Part shown: positions 1-38,974 of the stretch, piece after piece
Layout: the number at the start of each line of letters is the position of its first letter
Position numbering within the stretch: position 1 is the first letter of the stretch
Source of the DNA: a virus
IMG/VR virus record: IMGVR_UViG_3300048597_000681
Coordinates: 1 to 38,974 of that record
Reading direction: 5' to 3' (one strand)
Length of the DNA stretch: 38,974 nt
Notes under the pieces: generated by a model
What the model was told of the DNA's origin: nothing
Database searches by the model: none
What the model saw: only the letters and a program-made list of their open reading frames with translations
Program-made: the position numbers and the translations under genes

Positions 1-192
1 ATGCCAGTCAACCTAAACAAGCTGCTGCAAAAGCAGCGGCAGAACGTAGTCGAGCAGGGAGCGCGCGCTTGTCAGCAGCAAATGAAGGCAGCTGCGAGCC
101 AGGATGACGCCCGGAGAAAGCTCCGCGAGGCAGCGTACAAATGGCAACGTGAGGTGTTAGGCGGGCCTCTAGTGGAGGGCCTCAATGGATGA
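1..192 (+). CDS. Small hypothetical protein, basic and helical
   Basis: The frame opens with ATG at the first base of the window and encodes 63 residues rich in Gln, Arg, Lys and Ala with no long hydrophobic stretch, so a short soluble helical protein is likely. It ends in TGA and overlaps the next gene by 8 bases, which suggests translational coupling. Because the window begins exactly at the ATG, no ribosome binding site can be checked and a longer N-terminus is possible. I do not recognise a family. Confidence 0.5.
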   Translation: MPVNLNKLLQKQRQNVVEQGARACQQQMKAAASQDDARRKLREAAYKWQREVLGGPLVEGLNG

Positions 193-469
193 ATTTGAGG
201 GGATCGACCTAACCGACGAAGAGCGTTTTTTGTACGAGGCAATCTGGGATCTTCGCGAGTGCAAATTTAACCACGCGACGGAAGTTGGAGACGATCAGGA
301 CGCATGGGAAATGACTGAGTTAGGTGCCAGTCGTGCCCTCGCGAGGATCAAGATCGTACTGCTCAGCAAGATCGCTCATCGCCTACCGGCACTGAATGAT
401 CACTGCGAAACATCGATCCAACTTCATTGGAAATACCTACAGGAGTCAGACCCCAAGCTAAAGGCTTAA
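185..469 (+). CDS. Hypothetical acidic helical protein
   Basis: This 94-residue frame starts with ATG inside the end of the upstream gene. Its N-terminus is strongly acidic (MDEFEGIDLTDEE) and the rest is predicted helical, with no membrane segment, Cys pairs or catalytic motif. It is the last gene before a long structured non-coding stretch, so it probably ends a transcription unit: a terminator-like stem with seven T residues follows at 582-667. Function unknown. Confidence 0.55.
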   Translation: MDEFEGIDLTDEERFLYEAIWDLRECKFNHATEVGDDQDAWEMTELGASRALARIKIVLLSKIAHRLPALNDHCETSIQLHWKYLQESDPKLKA

Positions 470-470
470 A

Positions 471-570
471 ACCTCAGCAGACTTCCATGGCCGCGAGACC
501 ATGGACGGGCCTCTACAAGGACGCTTCGCGTCCATGGTGAGCTTTAACCCCGCGACAAGTCTGCTGAGGT
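471..570. repeat. Large inverted repeat with nested hairpins
   Basis: Perfect 14-bp arms at 471-484 (acctcagcagactt) and 557-570 (aagtctgctgaggt) enclose 72 bases that hold further pairings: ggacgc/gcgtcc at 519-524/528-533, ccatggacg/cgtccatgg at 499-507/529-537, and ccatgg copies at 485 and 499. It could be a cruciform recombination or attachment substrate near the integrase, or a structured RNA at the end of the upstream transcript. The sequence does not decide between these. Confidence 0.6.
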
Positions 571-581
571 TCTTCTACAAA

Positions 582-667
582 CTCAGGCTAGGACGCCGCT
601 AACCGCGAGGCGCGGCACTTCTCCGCTCGCTGCGAAGAACTAACGTCACCCTGGCCCGAGTTTTTTT
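582..667 (+). terminator. Terminator-like stem followed by seven T
   Basis: Bases 582-592 (ctcaggctagg) pair with 650-660 (cctggcccgag), with one mismatch and one G-T pair, and TTTTTTT follows at 661-667. The long loop has further GC-rich self-complementarity around 594-616. It would stop transcripts from the two genes at 1-469 before the integrase unit begins. The large loop is unusual for a rho-independent terminator. Confidence 0.45.
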
Positions 668-679
668 GCTGCGCTGATG

Positions 680-707
680 TTGACAAACACCCCTCCGGGT
701 GTATCGT
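680..707 (+). promoter_or_regulatory. Candidate promoter with operator-like palindrome
   Basis: TTGACA at 680-685 is followed after 16 bases by TATCGT at 702-707 (four of six matches to TATAAT). The spacer holds the inverted repeat ACACCC-ctcc-GGGTGT at 687-702, which overlaps the -10 position as a repressor operator would. It lies about 380 bases upstream of the integrase start and points towards it. Promoter rules for the real host are unknown, so this rests only on a sigma-70-type match. Confidence 0.4.
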
Positions 708-1084
708 GTGGGCGTCGTTTGATTAAAGCTCACCTGCCCCCGCTCTCACGCCCGCGATCTTCTTTGGGCGCGTCTGGGTTGAGGCTCGTGAGACCCCGAA
801 AGTTTTGCGAGCCGGCCTGTTTCTGAGCTTTCAGGCAACGACCGGCCCTGATTGTGCCCGAGGCTGCGACCGTCATGGCGCCGCCGATAGCGCATTTACA
901 CCGCGCTATCGGTGCGCCTTGATGGTCCGCAAAATTGCGCACAACCGCAGTAGACAATGACCGGTGGTGCAAGGACTCTAGGACCGGCACCGCCGCACTC
1001 AGGATGTCGGCATGATGCGCCAGTGGAACGAACGGTGGGCAATCCTGAGTACCGGTGGAGATTCTCACCACTGGAGTTTGGGCA
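708..1084. other. Non-coding leader with strong hairpin at 877-918
   Basis: I find no convincing gene here; open frames on both strands are short and lack good starts. The main structure is a hairpin: ccgatagcgc (884-893) pairs perfectly with gcgctatcgg (903-912), and ggcgc (877-881) with gcgcc (914-918), giving about 16 bp with a single bulge and a 9-base loop. No T tract follows it, so it is not a standard terminator. Attachment-site arms, a leader RNA or an integrase regulatory site are all possible. Confidence 0.5.
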
Positions 1085-2026
1085 ATGATCTGTTTTGCTT
1101 CTCTTCCGTTGGTCCAGTTGATCGAGCGGTATCGCAACTACAAGTTGGAATGCGGCGTGGGGGCAGCCGAGCAGCTGCAAGTCACCGCGCGACTGTACGG
1201 CAAATACTTGCAGCAATTGGCGACCGTCGACGATTTGAACAAAGAAAGCATCGCCAAGTTTTTGCGCTGGTTGCTGAACGAGGGACGCAGCCCAGGTACG
1301 GTCAAAAGCAAGCGGCAGCACTTGCGGCAGCTGTGGAGATTTGCACGGCAGCTGCGCTTGGCCGACAAGGTGCCGCGTCAGTTGCCAGAGATACGCGACC
1401 CGGAAGGCGAGCCGGTTTCCTGGGAGCCCGAGCAATTGGAGCAACTGCTGCCGCTGGCCCGTTCGTGGAAGCGGCAGCGTGCCAGCAAGGCGAACAGGTG
1501 GTGGTCGGGCCGCTGGATGGAATGCCTGTTGCTGGTGCTATACGAAACGGGCGAGCGCATCGGTGCGCTACGCAAATTGAAACGGACCTCTTTCGTGCGC
1601 GAGACGGGATCGCTGTACGTACCGTGCACGGCGCGGAAGGCCAAACGAAAAACGCGACACTATGCGTTGCGGCCAACAACGGCGGCCCTACTGTCGTCGC
1701 TGCTCGACGAAGTCCCAGAAGCGGAGTGCGAGTTGCTGTTTCCGTACTTGGGGGAAACCAAGTCACTGCGCAAGATCCTGACCGACGTGTTGCTGCAGGC
1801 AGGTTTGCCGGCGGATCGATCAAGCAAGTTTCACCGCTTCCGTCGGACGCATGGAACGCTGATTGCGGTGGCAACCGACGAAGAGGCGGCGCGCAAAGCG
1901 CTGGGGCACAGCTCCGCCAAAACGACCGCGCGGTATGTCAACCGCAAAGCACTGCCGCCAAGTCGCTGGTGCGACGTGCTGCCTCGCCTCAATTACGGCG
2001 ACGCGCGGCAAAAAGAACTCTTCTAG
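1085..2026 (+). CDS. int: Tyrosine recombinase (phage integrase)
   Basis: This enzyme would integrate and excise the phage genome by strand exchange between attP and attB. The 313-residue protein has an N-terminal core-binding helical domain (about 8-100) and a C-terminal catalytic domain. Visible catalytic residues are Arg158 in TGERIGAL, His250 and Arg253 in HRFR, His275 in LGHSS and the nucleophile Tyr284 in ARYVN. I chose ATG 1085 because GGAG lies at 1073-1076, 8 bases upstream; an in-frame GTG at 1055 would add ten residues. The length suits a simple recombinase without an arm-binding domain. It shares the strand of all other genes, and no excisionase or repressor is recognisable nearby. 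Confidence 0.93.
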   Translation: MICFASLPLVQLIERYRNYKLECGVGAAEQLQVTARLYGKYLQQLATVDDLNKESIAKFLRWLLNEGRSPGTVKSKRQHLRQLWRFARQLRLADKVPRQLPEIRDPEGEPVSWEPEQLEQLLPLARSWKRQRASKANRWWSGRWMECLLLVLYETGERIGALRKLKRTSFVRETGSLYVPCTARKAKRKTRHYALRPTTAALLSSLLDEVPEAECELLFPYLGETKSLRKILTDVLLQAGLPADRSSKFHRFRRTHGTLIAVATDEEAARKALGHSSAKTTARYVNRKALPPSRWCDVLPRLNYGDARQKELF

Positions 2027-2119
2027 CGAACAACCGGCGTTGGGCGTGCCCTTCTAGGATGGGCCACATTCTTCCTCGGCCGCCCGCGCCGGTTCCCGCT
2101 CTCTTTTCCAGAACCACGA

Positions 2120-2136
2120 ACGTGCGGTTCGCACGT
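2120..2136. repeat. Small perfect hairpin downstream of integrase
   Basis: acgtgcg (2120-2126) pairs with cgcacgt (2130-2136) around a three-base loop. It lies between the integrase stop and the terminator at 2162-2218 with no T tract of its own. It may be an operator, a recombination-site element or RNA structure. Confidence 0.4.
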
Positions 2137-2161
2137 GCGCTGACCTCATGCTTGGCGATCC

Positions 2162-2218
2162 AATGCCTGGCGGGGCGTCGCACGGCAGTGCTCGGCACTG
2201 CAAGCCAAGGCATTTTTT
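2162..2218 (+). terminator. Rho-independent terminator after integrase
   Basis: A long stem pairs aatgcctggc at 2162-2171 with gccaaggcatt at 2203-2213 (one bulge). It encloses a perfect inner hairpin, gcagtgc (2185-2191) with gcactgc (2195-2201) around a TCG loop. A T tract runs to 2218. It sits 136 bases after the integrase stop and only 14 bases before the next gene, so it separates the integrase transcript from the early operon or acts as a readthrough/antitermination point. Confidence 0.7.
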
Positions 2219-2232
2219 AACTGAGAAAACCA

Positions 2233-2847
2233 ATGGCCACTATTCAAGTTAAGGTCGAAGGCGCAACGCCTCTGCTGCTGAATCGGTATACCGATGGCGC
2301 CGCTTTGAAAGCATCCGGTGGCGGTGCCGCCATCAGCGTGGGAGACAAGGGCACGCCCCGCGAACAGGCGGAAGCGAAGCTGTATGTCGGTGCGTCAGGC
2401 GGACTGGTGATTCCCCAGCCGAACGTCTTCCGATGCCTGATCGATGCCGGCGTGTTTTTCAAAATCGGGCGGACCAAGGTCACCACTCAGAAAACGTCGC
2501 TGATCCCTGCGTGCGTGGAGATACCTGTCGTAGAGGTGCCTTTGCACCATCAAGAGCCGTGGACCGTGGACACCAGGGCAGTGCGGATACCCAGCACCGG
2601 CGGCCGCATTCTATGCCACCGTCCCAGCTTCAACGATTGGGCGTTGAAGTTTGAGCTGGAGGTGGATGAGAGCCTAATGCCAGTCAAGTTGCTGCGCGAG
2701 ATCCTCGACGCGGCCGGCAAGCGAATCGGTCTGGGTGACTTCCGGCCGGCGTGCAAAGGACCGTTCGGAAAATTCGTGGTCACCCGCTGGGTTGTAGAGA
2801 ACGCAGCCCGAGGCATGCAGCCAGTGCTGCAGGGAGCCTCGCAATGA
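2233..2847 (+). CDS. Phage protein with RAMP/Cas7-like layout
   Basis: The 204-residue protein follows a pattern reminiscent of RAMP (RRM-fold) proteins. It has an N-terminal strand with ATPLLLN (11-17), a GLVIPQPNVFRCLIDAG segment (57-73) like the IPGSSLRGALR motif, an Arg-containing strand pair (115-145), and a glycine-rich loop IGLGDFRP...GPFGKF (165-181) near the C-terminus. No CRISPR genes or arrays are present, so a stand-alone phage nucleic-acid-binding role is the inference. It opens the early region directly after the integrase terminator. The Shine-Dalgarno is weak (gag at about 2224). The family assignment is by pattern only. Confidence 0.6.
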   Translation: MATIQVKVEGATPLLLNRYTDGAALKASGGGAAISVGDKGTPREQAEAKLYVGASGGLVIPQPNVFRCLIDAGVFFKIGRTKVTTQKTSLIPACVEIPVVEVPLHHQEPWTVDTRAVRIPSTGGRILCHRPSFNDWALKFELEVDESLMPVKLLREILDAAGKRIGLGDFRPACKGPFGKFVVTRWVVENAARGMQPVLQGASQ

Positions 2848-2865
2848 TAGCTACAGGAAGAAGCC

Positions 2866-3198
2866 ATGAACGCGCGTCGTCGCCGTCTTTTGATAAAGCG
2901 GTCCGGGGAACTGCTGACCGAGAGGTTTCGGTTGTGGGCCAAAGAGACGGAGATCAAGGCGGCCCTTATGGAATGCCAATGGAAGTTCGAATGCTGCCTG
3001 TGCGAGTTGGAGCCGCACGCCGTGCTGAGCGATCACCCGGACGTTCCGATAGGTGGGAAAAGCTTCTCTCGGCGACAAAGAAAATCTTTGGAGAATGCAG
3101 CGGCGACCTGCGGGGGCTACAGAACGCAGATTCGCGAGATTCACCAGCGTCTACTGCGTGCAATCGCGGCGGCGGATCAGCAGTTGAGCAGCGACTGA
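2866..3198 (+). CDS. Hypothetical basic protein with Cys pair
   Basis: This 110-residue protein starts at ATG 2866 just after aggaag at 2855-2860. It is very basic at the N-terminus (MNARRRRLLIKR) and contains ECCLCE around residue 42, a possible metal- or disulfide-forming cluster, followed by a helical C-terminal half. It lies 18 bases after the RAMP-like gene and is probably co-transcribed with it. Family not recognised. Confidence 0.55.
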   Translation: MNARRRRLLIKRSGELLTERFRLWAKETEIKAALMECQWKFECCLCELEPHAVLSDHPDVPIGGKSFSRRQRKSLENAAATCGGYRTQIREIHQRLLRAIAAADQQLSSD

Positions 3199-3437
3199 CG
3201 CACCGAAACATGGACGTGGCCCAGGGAGGGGAGTGGGTCACAAGGATGGTGTTCTCTTCTCGCGCGTGCTGGGTGGCACCCCCAACTGTGTCACCAGCAG
3301 TCCGCCCCCAGCGCGCGCGATCTCTTTACCGAATGTTCCAACGTGCCGGGTCGGCGCCGCTTGCCCCGCGAGGCATCCCCACGCCTCGCTTTTAGACGCC
3401 GATCCGGCTCTTTCTTTTTCACTGGAGGTTTGAACTG
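3199..3437 (+). promoter_or_regulatory. Intergenic region with double stem-loop and T-rich tail
   Basis: I see no gene in these 239 bases. A 12-bp stem, gccgggtcggcg (3345-3356) with cgccgatccggc (3397-3408, one G-T pair), encloses a second hairpin gcgaggc/gcctcgc (3368-3374/3383-3389). It is followed by ctctttctttttc. It looks like a terminator, yet the strong Shine-Dalgarno tggagg at 3423-3428 follows within eight bases. It therefore punctuates transcription or structures the 5' leader of the gene at 3438. Confidence 0.5.
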
Positions 3438-3764
3438 ATGACGACGGAAGAAAACCAAGCCGCTAAACCCGGCATGAGCGTGGAAGAGTTTCAAGCGGAG
3501 CATGCCCGTTTGCAGCACGCTGTGCAGTCGGGAATTGCCATTGAGCTCGAACGCGGTTCGCAGTGCGCCACGCCCAAACATTTGCGGGTGGGACTGTGCA
3601 CGGCGCTCGCTGATCACGGGAGCCTGTGCCGGCTGCTGGTCAGCAAGGGTCTGATCACCGAACAGGAGCTGCACGAGGCGCTGATCGAAGGGATGACCGA
3701 CGAGGTCAAGTTGGCCGAAGCCCGCTTGAGCGCTGAGTTTGGCATCACCATCACATTGGGTTGA
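3438..3764 (+). CDS. Hypothetical early protein, helical
   Basis: A good Shine-Dalgarno (ggagg at 3424-3428) supports ATG 3438. The 108 residues are mostly helical and acidic, with an N-terminal coiled-coil-like stretch (MSVEEFQAEHARLQHAV) and a central SKGLITEQELHEALIEG segment that resembles a short winged-helix or EF-type helix pair; this is weak. There are no Cys clusters or membrane spans. It heads a run of tightly packed genes reaching the methyltransferase. Function unknown. Confidence 0.6.
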   Translation: MTTEENQAAKPGMSVEEFQAEHARLQHAVQSGIAIELERGSQCATPKHLRVGLCTALADHGSLCRLLVSKGLITEQELHEALIEGMTDEVKLAEARLSAEFGITITLG

Positions 3765-3781
3765 GCGGAAAAGGTCCAGCC

Positions 3782-4138
3782 GTGAGCCGGCAGACGGTCA
3801 AGCAACTGCAAAACTACTGCCGGCCGCGGCGGTGCCCCAAGTGCTGTCAACTGGTGCGCATCTGGCCCTGCGTGGCCTGCAATTGCGGAGTGGTGCGCCG
3901 GGCGATGCCGGTGGGGCACGATGAGCGCTTCGAGATCCCGATTCAAGAGCTGTCGCTGACGTCGAACGTGCGCGATCGGCTGGAGCATCGGGGTTATCTG
4001 CTGGTGGGTCATTTGCTGATGGTCGCCCCGGACGAGCTGGAGACGACGCCCGGCCTGGGCCGGACCGTGCTCGACCAGGTCCGCGCGGCGCTGGCGGAGC
4101 TGGGGTTTGGAAAGCAGGTGCAACGTGCCGCCGGGTAA
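3782..4138 (+). CDS. Zinc-motif protein with RNA polymerase alpha-CTD-like domain
   Basis: GTG 3782 has aagg 7 bases upstream and gives 118 residues; an upstream TTG at 3761 is possible. The N-terminal third holds seven Cys (13, 18, 21, 22, 30, 33, 35), suggesting zinc binding. Residues 52-109 match the helix-hairpin-helix C-terminal domain of the RNA polymerase alpha subunit: IQELSLTSNVRDRL, VGHLL, LETTPGLG and a final AALAELGF helix. By alignment to the E. coli domain, the DNA-contact Arg265 becomes Asn and Asn268 becomes Asp, while the Gly of the NLGKKS turn is kept. It may act on host transcription by mimicking alpha-CTD, or simply bind DNA. A generic HhH protein is the alternative. Confidence 0.7.
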   Translation: MSRQTVKQLQNYCRPRRCPKCCQLVRIWPCVACNCGVVRRAMPVGHDERFEIPIQELSLTSNVRDRLEHRGYLLVGHLLMVAPDELETTPGLGRTVLDQVRAALAELGFGKQVQRAAG

Positions 4139-4331
4139 GTGGGTGTGGGTGATCGAGTATTGGCCGGCGGAGGTGAAGATCGGCACGCGCAGCCTGATCA
4201 ACCTCAAACGGGATGTGTTGGAGACCGTGGCCGAAGGGGAGCTGCGGTTGCAATTGATCGGGGAGAGTGGCGGTTACGTCTGGTTCTACGGCAAACAGCG
4301 CCACTACACGGTGGACATCAACGCAGCGTGA
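4125..4331 (+). CDS. Small hypothetical beta-rich protein
   Basis: GTG 4125 (agg about 6 bases upstream) yields a 68-residue protein overlapping the end of the alpha-CTD-like gene by 14 bases. It is rich in aromatic residues and alternating strand patterns (KWVWVIEYW, GGYVWFYGK). No Cys clusters or membrane span are visible. The overlap suggests translational coupling. It precedes the methyltransferase by 13 bases. Function unknown. Confidence 0.5.
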   Translation: MPPGKWVWVIEYWPAEVKIGTRSLINLKRDVLETVAEGELRLQLIGESGGYVWFYGKQRHYTVDINAA

Positions 4332-4344
4332 GAGGGTTGGGGCG

Positions 4345-5307
4345 ATGGATAAAATTCGAGCCGTCGATTTCTGTTGCGGTGCCGGCGGATGGGCGGTGGC
4401 TGCGCGAGGGCTGCCAATCGAGTTCGTCGCCGTCGCGGATCGGGCGGCAGACTGCATGGAGACCTGGCGGATCAATCACCAAGCCGACCACCCCAAAGCG
4501 ATGCGGTTCCTGGGTGATCTGTCGATTCGCGACAACGTCGATTTGATTCTGCATCACTCCACGCCTGTAGACCTGGTGCTGGGTGGCATTCCCTGCGAAC
4601 AGGTTTCCACGGCACGGGGCCAAGGTGGCAACGGCGTCGCGCAAGGGGACGAGTTGGCGCAGTGGCATTCGCTGATCGATCACACGATTCGATTCGTGCG
4701 CGACAGCGGGGCCCGGTGGTGGGCGATCGAGGATGTGATCCAGGTCGAGAAGCACCTGCCGCTGCCGCTCGAGCTGGGGAACATTCCCAGCGTTCGTATC
4801 AACGCGGCCCATTTTGGCCCGCAGCGCAGGCATCGCACGTTTTTAGGAAAATTTCCACGGCCGAAGCCGATCTATCGCGACGGTGAATGCACGATCGCGG
4901 ACCTGATTGAAGAGGGGCCACATCGCACGGTCCCCAATGAAGAGTCCTTCACGCGCCAGGGGATTCGCGGAAGAAACACCGGCCGAGTCGACAACGACAA
5001 AGTGCGCGTGCTGCCGCTCGACGATGCGGCCCCGACGATCTTGGGGTCGCTCGACAACGGCAGCCGCCAGCGCCGCGCCTTCACGATCGCACAGCCCGAC
5101 GGTCGTGTGCGATTGATGACCTGGCGTGAGGCGGCACGCATCCAAGGATTCCCGCGAGATTTCCTGTTCGCCGGCAGCGAGCTGCGCACGCACAAGATGG
5201 TCGGCCAAGCCATCCCAATCTACGTGGGCCGCGCGATCCTGGAGGGCGTCGTTCGCCAATGGGAATCGCAGCGCACCAAACAGTTGTCAGCAGCAACGGA
5301 GGCATAG
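4345..5307 (+). CDS. C5-cytosine DNA methyltransferase
   Basis: The 320-residue protein carries the ordered motifs of DNA (cytosine-5) methyltransferases. These are motif I FCCGAGG (9-15, SAM binding), motif IV GGIPCEQVS with catalytic Cys84, motif VI AIEDV (127-131, with Glu129 but Asp in place of the usual Asn), motif VIII GPQRRHR (158-164), motif IX around RVLPLDDAAPTI and motif X VGQAIP (286-291). The target-recognition region between VIII and IX is short. No restriction enzyme partner is nearby, so self-protection against host restriction is most likely. ATG 4345 is preferred over starts inside the preceding gene. Confidence 0.9.
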   Translation: MDKIRAVDFCCGAGGWAVAARGLPIEFVAVADRAADCMETWRINHQADHPKAMRFLGDLSIRDNVDLILHHSTPVDLVLGGIPCEQVSTARGQGGNGVAQGDELAQWHSLIDHTIRFVRDSGARWWAIEDVIQVEKHLPLPLELGNIPSVRINAAHFGPQRRHRTFLGKFPRPKPIYRDGECTIADLIEEGPHRTVPNEESFTRQGIRGRNTGRVDNDKVRVLPLDDAAPTILGSLDNGSRQRRAFTIAQPDGRVRLMTWREAARIQGFPRDFLFAGSELRTHKMVGQAIPIYVGRAILEGVVRQWESQRTKQLSAATEA

Positions 5308-5311
5308 AGCC

Positions 5312-5686
5312 ATGGCATTGTTGAAATTCAACGTCGCCGCATTGAAGGACTTTGACGGGGGCCGGTTGGCGGCGGCGATCGAGCAGGAGTTGGAACGGGC
5401 GGCCAAGGATTGCATTGACCGGCCCGGTGAGAAGAAGGCCCGCAAGGTCGAGCTGACGTTCAACCTGAAACCGGTGGACGTCGACAAGACGGGCGTGGCG
5501 GAAAGCGTGTCGTTCCGCTTCACCATTCGGCTCAAGACACCCGTGCGGGAGTCGATCGACTACAGCATGGCGCTCAAGCAAAACGGGACCATGGCGTTTA
5601 GCGAACATAGCCCGCGGAATCATCGGCAAGGGACGTTCGATGCCCTGGATGACGCGGACCAAACGAAGGAAGGGAACGACGACTGA
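5312..5686 (+). CDS. Hypothetical early phage protein
   Basis: ATG 5312 is preceded by ggagg (about 5298-5302) and yields 124 residues. The sequence alternates helices (FDGGRLAAAIEQELERAAKD) and strands (RKVELTFNLKPV, ESVSFRFTIRL) with a charged tail. It sits 5 bases after the methyltransferase stop, and its last base is the first base of the next ATG, so the two are coupled. It resembles small phage proteins of the replication/recombination region, but I cannot name a family. Confidence 0.65.
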   Translation: MALLKFNVAALKDFDGGRLAAAIEQELERAAKDCIDRPGEKKARKVELTFNLKPVDVDKTGVAESVSFRFTIRLKTPVRESIDYSMALKQNGTMAFSEHSPRNHRQGTFDALDDADQTKEGNDD

Positions 5687-6513
5687 TGGACCTTACCAGT
5701 GCCGCGATCGACCGACTGCAAAAACTGTTTCACGATGGCCAGCGCCTCCACAGCGTGGAGGGGATCGCCAGCCAGCGGTTCTACATGGGGCCCGAGGGAA
5801 CCCTGGTGACGGTGGAGCTGCCGCCCCCCGATCGCAAGTGGAAAGCCGGCAGCCTGGACACGCTGTTGACCATCGCCGCCGAAGAGATCGCCGACCTCAG
5901 CGAGATCAACAGCGAGGAAGTCCTGCAGCAGACCAAGCCGGCGATCTGGTATTCGCCCGAGCGGGTGATCTTCCTGTTTGGGCGTGACGACAGCCGCGAG
6001 CAGGTGACGTTCGATTTGCAGCAGTCGCTGGCCTTCCGAGTGATCGACCAGTTGGCCGAGTCGTGCAAAGGCTTCCGGCAGATCGATTTGATCCGGCTGA
6101 TCCGCCGCGAGCTGCGGTTGGTCACCGGGTTGGACGAGCTGCTGACGTCGGTACGGTCGCTGCGGTTCCGCACCGATTCGGACGTCGATCGACAGAACAG
6201 CACGTTGGGCAAGTCGATCGAATCGGCGGCGTCAGGAACGACCAACCTGCCCGAGAGTGTGCCGATCAAGCTGGAGGCGTTCACCAATCTGCCCGAGATT
6301 GGGTTTGCTCCCTTGGCTTTGGACCTGATGGTCGAGCCCGACGCGGAAAGCCAGCAGATTGGGTTGATGATCGCGGGCGACCAGTTGGAGCGTGAGACCC
6401 AAGGGACGCTCAAGCGGCTGCGCGACTTCATTGTCGACGAGCTCGTCGCGCGGTGCAGCAAGAGCAAGGACAACATCACCGATTACTGCGGCGTGTACCA
6501 GGGGAATCGCTGA
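5686..6513 (+). CDS. Conserved early phage protein, possibly DUF2303-like
   Basis: A 275-residue soluble protein begins at the ATG overlapping the stop of its neighbour and ends in a TGATG overlap with the next gene. The N-terminal half has strands and helices (SQRFYMGPEGTLVTVEL, FDLQQSLAFRVIDQLAE). The C-terminal half has a pattern of strand-rich blocks followed by an acidic helix. The size and position next to a short partner gene are like the DUF2303 (YfdQ) phage family, but the match is weak. No nuclease or ATPase motifs are visible. Confidence 0.6.
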   Translation: MDLTSAAIDRLQKLFHDGQRLHSVEGIASQRFYMGPEGTLVTVELPPPDRKWKAGSLDTLLTIAAEEIADLSEINSEEVLQQTKPAIWYSPERVIFLFGRDDSREQVTFDLQQSLAFRVIDQLAESCKGFRQIDLIRLIRRELRLVTGLDELLTSVRSLRFRTDSDVDRQNSTLGKSIESAASGTTNLPESVPIKLEAFTNLPEIGFAPLALDLMVEPDAESQQIGLMIAGDQLERETQGTLKRLRDFIVDELVARCSKSKDNITDYCGVYQGNR

Positions 6514-6740
6514 TGACGCGGCAGCAACGCTTAGACGAGAGCCGGCCGCCGGCGTGGAGCGAATCGAAGGCCGATGCCTTTGTGAACTCCGCGCTGGCGG
6601 TCGCGGCCGAGCTGGTGGGACAGCGACTTTTGAGCCAGGCCGACAAGAGCCTGGTCAGCAGCCATCTGACGCGGGTGCTGGTGATCTATCAACAGTCGCG
6701 GCCAATCGAAATGGAGCACGGGCCATGCTGCTACAGATAG
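6513..6740 (+). CDS. Small hypothetical helical protein
   Basis: ATG 6513 overlaps the preceding stop (TGATG), and the frame encodes 75 residues of mainly helical sequence (AFVNSALAVAAELVGQRLL) without a membrane span. It overlaps the next membrane protein gene by 16 bases. Translational coupling with both neighbours is likely. Function unknown. Confidence 0.5.
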   Translation: MTRQQRLDESRPPAWSESKADAFVNSALAVAAELVGQRLLSQADKSLVSSHLTRVLVIYQQSRPIEMEHGPCCYR

Positions 6741-6964
6741 GGAGCTGGGGATTGACCTGGTTTGTGGCGGGGTTCAGCGCGGCGGCCGGCGTGGCCACGT
6801 TGATCGCGATCGTGCAGGCGGGGTTCTACGTGTGCGAGCAAATCTGGCCAGCCGAGCCGGAAGGTGACAAGCCGTGCCGGTTCTGCCTGCAAGATGAAAC
6901 GGAGCGGCGACCCATCGTGGTGTCGATCAGTGGCGTGCCACCAAAGGACCGCGTGAGGCGATGA
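6725..6964 (+). CDS. Small membrane protein with Cys pair
   Basis: This 79-residue protein has one hydrophobic segment (about residues 8-34: LTWFVAGFSAAAGVATLIAI and on) followed by a polar tail with CRFC at about 51-54, which could bind a metal. The start ATG 6725 lies within the previous gene and its stop overlaps the next start (ATGA at 6961-6964). A single-pass protein with a cytoplasmic or periplasmic tail is inferred; role unknown. Confidence 0.5.
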   Translation: MLLQIGSWGLTWFVAGFSAAAGVATLIAIVQAGFYVCEQIWPAEPEGDKPCRFCLQDETERRPIVVSISGVPPKDRVRR

Positions 6965-7383
6965 GCAGCAGTTGTCACTATGGCCCACTCTTACGCGATG
7001 GCCATGCTCAGTGGTGTGAAACGGAGGGTGCCGCGATGGGTAGCTATCTGACGTTTCAAGGCAACCAGACCAAGGCGGACGATCGGCATCGCCTGATCTG
7101 GTATAGCGCGACCTGCGGCTATTGGACCGACGATTGGGAAAAGCTCGCTTCCAACAAAACGGACCGGGGGCACGGGATTCCTTGCTGCCCCACGTGCCGC
7201 ATGGTGGGGATGCAGGTCGAAGCGGGCAATTGGTTTGACGGTGCCGCGATGTACGACCGAGAGCAGCCGGGCTACCTGGAGTTTCTCAACTCCCAAAAAG
7301 AAACGTGCCATGGTCGGGTGGGTTTGATGGCAGCCTGGGACAAGCACCGCGCGACGTTGCCGAAGAAGGAACCGGGCGCATGA
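6961..7383 (+). CDS. Hypothetical protein with zinc-ribbon-like Cys
   Basis: The ATGA overlap with the upstream gene supports ATG 6961 (140 residues); an internal ATG at 7036 is a second option with a weaker context. Cys residues occur in CCPTCRM at about 74-79 with other Cys/His elsewhere, suggesting a small metal site. The protein is otherwise aromatic-rich (IWYSATCGYWTDDW). It overlaps the next small membrane gene by 4 bases. Family not recognised. Confidence 0.55.
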   Translation: MSSSCHYGPLLRDGHAQWCETEGAAMGSYLTFQGNQTKADDRHRLIWYSATCGYWTDDWEKLASNKTDRGHGIPCCPTCRMVGMQVEAGNWFDGAAMYDREQPGYLEFLNSQKETCHGRVGLMAAWDKHRATLPKKEPGA

Positions 7384-7523
7384 CCGCGCAAGGGTTTGTG
7401 TGGCTGCTGTTGATTCAGTACGCGATCGCGGCGGTGTGGTTTGCGATCGAAGGGAACCGACCCAAGGCGCTCTACTTCCTGGGAAGTGTGGTGCTGACCT
7501 TGGGTGTGCTGTGGATGGAGTGA
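7380..7523 (+). CDS. Tiny two-segment membrane protein
   Basis: Forty-seven residues hold two hydrophobic stretches (GFVWLLLIQYAIAAVWFAI and ALYFLGSVVLTLGVLW) separated by EGNRPK, a hairpin that fits a small inner-membrane protein. It starts at the ATGA overlap with the upstream gene. It lies far from the probable lysis region, so I do not call it a holin. A superinfection-exclusion or early membrane role is possible. Confidence 0.45.
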   Translation: MTAQGFVWLLLIQYAIAAVWFAIEGNRPKALYFLGSVVLTLGVLWME

Positions 7524-7529
7524 TGCGAC

Positions 7530-8582
7530 GTGGGTGCCAACAGCAAAATCGAGTGGACGCATCACACCTTCAACCCGTGGATGGGGTGCACCAAGGTGGC
7601 GGCTGGTTGTGAGCATTGTTACGCCGAGGCGCTGACCAAGCGGACCGGGCTCGTAAAGTGGGGACCGTCGGGAACCCGCGAAGTTACCAGCGAAAGATAC
7701 TGGTTGCAGCCACTCAAGTGGAACCGTGAGGCTGAGGTAGCGGGTGAAAGGCGGCGCGTGTTCTGCGCCAGCCTGGCCGACGTGTTTGAGGATTGGACGC
7801 AGCCGATCGCTGTCGGCGATGGTTACCTGGAACTTGACGACGTCCGCAGAGAGCTGTTCGCTCTGATCGACGACACACCACAGCTCGATTGGCTGCTGCT
7901 GACCAAACGCCCCGAGAACATCCGGCGCATGATGGTTGAGCATTGCCTGCAAAAGGTGCCGGGGCACGTTCGACAAAACGAGGGTGACGGTTACAAGATT
8001 CGTCGTCGTGAGAATGTATGGCTGGGGACCAGCATCGCCGAGCAGCAAGACGCCGATCGAAACATCCCCGAGCTGCTCAAGTGCCGAGACCTGGCGTCGG
8101 TGTTGTTCCTGAGCTGCGAGCCGCTGTTGGGGCCAGTTGATTTAACTCCCTGGTTGGTGTGCGCGTGTAAGCCAACCGGCGAATGCTGCGATCTGTGCCT
8201 AACTGGCGGGCCGCAGTGGGTGATCGTGGGTGGGGAGAGTGGGCCTGGTGCCAGGCCGATGCATCCGGCATGGGCTTGGAATCTTCGGAACCAGTGCAAC
8301 GCGGCCGAGGTGCCCTTCTTTTTCAAGCAGTGGGGCGAGTGGCTGCCGCTGGACTCGTACCGCTTTGAGGTGCATGGCAGCGACTTCGATCGCCACCCCA
8401 CCGCGATGATGCTGCCCAATGGGCTGCGCGACGATGAGGTAACTCGCGAGGCCTGCTTTGCTGCCCAATCGCTCCCGACATCGTTCGCGCGCGTGGGGAA
8501 GAAAGCCGCGGGCCGCGAGCTGGACGGACGGACGTGGGACGAGCTGCCGGCGGCCGACCAAATTTCCTTACCAAATAGGTAA
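7530..8582 (+). CDS. DUF5131 (phage Gp37/Gp68) family protein
   Basis: The N-terminus IEWTHHTFNPWMGCTKV followed by GCEHCYAE is the signature of the phage Gp37/Gp68 family (DUF5131), 350 residues here. Cys20, Cys27 and Cys30 form a cluster like those that hold an iron-sulfur centre in radical-SAM-related proteins. The block VIVGGESGPGARPMHP is also typical. A second cluster around 215-225 (CACKPTGECCDLC) is an extra possible metal site. Function is not established; a nucleic-acid modification or repair role is an inference from the radical-SAM-like motif. Start is GTG 7530, seven bases after the previous stop. The end overlaps a palindrome at 8567-8583. Confidence 0.88.
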   Translation: MGANSKIEWTHHTFNPWMGCTKVAAGCEHCYAEALTKRTGLVKWGPSGTREVTSERYWLQPLKWNREAEVAGERRRVFCASLADVFEDWTQPIAVGDGYLELDDVRRELFALIDDTPQLDWLLLTKRPENIRRMMVEHCLQKVPGHVRQNEGDGYKIRRRENVWLGTSIAEQQDADRNIPELLKCRDLASVLFLSCEPLLGPVDLTPWLVCACKPTGECCDLCLTGGPQWVIVGGESGPGARPMHPAWAWNLRNQCNAAEVPFFFKQWGEWLPLDSYRFEVHGSDFDRHPTAMMLPNGLRDDEVTREACFAAQSLPTSFARVGKKAAGRELDGRTWDELPAADQISLPNR

Positions 8583-8627
8583 GACTTTTCAGAGACGACG
8601 ATCCAAAAACCTTACCAAAGACGTAAA
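8567..8627. repeat. Pair of operator-like imperfect palindromes
   Basis: cttacc-aaata-ggtaag at 8567-8583 is a perfect 6-bp inverted repeat, and ccttaccaaagacgtaaag at 8610-8628 repeats the left half exactly (ccttaccaaa at 8566-8575 and 8610-8619) with a degenerate right half. The two are 44 bases apart in an AT-rich patch just upstream of the initiator gene. They could be binding sites for its winged-helix protein or an autoregulatory operator. Confidence 0.5.
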
Positions 8628-8641
8628 GAAAAACAGTTCGC

Positions 8642-9844
8642 ATGGAAGCCGCGGCGAGGAAGCAATACTACCCAACGACGGGAGGGGTCGCCCATGGCCC
8701 GGTTGCGCGTCAAGATCCTGCAGTTGGAGATCGAGAGCGATGGGCCCTTCACGCCAGCCGCATGCTCGACGCTGCTGGAGCTGGTCGGAATTGTGAGCGG
8801 TGTTTCTGGTGGCTGCTCGAGCATTGCGGAGGGGAGCCCGGCCGATACGTCGGCAGCTACCCCGAGCTTGTTGCCGCCAGCCGTGTCACCAGTGAAACGT
8901 CGGCGCGGCGGGCGATCCAAAAACTCGAAGCGATCGGGTTAGTCCGCGTCGATCGAGAGGCCCGCAGGCTGGTGGTAGACGTGATGCGACCTTGGCAGCC
9001 CAGCCCGCAAAAGGTGTTTGAGTTTGCCGAGGGGCCGCGACCCTTGCCGCCGAGCGCACCGCTGCGATTGCAGGTGGCCGCGCTGGCCGAGACGTTGCCC
9101 GATCCGCCCGCCAAACCACGCGTTGAACCGCCCCGCCGGGCGCCCGAGCGATGTGAAACTGAGAAACCTCATTTCACAATGGGTTGTCGAGCGGCGGCGA
9201 CGGCGGCGCCGCCGCCGGCAGCGGAGGTTTCGCACGTCGAACCTCCCATCAGTTCCAAAGCCAAGTTGAACCAACGACTTGCGGAGCTATCTGCGGTTGA
9301 GCCTCAGCGTTTGGCACGCGGTTCGCTTTCTCATTCTCAACATTCTCAGTATTTAGATCCTCTGACATTCTCCCATTCTCTTTCACATTCTGAGAATGTC
9401 GGCGCAGAGGATCGATCGAATGCGGCGGAGGCGAGACCTCCCACCAGGGCGAACTATTCGGAACCGCCGAAGAGTTCACCGCCGGCGACCACGGAACTGG
9501 CCCAACGCATCGTCGATCGCCACGAACGCCTGTTCCGGCGGTTGGAGGAACCCCGGTTGTTTCCCTGGATGACGCTGCTATGCGCCTACCTGGTCGAGAC
9601 GGGCAAGGTTCCGGAAGCGGCGATCGAGGACGTGGTTTATTCCTGCCAACTGACGGTGCAGGATGGCCGCCAACGCAGGCCGGGTGTCACGGCTGGCCGG
9701 TTGTTTGGTCCGTCGATCAAGCGGCGGCTGATGGAGCTGGGTCGCTGGCTGCCGATCTACGAGCTCAAGCCGGCGGTGCGAAGCGTGGGTGTGGTATGGC
9801 AAGAGCCGTGGGACAACTTCAAGCCGGGAGGGAACGGCCGATGA
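8642..9844 (+). CDS. Winged-helix replication initiator-like protein, apparent frameshift
   Basis: The open frame holds a winged-helix domain (about 52-115: CFWWLLEHC, SETSARRAIQKLEAIGLVRV and a wing), a long Pro/Ala/Ser-rich linker (about 116-275) and a C-terminal domain (about 276-385) like initiators of the lambda O type. ATG 8642 lacks a clear Shine-Dalgarno. ATG 8694, in another frame, has ggagggg at 8681-8687 and codons with the local G/C third-position bias up to about 8795, after which the bias moves to the long frame. The intact protein therefore probably starts at 8694 and changes frame (-1) near 8790-8805, through a one-base deletion or a programmed event. No helicase or loader is found nearby. 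Confidence 0.7.
   Translation: MEAAARKQYYPTTGGVAHGPVARQDPAVGDRERWALHASRMLDAAGAGRNCERCFWWLLEHCGGEPGRYVGSYPELVAASRVTSETSARRAIQKLEAIGLVRVDREARRLVVDVMRPWQPSPQKVFEFAEGPRPLPPSAPLRLQVAALAETLPDPPAKPRVEPPRRAPERCETEKPHFTMGCRAAATAAPPPAAEVSHVEPPISSKAKLNQRLAELSAVEPQRLARGSLSHSQHSQYLDPLTFSHSLSHSENVGAEDRSNAAEARPPTRANYSEPPKSSPPATTELAQRIVDRHERLFRRLEEPRLFPWMTLLCAYLVETGKVPEAAIEDVVYSCQLTVQDGRQRRPGVTAGRLFGPSIKRRLMELGRWLPIYELKPAVRSVGVVWQEPWDNFKPGGNGR
9332..9399. repeat. Iteron-like CATTCTC repeats inside initiator gene (candidate ori)
   Basis: CATTCTC occurs at 9332, 9341, 9366 and 9374, and CATTCTG at 9386 forms the palindrome ACATTCT-G-AGAATGT at 9385-9399. The stretch is markedly more AT-rich than its surroundings and encodes a repetitive Ser/His linker. 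Upstream lie two inverted repeats, gtgaaa/tttcac around 9153-9177 and ggaggtt/aacctcc at 9223-9229/9240-9246. Repeats in the middle of an initiator gene are the arrangement of the lambda-type origin. Confidence 0.55.
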
Positions 9845-10161
9845 CGTTGCGCGTGGTGGGAGACAAGCCGGCGAAGGTCAGGCCGCGGGTGGCAGTCAGC
9901 CCACCGAAGCCCAAGCCGATGCGGCGTGGGCCGTGGCTGTCGGCCGTGTTTGTGATCGAGTATCGCAAGCAAAACTACAGCGTGGTGTGGAATCATTGGA
10001 GCTGCGAGGTGGTGCCGCTGGGGACGTCGAAGCCGGCCAAGAGTTTCACGCTCGACCCGGAGGACAAGCCGCGGGTGACCGATTCGATCCACATGATCGA
10101 GCGTTACGTGGGCCTGCGTGGCAGTCGCGCGGAGCGGCGACTAGGACGTCGCCAGGTGTGA
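9841..10161 (+). CDS. Hypothetical basic protein
   Basis: ATG 9841 overlaps the initiator stop (ATGA). The 106 residues are strongly basic and proline-rich at the N-terminus (KVRPRVAVSPPKPKPMRRG), then strand-rich with aromatics (VFVIEYRKQNYSVVW), and end in an Arg-rich helix. A nucleic-acid-binding partner of the initiator is possible from charge and coupling alone. No family recognised. Confidence 0.55.
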   Translation: MTLRVVGDKPAKVRPRVAVSPPKPKPMRRGPWLSAVFVIEYRKQNYSVVWNHWSCEVVPLGTSKPAKSFTLDPEDKPRVTDSIHMIERYVGLRGSRAERRLGRRQV

Positions 10162-10163
10162 CC

Positions 10164-10457
10164 ATGCGCAAGGCGCCCCGAGGATGCCGCTGGAAGCGTA
10201 ACCGGCCGCCGGTGCCGGCGGATCGGAATTGGACGCATCGGCGCTACTGCCACGCGTGCGGTGAGCAAAAGCCGTTCTTGGGATCGAAGGTGATCCCGTC
10301 GCGCAGTGACGAGCCCAGTGGGGCGATGATCTGCGCCGAGTGCTGGGACGAGCTGCAAGGCGATCGAGAAATGTTTCTGGCGTACCTGTCGGGCTTCGAG
10401 CGGCTGTTGCAACGGGCGCGCGTGGCACGCACCAAAACCATGAGCGGAGAGAAGTGA
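10164..10457 (+). CDS. Small zinc-finger-like protein
   Basis: The 97-residue protein contains two Cys pairs, CHACGE (about 30-33) and CAEC (about 57-60), spaced as a treble-clef or ribbon zinc site, within a basic sequence. ATG 10164 is preferred over GTG 10158. Its stop overlaps the next start at 10457 (TGATG). It could be a small DNA-binding regulator; this is inference. Confidence 0.55.
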   Translation: MRKAPRGCRWKRNRPPVPADRNWTHRRYCHACGEQKPFLGSKVIPSRSDEPSGAMICAECWDELQGDREMFLAYLSGFERLLQRARVARTKTMSGEK

Positions 10458-10768
10458 TGATGACAGATCGCGTGTTCAAGAACGGCATGTGTCTGCACTT
10501 CGAGGATCGCGTACAGCGGTCCGCATCGCTTCGGTATCAGCAATCAGCCGTGTGGGTCGAGATGGATTGTAGAGGCCCGACCGGCAAGCCGTATGTCTAC
10601 CAATCCCTAGGGGTCGTCAATGTTCAAGGAAGCGTGCTGGCTGTGGCGAGGGTGAATCGTGGTGGTGCAGTCTATTGGCGAGAACAGATTGGCGGTGAAG
10701 GGTGGAGGCTGGCCGATGAGCCCAGCCCATCGCGGCGGGAGCCGCACAATACGAGCGGAGACGAGTGA
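10457..10768 (+). CDS. Hypothetical protein
   Basis: Two adjacent ATG codons (10457, 10460) follow a purine-rich gagcggagagaag leader. The 103-residue product is strand-rich (SAVWVEMDC, YVYQSLGVVNVQGSVLAV) and ends in a polar tail, part of which repeats the end sequence of neighbouring genes (SRREP). No domain recognised. It overlaps the next gene by one base. Confidence 0.5.
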   Translation: MMTDRVFKNGMCLHFEDRVQRSASLRYQQSAVWVEMDCRGPTGKPYVYQSLGVVNVQGSVLAVARVNRGGAVYWREQIGGEGWRLADEPSPSRREPHNTSGDE

Positions 10769-11292
10769 TGACGCACGGAATTGAAGCACGTCTTAGGCAT
10801 CAGGCCGCCACTCTGGAAGTTACGGAGTTGGTGACGGTGTACCCCAGCGATGTCGTCGAGGTGTTTGATGCGCTCAAGGCCCAGATTGTCGACGCCAATC
10901 GTGAAGTTGAGTCGCTGCGCAGGATAGATCGCCAGCGCTGTGAGGAACTTGACGAGTTGAGGGAGATGTCAGATGCCGTCGAACGCCTGCGAGATGTCGG
11001 CAAGGTCATTGGATGCGATCACGTTGACAGCGCCGATGGACGGCTGGCCCTGGTGAAGTGCGTAGAGGAGTGCTTCGCAGATACGGACCCAGGACACATC
11101 AAGGCCTCCCTGGCAACTATAGCCAGGATGATTCGAGACCAAGCGAACCAGTATGCGCGAACGAAACTGCAGAGCGACGACGAAGAATTGCAACGTCTCA
11201 TTGGGTTGTTCAATCTACCCAACGATCGGCTATTCGCGGCGGCAAAACGAGAGATTGAAAGAACGCCCAACCCATCGCGGCGGGAGGAGTGA
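10768..11292 (+). CDS. Hypothetical coiled-coil protein
   Basis: ATG 10768 (an in-frame GTG lies one codon upstream) gives 174 residues, mostly helical, with a coiled-coil stretch at about 30-80 (VDANREVESLRRIDRQRCEE and on) and a further helix near 140. It ends in RREE, encoded by the 16-bp module that also supplies the Shine-Dalgarno of the next gene. It is slightly less GC-rich than most of the window. Function unknown. Confidence 0.55.
   Translation: MTHGIEARLRHQAATLEVTELVTVYPSDVVEVFDALKAQIVDANREVESLRRIDRQRCEELDELREMSDAVERLRDVGKVIGCDHVDSADGRLALVKCVEECFADTDPGHIKASLATIARMIRDQANQYARTKLQSDDEELQRLIGLFNLPNDRLFAAAKREIERTPNPSRREE
11277..11292 (+). repeat. 16-bp stop/Shine-Dalgarno junction repeat, copy 1
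   Basis: gcggcgggaggagtga is identical to copies at 11515-11530 and 11709-11724. It encodes the last residues of a gene (...RREE or RRREE-like), its TGA stop and the GGGAGGAG ribosome binding site for the next gene. Confidence 0.8.
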
Positions 11293-11296
11293 TTCC

Positions 11297-11530
11297 ATGG
11301 AGCGAAAATACTGCCGAGGCGCGAACGCCATCTTTCGCAAGCTGCCCAACAATGGAGCGGAGTGCGTCATCGACTTTCGGGACGTGTCGCTTCTGCCGTC
11401 TGTGCTGTTTCACCTGAACGGTGAGTACCACGACAGCCAGATGCACCTGCGAGAAAGCAACGACCTGTTGTATGCGCAGATAGCCGAGTTGAAGGCCGAG
11501 ATTGAACGACTCAAGCGGCGGGAGGAGTGA
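11297..11530 (+). CDS. Small hypothetical protein with C-terminal coiled coil
   Basis: ATG 11297 follows GGGAGGAG at 11283-11290. The 77 residues have a basic N-terminus and a C-terminal coiled-coil helix (LLYAQIAELKAEIERLKRREE region). The helix shares character and the terminal RREE with the upstream coiled-coil gene, so the two may derive from gene or gene-end duplication. Function unknown. Confidence 0.55.
   Translation: MERKYCRGANAIFRKLPNNGAECVIDFRDVSLLPSVLFHLNGEYHDSQMHLRESNDLLYAQIAELKAEIERLKRREE
11515..11530 (+). repeat. 16-bp stop/Shine-Dalgarno junction repeat, copy 2
   Basis: An exact copy of the module at 11277-11292. Here it ends the 77-residue gene and provides the ribosome binding site for the gene starting at 11533. 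Confidence 0.8.
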
Positions 11531-11532
11531 TT

Positions 11533-11724
11533 GTGACGTTCGGGAACCCAAAGACAGTGCTGCCAGTTGTGCAACCAGAAATTACAAAGCGGCCATTGCA
11601 AATTCGCCGGTGCGTTACGTGCAATCAAGCGATCAGGGACGGCGAGACCTACTACGTGGTGGCGTTCCTGGGAATGCAGTGTGAGGATTGTTTTTGCGAG
11701 CCGGATGAGCGGCGGGAGGAGTGA
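11533..11724 (+). CDS. Small zinc-ribbon-like protein
   Basis: GTG 11533 is favoured by the strong GGGAGGAG just upstream; GTG 11527 would add two residues. The 63-residue protein has CVTCNQ and CEDCFC, two Cys pairs about 20 residues apart around a short hairpin, a zinc-ribbon arrangement. It ends in the same DERREE-type tail as its neighbours. Likely a small regulator; the target cannot be inferred. Confidence 0.55.
   Translation: MTFGNPKTVLPVVQPEITKRPLQIRRCVTCNQAIRDGETYYVVAFLGMQCEDCFCEPDERREE
11709..11724 (+). repeat. 16-bp stop/Shine-Dalgarno junction repeat, copy 3
   Basis: The third identical copy ends the zinc-ribbon gene. Only a seven-codon frame (ATG 11729 to TGA 11752) follows it directly, which may be a leader peptide or the remnant of a lost gene. 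Confidence 0.75.
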
Positions 11725-11783
11725 GGGGATGGTTGAGCGGCAATTGGTCTGAGGCCCGCCACTGTATTGGGGCTGTGACGATG

Positions 11784-11800
11784 GGGCGATAAGTTCGCCC
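11784..11800 (+). promoter_or_regulatory. Hairpin covering the ribosome binding region of the holin-like gene
   Basis: gggcg (11784-11788) pairs with cgccc (11796-11800) around a 7-base loop, and ATG follows at 11803. The only Shine-Dalgarno-like bases (GGGG) lie inside the 5' arm, so the structure could limit translation of the membrane protein. This would parallel the leader structure before the lambda holin gene. Confidence 0.35.
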
Positions 11801-11802
11801 GC

Positions 11803-13152
11803 ATGGCACCCAACACCACCCCCACCACCGCGTTGGCTTCCAAGAGCCTGTTTCGCTCGAAAACCTTCTGGCTGAATGTGGCCGCCTTGACGGTGGCCGC
11901 GTTGACCGGCCTGCTGGACGCGCAATTGATCCAGGACAATCCGCAGATTGTGTCGGTGATCATGGGAGCGATCGCGGTGCTGAACGTGCTGCTACGCACG
12001 ATCACCACCAAGCCGACCCACCTGGTCGTGTTGCTAGTGGGCCTGTTGCTCACCGCCGGGCCGGCGACTGCCCAGACGGTGCGGATCATGAGTGCGCAGG
12101 CGTATGACGAGATCTCGCGGCTGCTGCCGCGCGTCAGCGATGAGCGGGTGCAAGCGGCCATCGAATCGCCCGACACGGTCTGGTGGAGCGAACAGGAAGT
12201 TCCCCGGGCGTACCAGAATCACGACGCGGTGGGTGGCTTTCACTGGGTGGGCTACAACATTTCCGGCGGACTGGATCCGGCGGGCAATGCGGGGCGAGAG
12301 TTCCCCTGGCGGCACGCGGCGGGTACGGGCAACGTGCGGAACCTGCGCGAGCTGCGTTTTCTATCGCTGCCGGCGCGTGAGGATGGAAGCCGTTGGCCGG
12401 TGGTGACCTGGTGGGAAAACCTGCCCTATGACGCGGGGGAGCATCTGCGGTGGCGGTACCCGACCGGCACGATTGTGGGAGAGCTGCTGCTGGAGCAAGA
12501 CGAGCGCGGCAAGTGGTGGTGCTTTGAAGTGCGGATTCGCGAGCGCGAGCCGGGGGAATGGGGCTGTGACAGTTTTTGGCCCATCCCCAATGCCGAGTCG
12601 CTGGCCGCACACGTGCCGGGTTACACGGCCCAGGTCGATGGCGAACAACACGTGGGGAATCATCATCCGTATCGCACGGTGATTGACGTGCGCGCCAAGG
12701 TGAGCGTGTTACCGGAGCTGCCGGCGGACCAGGTGCGGGCGCTCCTCGATCGACCGTTTGAATCGCGGTTGCTGGGGCGATGGCAGGGTGAGATTGTCGC
12801 GCCGCGATCGAATCAGACGTTTGGCCTGTTTCCGGCGGGCTACCGCGTGGAGGCGATCGAGGTCCGCCGCGAGAGCTGCAACCGGTGCCATCACACGACG
12901 TTGATGCACACCAACCAATTCGATCACCCCGGCCGTGATTGGTATGGCCGGGTGCCGGGTGACGACACCGTGTTTGCTACGCCGATGCTCGACCCGCGGT
13001 GCGTCAGCAGCACCGGGGCAACGTTGCAACCAAGGTTCCGTGAATCGTTCCTGCGCGCCGGGTTCATTGAGCCGTTTGATCGCGCCAAGCACCCGACGGA
13101 AATCTATCCGCCGATCCCCGAGCTGGAGGCCAATTTGTATGGGAAGCGTTAA
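11803..13152 (+). CDS. Holin-like N-terminus fused to secreted CxxCH heme-motif protein
   Basis: The 449-residue protein begins like a phage holin: SKTFWLN at 18-24, hydrophobic spans at about 22-39 and 48-66, and LLRTITTKP at 63-71. A third hydrophobic, signal-like segment follows (74-90, ending in ATA before QTV). The remaining 360 residues look exported and contain CNRCH at 359-363, the c-type heme motif, with Met368 as a possible ligand and a downstream WYGRVPGDD motif. Known families supply each half, but I know of no such fusion. It could tether a cytochrome-like protein to the inner membrane, or be a holin gene that has fused with its neighbour. It overlaps the protease gene by 14 bases. 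Confidence 0.7.
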
Positions 13153-14431
13153 ACGATCGTTGTTTCTGTTGCCGTGGGTGGTGTGGGCAATTTTGATCGC
13201 ACCGCCGGCGCATGCCGGGTTGAAGGATTGCTACGACGCGACGGTCCGCGTGCATTGCGGTGGGACCGGCAGCGGGACGGTGATCGACCTGCAGCAAGGG
13301 CAAGCCTGGATTCTGACCAACGCGCATGTGGCCAGCCGCTCGATCGGCGAAACGGTGCGGGTGGAGTTCTTTCGCGCGGGGCAGCGGTATCAGGCGGTCG
13401 AAGGGCGGATCGCCTGGAAGATCATGGATCGGCATTCGCGGTCGATGGACGGTTTGGCGACGCGCGACATGGCCCTGGTGACGGTGGAGATTGCCCGGTT
13501 GGGCTGGAAACCGAGCGTGGTACCGTTGGCCCCGGTGGGAACGAAGTTGGTGGATGGCCAGCATGTGTTTTCGATTGGTTGCCCGCAGGGTGGTTGGCCG
13601 ACCGGTTGGAGTGGGCACCTGACGCAGGCCGAAGGGGAGGTGATTGGATTTTGGCCGCCGCCGCATGAAGGGCGCAGCGGCAGCGCATTGTTCGATGCCG
13701 ACGGCCAGCAGGTGATCGGTCTGGTGGCCTGGGGTGGCGACGGCTGGGGCGGAGCGATGCCGGTGGAAGTGATTCACCGTGCCCTCAGGGAAAGCCGTGC
13801 TCTACAAGAGAGCCAAGGGGACCTTGAGACGCCCGGGCCGTTGGTGCCCGTTCGCCCAGGCCGTGTACTTCCAGGACCGGGCCCGGCGATCGATACCACG
13901 CAACTGGCGCAAGTCGATTGCGGGAGCGGCGGTTGCTCCCGCGGCGGTGGCGGGGGCATGAATGGCGGCCCAGTGGGAAACCACTACACGCGGCGCCCGG
14001 AAGGGGGTTTCTTACCAAAAACCCCCCAACAACCCGGCAGCAACCAGGGTGAATCCACCGTGACAACGGGCTGTCAGTGCGACCCCGGCAAACTCGACGG
14101 CCTGCAGGCGCAACTGGACAAGCTGCGGGGCGAGCTGGGCCAGGTGGTCGAGCTGGTGGGGCAGGTCAAAGACTTGGCCGGTGTGCCAGGCCCGCCAGGC
14201 GAGCCGGGCCCCAAAGGTGATACGGGACAAAAAGGAGACACTGGCCCCCAGGGGCCGGAAGGCAAACAAGGGCCAATCGGCCCGGAAGGAAAACCGGGCC
14301 CAGCGGGCAACGTGGGCGCGGCGGGTGCGGTGGATCTCGATGCGCTGGCGGACCAGTTGGCGGACAAGGTGAAACAGCGGATCGCCAACGAGCTGCGGAT
14401 CCAGATCGAGCGAGTGGAAACGAAGAGGTAA
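13139..14431 (+). CDS. Secreted trypsin-like serine protease with collagen-like repeats
   Basis: The 430-residue protein has a signal peptide (1-26, cleavage after AHA). It has a trypsin-fold domain with His63 in TNAHVAS, Asp110 in TRDMALV and Ser180 in EGRSGSAL. A Gly/Pro-rich Cys-containing linker (225-310) and a coiled-coil helix (317-347) follow, then 17 Gly-X-Y triplets at 348-398 ([12 protein letters not shown] and so on) and an amphipathic C-terminal helix (399-430) that may trimerise the collagen stalk. ATG 13139 lies inside the previous gene. Export to the periplasm or cell surface is inferred. A lysis, receptor-processing or virion role is possible, and none is shown by the sequence. 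Confidence 0.82.
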
Positions 14432-14489
14432 CCCCGCTGGCGCGACGGTGCGCGGCGGCTTTTGTTTTGTTTGTGGAAGGGACCCCCCG

Positions 14490-14735
14490 ATGAATCCTGA
14501 ATTGCAAGCAATGTTTGTGGCCGACGCGGCCCAGGCGATCGCGCGACGTCGCGATTCGTCCGATCAGGCGATGGCCAATCAGCGCGACGGTGCCAGCTAC
14601 GACATGCGGATGCTGGGCGCGTTCATGACCGGCAGCCTGTTTGCGTCGGACGATGCCGAACGATTTGCGGGCCTGAACACCGGCGCGCGGATCCCGGTGA
14701 CGTTGGATCAGCCGGGCGCCAAGATCGGCGCGTAG
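14490..14735 (+). CDS. Small hypothetical protein
   Basis: ATG 14490 is preceded by ggaaggg (about 14475-14481), and the frame gives 81 residues with an amphipathic helical N-terminus and no signal peptide or membrane span. The upstream gap 14432-14489 contains a T-rich stretch (cttttgttttgttt) after a GC-rich segment that looks like a weak terminator for the protease gene. Function unknown. Confidence 0.5.
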   Translation: MNPELQAMFVADAAQAIARRRDSSDQAMANQRDGASYDMRMLGAFMTGSLFASDDAERFAGLNTGARIPVTLDQPGAKIGA

Positions 14736-14747
14736 TCGGGTGAGCTG

Positions 14748-14966
14748 ATGGCCACCGATGCCGTTTTCGACGAACAAGCGGTTGCGCGAGCGATCATCGA
14801 ACAGATGAACGCCGCCGACCGCCGTTCGATCGAACAGAGCCAGGCCGCCCGAGAGCGATCGGAAGCGGACGCCAAGAAGATGTGGCAGCAGTTGAACGAG
14901 GGGAAGATCCCCGAGCTGCCGCCGCGAGCCACCGGCCAGAAGCCGGAACCCAACATCGAAGTTTGA
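14748..14966 (+). CDS. Small hypothetical helical protein
   Basis: Seventy-two residues, helical and highly charged (AVARAIIEQMNAADRRSIEQ and on), with a Pro-rich tail. ATG 14748 follows gggtgagctg closely. It resembles short scaffold-like phage proteins only in composition. No family recognised. Confidence 0.5.
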   Translation: MATDAVFDEQAVARAIIEQMNAADRRSIEQSQAARERSEADAKKMWQQLNEGKIPELPPRATGQKPEPNIEV

Positions 14967-14971
14967 GCGCG

Positions 14972-15367
14972 ATGGCGATCAACGAAATCAAAGAGCGGAC
15001 GTTGCAGTTTCTGCACGATCTGTGGATCGATGACACCGCGCAGACGATGCACATCCTGCGATCGGCGACGGCCGCTGGTTTTGGGTTTGAGCCCAAAGAG
15101 TTTTCGCGACCATTTCCAGGGTCCGCAGTGAATGTGAACCTGCAACAGCGGGTGGCCAGCGGATTGGCCAAGACGGCGATGGCCCTAGTGACCGGTGCGG
15201 GCCTGACGGCGGGAGCGATGGCGTTGCTGAGCAAACCAGAAGCCGCGCAGCCGCCGCCGGCGACCGCCAACGTCTGGACGGACGAGTATCGCGCGCGTGT
15301 GTTTTGGGGTGACGAAGAGATTCTGCCCAACAAGCCGGCGCACGGTTCGGTGACTGCCGAAGAGTGA
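14972..15367 (+). CDS. Hypothetical protein with one hydrophobic helix
   Basis: The 131-residue protein has a soluble N-terminal half (INEIKERTLQFLHDLWID) and a hydrophobic Ala/Gly-rich segment at about 63-85 (GLAKTAMALVTGAGLTAGAM). It ends in a polar tail with acidic C-terminus. A membrane-associated product is plausible. It begins 5 bases after the preceding stop and is followed by a strong hairpin at 15384-15420. Confidence 0.5.
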   Translation: MAINEIKERTLQFLHDLWIDDTAQTMHILRSATAAGFGFEPKEFSRPFPGSAVNVNLQQRVASGLAKTAMALVTGAGLTAGAMALLSKPEAAQPPPATANVWTDEYRARVFWGDEEILPNKPAHGSVTAEE

Positions 15368-15383
15368 ACACCCTTTTGTGAAA

Positions 15384-15420
15384 GCCGGCGGGGTTGCGGT
15401 TTCGTCCGGGCCCCGCCGGC
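15384..15420 (+). repeat. Perfect 10-bp stem-loop
   Basis: gccggcgggg (15384-15393) pairs exactly with ccccgccggc (15411-15420). It lies between two genes and just before the ribosome binding site of the lipoprotein gene. The following bases aatgtttctt are only weakly T-rich. It could attenuate transcription or protect the downstream message. Confidence 0.6.
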
Positions 15421-15444
15421 AATGTTTCTTGGAAAGGACGATCG

Positions 15445-15723
15445 ATGCGAGGAAAAGCGTTTGCGTTGATGGGCTGCGTGCTGATTGCGTTGGCGATCAG
15501 TGTGGCCTTGACCGGTTGCCAGCCGCAGCAGGAGCCCCAGATCCCGATCATGCGGCAGGCCGACGCGCCGGCCGACGTGTTGGGCAGCGTGGCACCGGCG
15601 GCTGATTGGTTTGAGCAGAGCAACACGAGCCCGCCCCGATTCTGGAACGGTGGGCCGTGGCGACGGTGGCTGTATCGGAACTTCGGACCCCTACCGACGG
15701 GATGCGACGGCGGCCGCTGTTAA
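15445..15723 (+). CDS. Small lipoprotein, possible outer spanin
   Basis: The 92-residue protein has a lipoprotein signal: a basic N-terminus (MRGK), a hydrophobic segment and the lipobox LTGC with the modified Cys at 25. The mature part is Pro-rich and short. Size and lipobox fit an outer-membrane spanin subunit (Rz1-like), with the membrane coiled-coil protein at 16246 as a possible inner partner; this pairing is inference, since a nuclease gene separates them. A generic phage lipoprotein is the alternative. Shine-Dalgarno ggaaagga at about 15431. Confidence 0.6.
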   Translation: MRGKAFALMGCVLIALAISVALTGCQPQQEPQIPIMRQADAPADVLGSVAPAADWFEQSNTSPPRFWNGGPWRRWLYRNFGPLPTGCDGGRC

Positions 15724-15768
15724 GGATTCGCGGACGGGGGTGCCTGTGGACCCGGTGAGGGGTTGGGC

Positions 15769-16227
15769 GTGTCAAGGGAGGACGAAGCTTTGGGAAACCA
15801 AACGCAACAACTGACGGAGACCGCCCGCCCCGCGCCGGCGTATCAATACCGCCTGATCGTGCGGCGCGTGATCGATGGCGACACCGTGGTCGGCGATATC
15901 GATCTGGGGATGGAGTTCTGGCAGCACAATCAATCGATTCGGCTGCTGGGAATCAACACGCCGGAGCGCAAGGGAGAGACCCGCGCGGCCGGCGATGCGG
16001 CCATGCAGCATTTGTTGAAGCTGCTGGCGGCCTTGGCGCTGCGCGTGGAGCCGCGGATCGGTTCGACCCCGACCTATGAACTGATCGTGCGGACGAAGCT
16101 CGACAAGCAGGAAAAGTTTGGGCGGCTGCTGGGGACGCTGATCGGCCGAGACCCGGGCCTGGGATGCGCGGTCGACCTCAATCAACGCATGATCGACGAT
16201 GGGCATGCGGTGCCGTTCATGGCCTAA
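15769..16227 (+). CDS. Staphylococcal nuclease-like (thermonuclease) protein
   Basis: The SNase fold is clear: VIDGDTV (35-41), IRLLGINTPE (57-66) and KFGRLLG (116-122) carry the catalytic triad Arg58, Glu66 and Arg119. The calcium-ligand Asp of the DTPE motif is Asn here, as in many relatives. Such enzymes cleave RNA and DNA using calcium. No signal peptide is visible, so the enzyme is probably cytoplasmic unless another start is used. GTG 15769 (with gagg upstream) gives 152 residues; TTG 15790 after gggagg at 15776-15781 is an equally good start. Host DNA or RNA breakdown is a reasonable role. Confidence 0.85.
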   Translation: MSREDEALGNQTQQLTETARPAPAYQYRLIVRRVIDGDTVVGDIDLGMEFWQHNQSIRLLGINTPERKGETRAAGDAAMQHLLKLLAALALRVEPRIGSTPTYELIVRTKLDKQEKFGRLLGTLIGRDPGLGCAVDLNQRMIDDGHAVPFMA

Positions 16228-16245
16228 CGGAGGGGCGAAGCGAAG

Positions 16246-16548
16246 ATGGAAGGTTTCAATTGGCAAGAGACGGCGAGCGCGACCGTGGCGACGGCCGTGG
16301 TGGCGGTGGCGGGCGGGATGCTGGCCTGGCTACGTGGATCGTATAAGCGCTTCAAGTCGATGGACAATCGATTGGGGGCGCTAGAGTCGATGGACAAACA
16401 TTTACAGGCGTTGCACGACTTTGCCCGCGAGAGCGAAGAGCGGATGAAACGCATGACCCGCCGGCTGCGATTGCAGGATCGCAAACTGACGGACCACCAC
16501 CACCGGTTGCGCAAGATCGAAGATCACCGCGAGCGGTGCGGGGAGTGA
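16246..16548 (+). CDS. Membrane-anchored coiled-coil protein, possible inner spanin
   Basis: One hundred residues: a transmembrane helix at about 9-30 (ASATVATAVVAVAGGMLAWL) followed by a positively charged turn and a long coiled coil (about 38-95). This matches the topology of inner-membrane spanins (Rz-like) and also of XhlA-like accessory proteins with the order reversed. Shine-Dalgarno ggaggggcgaag precedes ATG 16246. A spanin role together with the lipoprotein at 15445 is inferred; a membrane tether is the neutral reading. Confidence 0.55.
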   Translation: MEGFNWQETASATVATAVVAVAGGMLAWLRGSYKRFKSMDNRLGALESMDKHLQALHDFARESEERMKRMTRRLRLQDRKLTDHHHRLRKIEDHRERCGE

Positions 16549-16552
16549 CGAC

Positions 16553-17635
16553 GTGGACTATGGGCCCGGCAGCAAAGTCGATGCGTTCGCGGCGGCCGGC
16601 AACGCCGGCACGTTCACCATGCCGGCGGTCAACAACTGCTGGGCGGGCCGGTTCCGCAACACCACCAACAAGAAGCCCAAGGCGGTCAAGGTCAGTTGGG
16701 GATCGATCAACACGCCGGGCCAGTCCGAGCTGCGCATCGAGACGATCGACGCGAGCACGGGCAAACCGACCGGCACGCTGTACAACGCCAACGCGACCTT
16801 GCAACAGGCGATCGCCGGCAGCACCGGCTGGCAGAGTTTTCAATTCGCCTCGTTACCGTCGGCGGCCCTGGCCCTGGAGACCGATTATGCGATCGTACTC
16901 CTCACCAAGACGACCGGCACCACGCAGACGCTGCGCAGTAGCGTCAACCTGCAAGGAACCTACCCGGCGATCGTCTTGCAAGCGGCCGACGGCAGCGACC
17001 GGGCCAACTTGGCCGAGCAAGCGGCCCTCACGCCGATCTTTACCATCGTGTGGGAGGATGACACTGAGACGGCTCCTGCGGGTTGTCCTTACGATTCGTC
17101 GACAACTCCGACGGGTTGTTATGGGACGCGGGCCTGGGGCAGCAAGCTGGTCATCCCCGTGGGGCTGATTCTGCCCGTGTACGGCGTGGCGGTGCGACGT
17201 TTGACGCGGACCGGCACGCCCAGCGATTTGCGCTGCCGGATCCTCAACAGCGCGGACGCGCTGGTCAGCGGTTGCACGGTGACGCTCGATGCCGACCAAT
17301 TGACGGGCGTGGCGGGAGCACGGGCCGAGTTCCTGTTTCCCGCGCCGGTCGATCTGCCGGCGGGAACGTATCGCGCGGTGTTCGACCAGAACGGGGCCAG
17401 CTCGAGCGGCAACAACTACCAGACGCGGCATCCCACGGCCAGCTCGAGCGCGCTGGTGCCGGCGGAGTTCATGGCCACGGCGACCGACGATTACACGGCC
17501 GGCACGATCACTTGGACCGACAGCCCGACGCAGACGCCCCCGATCACGCTGCTGTGCGGTGCGCCCAGTGCGGCCGGCGGCGGCGGTGGCGGCGTGAATG
17601 GTTTGCTGTCGCAGTTTGGCGGAGGGTTTAATTGA
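16553..17635 (+). CDS. Beta-rich virion surface protein, fibre-like
   Basis: The 360-residue protein is rich in Thr, Ser, Gly and Ala with regular beta patterns and seems to hold two similar jelly-roll-like halves (about 1-175 and 180-345), each with a LxxGTY-type strand (LQGTYPAIVLQ, LPAGTYRAVFDQ). It ends in a glycine run and NGLLSQFGGGFN. Such proteins decorate tail tips or fibres. GTG 16553 follows ggggagtg. It lies directly before the beta-helix spike, with a one-base stop-start overlap if that gene starts at 17635. Confidence 0.65.
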   Translation: MDYGPGSKVDAFAAAGNAGTFTMPAVNNCWAGRFRNTTNKKPKAVKVSWGSINTPGQSELRIETIDASTGKPTGTLYNANATLQQAIAGSTGWQSFQFASLPSAALALETDYAIVLLTKTTGTTQTLRSSVNLQGTYPAIVLQAADGSDRANLAEQAALTPIFTIVWEDDTETAPAGCPYDSSTTPTGCYGTRAWGSKLVIPVGLILPVYGVAVRRLTRTGTPSDLRCRILNSADALVSGCTVTLDADQLTGVAGARAEFLFPAPVDLPAGTYRAVFDQNGASSSGNNYQTRHPTASSSALVPAEFMATATDDYTAGTITWTDSPTQTPPITLLCGAPSAAGGGGGGVNGLLSQFGGGFN

Positions 17636-19203
17636 TGCGACCGATCAAGCAGAGCGAGGCGACGGCGGCCCGGCGGCTGATCTACTTTCGTTTGATCGAC
17701 TCGGCCGACCATCTGACGCCCAAAACGGGCGTGACGCTTTCAGCCGGCGACCTGAAAGTATCCAAAGCCGGCGGAGCCAAAGCCAATCATGCCGGCACCT
17801 GGGCTGAGCTGGCCGGCGGAGAGTACACCTACACGCCCACGACGGGCGAAGTCGATACGCTGGGCGAGGCAACTTTCAGCCTGATCAAGACCGGTATCGA
17901 TCCGGTGGCTCGATTGGTGTTGGTGGTGCCGCACGATCCGTTTGACGCGGTGCGGTTGGGACTAAGCGCGTTGCCCAACGCGGCTGCCGGTGCCGCGGGT
18001 GGATTGCCGACGCTGAGTCAACTGGCGACCGCGATCGCGGCAGCCAACCGGATGGGGCGGCGCGTGATCTATGTGGCGCCCGCCGGCGGCAACGACGGCA
18101 ACGACGGGTTGCATGACCCGGCCAACGCCAAGGCGACCTGGGGCAGTGCCAACACGGCGGCGGCCGATGGCGATTGTGTGTTTCTGTTGCCGGACCTGAC
18201 GGGGGCTGGGGCGCGCCATGCGGTCAGTAGTTCGCTGACGCTCAAGGCCGGGGTGACCTATCTGGGAATGGGACCGCATCAGTCGCGGGTGCAGTTTACC
18301 GGCAGCGCCGTCTTGAACCTGCCGAACCGATACCTGTTGGGCGGGATCGAGTTGGACGGTTCCGCCTCGACGGCGGCCACCGGTTTGCTGTATCGGAACT
18401 CGGCGGGCGACGATAGTGGCTTTGGTCAGTTGGTGGGGTTGAAGGTCATCGCCAAGCTGAGCGCGTTTCAGTACGGCACCTTCGCGTCGGCCAACAAAAC
18501 GATGGTCGATCGCTGCGACTTCATCGCGGGGGCCAGTACGCTCAATTGCCAGGGTGCTCCCACGAATGTGCTGCGGGTGTTCAATTCCTTGATCGGGGGC
18601 TCGAACGCACTCAATGGAAGTGATGGCAACGTGGCTTGCCTATCGGCCAGCCAGGGACAGATCGACATCGTCAATAGCGCGCTGCAGGCGATTTGTTTCT
18701 CCAGCGACACGGATCAAGTCAATGCGATCTTGGGCGTCAGCCAGGGGATTCTGGACATTCGCATGACGGGCGGATCGCTCAAGACGCTCAACGCCGAAGA
18801 AGTGGACCCCGATCCGATCCATCGCATCGTGCGCGTGGATGGAACCGGCGGAACGAATACCCGCATCATGCTGGCGGGGGTTGCCTGCGATGACGATCCC
18901 ACGCTGATCGAAGCCTCTGGCGGCGCGATCGTCGAACAATCGGCCGGCGGTGGCACGGCCCAAGCCGTCTGGGATCTCTTTAGTGAGCAACCTGTGGGGA
19001 AGAAGCCTGACGGGAGCGATTTGACCTGGCGTGAAGCGCAGGTGTATTTGCCGGCGTTTGCCGCCGGAAGTCACCGCCGCACGAGCCAGGGGAAAACGGA
19101 GATCCTCAGTGGGGACGGCAGCCAGGTCGCCGCGGTGGGAACCGCCAGCCTGGACGCGCGGACCTTGGAAGAGTTGCGGGACATTTATCCGCTGGACGAG
19201 TAG
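17635..19203 (+). CDS. Tail spike/fibre with probable beta-helix
   Basis: ATG 17635 is supported by ggaggg at 17621-17626. The 522 residues open with a domain common in phage tail proteins (about 1-100, LTPKTGVTLSAGDLKVSKAG and GEYTYTPTTGEVDTLGEATF). A stretch of short repeated strands (about 140-430) follows, typical of right-handed parallel beta-helix proteins, starting at RRVIYVAPAGGNDGNDG. A short C-terminal domain is at about 440-522. It probably contacts the host surface polysaccharide. No clear catalytic residues of a depolymerase can be assigned. Confidence 0.7.
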   Translation: MRPIKQSEATAARRLIYFRLIDSADHLTPKTGVTLSAGDLKVSKAGGAKANHAGTWAELAGGEYTYTPTTGEVDTLGEATFSLIKTGIDPVARLVLVVPHDPFDAVRLGLSALPNAAAGAAGGLPTLSQLATAIAAANRMGRRVIYVAPAGGNDGNDGLHDPANAKATWGSANTAAADGDCVFLLPDLTGAGARHAVSSSLTLKAGVTYLGMGPHQSRVQFTGSAVLNLPNRYLLGGIELDGSASTAATGLLYRNSAGDDSGFGQLVGLKVIAKLSAFQYGTFASANKTMVDRCDFIAGASTLNCQGAPTNVLRVFNSLIGGSNALNGSDGNVACLSASQGQIDIVNSALQAICFSSDTDQVNAILGVSQGILDIRMTGGSLKTLNAEEVDPDPIHRIVRVDGTGGTNTRIMLAGVACDDDPTLIEASGGAIVEQSAGGGTAQAVWDLFSEQPVGKKPDGSDLTWREAQVYLPAFAAGSHRRTSQGKTEILSGDGSQVAAVGTASLDARTLEELRDIYPLDE

Positions 19204-19219
19204 GGGAGGAGGTCCCAAC

Positions 19220-19453
19220 GTGAGACCGGTGGCTCTGCACGTGTGCTACTGCTTTACCTGCACCAGTTGCGGTCGGGAAAACTACGTGCACGGCGTCACA
19301 CCAGAAATGTCCGCCGAGGAGTTGCAGGAAGCGAGGTCGGAACTCGGCATCGAGCCATGGGAGGAAGGGGAGCTAGTTCGGATCCCCGATACCGTCACCT
19401 GCCGCAACTGCAAGCAGCAATTTCGCTGCGAAGATGCAAGGGACCTCAACTAA
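19220..19453 (+). CDS. Small zinc-ribbon protein
   Basis: GTG 19220 follows ggggaggagg. The 77-residue product has CTSCGR near the N-terminus and CRNCKQ near the C-terminus, two CxxC knuckles separated by an acidic helix, fitting one zinc ribbon. It sits between two surface-protein genes in the late operon. Role unknown; it could be an assembly factor. Confidence 0.55.
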   Translation: MRPVALHVCYCFTCTSCGRENYVHGVTPEMSAEELQEARSELGIEPWEEGELVRIPDTVTCRNCKQQFRCEDARDLN

Positions 19454-19456
19454 AAA

Positions 19457-20677
19457 ATGAGCGTTACGGATTGGCCCTGCGCGGAAGGTCAAGGTTCTGG
19501 CGGTGACAGCCTGTCGGACTGCAAGGTCAGTACGCCCGGCGGACCGGTGAGCGTGGATTGGCCCGCCCTGTCGCGGTTGGCCCGGCCCAACTACCCGACG
19601 GGGAACGACTCGCAGGGGATCCCGCGCAACGTGGCCCAAGGGGGCTGCGATTGGTTTCTGATCAATGGGGGCGCTTCGTTCTTTCCGCAGATTCGCGGGA
19701 CGGTGCTGGGACTGGACGTCGGGCTGTCTCACACGGCCGATCGGCACGAATGCCGCACGATGAACGTCCTGTGCGGGAGCAACAACGCCACGCCCGGGCT
19801 GCCGCTGGGTGCGTATCACCCGCTGAGTTACTACGGCCAGCTTTACAACGGCACCACGCCGATCACGGCGGTGAGCTGGCCGACCGACCCGAAGCCGACC
19901 TATCCGACGGCGGAAGCGTATGCCGACGCGCTGCTGTCGATCGCGCGGGGGCATTTGCTGACGCTGCTTGCGCATGGCAGCCCGCTGATCACGCTCTGCA
20001 GCGCGCCGGACCATAGCGTCACGCCCAACGTGCAATCGATTGCGGACTATGGCGACCTGGCCAAGCGGCGGCGGGTGCGAGCCTGGTTGGATTACTTCAA
20101 CGCGGGGCTCGAGGGGCTGGCCGAAGAGTTTCAGTTGGTGTGGGTCGATATCGCCCGGCTGATCGACGACATCTATGGGCGAGACGGGGCGCTCAAGTCG
20201 GTTTGGTACTTTGGCGGCAACGCGATCGCCTTGCGGCAGTGGGAAAGCACGGTGACGGGGAACCTGAGCGGCTTTGTTGATCCGGTGCATCCCAATTGGC
20301 CCACGCAGCGGGAGATCCTCAACACGATCTGGACCGGCATGAACGTGGGAGGTGGTTGCCGGTTCGAGCTGGTGACGGAGGAAGAGACTTGCACGATCGC
20401 GGGGATCCCGTATCTGCACGATTCGGTGGAGATCGATTATCAGAACTATGTGCACCCCAAGAAGAGCCGATCGGGCTGGTGGTGTCACAAGAGTTATCAC
20501 CCCAGTTGGTTCGCGCCGGTCTGGTGGGTGCCGACCGACGTGTATGCCGGCGGGATCTGTGTGGGTGGTCAGCGGCTGCCAAGTGGCGCGACGGGCGGCG
20601 GACGTTTGCACAGTGGGGCGGTGGGTGGTGGACGGTTGCGAAGTGGAGCCACGAAAGGCCAGGTGATCTATGGATAA
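19457..20677 (+). CDS. SGNH-hydrolase-like virion protein with C-terminal tandem repeats
   Basis: The 406-residue protein has features of SGNH/GDSL-type hydrolases: a GGCDWFLINGGASF region, a PLITLCSAPDH strand and a C-terminal FVDPVHPNWPTQ block with the Asp-x-x-His pair. A canonical GDS serine block is not obvious, so activity is uncertain. After about 315 the chain becomes Cys/Trp-rich and ends in three tandem ten-residue repeats (GGQRLPSGAT, GGGRLHSGAV, GGGRLRSGAT) encoded by 20564-20653. It probably trims a host surface polymer or is a fibre tip. Family is suggested, not proven. Confidence 0.55.
   Translation: MSVTDWPCAEGQGSGGDSLSDCKVSTPGGPVSVDWPALSRLARPNYPTGNDSQGIPRNVAQGGCDWFLINGGASFFPQIRGTVLGLDVGLSHTADRHECRTMNVLCGSNNATPGLPLGAYHPLSYYGQLYNGTTPITAVSWPTDPKPTYPTAEAYADALLSIARGHLLTLLAHGSPLITLCSAPDHSVTPNVQSIADYGDLAKRRRVRAWLDYFNAGLEGLAEEFQLVWVDIARLIDDIYGRDGALKSVWYFGGNAIALRQWESTVTGNLSGFVDPVHPNWPTQREILNTIWTGMNVGGGCRFELVTEEETCTIAGIPYLHDSVEIDYQNYVHPKKSRSGWWCHKSYHPSWFAPVWWVPTDVYAGGICVGGQRLPSGATGGGRLHSGAVGGGRLRSGATKGQVIYG
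20564..20653 (+). repeat. Three tandem 30-bp coding repeats
   Basis: Units start at 20564, 20594 and 20624 and encode GG(Q/G)RL(P/H/R)SGA(T/V). They form the C-terminus of the SGNH-like protein and vary mostly at the sixth codon. Slippage in such a repeat could vary tail-protein length. Confidence 0.75.
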
Positions 20678-21065
20678 GCTCAACCACCCGATCGCGGTGG
20701 AATGGATGGAAGATGCCGATCAGCCGATTGCCGCCTGTGTGTATGGCGCGGCGGCCGAGCTGCTGACGCCCGAGACCGTGGCGGAAGTGCGGCGGACCGT
20801 GCGGAACAAGAAAACGGGCGAGGTGATTGGGGCGCACAGTGCCGAGGGGCTGACGGTGGCCGACGTGGTGCTGGAGACCCCGCGGACTGATGCGGGTTGG
20901 GACGCGCGCAATGGTGAGGCGGGTTTCAACTTTATGGACGTGGTGCCGCGGACCGCCGTGGCGACGCCCGGGCTGATCATTACGGTGGCCTATCGCATTA
21001 CCGAGGTGGGTGGAGCCCAACAGCAGATCACGTTTGAGGGGCCGATCCTGGCGAATCGTTATTGA
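20670..21065 (+). CDS. Hypothetical late protein
   Basis: ATG 20670 lies inside the end of the previous gene. The 131 residues are strand-rich and acidic (VYGAAAELLTPETVAEVRRTV, PGLIITVAYRITEV) with no membrane span. Position between fibre genes and packaging genes suggests a virion or assembly role. No family recognised. Confidence 0.55.
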   Translation: MDKLNHPIAVEWMEDADQPIAACVYGAAAELLTPETVAEVRRTVRNKKTGEVIGAHSAEGLTVADVVLETPRTDAGWDARNGEAGFNFMDVVPRTAVATPGLIITVAYRITEVGGAQQQITFEGPILANRY

Positions 21066-21099
21066 AGATTCACCTTTGGGGTGAAGAGGTTAAAACGCG

Positions 21100-21270
21100 A
21101 TGTTCCATCCATGCGAGGCGTGCAAGGGCTGGGGCGTGATCGGGTGGCTATGGTGGAAACGCAAGTGTGAGGCGTGTGGTGGAAACGGTCATGCCGCAAC
21201 ACCACCCCGTGCGCCAAGTCCGCCACCCCCATTCAAATGGCCACCACCACCGTATTGGGCCAGGCTGTGA
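21100..21270 (+). CDS. Small CxxCxGxG zinc protein
   Basis: A 56-residue frame with gaagagg about 10 bases upstream carries CEACKGWG (5-12) and CEACGGNG (about 24-31), the DnaJ-type CxxCxGxG zinc knuckle twice, followed by a Pro-rich tail (PPRAPSPPPPFKWPPPPYW). Two such motifs can form one zinc centre. It overlaps the HNH gene by 34 bases in another frame. Its role in packaging is unknown. Confidence 0.55.
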   Translation: MFHPCEACKGWGVIGWLWWKRKCEACGGNGHAATPPRAPSPPPPFKWPPPPYWARL

Positions 21271-21590
21271 AAGATCATCGCTACAGGCCCAGACGCCTAT
21301 CGAAGCCTGCCAAGCGTGTGGTGGTGGATGCGATCGCCAAGCGGTCAGGGAAGTACGGCCGACGGTGGCGACGGTTCCGCTTGGTGTGGCTCAGTGAGCA
21401 TCCCTGGTGCGTGGACTGTGAGCGGGAAGGGAAGCTGACCGCGGCCACCGACGTGGACCACATTGAGCCCCTGCAGGAGGGTGACGAGGTGTGCGACGAG
21501 ACGAACGTGCAAAGCCTGTGCAGGTCGCACCACAGCCGCAAGACGGCCCGCGAGTGCGGCTGGTCCAACACGCGCAAGCCGAAGAGCTAG
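21237..21590 (+). CDS. HNH endonuclease
   Basis: ATG 21237 gives 117 residues with a typical beta-beta-alpha-metal HNH motif: CVDCEREGKL (58-67), DVDHIEPL (72-79, catalytic His75), Asn90 in ETNVQSLC and CRSHHSRKT (95-103). In many cos phages an HNH protein beside the terminase is needed for DNA cutting during packaging, and this position (upstream of TerS and TerL) agrees. A homing-type nuclease is the alternative. An Arg-rich N-terminal part may bind DNA. Confidence 0.88.
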   Translation: MATTTVLGQAVKDHRYRPRRLSKPAKRVVVDAIAKRSGKYGRRWRRFRLVWLSEHPWCVDCEREGKLTAATDVDHIEPLQEGDEVCDETNVQSLCRSHHSRKTARECGWSNTRKPKS

Positions 21591-21828
21591 AAGGGGTTGG
21601 CGGGGCGACCTGCTGGCGAAACGATCATGTATCGGACCTGTACAACACCCTGGGGGGGTCGAATTTTGAGGCACCTGCCTGCGTTGAACGCCGCGGTCCG
21701 CGTGCGCGTTTTTTCGCGAAATTCGATAGGGGTACCCCCTCCCGCCGGGCACCACACCGCCATCGCTAAACAAACCGCCCCGAAAAACGCGGATAACTAA
21801 ACCCACTCAGCAGCAGTTACCCCCACTC
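21591..21828. other. Candidate cos/packaging region
   Basis: No gene is apparent in these 238 bases. They hold a run of seven G (around 21652-21658), the odd palindrome CGCGG-T-CCGCG at 21692-21702, CGCG-TTTTTT-CGCG at 21705-21718 and the palindrome GGGGTACCCC at 21729-21738. Position after HNH and before the terminases, with clustered symmetric GC blocks, is that of a cos site. The nick positions cannot be read from the sequence. Confidence 0.4.
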
Positions 21829-23640
21829 ATGACCACCCGCCGCCGCAAGCGCGCCGCCACCTCGAGCGCGCCGGAAACCACCACCGCCGAGGTGCGCGAC
21901 TCGAGCGCGTCGCCCGCTGCGTTGCGCAACCGCATCAAAGAGCTGCGCAGCGTTACCGCCGCCGAGCTGCGCAGGAACCCCGCCAACTTCCGCGAGCACC
22001 CCGAGCGGCAACGCCGCCGCCTGCAGGAAGTGCTCTCCGAGATCGGGATTGCCGATGCGTTGATCGCGCGCGAGTGTGACGACGGCACGTTGGAGCTGAT
22101 CGACGGACATCTGCGGGCGGACGTCGCCGCCGATGCGGCGCTGCCGGTGTTGGTGCTCGACGTGAACGAAGCGGAAGCCCATCAACTGCTGTTGTCGCTC
22201 GATCCGTTGGCCGCGTTAGCGGAGACCAACAAGGAACGCTTGGCCGCGCTGTTGAGCCAAACGAAGTTTGCCGGCAGTGCCATGCAAGAGCACCTGGCCG
22301 AGCTGCAAGAGCAAACCAAGCAGCCCGCGCAACAGTCGGTCGCTCCACCCGACAAGGATCTGGTGACGATCGAGCCCAAGTTCAGCGTATTGATCGAGTG
22401 CGAGAATGAGCCCGATCAGCGCGTGGTGCTGGAAGAGCTGGAGCGACACGGTTTGCGCACGCGCGCGCTGACCGTCGGTTTGCCGCCCGTGGTCGATGCC
22501 ACGCCGCCGCCGCTGCCGGCGGTGCCGGGTGAGAAGGTGATTGAGCGCAAGGTTTCAATCAAGCGGACCGCCCGCGTCAAGCAGCTCGAAGGAATGTTTG
22601 ACGTTCCGCCCGCCCGTGAGACCCGCAAGAGCTGGCGGATCCGTGCGCCGCTCGATCGACCGTGGCAGATCGGCCTGATCGTGGGGCGCAGCGGGGCCGG
22701 CAAAAGCACCATCGCGCGGGAGTTGTTCGGTGATCGGCTGGTCGACAACTGGGAGTGGCCGGCGGATGCCGCGATTGTCGATGCGTTCCCCGAGTCGATG
22801 GCGATCGCCGAAGTGACGGGGTTGCTGTCGGCCGTCGGATTTTCTTCGCCGCCCAATTGGTTGAAACCGTTTCGCGTGTTGTCGAATGGTGAGCAGTTCC
22901 GGGTCAACCTGGCCCGGACGTTGGCCGAGTTCCCCGAGCTGGCGGTAGTCGACGAGTTCACCAGCGTGGTCGATCGACAAGTCGCACAGATCGGCAGCGC
23001 GGCGGTGGCTAGCGCCGTGCGCAAAACAGGCCGGCGGTTTGTCGCGGTGACGTGCCACTATGACGTGGAGGATTGGTTGCAGCCCGACTGGACGCTGGAC
23101 CCCGAGCGTGGCGAAGTCCAATGGAGGTCGCTTCGGCAACGCCCGGAAATTCAGCTTCGAGTTCGACGGACTGACACCCGCGCGTGGCGCCACTTCCGTG
23201 GCCATCACTATTTAAGCCACGATTGTCACCCCGCCGCGCATTGTTTTGTCGGGGACGTCGACGGGCGGCCGGCCGTGTTCGCGGCGGTGTTGTATTACCC
23301 GCACGCCAACGGCGGTTGGTGGCGTGGTCATCGCACAGTCTGCCTGCCAGATTATCAGGGAGTCGGTATCGGCAACCGCATGAGTGAATTGATCGGCGGT
23401 GTGTTCGCGGCCACGGGCAAGGCGTACCGCAGTACGACCAGCCATCCGAGCATGATCGCGCATCGTCTGCGGTCGCCCATGTGGGCGTGCATCCGAGCGC
23501 CGGGATTGATGCAAGCACCGTCAGGCAGGCGGGCGCATTCGATCCGCAAAACCAACGCGGTGTCGCGGGTGACGGCCGGTTTCCAATACGTAGGCCCGGT
23601 GCGTGTCGATGAGGCCCGCGCGTTGGGGATCGTGGCCTAA
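21829..23640 (+). CDS. ParB-ABC ATPase-GNAT fusion, probable DNA modification
   Basis: Three domains are visible in 603 residues. The first is ParB-like (about 35-170) with LIDGHLRAD at 90-98. The second is ABC-type ATPase (about 265-430) with Walker A GRSGAGKST (286-294), signature-like LSNGEQ (351-356) and Walker B LAVVDE (371-376). The third is a GNAT acyltransferase (about 450-600) with the acyl-CoA loop LPDYQGVGIG (506-515). ATPase-GNAT fusions occur as COG2401, and phage ParB-ABC-GNAT proteins have been predicted to acylate modified DNA bases, akin to phage Mu Mom. The setting next to packaging genes fits modification of virion DNA; the substrate is unknown. ATG 21829 has a weak Shine-Dalgarno. 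Confidence 0.85.
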   Translation: MTTRRRKRAATSSAPETTTAEVRDSSASPAALRNRIKELRSVTAAELRRNPANFREHPERQRRRLQEVLSEIGIADALIARECDDGTLELIDGHLRADVAADAALPVLVLDVNEAEAHQLLLSLDPLAALAETNKERLAALLSQTKFAGSAMQEHLAELQEQTKQPAQQSVAPPDKDLVTIEPKFSVLIECENEPDQRVVLEELERHGLRTRALTVGLPPVVDATPPPLPAVPGEKVIERKVSIKRTARVKQLEGMFDVPPARETRKSWRIRAPLDRPWQIGLIVGRSGAGKSTIARELFGDRLVDNWEWPADAAIVDAFPESMAIAEVTGLLSAVGFSSPPNWLKPFRVLSNGEQFRVNLARTLAEFPELAVVDEFTSVVDRQVAQIGSAAVASAVRKTGRRFVAVTCHYDVEDWLQPDWTLDPERGEVQWRSLRQRPEIQLRVRRTDTRAWRHFRGHHYLSHDCHPAAHCFVGDVDGRPAVFAAVLYYPHANGGWWRGHRTVCLPDYQGVGIGNRMSELIGGVFAATGKAYRSTTSHPSMIAHRLRSPMWACIRAPGLMQAPSGRRAHSIRKTNAVSRVTAGFQYVGPVRVDEARALGIVA

Positions 23641-23686
23641 AAATCGGGCGGAAAAAACTTCGCCCACGCAACTCTAGGCTCGCTTT

Positions 23687-23705
23687 GGCCATGGCTCGAA
23701 TGGCC
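23687..23705. repeat. Hairpin between modification and packaging genes
   Basis: ggccat (23687-23692) pairs with atggcc (23700-23705). A second pair, gggcg/cgccc, flanks an A-rich loop at about 23646-23665. No gene lies between 23641 and 23803. These may be operator, terminator or packaging-site elements. Confidence 0.35.
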
Positions 23706-23803
23706 TGAAAACCCCTGCAATTCCCAGGATTTTCCCTCCTCCCACGCACCGATGGGGTTCTTAGGATGCGTCTCAGTTGATGACGTTTGCAGGAGCCCAA
23801 GCC

Positions 23804-24238
23804 ATGACGATCGACGAAGTAAAACGGGAAGCCAAGGCCGCGGGGATCGCCTGGCGGTTGGTGCAAGACGCAGCCGCCGAGCTGCTGGAGCGTGAGCGTG
23901 AATCGCGAGCGCATGCCAATGAAGTGCGCGAGGCGGCCTGGTGCTCTTACACCTCCAAGGGCTGCTGGCCCTTCTGGCGGCATGGCTTCGCGGCACGGTT
24001 GGCGCACAAGGTTGAGGGTGGGGATTACACCCGGATCCCTGGCTACGATACGTTGGCCGCCTCGATCGCCAGCCGTTACCCCGAATATGCCGGCGACAAT
24101 GGGTGCGCCGCGCTGTGGGACTTCTTGCTGTCGCCCTATGAACGCATGAAGCCGCGAGCGGACATCTACGCTGAGGCGCTCGAGTGGGTCAAGAGTGAGC
24201 AAGGCGCGCCCGCGTATTGTGTCGGGGAGGGTTGGTAG
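23804..24238 (+). CDS. Hypothetical protein of the packaging region
   Basis: ATG 23804 with aggag at 23791-23795 yields 144 residues. The first half is a helical coiled-coil-like segment (about 5-45, AAELLERERESRAHANEVRE) and the second half is globular with Trp and Cys (CWPFWRHGFAARL, YAGDNGCAALWDFL). It may be a DNA-binding accessory of the terminase by position only. Family not recognised. Confidence 0.55.
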   Translation: MTIDEVKREAKAAGIAWRLVQDAAAELLERERESRAHANEVREAAWCSYTSKGCWPFWRHGFAARLAHKVEGGDYTRIPGYDTLAASIASRYPEYAGDNGCAALWDFLLSPYERMKPRADIYAEALEWVKSEQGAPAYCVGEGW

Positions 24239-24240
24239 TC

Positions 24241-24714
24241 ATGTTCGACGCAATGCCCCCACGCAAGAAACCTGCGACGGTCCCCGCGCTGACGATCCTG
24301 CAACCGTGGGCCTGGGCAATCAGCCACGGACCCAAGCGGATCGAGAATCGCACCTGGAAGCCGCGCTATCGCGGCCCGCTGTTGATTCACGCGGGGCGCG
24401 GCAAAACCGCCTTGGATTACGCTACGCGCTGGCTGGAGTCGCAAGGGTTGACGGTACCCGAGGATCTTGCCTATGGCCAAATCGTTGCAGTCTGCCAGCT
24501 CGCGGCGGTCGTGCCGTTGGAAGCGTGCAAGGTCGATCCGTTTGCCAGCGGCCCCGAGTGCTGGCAGTTGTCGGACGTGCGGGCGCTGGCCGAGCCGATC
24601 AAGTACCGCGGCCGGCAAGGTTTGTTCCCCGTCCCGCTGACGGCGCTGTCGGATGAGGTCCGCGCATGGCACCAAGAGGCCGTCGGCCAAAGTCGCCCAA
24701 TGCTAAAGCCCTAG
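24241..24714 (+). CDS. ASCH (PUA-like) domain protein
   Basis: The 157-residue protein shows the ASCH pattern: LTILQPWAWAISHGPKRIENR near the N-terminus (strand, helix and conserved Glu-Asn-Arg), then GPLLIHAGRGK and a later LAYGQIVAVCQLAAV strand. ASCH domains bind nucleic acids or modified nucleotides, so it may read or process the modified DNA made by the neighbouring fusion protein; this is inference. ATG 24241 follows ggaggg at about 24226-24231; ATG 24277 is a later option. It overlaps the small terminase by 49 bases. Confidence 0.8.
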   Translation: MFDAMPPRKKPATVPALTILQPWAWAISHGPKRIENRTWKPRYRGPLLIHAGRGKTALDYATRWLESQGLTVPEDLAYGQIVAVCQLAAVVPLEACKVDPFASGPECWQLSDVRALAEPIKYRGRQGLFPVPLTALSDEVRAWHQEAVGQSRPMLKP

Positions 24715-25136
24715 CGGGCAATCCGGGCAAGCGACCGCTGCCGGAAACGCTGGCGGTCGTTTCGACCACACCTGAACCGCCCGCCTTCTTAGACGGGGCG
24801 GCGCGCGATGAGTGGGATCGGTTGGTCAATCAGTTGGGACCGACCAAGGTGCTGACGGAGCTGGACCGTGGCACGCTGGCCATGCTCTGCCAGAGTTACA
24901 GCGACTACGTGGCCGCCTGTCAGAACGTGGAGCGCTTCGGCGAAGTCATGGCCGGCGAGAAGGGGGCTTACATCAGCCCGTACGTGCACCTGAAATCGAT
25001 GGCGTTCAAGCAGTACAAGGCGCTGTTGGCGGAGTTCGGTTTGAGCCCGTTGGCCCGCGTGCGGATTGTGGTAGGGCGGGAGAAGCCCAAGGATCCGTTG
25101 GCCGCGTTCGATGCTGAGTTCAGGGACGCGGTATGA
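24666..25136 (+). CDS. terS: Terminase small subunit, P27 family
   Basis: The 156-residue protein fits P27-type small terminases: the basic start RGRRPKSPNAKALAGNPGKR, the PPAFLDGAARDEWDRL block, a helical core with LTELDRGTLAMLCQSY, and a C-terminal AEFGLSPLARVRI. It would recognise the packaging site and regulate TerL. ATG 24666 lies inside the ASCH gene, and the stop overlaps the TerL start by four bases. Confidence 0.9.
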   Translation: MAPRGRRPKSPNAKALAGNPGKRPLPETLAVVSTTPEPPAFLDGAARDEWDRLVNQLGPTKVLTELDRGTLAMLCQSYSDYVAACQNVERFGEVMAGEKGAYISPYVHLKSMAFKQYKALLAEFGLSPLARVRIVVGREKPKDPLAAFDAEFRDAV

Positions 25137-26755
25137 CCCGCAAGACGGCAGGACGCCGCAAGGTTGACGGCGAGACCAAACAATGGTTTCGCGATAAGAG
25201 CGACCCACGCGCCGCGCGGCGGGGTTGCTACTTTTCCGCGCAGCATGGTTTGCGGGCGGTCGCGTTCATCGAACGATTCTGCAAACACTCCCTGGGCGAG
25301 TTCGCGGGCAAGCCGTTCAAGCTGCTGGCCTGGCAAAAAGACTTTGTGATGCGCCTGTTCGGCTGGCGGCGCAAGGATGGCCGGCGGCGGTTCACTCGCG
25401 CTTTTCTGTTCGTGCCCAAGAAGAACGGTAAGAGCACGCTGCTGGCGGCCATCGGTTTGTATTTGCTGGTGGGCGACGGCGAGCTGGGCGCGCGAGTCTA
25501 CAGCGCGGCCAACGATCGTCAGCAGGCATCGATCATCCACGGCGAAGCCATGCGGATGGTCGAAATGTCGGAGGTGCTCGACAAACACCTGAAGATCAAC
25601 TACAGCACCAAGGTCATTGCCGACACGCGGACCAACAGCAGCTATCAGCCGCTGGCCAAGGGGCATCGGTCGCAGGAAGGGATCAACGCCCACGGGCTGT
25701 TGATCGACGAGCTGCACAGTTGGAACGATATCCGCTATTGGAACTCGCTACGGTACGCCTTCCGCGGCCGGCGGCAGCCGCTACAGATTGTCATCACCAC
25801 GGCCGGCGACGATGATCTGTCGGTGTGTAAAACGCAGTACACCTACGCCAAGCAAGTCATCAGCGGCGAGGTAGACGACGATCGATTGCTGGCGTTGATC
25901 TTCGAGGCCAGCCCCGAGGATGACTGGAAAGACCCCGAAGTGTGGAAGAAAGCTAACCCCAGCTTTGGCGTCACGATCGACCCGGAAGAGTTTGCCCACG
26001 ACGTCGAAGAGGTGATGCAACTCGGACCGGCCGATATCGCCACCTTCAAGCGCTATAGTTTGAACATCTGGAGCACGGGAACCAACCCGGCAATTCGGGC
26101 CGAGGATTGGCAAGCGTGCGCGTTGCCCTACACGCTGGACGAGCTGGAGGGCTGCCCTTGCTTTGGCGGGTTGGATCTTTCCAAGACACAGGACACAACC
26201 GCCTTTGTATTGGTGTTCCCGTGGGGCGAGGATAGGTTTCGAGCATGGCCATGGTTCTGGTTGCCCGAGGCCCGCATTCACGCCAAGGATGCTCCCCCGC
26301 AATATTTGGCTTGGGCCAAGTCGGGCCACCTCGAGGTGTGCCCAGGACGAACGATTGATTATCAGTTTGTGAGGCGGAGGATTGTCGAGATCTCGCAGCG
26401 GTTCCAATTGGTCCGCTTTGCCTACGATCCGCACAACGCAGAGACCTTGATCCAACAGTTGGAAGAAGAGGATGGGTTGGAGCGCAAGGAGTTTACCCAG
26501 AACTACAACAGCTACAACGATCCTTGCCAGCAGTTCAGCCGGTTGGTCATCAACGGAACCTTTCACCACGCCGATCATCCCGTGTTCACCTGGCAGGTCG
26601 GCAATGCCCAATTCAAGACGAGCGCGGAAGGATACGTGCGACCGGTGAAACCACCTCACGAGCAGCCCCGCAAAATCGACGGTGTGGTTAGTGCGATCAT
26701 GGCGCTGGCGTTGGCGATGGAACCCGATAACACTCCCAGCATTTCCGTCCTATGA
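25133..26755 (+). CDS. terL: Terminase large subunit
   Basis: The 540-residue protein is the packaging motor and headful/cos nuclease. Motor: Walker A-like VPKKNGKST (94-102) and Walker B LLIDE (189-193) with an adjacent coupling motif ITTAG (221-225). Nuclease: GLDLSKTQDTTA (346-357, Asp348) and a later KIDGVV block near the C-terminus. This is the Terminase_1/HK97-like class. ATG 25133 overlaps the TerS stop. A tiny membrane protein gene begins at its stop. Confidence 0.95.
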   Translation: MTRKTAGRRKVDGETKQWFRDKSDPRAARRGCYFSAQHGLRAVAFIERFCKHSLGEFAGKPFKLLAWQKDFVMRLFGWRRKDGRRRFTRAFLFVPKKNGKSTLLAAIGLYLLVGDGELGARVYSAANDRQQASIIHGEAMRMVEMSEVLDKHLKINYSTKVIADTRTNSSYQPLAKGHRSQEGINAHGLLIDELHSWNDIRYWNSLRYAFRGRRQPLQIVITTAGDDDLSVCKTQYTYAKQVISGEVDDDRLLALIFEASPEDDWKDPEVWKKANPSFGVTIDPEEFAHDVEEVMQLGPADIATFKRYSLNIWSTGTNPAIRAEDWQACALPYTLDELEGCPCFGGLDLSKTQDTTAFVLVFPWGEDRFRAWPWFWLPEARIHAKDAPPQYLAWAKSGHLEVCPGRTIDYQFVRRRIVEISQRFQLVRFAYDPHNAETLIQQLEEEDGLERKEFTQNYNSYNDPCQQFSRLVINGTFHHADHPVFTWQVGNAQFKTSAEGYVRPVKPPHEQPRKIDGVVSAIMALALAMEPDNTPSISVL

Positions 26756-26913
26756 AAGATGCAGTCGAGTTGGTGGCGTTCGTTTGCCTGGTGGCGGGAG
26801 TGGCCTGGTTGAGCGTGCCTTGCGCGTTGATCGTCGGTGGGGCCACGGTGCTGTTGGTCTCGTTCATGGGTCGAGTGCTAGAGAGTCTCAGTGATCGGGG
26901 GTCACAGGAATGA
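26752..26913 (+). CDS. Tiny membrane protein between terL and portal
   Basis: A 53-residue frame from ATG 26752 (overlapping the TerL stop, ATGA) contains two hydrophobic stretches (VELVAFVCLVAGVAWLSV and CALIVGGATVLLVSFM). It overlaps the portal start by four bases, so it is coupled on both sides. Small membrane proteins at this position are common in HK97-like phages, role unknown. Confidence 0.55.
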   Translation: MKDAVELVAFVCLVAGVAWLSVPCALIVGGATVLLVSFMGRVLESLSDRGSQE

Positions 26914-28571
26914 TCGGGCGCTTGTTGCAACGTCGGTCGGTGGAGAATCCCAGCAAAAGTTGGGAAGAGTGGGCCGACGCGGCCGAAAGTGTGCTGGGCT
27001 ACAGCGAGAGCAAAACGGGCGTGAAGGTCGGGCGCACCAAGGCGCTATCGGTCCCCGGATACTGGCGCGGGTTGAACTTGATCGCCAACACCGTGGCCAA
27101 GGTTCCGCTATGCGTTTACCGTTCTGAGGATTTGACCAAGGCCAAGGATCACCCGGCCTACGGGCTGGTCCGCCGCCGGGCTAACGATGAAGAGAACGCC
27201 TATTACTTCAAGCAGCGGCTGATGGGGCACGCGCTGCAGCGTGGCAACGGATATGCCTACATCGATCGCGGTGAAGGCGCCGCGTTCCGCTTAAAGCAAT
27301 TGATCCCAATGGATCCCGACACGGTGACACCGCTGAGGGCCAACGGCCAGTTGTGGTACGTGGTGCAGGTGCCAGGCCACGGACTGCGAAAGCTCTTCCC
27401 GCATGAGGTGCTGCACATTCACGGGCTGGGCTATGACGGCCTGGTCGGTTACGACGTGCTGAGTGTGGTGGCCCGCGAGACGTTGGGCCTGTCGATCGCG
27501 GCGCGCGACTATCAAGCGGTGTACTTCAAGAATGGGGCCGAGCCGTCGGTGGTTCTGGAAACCCCCGGCAATGTTAGCAAGCCCACGCGCGAAGAAATCG
27601 CCAAGGTGTGGAACGACGTTCACCAGGGCCTCGATCGAGCGCATAAGGTGGCGGTGCTATCCAACGGTCTGACGGTCAAGCCGTTCAGCAAGACGGCGCG
27701 CGAGTCGCAGTTGCTGGAGACGAAGCGTTTCACCAACCGCGAAATGGCTAACATTCTGGGGATCCCGCCGCACAAGCTGGGTGAGGATGGGACCAACAGC
27801 TACAGCAGCTTGGAGCAAGAGAATCAATCGCTGGTTGACGAGGGTTTCGATCCCTGGCTCTGCGCGTTCGAACATGAATGCAACGCCAAGCTGCTGACCG
27901 AGGAAGAGCAGCAGAACGAAAGCCACTACTTCGAGTTCGTGCGGCAGGCCTTGGTGCGGGCCAATCTGTCCGAGCGATACGCCGCCTACAACACGGCGTT
28001 GGGATCGCGGCCGTTCATGACCCGCAACGAAGTTCGCGCCCGGGAAAACCTGCCGCCGGTACCGGGGGGCGATGAATTCTTGGATCCGCTCAACATGAGC
28101 GGACCGCAAAACGCTCCGCCCACGAAAGGAACGCAGGAGCCACCACCCGCGGATGATCCCGAAGATCCGGACGATGACGATGACGACGGCGGCAAGAACG
28201 ATCGGGCCGCCGAGTATCACCGGCAGATCTTCGCCGATGCGGTGTCGCGGATGGTACGCCGCTTGACCACGCAGGCCCGCCGCGCGGCAAAAGAGCCCCG
28301 CACGTTCCTGGAATTCACGCAGCGCCTTCACGCGGAGAACCGCGCCACGATCGAAGCGGTGTTGCAGCCCCACGCGCAGTATCGAGACGGAGACGTGGAA
28401 GAGTGGCGAAGTTGCCTGTCGAACGCGGTGTACAACGCACTGACCGTGGTATACGACACTGCCACGCGCGAGCAATTCGCGGAAGCGATCGAGCGGACGG
28501 CCACGGAACTCGAGCGCACCTTACCGGCCCGGTTGATCGACCAATGGAATCAGAAAGGTGGTGGAGCATGA
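26910..28571 (+). CDS. Portal protein, HK97 type
   Basis: The 553-residue protein forms the dodecameric head vertex. Typical features are RTKALSVPGYWRGLNLIANT near 44-63, the stretch RFTNREMANILGIPPHKLG around 270-290 and SYSSLEQENQSLVDEG around 295-310. The tail is Pro/Asp-rich (PPADDPEDPDDDDDD) followed by a helical C-terminus of about 130 residues. This last part is longer than in minimal portals. ATG 26910 overlaps the preceding stop. Confidence 0.95.
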   Translation: MIGRLLQRRSVENPSKSWEEWADAAESVLGYSESKTGVKVGRTKALSVPGYWRGLNLIANTVAKVPLCVYRSEDLTKAKDHPAYGLVRRRANDEENAYYFKQRLMGHALQRGNGYAYIDRGEGAAFRLKQLIPMDPDTVTPLRANGQLWYVVQVPGHGLRKLFPHEVLHIHGLGYDGLVGYDVLSVVARETLGLSIAARDYQAVYFKNGAEPSVVLETPGNVSKPTREEIAKVWNDVHQGLDRAHKVAVLSNGLTVKPFSKTARESQLLETKRFTNREMANILGIPPHKLGEDGTNSYSSLEQENQSLVDEGFDPWLCAFEHECNAKLLTEEEQQNESHYFEFVRQALVRANLSERYAAYNTALGSRPFMTRNEVRARENLPPVPGGDEFLDPLNMSGPQNAPPTKGTQEPPPADDPEDPDDDDDDGGKNDRAAEYHRQIFADAVSRMVRRLTTQARRAAKEPRTFLEFTQRLHAENRATIEAVLQPHAQYRDGDVEEWRSCLSNAVYNALTVVYDTATREQFAEAIERTATELERTLPARLIDQWNQKGGGA

Positions 28572-29230
28572 TCGTCGAACGTCGCTTTGTGCCGCGCGAG
28601 TTGCGCGAGGTCCGCGTGGAATCCCGCGAAGAGGGTAAGGCCCCCATGATCAGCGGCTATGGGGCCGTGTTCTACGATGGGACGCCCAACACCGAATACG
28701 TGCTGTGGGATGGCATGGTGGAACGGATCATGCGCGGCGCCTTCGACGGGGCCTTGTCCCGGCCCGATGACGTGCGCGGCTTGTGCAACCATGACCCCAA
28801 CCTGCTGCTGGGGCGGACGGCTGCGGGGACCATGCGGCTGGCGATCGATGACGTGGGGCTGCGGTTCGAGATCGACACCGACGATACGCAGGTGGGGACC
28901 GATACCGTCAAACAGATCCGCCGCCAGGATATGTCGGGTTGCTCGTTCTCGTTTCTGACCACCGATGAAGAGTGGCGCATGGAGAAGCTCGACGGCAAAG
29001 AAACCTGGATCCGCGAGGTCCGCGGCGTGGAGCTGTTCGACGTGGGCCCGGTGACGTTTCCAGCCTATACGGCCACCAGCGTGGGCGTCCGTTCGCAAAA
29101 AGTTTTGCGGGCCTTGGCGCGCGGCGATGAAGATGAAGCGCGGCAGGCACTTGCGCGGCATCAGGCCGGCGTGCAAACCCGGCACGCGCAGCGGTCGCGA
29201 GCGCTCGAGTTGCTTGACAAGGAAGTTTAA
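28568..29230 (+). CDS. Prohead protease, HK97 family (S78)
   Basis: A 220-residue serine protease that trims the capsid scaffold domain. It contains NHDPNLLLGRT with catalytic His75, and MSGCSFSF with Ser126 as the nucleophile. The order SGYGAVF, GAF and FDVGPVTFPAY is typical for the family. ATG 28568 overlaps the portal stop (ATGA). The C-terminal 40 residues are an Arg/Ala-rich helix. Confidence 0.93.
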   Translation: MIVERRFVPRELREVRVESREEGKAPMISGYGAVFYDGTPNTEYVLWDGMVERIMRGAFDGALSRPDDVRGLCNHDPNLLLGRTAAGTMRLAIDDVGLRFEIDTDDTQVGTDTVKQIRRQDMSGCSFSFLTTDEEWRMEKLDGKETWIREVRGVELFDVGPVTFPAYTATSVGVRSQKVLRALARGDEDEARQALARHQAGVQTRHAQRSRALELLDKEV

Positions 29231-29243
29231 CGCGGGTAATCAT
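29214..29243 (+). promoter_or_regulatory. Candidate promoter upstream of capsid gene
   Basis: TTGACA (29214-29219) is followed after 18 bases by AATCAT (four of six -10 matches). It overlaps the end of the protease gene and points to the capsid gene. A separate promoter for the abundant capsid protein would be sensible. The spacing is long, so this is weak. Confidence 0.3.
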
Positions 29244-29302
29244 TCACGCAGCAGTGCGAGGCGCCCAGTCGCCAAGCCATAGCGAAGTGTTCTAGCTGCC
29301 CA

Positions 29303-29366
29303 GTCGGCCGGAAGCTCGCGGTCAGATCACGCACACCAAAACATTGTGCGCGGTCGGCCGGAAGCT
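29303..29366 (+). repeat. 14-bp direct repeats in capsid leader
   Basis: gtcggccggaagct occurs at 29303-29316 and 29353-29366, exactly 50 bases apart. The second copy also pairs partly with gccgac at 29393-29398, followed by the Shine-Dalgarno gggaggga. The intergenic stretch 29231-29430 has no gene. A capsid-leader regulatory element is possible. Confidence 0.6.
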
Positions 29367-29430
29367 TTTAGGGCCGATTTTCTTTTGGGCCCGCCGACAA
29401 GCCTCCTGCCACCGTGCGGGAGGGAATCTC

Positions 29431-30786
29431 GTGTCGGTCCAACTCAAACAGCTCTACGAAGAGCGAGCCAAGCTGGTCAAGCAATCGCGCGACCTGAACG
29501 ACAAGGCCCTGTCGGAAAAGCGGGACTTTACCGCCGAAGAGCAAGGCCAGTGGGAAGCGCTCAACAAAGACATTACCGGGTACACCGGCAAGATCGATCG
29601 CGCCAAGCAGCTCGCCGAGTGGGAAGGGGACAAGCGCGAGGACGAAGAGCGCAACCGCAACCTGCCCCCCGGGCGTGAAGATCAGCGCGGCAACCCGCGC
29701 GGCGACAACGATCGCGACGAGACGCGCGAGGATGACCGCGACCTGGCGCTAAGGGCCTTCTGCCGCGCCGGTGCTGGTCGTGAGATCCCCACCAACCACC
29801 GCGAAGCGTGCGAGCGGATCGGGTTTAATCCGACCGTGCGCGAGCTGAACTTGGGCCTGGGGCGCAAGGCCCGCCGCTACCGCGGCAATGGCTTCGTGCC
29901 GCAAGAGCCCGATCAGCGGGCCTTGTCGATCCATACCGGCACGTCGGGGGCGTTCGCCATCCGCTCGAGCTTTGCCAACAGCTTCGAGGAAGCGTTGGCC
30001 CAGTACGGCGGGATCCGCAACGTGGCGACGGTGCTGCGCACCTCGACCGGCGAAGAAATGACTTGGCCCACCATCAACGACACCGGCAACAAGGGCCGGC
30101 GTCTGGGTGAGAACAAGCAGGTCACCGAAGTGAAACCCACACTCGGTACCGTCACGTTCCGCGCGTACGACTACACCAGCGACATCGTGCTGCTGCCGTA
30201 TGCGTTGATCGAGGATGCGGCCTTCGACCTGATGGGCTATCTGGGTGGTGCACTGGGCGAACGACTCGGACGCATCGGCGCGGAAGAGTTCACCCTCGGC
30301 ACCGGCACCGGCATGCCGTATGGGATCGTGCCTGCCTCGACCTTGGGCAAAACCGCCGCGGCTGTCGCGGCGATTACCTTCGACGAGATCCTGGATCTTC
30401 GCCACTCGGTCGATCCGGCCTATCGCGTGGGGGCGGGCTACATGCTCAGTGACGCTACGTTGCTGCTGCTGCGGAAGCTGAAAGATCAGCAGCTCAATTA
30501 CTTGTGGCAGCCCAGCACGCGCGAAGGGGAGCCCGATCGGATCTTCAACGATCCGTATCAGATCGCCATGGAGATGGCCGCGCCTGCCGCGAGCACCATC
30601 CCGATCGTGTACGGGCAGTTGACCAAGCATTGGATCCGCGACATCAACAGCGTGCGGGTGATGATCCTGAAAGAGCGCTACGCCGACTACAACCAGATCG
30701 GCATCGTCGCTTTCAGCCGTCACGATTCGCAACTGATGGACGCGGGAACCAACCCGGTCAAGCACTTACAGATGGCTGCCGCGTAA
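29431..30786 (+). CDS. Major capsid protein, HK97 fold
   Basis: GTG 29431 follows ggagg at 29419-29423. The 451-residue precursor has an N-terminal delta/scaffold domain (about 1-105, coiled coil from LKQLYEERAKL to EEQGQWEALNKDI, then a very charged Arg/Asp stretch). The HK97 fold follows, with TGTSGAFAIRSSFANSFEEAL, LGTVTFRAYDYTSDIVLLPY, GTGTGMPYGI and a C-terminal DYNQIGIVAFSR block. The prohead protease next door would remove the first domain. No crosslinking Lys/Asn pair can be assigned. Confidence 0.95.
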   Translation: MSVQLKQLYEERAKLVKQSRDLNDKALSEKRDFTAEEQGQWEALNKDITGYTGKIDRAKQLAEWEGDKREDEERNRNLPPGREDQRGNPRGDNDRDETREDDRDLALRAFCRAGAGREIPTNHREACERIGFNPTVRELNLGLGRKARRYRGNGFVPQEPDQRALSIHTGTSGAFAIRSSFANSFEEALAQYGGIRNVATVLRTSTGEEMTWPTINDTGNKGRRLGENKQVTEVKPTLGTVTFRAYDYTSDIVLLPYALIEDAAFDLMGYLGGALGERLGRIGAEEFTLGTGTGMPYGIVPASTLGKTAAAVAAITFDEILDLRHSVDPAYRVGAGYMLSDATLLLLRKLKDQQLNYLWQPSTREGEPDRIFNDPYQIAMEMAAPAASTIPIVYGQLTKHWIRDINSVRVMILKERYADYNQIGIVAFSRHDSQLMDAGTNPVKHLQMAAA

Positions 30787-30817
30787 TCGCGGGCCATAGA
30801 AAGCAACTGGTCGACCA

Positions 30818-31027
30818 ATGCCTTGGGTGATTCTCGACACACACCGCGCCGGAATGGGCTTTCACCAGCCACCCGGCACGCGCATTGAGGTGAGCGAGAC
30901 CGAAGCCAGGGCATTGGTCGCCGATGGTCAAGCACATTGGGCGGGGCCGGAAACGGCCACCGCGGGACCACCTGAAAACGCCATGCGGCCGTCGGCCGCT
31001 TCTCGACCCAAACGAGGGAAGCCATGA
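30818..31027 (+). CDS. Small hypothetical head-region protein
   Basis: Sixty-nine residues with a compact strand-helix N-terminus (VILDTHRAGMGFHQPPGTRI, SETEARALVADGQAHWA) and a Pro/Arg tail. It lies between capsid and a conserved structural gene and overlaps the latter by 4 bases. Similar short genes follow capsid genes in many HK97-like phages. The coding end contains the hairpin gcggcc/ggccgc at 30985-30999. Confidence 0.55.
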   Translation: MPWVILDTHRAGMGFHQPPGTRIEVSETEARALVADGQAHWAGPETATAGPPENAMRPSAASRPKRGKP

Positions 31028-31464
31028 ACCACCTTGTCGAAGAGTGCAAATTCGTCCGCGTCATGAACGCGGTGGCCGCGGGTACCAGCGTGCAAAGCTC
31101 GACGGCCCTGGACACCAGGGGCTACGACGGCATTGCATGGGTGACCCTGTTCGGCGCGCTGACCGCCACGCAGGTCACCAGCCTGCAAGCCCAGAGCGGC
31201 GCCGCTTCGAACGGGAGCGATGCGACGGATATCACCGGGGCGGCGACCGCAGCCCTGGCCGATGCCGACGGCAACAAGGCCTTGATCCTCGACATGCAGT
31301 TGAGCGGTAACCCGCGCAACAAGCCGTATGTCCGCTGCCAGGTCAAGCGAGCCACCGCCAACGCGGTGATCGATGGCATGATCGCGATCCTGTACAAGGG
31401 CCGCAAATGCCCCATCAGCCTGGATGCCACGATCAAGGAAGCGGTCAAGTTCGTCGGCGGTTGA
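31024..31464 (+). CDS. Probable head decoration/structural protein
   Basis: The 146-residue protein is strand-rich, with a hydrophobic pattern consistent with a beta-sandwich (GIAWVTLFGALTATQ, KPYVRCQVKRATANAVI). Its position right after the capsid region suggests a decoration or stabilising protein. No specific family is recognised. It starts at ATG 31024, overlapping the stop of the upstream gene (ATGA). Confidence 0.6.
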   Translation: MNHLVEECKFVRVMNAVAAGTSVQSSTALDTRGYDGIAWVTLFGALTATQVTSLQAQSGAASNGSDATDITGAATAALADADGNKALILDMQLSGNPRNKPYVRCQVKRATANAVIDGMIAILYKGRKCPISLDATIKEAVKFVGG

Positions 31465-31500
31465 GCAACCGCCACGCCGCACGGTTTGGGGACGTAAGCA

Positions 31501-32103
31501 ATGATTGCCGCCAGCGGCCGAGAGTTGATTACGCCCCCAGCCGTCGAAGTGGTGACGTTCGATGACTTCGCCGCGCATCACAACCTGTATGACCCGGCCG
31601 AGCAGGAGGAAGTCAAACTAAAGATCGCCGCCGCCCGGCAGACGATCGAGCAGTGGACCAACTTGCAGTTCATCACCGCGACTTGGCGGCTGGCGTTCGA
31701 TCAGTTCCCACGCGGCAACTGCTGGCAAGATCGATCGATCCCGCTGCTGCCCCGTCCCGTGCAATCCGTCACGATCAACTACGTGGACGATGCGGGCGAG
31801 ACAGTCGAGCTCGACGAGGAGTTGTATCAGCTCACCACCACCGGACGTCCGCAATTGGTGCCGGCGTATGGTTTCACCTGGCCGATCGCCAGGCGGCAAC
31901 CGGAAGCCGTCACGCTCGACGTGGTGTGCGGCTTCGGCGATGCGGCCGATGACGTGCCCGACTGGGCCAAGCAAGCGATCCGCTTCCTGGCCTCGCACTG
32001 GTACGAACAACGCGAGAGCGTGAACGTCGGCAACATCGTGACTGAGATCCCGCAAACCCTCCAACTGCTACTGCAAACCCACGGCGTCGAAACCTTCTAC
32101 TAA
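31501..32103 (+). CDS. Head-tail connector, gp6-like
   Basis: Two hundred residues fit the HK97 gp6/connector type: an N-terminal helix bundle with EVKLKIAAARQTIEQWTN (about 38-55), a beta segment with PLLPRPVQSVTINYVDD (about 80-97) and VTLDVVCGFGDAADDVPDWAKQAIRFLASHWYE (about 138-172, split by turns). It forms the ring below the portal. ATG 31501 lacks a strong Shine-Dalgarno but follows a hairpin-prone spacer. Confidence 0.85.
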   Translation: MIAASGRELITPPAVEVVTFDDFAAHHNLYDPAEQEEVKLKIAAARQTIEQWTNLQFITATWRLAFDQFPRGNCWQDRSIPLLPRPVQSVTINYVDDAGETVELDEELYQLTTTGRPQLVPAYGFTWPIARRQPEAVTLDVVCGFGDAADDVPDWAKQAIRFLASHWYEQRESVNVGNIVTEIPQTLQLLLQTHGVETFY

Positions 32104-32124
32104 GTCACTTGGCCAGGAAAGCGG

Positions 32125-32147
32125 CCAGGCCCAGGTTCAGGGCCTGG
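32125..32147 (+). repeat. Hairpin before head-closure gene
   Basis: ccaggccc (32125-32132) pairs with gggcctgg (32140-32147) around aggttca. It occupies the 58-base gap between the connector and head-closure genes with no T tract after it. It may stabilise the messenger or tune expression of the following genes. Confidence 0.5.
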
Positions 32148-32161
32148 GGAATACCAAAACG

Positions 32162-32521
32162 ATGAATGCGGGACGGCTAAAGCATTGGGTCGAGCTGGAA
32201 GCTCCCAGCACCTCGCAAGACAGCTTCGGTCAACCGACCGAAGTTTTCCTGCGACGTGGCCGCGTGCGGGCTGGCATCGAGCCATTGACCGGCCGCGAGC
32301 TGCTGCAAGCCGCCGCCGCCGCCACGGCGGTGGGAAGCGTGCGGATTGTGCTGCGTTACTTCCCAGGCCTCGACGCGAGCTGGCGCCTTCGCTGGGTCGA
32401 TCGAGAGGGGCGGACCCATTTGTATTCGATCAATAGCGCGATCGACCCCAAAGAGCGGGGCCGGGAGCTGGAGTTGCTTTGTACTGAGATCACGATCGAG
32501 CGGGTGGCCCATGTCGGTTAG
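32162..32521 (+). CDS. Head closure/head-tail joining protein
   Basis: The 119 residues match the short beta-barrel head-closure proteins (SPP1 gp16/Phage_H_T_join): MNAGRLKHWVELEAPSTSQD at the start, then GQPTEVFLRRGRVRAGIEPL, VRIVLRYFPGLDASWRL and a final ELELLCTEI strand. ATG 32162 is followed by the gp10-like gene, overlapping it by 11 bases. Confidence 0.85.
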   Translation: MNAGRLKHWVELEAPSTSQDSFGQPTEVFLRRGRVRAGIEPLTGRELLQAAAAATAVGSVRIVLRYFPGLDASWRLRWVDREGRTHLYSINSAIDPKERGRELELLCTEITIERVAHVG

Positions 32522-32963
32522 CGGTTCGGTCAGTTCGGCCGACCTCAGCAAGGTGCTCAAGAATCTGCGGGAATTCCCGCAGAAGGTGGAGCGCCGCGCG
32601 TTGTCCAAGGCGGGCCGTGCCGCCACCAAGCTGATCGCCGCCCGCGCCAAAGAGTTGGCCCCGATGCAGGACAAGCCCAAGCGGGGCCAGAAACTACGCT
32701 CACCGCGGGGCCGGTTGAAAAAGTCGATCAAGGTCCGGGCGATGAAACGCAAAAAGGGGCGGGTCGGCTTCCGCGTCACCACGGGGCAGGGGGACTTCAA
32801 GGGGGACACGTTCTATGGCGGGATGGTCGAGTACGGCACCACCCGTCAGCCCGCGCAACCGTTCATGCGGCCGGCGTGGGACGAGAAGAAGCAAGAGGCG
32901 CTGGCTACTTACACCAGCGAAGTGAAACGCGAGATCGATTTGGCGGGAACCCATGCTGGTTGA
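32511..32963 (+). CDS. HK97 gp10-like neck/tail-completion protein
   Basis: ATG 32511 gives 150 residues with the features of HK97 gp10 family proteins: helical KVLKNLREFPQKVERRALSK, a long basic region, FRVTTGQGDFKGD and the diagnostic block YGGMVEYGTTRQPAQPFMRP. It acts in joining the tail to the head. It overlaps both neighbours. Confidence 0.88.
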   Translation: MSVSGSVSSADLSKVLKNLREFPQKVERRALSKAGRAATKLIAARAKELAPMQDKPKRGQKLRSPRGRLKKSIKVRAMKRKKGRVGFRVTTGQGDFKGDTFYGGMVEYGTTRQPAQPFMRPAWDEKKQEALATYTSEVKREIDLAGTHAG

Positions 32964-33390
32964 AGAAGCACTGATCGCGCAACTGGCGACCAAGGCCAGC
33001 GTCACCGGGCTGGTCCGCTCGCGGATCTATCCCGGCGTGATCCCGGCAGGGGTCGCGTTCCCGGCCATTCGATACACCAAGGTCAGCGCCCCACGCGAGC
33101 AAACCTTGGAAGGTCCGGCCGGCCTGGCGTTTCCCCGTTTGCAGTTGGATTGCCTGGCCCGCACCAAGGCGCAAGCCGCCCGTCTGGCTGAGGCGCTCCG
33201 CAACGCGCTGGATGGAGAAATGCAAATGTGGTGGGGCGGCGATGAGACCGGGGTCTGGATTGAGTACGTGGAGCTGGTGGACGAAGGCGAAGTGTATGAC
33301 GACGCCACCGACACCGACGAAGGCCAACTGTTTGGGCATCGCCTCGATTTGGTGATTGCCCACCGCGAAGGCGCACCAACGCACACCTGA
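32953..33390 (+). CDS. Tail completion/terminator protein (DUF3168-like)
   Basis: The 145-residue protein starts within the previous gene. MLVEEALIAQLATKASVTGLVRSRIYPGVIP is the typical N-terminus of the DUF3168/tail-terminator class, followed by PAIRYTKVSAPR, RLQLDCLARTKAQAARLAEAL and a strand-rich end. It should cap the tail tube. Confidence 0.85.
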   Translation: MLVEEALIAQLATKASVTGLVRSRIYPGVIPAGVAFPAIRYTKVSAPREQTLEGPAGLAFPRLQLDCLARTKAQAARLAEALRNALDGEMQMWWGGDETGVWIEYVELVDEGEVYDDATDTDEGQLFGHRLDLVIAHREGAPTHT

Positions 33391-33415
33391 TTCTTTTTGT
33401 TGAGGGGGACCAATC

Positions 33416-33817
33416 ATGCCGCATACCGCACGTTCCAGCCAAGGGACCAAGTTCAAAGATGGTTCGACCGCTTGCGTCAAGGTGGTCAACATCGACGGGC
33501 CCGGCGTTAGCGCCGCGTCGATCGATGTGACCGCACTCGATTCGGCTGGCATTGAATCGTTGCCCGATATTCCGGACTACGGCGAGGTCACCATGGACGT
33601 GGTTTACGATCCCAAGGAAGCCACGCATTCGTCGATTCTCGCCGCGATGGCCGCCAAGACAGTGGCCGCCAAATCGGTCGAGTATCCCGACGGATCGAGC
33701 CACGGCGGCAACGGTTTCTATACCGGGTTCAAACCCAAGGCCGCGCGCGGTGACAAGCTGGCGGCCGAGATCAAAGTGCGCGCTGCTGGCGTGTGGACCT
33801 TCACGCCTGCGGCGTAG
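33416..33817 (+). CDS. Major tail tube protein
   Basis: The 133 residues show the tail tube pattern of siphoviruses: VSAASIDVTALDSAGIESLPDIPDYGEVTMDVVYDP (split across 31-67) and a C-terminal set of strands (DKLAAEIKVRAAGVWTF). Position immediately before the frameshifted chaperone gene and tape measure is the usual one. The Shine-Dalgarno gaggggg at about 33402-33408 supports ATG 33416. Confidence 0.9.
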   Translation: MPHTARSSQGTKFKDGSTACVKVVNIDGPGVSAASIDVTALDSAGIESLPDIPDYGEVTMDVVYDPKEATHSSILAAMAAKTVAAKSVEYPDGSSHGGNGFYTGFKPKAARGDKLAAEIKVRAAGVWTFTPAA

Positions 33818-33857
33818 TTCAGTTTCCACCAACCCCCGTTTGTGAGAGTGCTGTTTT

Positions 33858-34217
33858 ATGTTGACTCGCGAAGAGTTGCTGAGCCGTTCCGGTCTCGACG
33901 TTTCGACCTTGCCGCGCGAAGAAGTACCCCTGCCCAGCGGCGGCAGCGTGTTGGTCCGCCGCATGACCGGCGCGGAGTTGGATGGCTGGGAACAGGAAAT
34001 GATTGCCCAGCGCAAAGAGTTCGAGGGGCGGGTGCCCAATGTGAGGGCCATCCTGAACACGCGCTGCCTATGTGACGGCAACGGCGCACGCTTGTTTACC
34101 GATGGCGAGACGGAATTGGTGGGCCTGTTCCAAGCGCCCGACGCTTCCGCCATCTATGACGTCTGCTGCGAGTTGAACCGCCTGCAGCGCAAGAAGGAGG
34201 ACATCGAAAAAAACTAA
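33858..34217 (+). CDS. Tail assembly chaperone, G-type
   Basis: The 119-residue protein occupies the place of lambda gpG or HK97 gp13: MTGAELDGWEQEMIAQRKEF and a helical C-terminus ending in ELNRLQRKKEDIEKN. Its end is the slippery A AAA AAC heptamer at 34208-34214 immediately before TAA. A minor share of ribosomes would continue into the downstream T-like frame. It acts on the tape measure protein during tail assembly. Confidence 0.85.
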   Translation: MLTREELLSRSGLDVSTLPREEVPLPSGGSVLVRRMTGAELDGWEQEMIAQRKEFEGRVPNVRAILNTRCLCDGNGARLFTDGETELVGLFQAPDASAIYDVCCELNRLQRKKEDIEKN

Positions 34218-34255
34218 TCGAGTCCGGCCGGCTGTTTCAATATTTGCTGGCCGGG
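34208..34255 (+). promoter_or_regulatory. -1 programmed frameshift site with stem-loop
   Basis: The heptamer A AAA AAC (34208-34214) lies in the zero frame directly before the TAA stop. After an 8-base spacer (34215-34222), tccggccggc (34223-34232) pairs with gctggccggg (34246-34255), 10 bp with two G-T pairs and a 13-base loop. This is the classic layout of a -1 frameshift signal, and the -1 frame stays open to 34585. Confidence 0.9.
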
Positions 34256-34585
34256 CATCTGGGAAGAACGCGGCGCGAGCTGCTGGAATCGCTTGACGCG
34301 GTGGAGTTGCGGGAGTGGCAAGCCGTCTATCGGCTGACCCGCTTCGGCGACGTCGAAGCGGAGAAGCGAATCGGCGAGCTGACCAGCACGATCATCAACT
34401 ATCGACCATTCGGCAAAGGCCGGCGGGATTTCACTGCGGAAGATATTTTTCCGCGACTCAACCGCGAGGCGGAGGTGGAGAAGCCTGAACAAAGTGAAGC
34501 GGAGATGCGCCGCAACATGGAAATGTTTGTGACCTGGACCGAGCACGAATTCGGCAACCCATCTGCGGAAACGCCAGCGGAATAG
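34211..34585 (+). CDS. T-like extension of the tail assembly chaperone (GT fusion)
   Basis: This part is read only after the -1 slip. The fused chain runs ...KEDIEKK-LIESGRLFQYLLAGHL and on into LDAVELREWQAVYRLTRFGD, which matches the T domain of GT chaperones (the DUF4035-type WQAYYRL block). A separate start at TTG 34244 would remove the leading helix and has no Shine-Dalgarno, so an independent gene is unlikely. The full fusion is 33858-34585. Confidence 0.82.
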   Translation, partial: KLIESGRLFQYLLAGHLGRTRRELLESLDAVELREWQAVYRLTRFGDVEAEKRIGELTSTIINYRPFGKGRRDFTAEDIFPRLNREAEVEKPEQSEAEMRRNMEMFVTWTEHEFGNPSAETPAE

Positions 34586-34591
34586 TCAACG

Positions 34592-36235
34592 ATGGCCCTA
34601 ATTGGCAAACTCGATATCGACCTGGTGGCCCGCACCGAGAAACTGATCTCGGGCTGTGGCAAGGGGGAGACGGTGTTGAAAGGCTTTGCCGGCAATGCCC
34701 AAGCCATCCTCACCAACCTGGCGGCCGGCGTCTCGATCGGTGCGGGGCTGGCCAAGTTTGTGGACCTGATCGGCCAGATCGACGAGACGGCCGACCTGGC
34801 CAACAGCCTGGGCACCACGGTCAACGAGCTCAATGCGCTCGAGCAGGCGGGCAACATGGCCGGCAGCTCGCTTGAATCGATCACCGGAGCGATCGGCAAG
34901 CTGCCTCGCATCCTGGCCACCGCCGCGGCCGACGGCGGCAAGGCGGCCGACGCGATCGAGAAACTGGGCCTCGACGTCAGCGACCTGATTGGGATGGATG
35001 CGACCAGCGCCTTCGAAGCGATCGGCGACCAGATCAGCGGGATCGAAGATCCGGTGCAGCGGGCGCAAATGGCTTATGCCATCTTCGGCAAGAGCGCCCA
35101 GGGCGTGATCAATATCCTGAGCAACTCGGGTGAGATCGAGAAGGCCCGCCAGCACATGGAAGCGCTCGCGCTGACGCTGGGTGAAGATCAGGTGGCCGCC
35201 GCGCAGGAAGCGGCCGATGCCTACGACACGCTGAACAAAGCCGGTTCGATGGTGGGGCAGGGGCTCGCGGCCGATTTTGCCCCCGCGCTCACGGTGATGT
35301 CCGAGTTCGCGTTGATGGTGATTCAAGGGGTCCGGGGTTTGCTTGACATCGGCAAGGCCATGACCGTGATGACGGTAGGCATTGGGGGATCGGGAATCGC
35401 CAGTCTGTTCGGCATCGACCCGGAGGCGTGGCAGGATAGCTTCTCCGCTGCGTTTGATGACGTAGTGGACGATGCCGACAAAAAACTGACCTCGGCCGGC
35501 AACGTCGCTCCCTGGGCCGAGGGGCTGCCGGCGCAACCAGAAAAAAGCCCGACCGACCTGGCCGCGGGCGAAGCGGCCATGGCCGAAGCCGACGCGATCG
35601 AGAAGGCCGAAGAGGCAGCGGCCAAGTTGGAAGAAACGCTGAAGCGCCAAGCCGATGAACTGACTTTCTCCAAGTCGGAACTGGCCCTGATGACGCTCGA
35701 CATGGAGCGCATCGGCGAGGCGGAGTATGACCGGCTGGCGGCCATGCAAGCGGAGGTGGTGGCAGCCCAAGAACTCAAAGCGTTGGAAGAGAATTACGAG
35801 TCGATCAACAAACAACTCGACCAACGGCTGGCCGTGCTGGAGGGGATCAGCCAGCAAGAGCAAGAGATCACCAAGCTGGCCGAAGCGGGTCTGGCCGGTA
35901 CCGGCGAGCTGCAGCGCAAGCACGATCTGATCGAAGCGATCGAAAAGCAACACGACCTCGAGAAAGACTTGGCCAACGAAGAGAAGCGGCGGCAAGAGGA
36001 TATCGATAAGGCCATGGCCAAAGACGCCGTGTTGCCCGAGGTGATCGATCAAGGGAGCGTGGCGGATTACAAGGCGACCATCAGCCAAGAGCTGGGCCGC
36101 GATGCGGAGCAATACCAGAAAGACAGCCTGGCCGAGCTGCGCCGCCAGGTCGAGTTGCAAAAGGCCTTGGTCGAGCTGCTGCGCAACAACGCGCCGCAAA
36201 GCCAAATCGAACTAGCCCAGGCGGAGATTCCCTAA
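34592..36235 (+). CDS. Tape measure protein
   Basis: The 547-residue protein sets tail length. It has an N-terminal conserved region (LANSLGTTVNELNALEQAGNMAGSS around 78-102), a hydrophobic middle (about 235-275) and a long coiled coil (about 330-460). At about 1.5 angstrom per residue it would predict a tail near 80 nm, which is short. ATG 34592 lies 6 bases after the GT stop. A long antisense frame over this gene is only a shadow of its coiled-coil composition. Confidence 0.9.
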   Translation: MALIGKLDIDLVARTEKLISGCGKGETVLKGFAGNAQAILTNLAAGVSIGAGLAKFVDLIGQIDETADLANSLGTTVNELNALEQAGNMAGSSLESITGAIGKLPRILATAAADGGKAADAIEKLGLDVSDLIGMDATSAFEAIGDQISGIEDPVQRAQMAYAIFGKSAQGVINILSNSGEIEKARQHMEALALTLGEDQVAAAQEAADAYDTLNKAGSMVGQGLAADFAPALTVMSEFALMVIQGVRGLLDIGKAMTVMTVGIGGSGIASLFGIDPEAWQDSFSAAFDDVVDDADKKLTSAGNVAPWAEGLPAQPEKSPTDLAAGEAAMAEADAIEKAEEAAAKLEETLKRQADELTFSKSELALMTLDMERIGEAEYDRLAAMQAEVVAAQELKALEENYESINKQLDQRLAVLEGISQQEQEITKLAEAGLAGTGELQRKHDLIEAIEKQHDLEKDLANEEKRRQEDIDKAMAKDAVLPEVIDQGSVADYKATISQELGRDAEQYQKDSLAELRRQVELQKALVELLRNNAPQSQIELAQAEIP

Positions 36236-37108
36236 ATGGGCGTGCTGCGCGTGACCATCTTTCGCAATTCGCCCCGTTCCACCTGGACGGCCGAGACGCG
36301 CGATCGGACCTATCGCGAGACGTTCACTGTGCAAATGGACAACTCGCACGATCCGCGCAACCAAGTCCCGGTGATGAACGCGCAGGATCCCAACAGTGGG
36401 TTGAAAGTCCCCTCGCTGTGGAGCTTGCATCCGTTCGACCTGCAGGCCGTCTGCCACCAAAAGGAATGCGAGCAGATCGGCCCGGCGGAGTATCGCGTGC
36501 ACTGCGGCTACAACAACAAGGTGAAGCCCGAGACCGAAGGGGGAGACAACGACCCCAACCCGCTCGCCCGGCCGGCCAAGTGGACCGTCGACGTGGAAGG
36601 CCAAGAATATCCGCTGGAGTTCGACGCGCGCGACGAAGATAAGAAGGTGGTCAACACGGCCGGCGACAAGTTTGCTGATCCGATCGTGGAGCTGGACTAT
36701 GTGACGGCGCTGGTCATCACCAAAAACACCGCCAGCTTTTCCCAGGGAGACGTGCAGGCCTACGCCAACAAATGCAACAGCGATTCGGTGGGCGGTTGGC
36801 CACCCAACACGCTGTTGATCAAAAAGCTCAGCGGCGAAGAGCTGTACGAAAACGGTGTGGCCTACTGGGCCCGGCGGTATGAGATTCTGGCCAACCCCAA
36901 GGGGTGGACCCGCCGACCGCGCAACCAGGGGACGCGCGAAAAGATCGACGGCAAGTTGGTGCGCATCACCGGGGCGGATGGCTACCCCATCACCACGCCG
37001 GTCGACCTCGACAACGACGGCAAGCGGTTGGCCGAGGGTGCGGACCCGATTTACTTGGAGTTTGAGAGCAAAGGAACCACGTCCTTCTTTTCGCTGGGCT
37101 TGTGGTAA
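36236..37108 (+). CDS. Probable minor tail protein
   Basis: ATG 36236 follows the tape measure stop directly. The 290 residues are strand-rich with an Arg/Thr-rich N-terminus (VTIFRNSPRSTWTAETRDRT) and a C-terminal FESKGTTSFFSLGLW. Directly after tape measure genes one usually finds distal tail proteins, so this is the positional assignment. No family signature is visible to me. Confidence 0.6.
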   Translation: MGVLRVTIFRNSPRSTWTAETRDRTYRETFTVQMDNSHDPRNQVPVMNAQDPNSGLKVPSLWSLHPFDLQAVCHQKECEQIGPAEYRVHCGYNNKVKPETEGGDNDPNPLARPAKWTVDVEGQEYPLEFDARDEDKKVVNTAGDKFADPIVELDYVTALVITKNTASFSQGDVQAYANKCNSDSVGGWPPNTLLIKKLSGEELYENGVAYWARRYEILANPKGWTRRPRNQGTREKIDGKLVRITGADGYPITTPVDLDNDGKRLAEGADPIYLEFESKGTTSFFSLGLW

Positions 37109-37120
37109 GGAGTATTTGCA

Positions 37121-37636
37121 ATGTCCGATTCTCGGCTTGAAGGCAACGTGTACGTAAATGGGAACCTGTCCGCCGCCAGCGTGACGATTCCCCCCGCCGC
37201 AATTAAGGCCAACCACATTGAGGGCAACGCGGGGATCGAGGCCACCAAGGTGGTGCATCAGATCCCGTGCCACTATCGCCAGGTCGAAGGGGCCGACGTG
37301 GTGAGCCAATCGGCACCGGTGCATATCGCCGCCGCGGCCGCCACCGTGGTGGCGGTCAAGGTGCTCACCGTCACCGCACCCAACGGCGGCAACAAACTGT
37401 TTACCGTCGATGTCAAGAAGAGCACCGGCGGCGGCGCGTACGCGACGATCCTCACCGGTGTGATCACGGTGGACGATGCGGCCACCGATCGGCAGGTGCT
37501 CAGCGGCACCCTCTCGGGCACGCCCACGCTGGTGGCCGGCGACAGTTTGCAGGTGGTGATCGCCGCCAGCGGTTCGACCGGCACGCAAGGCCAAGGGGTG
37601 CTGGTCGAAGTGATCGTGCGCGAGAATCCTCAATAG
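37121..37636 (+). CDS. Beta-rich virion protein
   Basis: ATG 37121 with aaggag (about 37108-37113) yields 171 residues with repeating Thr/Val/Ala strand patterns (HIAAAAATVVAVKVLTVTAP, SGTPTLVAGDSLQVVIAASG), an N-terminal GNVYVNGNLSAASVTIP of trimeric fibre type and no Cys pairs. It is probably a tail-tip or head-fibre decoration. Function unknown. Confidence 0.6.
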   Translation: MSDSRLEGNVYVNGNLSAASVTIPPAAIKANHIEGNAGIEATKVVHQIPCHYRQVEGADVVSQSAPVHIAAAAATVVAVKVLTVTAPNGGNKLFTVDVKKSTGGGAYATILTGVITVDDAATDRQVLSGTLSGTPTLVAGDSLQVVIAASGSTGTQGQGVLVEVIVRENPQ

Positions 37637-37673
37637 TTTTTACCAGGCAACTTGTTGGTTGGGATGGTGATGG

Positions 37674-38375
37674 ATGGCTGGTAAGAACTTTGGTTTCACC
37701 CAGCAGGCGGCGCGGCGGATCTCCAGCATGGTCCGTCGCGTGGAGGCCATGCCGGCATTGCGTGTCCCGGGTGGCGGGCTGTCGGGCTACGATCTGCCGG
37801 CGTTCGATCCGTTCCGCAACGATGCGGGAGTCACCATCCCGCCCTATGGCGTGATCTACAGCGACGGTTGGACCGACATCGACGATTACGAATGTTTTAA
37901 GGCCAAGCGATTGGGCACGTCGCGCATGCCGCTGTTGTTCGCGGTCAACGGTCCCAACGAAGTGGAGAGCAACAAACTGGGTGGCGCGAGCCTGTCCGAT
38001 TGGTCCTGGGCCCTGTTCGACACGGCGGACGATCCGGCCGAAGGGGAAATGTGGGGCCCCAAGAATGGGCAATTCAAGCTGTATAAGGGGTACTACGGTT
38101 TCCTCGTGACGGATCGAATTCGCGAGCGGGACGACGGCGATATCGTTTATTGCAAGCGGGTGCCGGTCCGCGAGCTGATTGTGAAAACCAACGCCGCGCA
38201 TGACGTCGATGATACGGGTGTCTGTACCATCTACGGCGGGCCGACCAAGGGGAGCGAGACCAGCATGGGCATCACGATCGATGCCTGGAATCGCTACGCC
38301 GATTTGGCCACGGGTAAGTGGGCCCAAGCCCAGCACGTCGGAACGGGCTACGACCTGGTGGCGGGACAATGCTAG
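37674..38375 (+). CDS. Hypothetical tail-region protein
   Basis: The 233-residue protein contains a mixed strand/helix core (PPYGVIYSDGWTDIDDYECF, KGYYGFLVTDRIRERDD) and a late segment GGPTKGSETSMGITIDAWNR. It overlaps the last gene by 7 bases. ATG 37674 has only a weak ggtgatgg context upstream. Position at the end of the tail operon suggests a virion role; no family is recognised. Confidence 0.55.
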   Translation: MAGKNFGFTQQAARRISSMVRRVEAMPALRVPGGGLSGYDLPAFDPFRNDAGVTIPPYGVIYSDGWTDIDDYECFKAKRLGTSRMPLLFAVNGPNEVESNKLGGASLSDWSWALFDTADDPAEGEMWGPKNGQFKLYKGYYGFLVTDRIRERDDGDIVYCKRVPVRELIVKTNAAHDVDDTGVCTIYGGPTKGSETSMGITIDAWNRYADLATGKWAQAQHVGTGYDLVAGQC

Positions 38376-38974
38376 GCATGAGGCGACGATCAGCAGGCGG
38401 ACCGGTCGGCTGGTCAGAGCGTGCCAGCGGATTGCTGATGCCGTCGGCCCAATTCTTCCCCTGCCGCTGCTGCGGTGGCGATGCCATCTGCATGACGTGC
38501 AGCAGCCAGGCCAGCACGATGCAGCCCGAGGTGACGTTTGCCGGCGTGACCAACGGTTCTTGCGCGGCATGCGTCAACTGGAACGATACGTTCGTGTGTG
38601 ACTTTTTAGGAACGAACGTGCACCCCTCGGGGGGCGCTCACCACGGCATCACCCCTGGGCACACCTGCAAGCATTGCTGGTGGGGCCACCAGATCGTTTT
38701 CGCTGACAGGTTTTGCCCGCTGGGCATCGGTGGAGTTGGACATGGGATTAACGTATGGATCGCCTACGACGTGCAGGATGACCTCACCTACGTGACGGTG
38801 TACTTCGACTATCGGTGGACCCCGCCCGATTTCACGATCGGATATTTCCGGCAGTCGTTCTCAGGTTATAAGAGCTGCAACGACCTGCAAACGATCCACT
38901 TTCCGGCCATCACGGCGAACGCAGACACCAAGTGCAACTGGTCGGCCGCAACATGCGATCTCGTCCTGTTCTGA
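38369..38974 (+). CDS. Cysteine-rich putative tail-tip protein
   Basis: From ATG 38369 (or ATG 38378) the frame encodes about 201 residues, with Cys-rich motifs CRCCGGDAICMTC, CAAC, CDFLG, CKHCWWGH and further single Cys. Four or more pairs could bind zinc or form disulfides. The C-terminal half is strand-rich (VWIAYDVQDDLTYVTVYFDY). The stop ends exactly at the window border. Function unknown. Confidence 0.55.
   Translation: MLGMRRRSAGGPVGWSERASGLLMPSAQFFPCRCCGGDAICMTCSSQASTMQPEVTFAGVTNGSCAACVNWNDTFVCDFLGTNVHPSGGAHHGITPGHTCKHCWWGHQIVFADRFCPLGIGGVGHGINVWIAYDVQDDLTYVTVYFDYRWTPPDFTIGYFRQSFSGYKSCNDLQTIHFPAITANADTKCNWSAATCDLVLF

Follow-up and report, generated by a model that had tools for sequence, protein, structure and literature searches.

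The locus described here raises the question of what a phage would do with a single protein that joins a ParB-like segment, an ABC-type ATPase and a GNAT acyltransferase, and that is encoded just upstream of its terminase genes. The source DNA is a 38,974-base IMG/VR virus record (IMGVR_UViG_3300048597_000681), and by "the window" we mean this record as a whole. An initial annotation had placed the three modules in one chain beside the terminase genes and had pointed to modification of DNA bases, with the Mom acyltransferase of phage Mu as a parallel.

The triple-fusion gene and its neighbours

The features of the window that are needed for the argument are as follows.

4267-5307, + strand: C5-cytosine DNA methyltransferase (PF00145, 2.5e-20; PC motif present)
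21174-21590, + strand: HNH endonuclease gene, upstream, in the packaging neighbourhood (PF01844, 7.8e-7; phrog_589, 7.6e-25)
21829-23640, + strand: triple-fusion gene, ParB-like + ABC ATPase + GNAT (ATG start, 603 aa)
21934-22197, + strand: ParB/Srx-like N-terminal domain, residues ~36-123 (IDGHLR at 91-96; PHROG ParB families)
22381-22473, + strand: conserved ParB tail element, residues ~185-215 (FSVLIECENEPDQ...GLRTRAL), from the alignment
22474-22536, + strand: proline-rich linker, standing where unfused relatives have the stop/start overlap
22537-23103, + strand: ABC ATPase domain, residues ~237-425 (catalytic motifs, fold match)
23152-23598, + strand: GNAT acyltransferase domain, residues ~442-590 (motifs, family Pfam matches, fold)
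23777-24238, + strand: putative downstream gene of 153 aa, with no significant Pfam or PHROG family match
24217-24714, + strand: ASCH-domain gene (PF04266, 5.5e-5; phrog_3193, 1.4e-37)
24666-25136, + strand: terminase small subunit (PF05119, 6.8e-22)
25133-26755, + strand: terminase large subunit (PF03354 and PF20441)

The three modules do lie in one ORF of 603 aa, and the ATPase core is complete, as had been read from the sequence earlier. Pfam ABC_tran matches the protein above its cut-off (4.1e-8), and Walker A (GRSGAGKS, 286-293), signature (LSNGE, 351-355), Walker B with its glutamate (VVDEF, 373-377; Glu376), D-loop (VVDR, 380-383) and H-loop (H410) are all present, DxFP apparently occupying the Q-loop position. 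In the GNAT part we recognised HHYLS (459-463), R502, QGVGIG (510-515, the acyl-CoA motif QxxGxG) and SHP (538-540). When 37 relatives were aligned nearly all of the ABC motifs proved invariant or nearly so, and of the motifs of the two domains together nearly all were retained. Single-sequence Pfam matches to the GNAT part are below threshold (PF13508, 0.0036; PF00583, 0.01); across the ABC-GNAT family Acetyltransf_1 is matched by 73 of 83 members, at best with 1.8e-10. PHROG 11143, an unnamed family which spans ABC and GNAT, matches residues 238-590 at an E value of 1.8e-105.

The N-terminal part is, judged by its PHROG matches and by the related ParB genes upstream in relatives, a member of the ParB/Srx superfamily. 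PHROG ParB families match the protein at 7e-8, and phrog_498, a family of ParB-containing DNA methyltransferases, matches residues 23-188 at 2.4e-12. In the alignment the tail element corresponds to the sequence with which the stand-alone ParBs of relatives end. An identity as the ParB of a ParABS partition system, in which HTH and dimerisation domains come after ParB_N, was rejected: Pfam detected neither an HTH nor a ParB C-terminal domain in the protein, and behind the ParB part stand ABC and GNAT. Since the domain is divergent (Pfam ParB_N 0.07, below threshold, and zero tblastn matches of the window ParB part among phages), its role on DNA may be altered in the window, and the stand-alone ParBs of relatives were used as queries in its place. 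An ABC transporter was likewise rejected: the chain reads ParB-ABC-GNAT, and its neighbours are the HNH gene, the gene of no family, the ASCH gene and the terminase, with no permease or transmembrane partner among them.

The AlphaFold2 model of the full chain has a pLDDT of 82.6 and a pTM of 0.63, with values mostly above 93 in ABC-GNAT and mostly of 71-95 in the ParB core. Its ABC domain matches transporter-type cassettes (Z 15.9, rmsd 2.8, 180 residues). Because the structure search with the full-length model was dominated by the ABC part, the GNAT was also modelled on its own (AlphaFold2, pLDDT 92.5, pTM 0.86). Structure prediction had been set beforehand as the test for a GNAT fold; the fold is present, with matches to GNAT structures of Z up to 13.9 (rmsd 3.4, 137 residues), and on the strength of the model the C-terminal domain has a true GNAT fold. 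Protein N-acetyltransferases (RimI, Naa50) account for several of the top matches, and those returned by Foldseek include TmcA, the tRNA-Met cytidine acetyltransferase (2zpa, E 9.6e-5).

The position beside the terminase genes also holds, the small-subunit gene beginning at 24666 and that for the large subunit at 25133. The 153-aa gene probably shares a transcription unit with the triple-fusion gene. The C5-methyltransferase reported earlier for the same genome is there too, 16.5 kb away from the triple-fusion gene; as its gene is apparently intact, layered protection of the DNA by the two enzymes is possible. ASCH genes are recurrent, non-universal neighbours of ABC-GNAT, following the GNAT in L082, L083 and L084 and lying near it in L022, L162 and L190; only direct matches on the same strand were kept, and iterated local searches, which drifted to antisense ORFs, were discarded. 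The best solved relatives of the window ASCH protein are human ASC-1. It is possibly a reader or handler of a modified base; a YqfB-like N4-acetylcytidine hydrolase was set aside, given the resemblance to ASC-1 and the absence of YqfB among the matches.

Elsewhere in the window, positions 7530-8582 encode a DUF5131 protein (PF07505, 6.6e-80) which matches the PADLOC candidates PDC-M41B/M30B; DUF5131 also occurs near ABC-GNAT in L095, L097, L100 and L106. At 12935-14431 one protein combines a trypsin-like peptidase domain with a collagen-like repeat, here in a phage genome.

ABC-GNAT loci and the partners of ParB

From viral scans, genome scans and annotated phages 169 ABC-GNAT loci were collected, of which 90 are non-redundant. 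ParB is fused in four of the 90 (the window, L002, L095 and L162), and a separate ParB gene lies no more than 250 nt upstream in 73, another 7 loci having it within 2.5 kb; ParB is thus fused or at most 250 nt upstream in 77. Where the genes are unfused, the ParB stop and the ABC start typically overlap by 18 nt, suggesting translational coupling, and in some loci ABC and GNAT are likewise split into separate genes. L002, L095 and L162 share the architecture of the window, with linkers where others have the stop/start overlap, which argues that the fusion is no sequencing artefact; it is real but rare. In the tree the window and L002 are sisters, with L162 far removed, and the fusion therefore probably arose at least twice. 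In 44 of the 90 loci the 4.5 kb downstream include a gene for the terminase large subunit, and a further 12 loci are too short to tell. Planctomycetes gave most of the matches in the genome scan, from which we infer that the window phage probably infects a planctomycete.

One and the same ParB can be followed by different effectors. Between the Streptococcus prophages Javan447 and Javan523 the flanks are 85-98% identical in DNA and the ParB region 96.5%; past the ParB domain Javan447 runs on into a DNA methyltransferase, whereas in Javan523 the ParB closes with the conserved tail, and ABC, GNAT and ASCH genes come behind it. The Porphyromonas phages 012a_381OKJP and 007a_Bg4 share a left flank of 3.2 kb at 91.7% and a right flank of 93 bp, and the slot of one phage is filled by a Mom-like gene, that of the other by ABC-GNAT with a formyltransferase homologue. 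Komp_PAO1_1 carries a Mu-like Gam gene, and its ABC-GNAT comes after the tail genes, the position that mom has in Mu. ParB is paired with Mom in Microbacterium phage Appa; in E. coli phage 673R7 its partner is a TAGT glycosyltransferase, and the pair immediately precedes the terminase genes. Aeromonas phage PX29 carries Mom and ABC-GNAT together, and the two are therefore not simply redundant. In Streptococcus phage IPP14 (L188, 3471-4565) the same type of ParB, in the terminase slot, is fused to a C-terminal region that is annotated DUF4417 in related phages and is a candidate effector.

Viral contigs were also queried with ParB alone, to avoid selection on ABC-GNAT (census loci L310-L389). 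A first alignment of mixed ParBs was too diverse for searching and a closer subset was used; the query consisted of four ParBs, whose own partners are ABC-GNAT (two), TAGT (one) and a methyltransferase (one), and matches were ranked by their similarity to one of these four. By Pfam and PHROG, the fused or next gene in 61 non-redundant loci specifies an N6/N4 methyltransferase (33), ABC-GNAT (9), Mom (8), TAGT (6), a C5 methyltransferase (2) or a D12 methyltransferase (1). Assuming that no protein was counted twice, a DNA-modification enzyme is fused to or follows ParB in 59 of the 61. Local seed models recovered 54 of these at the effector position, against 3 matches in the 424 remaining ORFs of those loci. 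Two census ParBs are followed by a nucleotidyltransferase-like (L389, 4590-5108) and a glycosyltransferase-like gene (L386, 1164-2024), which are possibly further DNA-modification effectors.

Proposed function and competing explanations

DNA acylation by ABC-GNAT proteins was predicted by Iyer et al. 2013 and is restated, with phage pT24, in PMC7824862. The family and its predicted activity are thus already known, and it is the swap, census and donor-gene results that we consider new. The literature searched yielded no experiment on ABC-GNAT and no modified base in any ABC-GNAT phage. PHROG 11143 has the same ABC and GNAT core as the window protein, and the homologous region of the pT24 protein is 35.8% identical; ParB is covalently fused in the window protein, whereas most relatives encode it in a gene of its own that lies upstream and overlaps. 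Fusions of ParB and DNA methyltransferase of the phrog_498 type share with the window the type of ParB module and the terminase-adjacent slot and differ in the effector. The COG2401-type systems of SSU5-like phage-plasmids and Rhizobium phages contain the same three components, but as separate genes, and their GNAT is divergent from that of the window family (hhalign probability 26, E 0.0007). The RNA cytidine acetyltransferases TmcA/NAT10 likewise couple an ATPase to a nucleobase-acylating GNAT, but the ATPase is a RecD-like helicase instead of ABC and the substrate is RNA.

Mu Mom has been assigned in the literature to the GNAT superfamily. The proposed parallel with it stands as far as function is concerned, Mom (PF25680) and ABC-GNAT occupying the same slot in the Porphyromonas phages and Mom too being paired with ParB in other phages, but it does not extend to sequence. 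Mom has no ABC ATPase, and the profiles of GNAT and Mom gave an hhalign probability of 0.1, against 0.1 to 1.7 for unrelated control pairs. PF25680, which was found in true Mom proteins, matched neither the window protein nor the 83 GNAT members. Mom and the window GNAT both show an HY motif and, further on, an invariant arginine; such short shared motifs (HHYLS/KHYS, Arg before the next strand) are a lead, and kinship by sequence was rejected.

We regard the 603-aa protein as most likely a phage DNA base acyltransferase. Its core role in DNA modification, which the initial annotation had taken from published prediction, is supported by the swaps with a methyltransferase and with Mom, by the ParB census and by the prediction itself as given in PMC7824862. 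Going by the range of effectors found with ParBs of this kind elsewhere (methyltransferases, Mom, glycosyltransferases), the ParB domain and its tail would attach to DNA, or be loaded onto it, and bring in the effector. Two ABC domains, whose motifs are intact, would then dimerise around ATP and, in an ATP-dependent step, distort the duplex or expose a base; the GNAT, to judge from its fold and context, would move an acyl group from acyl-CoA to the exocyclic amine of that base. The location just upstream of the terminase genes suggests action before packaging, and acylation would shield virion DNA from restriction. If this is true, an ATP-driven class of DNA acylation joins the anti-restriction toolkit of phages, the recurrence of the ParB domain beside many DNA-modifying enzymes is explained, and a new nucleobase is predicted.

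GNATs far more often modify proteins and small molecules than DNA, and other roles have to be weighed. The GNAT might belong to DNA modification without being a stand-alone base acyltransferase, either capping an amine already on the base or acting on nucleotide precursors. To this one could attribute the TAGT-type glycosyltransferase directly upstream of ParB in L141, the ASCH neighbours (nucleoside/nucleic-acid binding) in several lineages and the formyltransferase homologues adjoining in phages of three host phyla. However, the swap partners (methyltransferases and Mom) act directly on DNA, and most loci, including the window, are without recognised genes for a first hypermodification step near ABC-GNAT; we consider this role unlikely.

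That the protein serves packaging or partition, with ParB and ABC acting at the terminase on the DNA of the phage while the GNAT acylates a protein such as the terminase or portal, seems to us quite improbable. ParB and ABC are classic DNA-organising modules and the terminase genes are directly downstream in the window and in about half of the loci, but ParB is paired as well with methyltransferase, TAGT and Mom, some of these pairs in the same terminase-adjacent slot, which therefore behaves as a modification slot, and in Mu-like phages ABC-GNAT stands in the mom position, away from the terminase genes. A weapon against the host or other phages, in which the ParB part would be a nucleotide-degrading or DNA-nicking enzyme and the GNAT would inactivate a host protein, is very improbable indeed: the gene lies beside the terminase and not among early genes, and the effector swaps involve DNA-modification enzymes. 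Precedents for it are ParB/Srx proteins, which can be nonspecific nickases or NTPases and include a ParB-methylase fusion with nicking activity (PMC5512222), and phage GNATs such as Rac, which modify host RNA polymerase (PMC7824862). PADLOC did return a match to mad3 (9e-10), but it covers just 50 residues around the ABC signature, and the MADS defence reading was rejected.

Candidate genes for acyl supply

Genes that could provide an acyl donor adjoin ABC-GNAT in some branches.

L086, 6080-7191: PanD and family III CoA-transferase-like genes
L104, 1508-2573: the same
L190, 4664-5699: the same
L103, 9220-10191: the same
L088, 1799-2446; L085, 7068-7685; L224, 4911-5384: formyltransferase homologues directly after ABC-GNAT (Gordonia, Pseudomonas, Porphyromonas phages)

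In Rhodococcus phage Jace (L086) the genes after ABC-GNAT are PanD (PF02261, 2e-33) and one resembling family III CoA-transferases (PF02515, 2e-8). Homologues of both adjoin ABC-GNAT in L103, L104 and L190, and L131 has them at a short distance; the CoA-transferase occurs without PanD in L048 and L132. The four loci with the adjoining pair comprise the Rhodococcus phage, planctomycete loci and a virus contig of 102 kb. With the L048 CoA-transferase as query only two viral contigs were matched, and in both ABC-GNAT adjoins. PanD retains Y-x-G-S, its processing motif, and the CoA-transferase retains GDT-x-x-G, the aspartate of which is the candidate catalytic residue. As the latter protein has some 225 aa and matches just the first part of the Pfam model, its activity is a candidate one.

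The adjacent PanD and CoA-transferase genes suggest beta-alanyl-CoA as the donor in one branch. The window contains no PanD, CoA-transferase or formyltransferase homologue, and its donor is therefore probably one of the common acyl-CoAs of the host, for example acetyl-CoA. A fuller scheme, tentative and on balance somewhat doubtful, would have ParB as a loader with interchangeable effectors (methyltransferase, Mom, glycosyltransferase, ABC-GNAT) and branches of ABC-GNAT that bring their own donor chemistry. The PanD/CoA-transferase branches would lead from aspartate, by decarboxylation, through beta-alanine and beta-alanyl-CoA to a beta-alanyl nucleobase (+71.04 Da); in another branch the formyltransferase homologue would supply or cap the group; and the window, as a member with the fusion, would draw on a simple acyl-CoA. 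No report of a beta-alanyl nucleobase was found in the literature searched. Together with the swaps and the census, the donor genes turn a vague prediction of 2013 into specific masses to be sought in named, culturable phages.

Komp_PAO1_1, Porphyromonas phage 007a and 10 Gordonia phages have a formyltransferase homologue (Formyl_trans_N, PF00551, 3e-17) after ABC-GNAT. These proteins keep the His of H-P-S and are without the Asn two residues earlier that belongs to the canonical N-x-H of bacterial tRNA formyltransferase, so that their chemistry is putative. All genuine phage homologues found of the Gordonia formyltransferase adjoin ABC-GNAT; a match in MT835528 was excluded, since it shows the canonical NVH motif, has no ABC-GNAT in its vicinity and is an ordinary tRNA formyltransferase of bacterial type. 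In the tree the association with CoA-transferase appears in about three places, and the formyltransferase clade is single.
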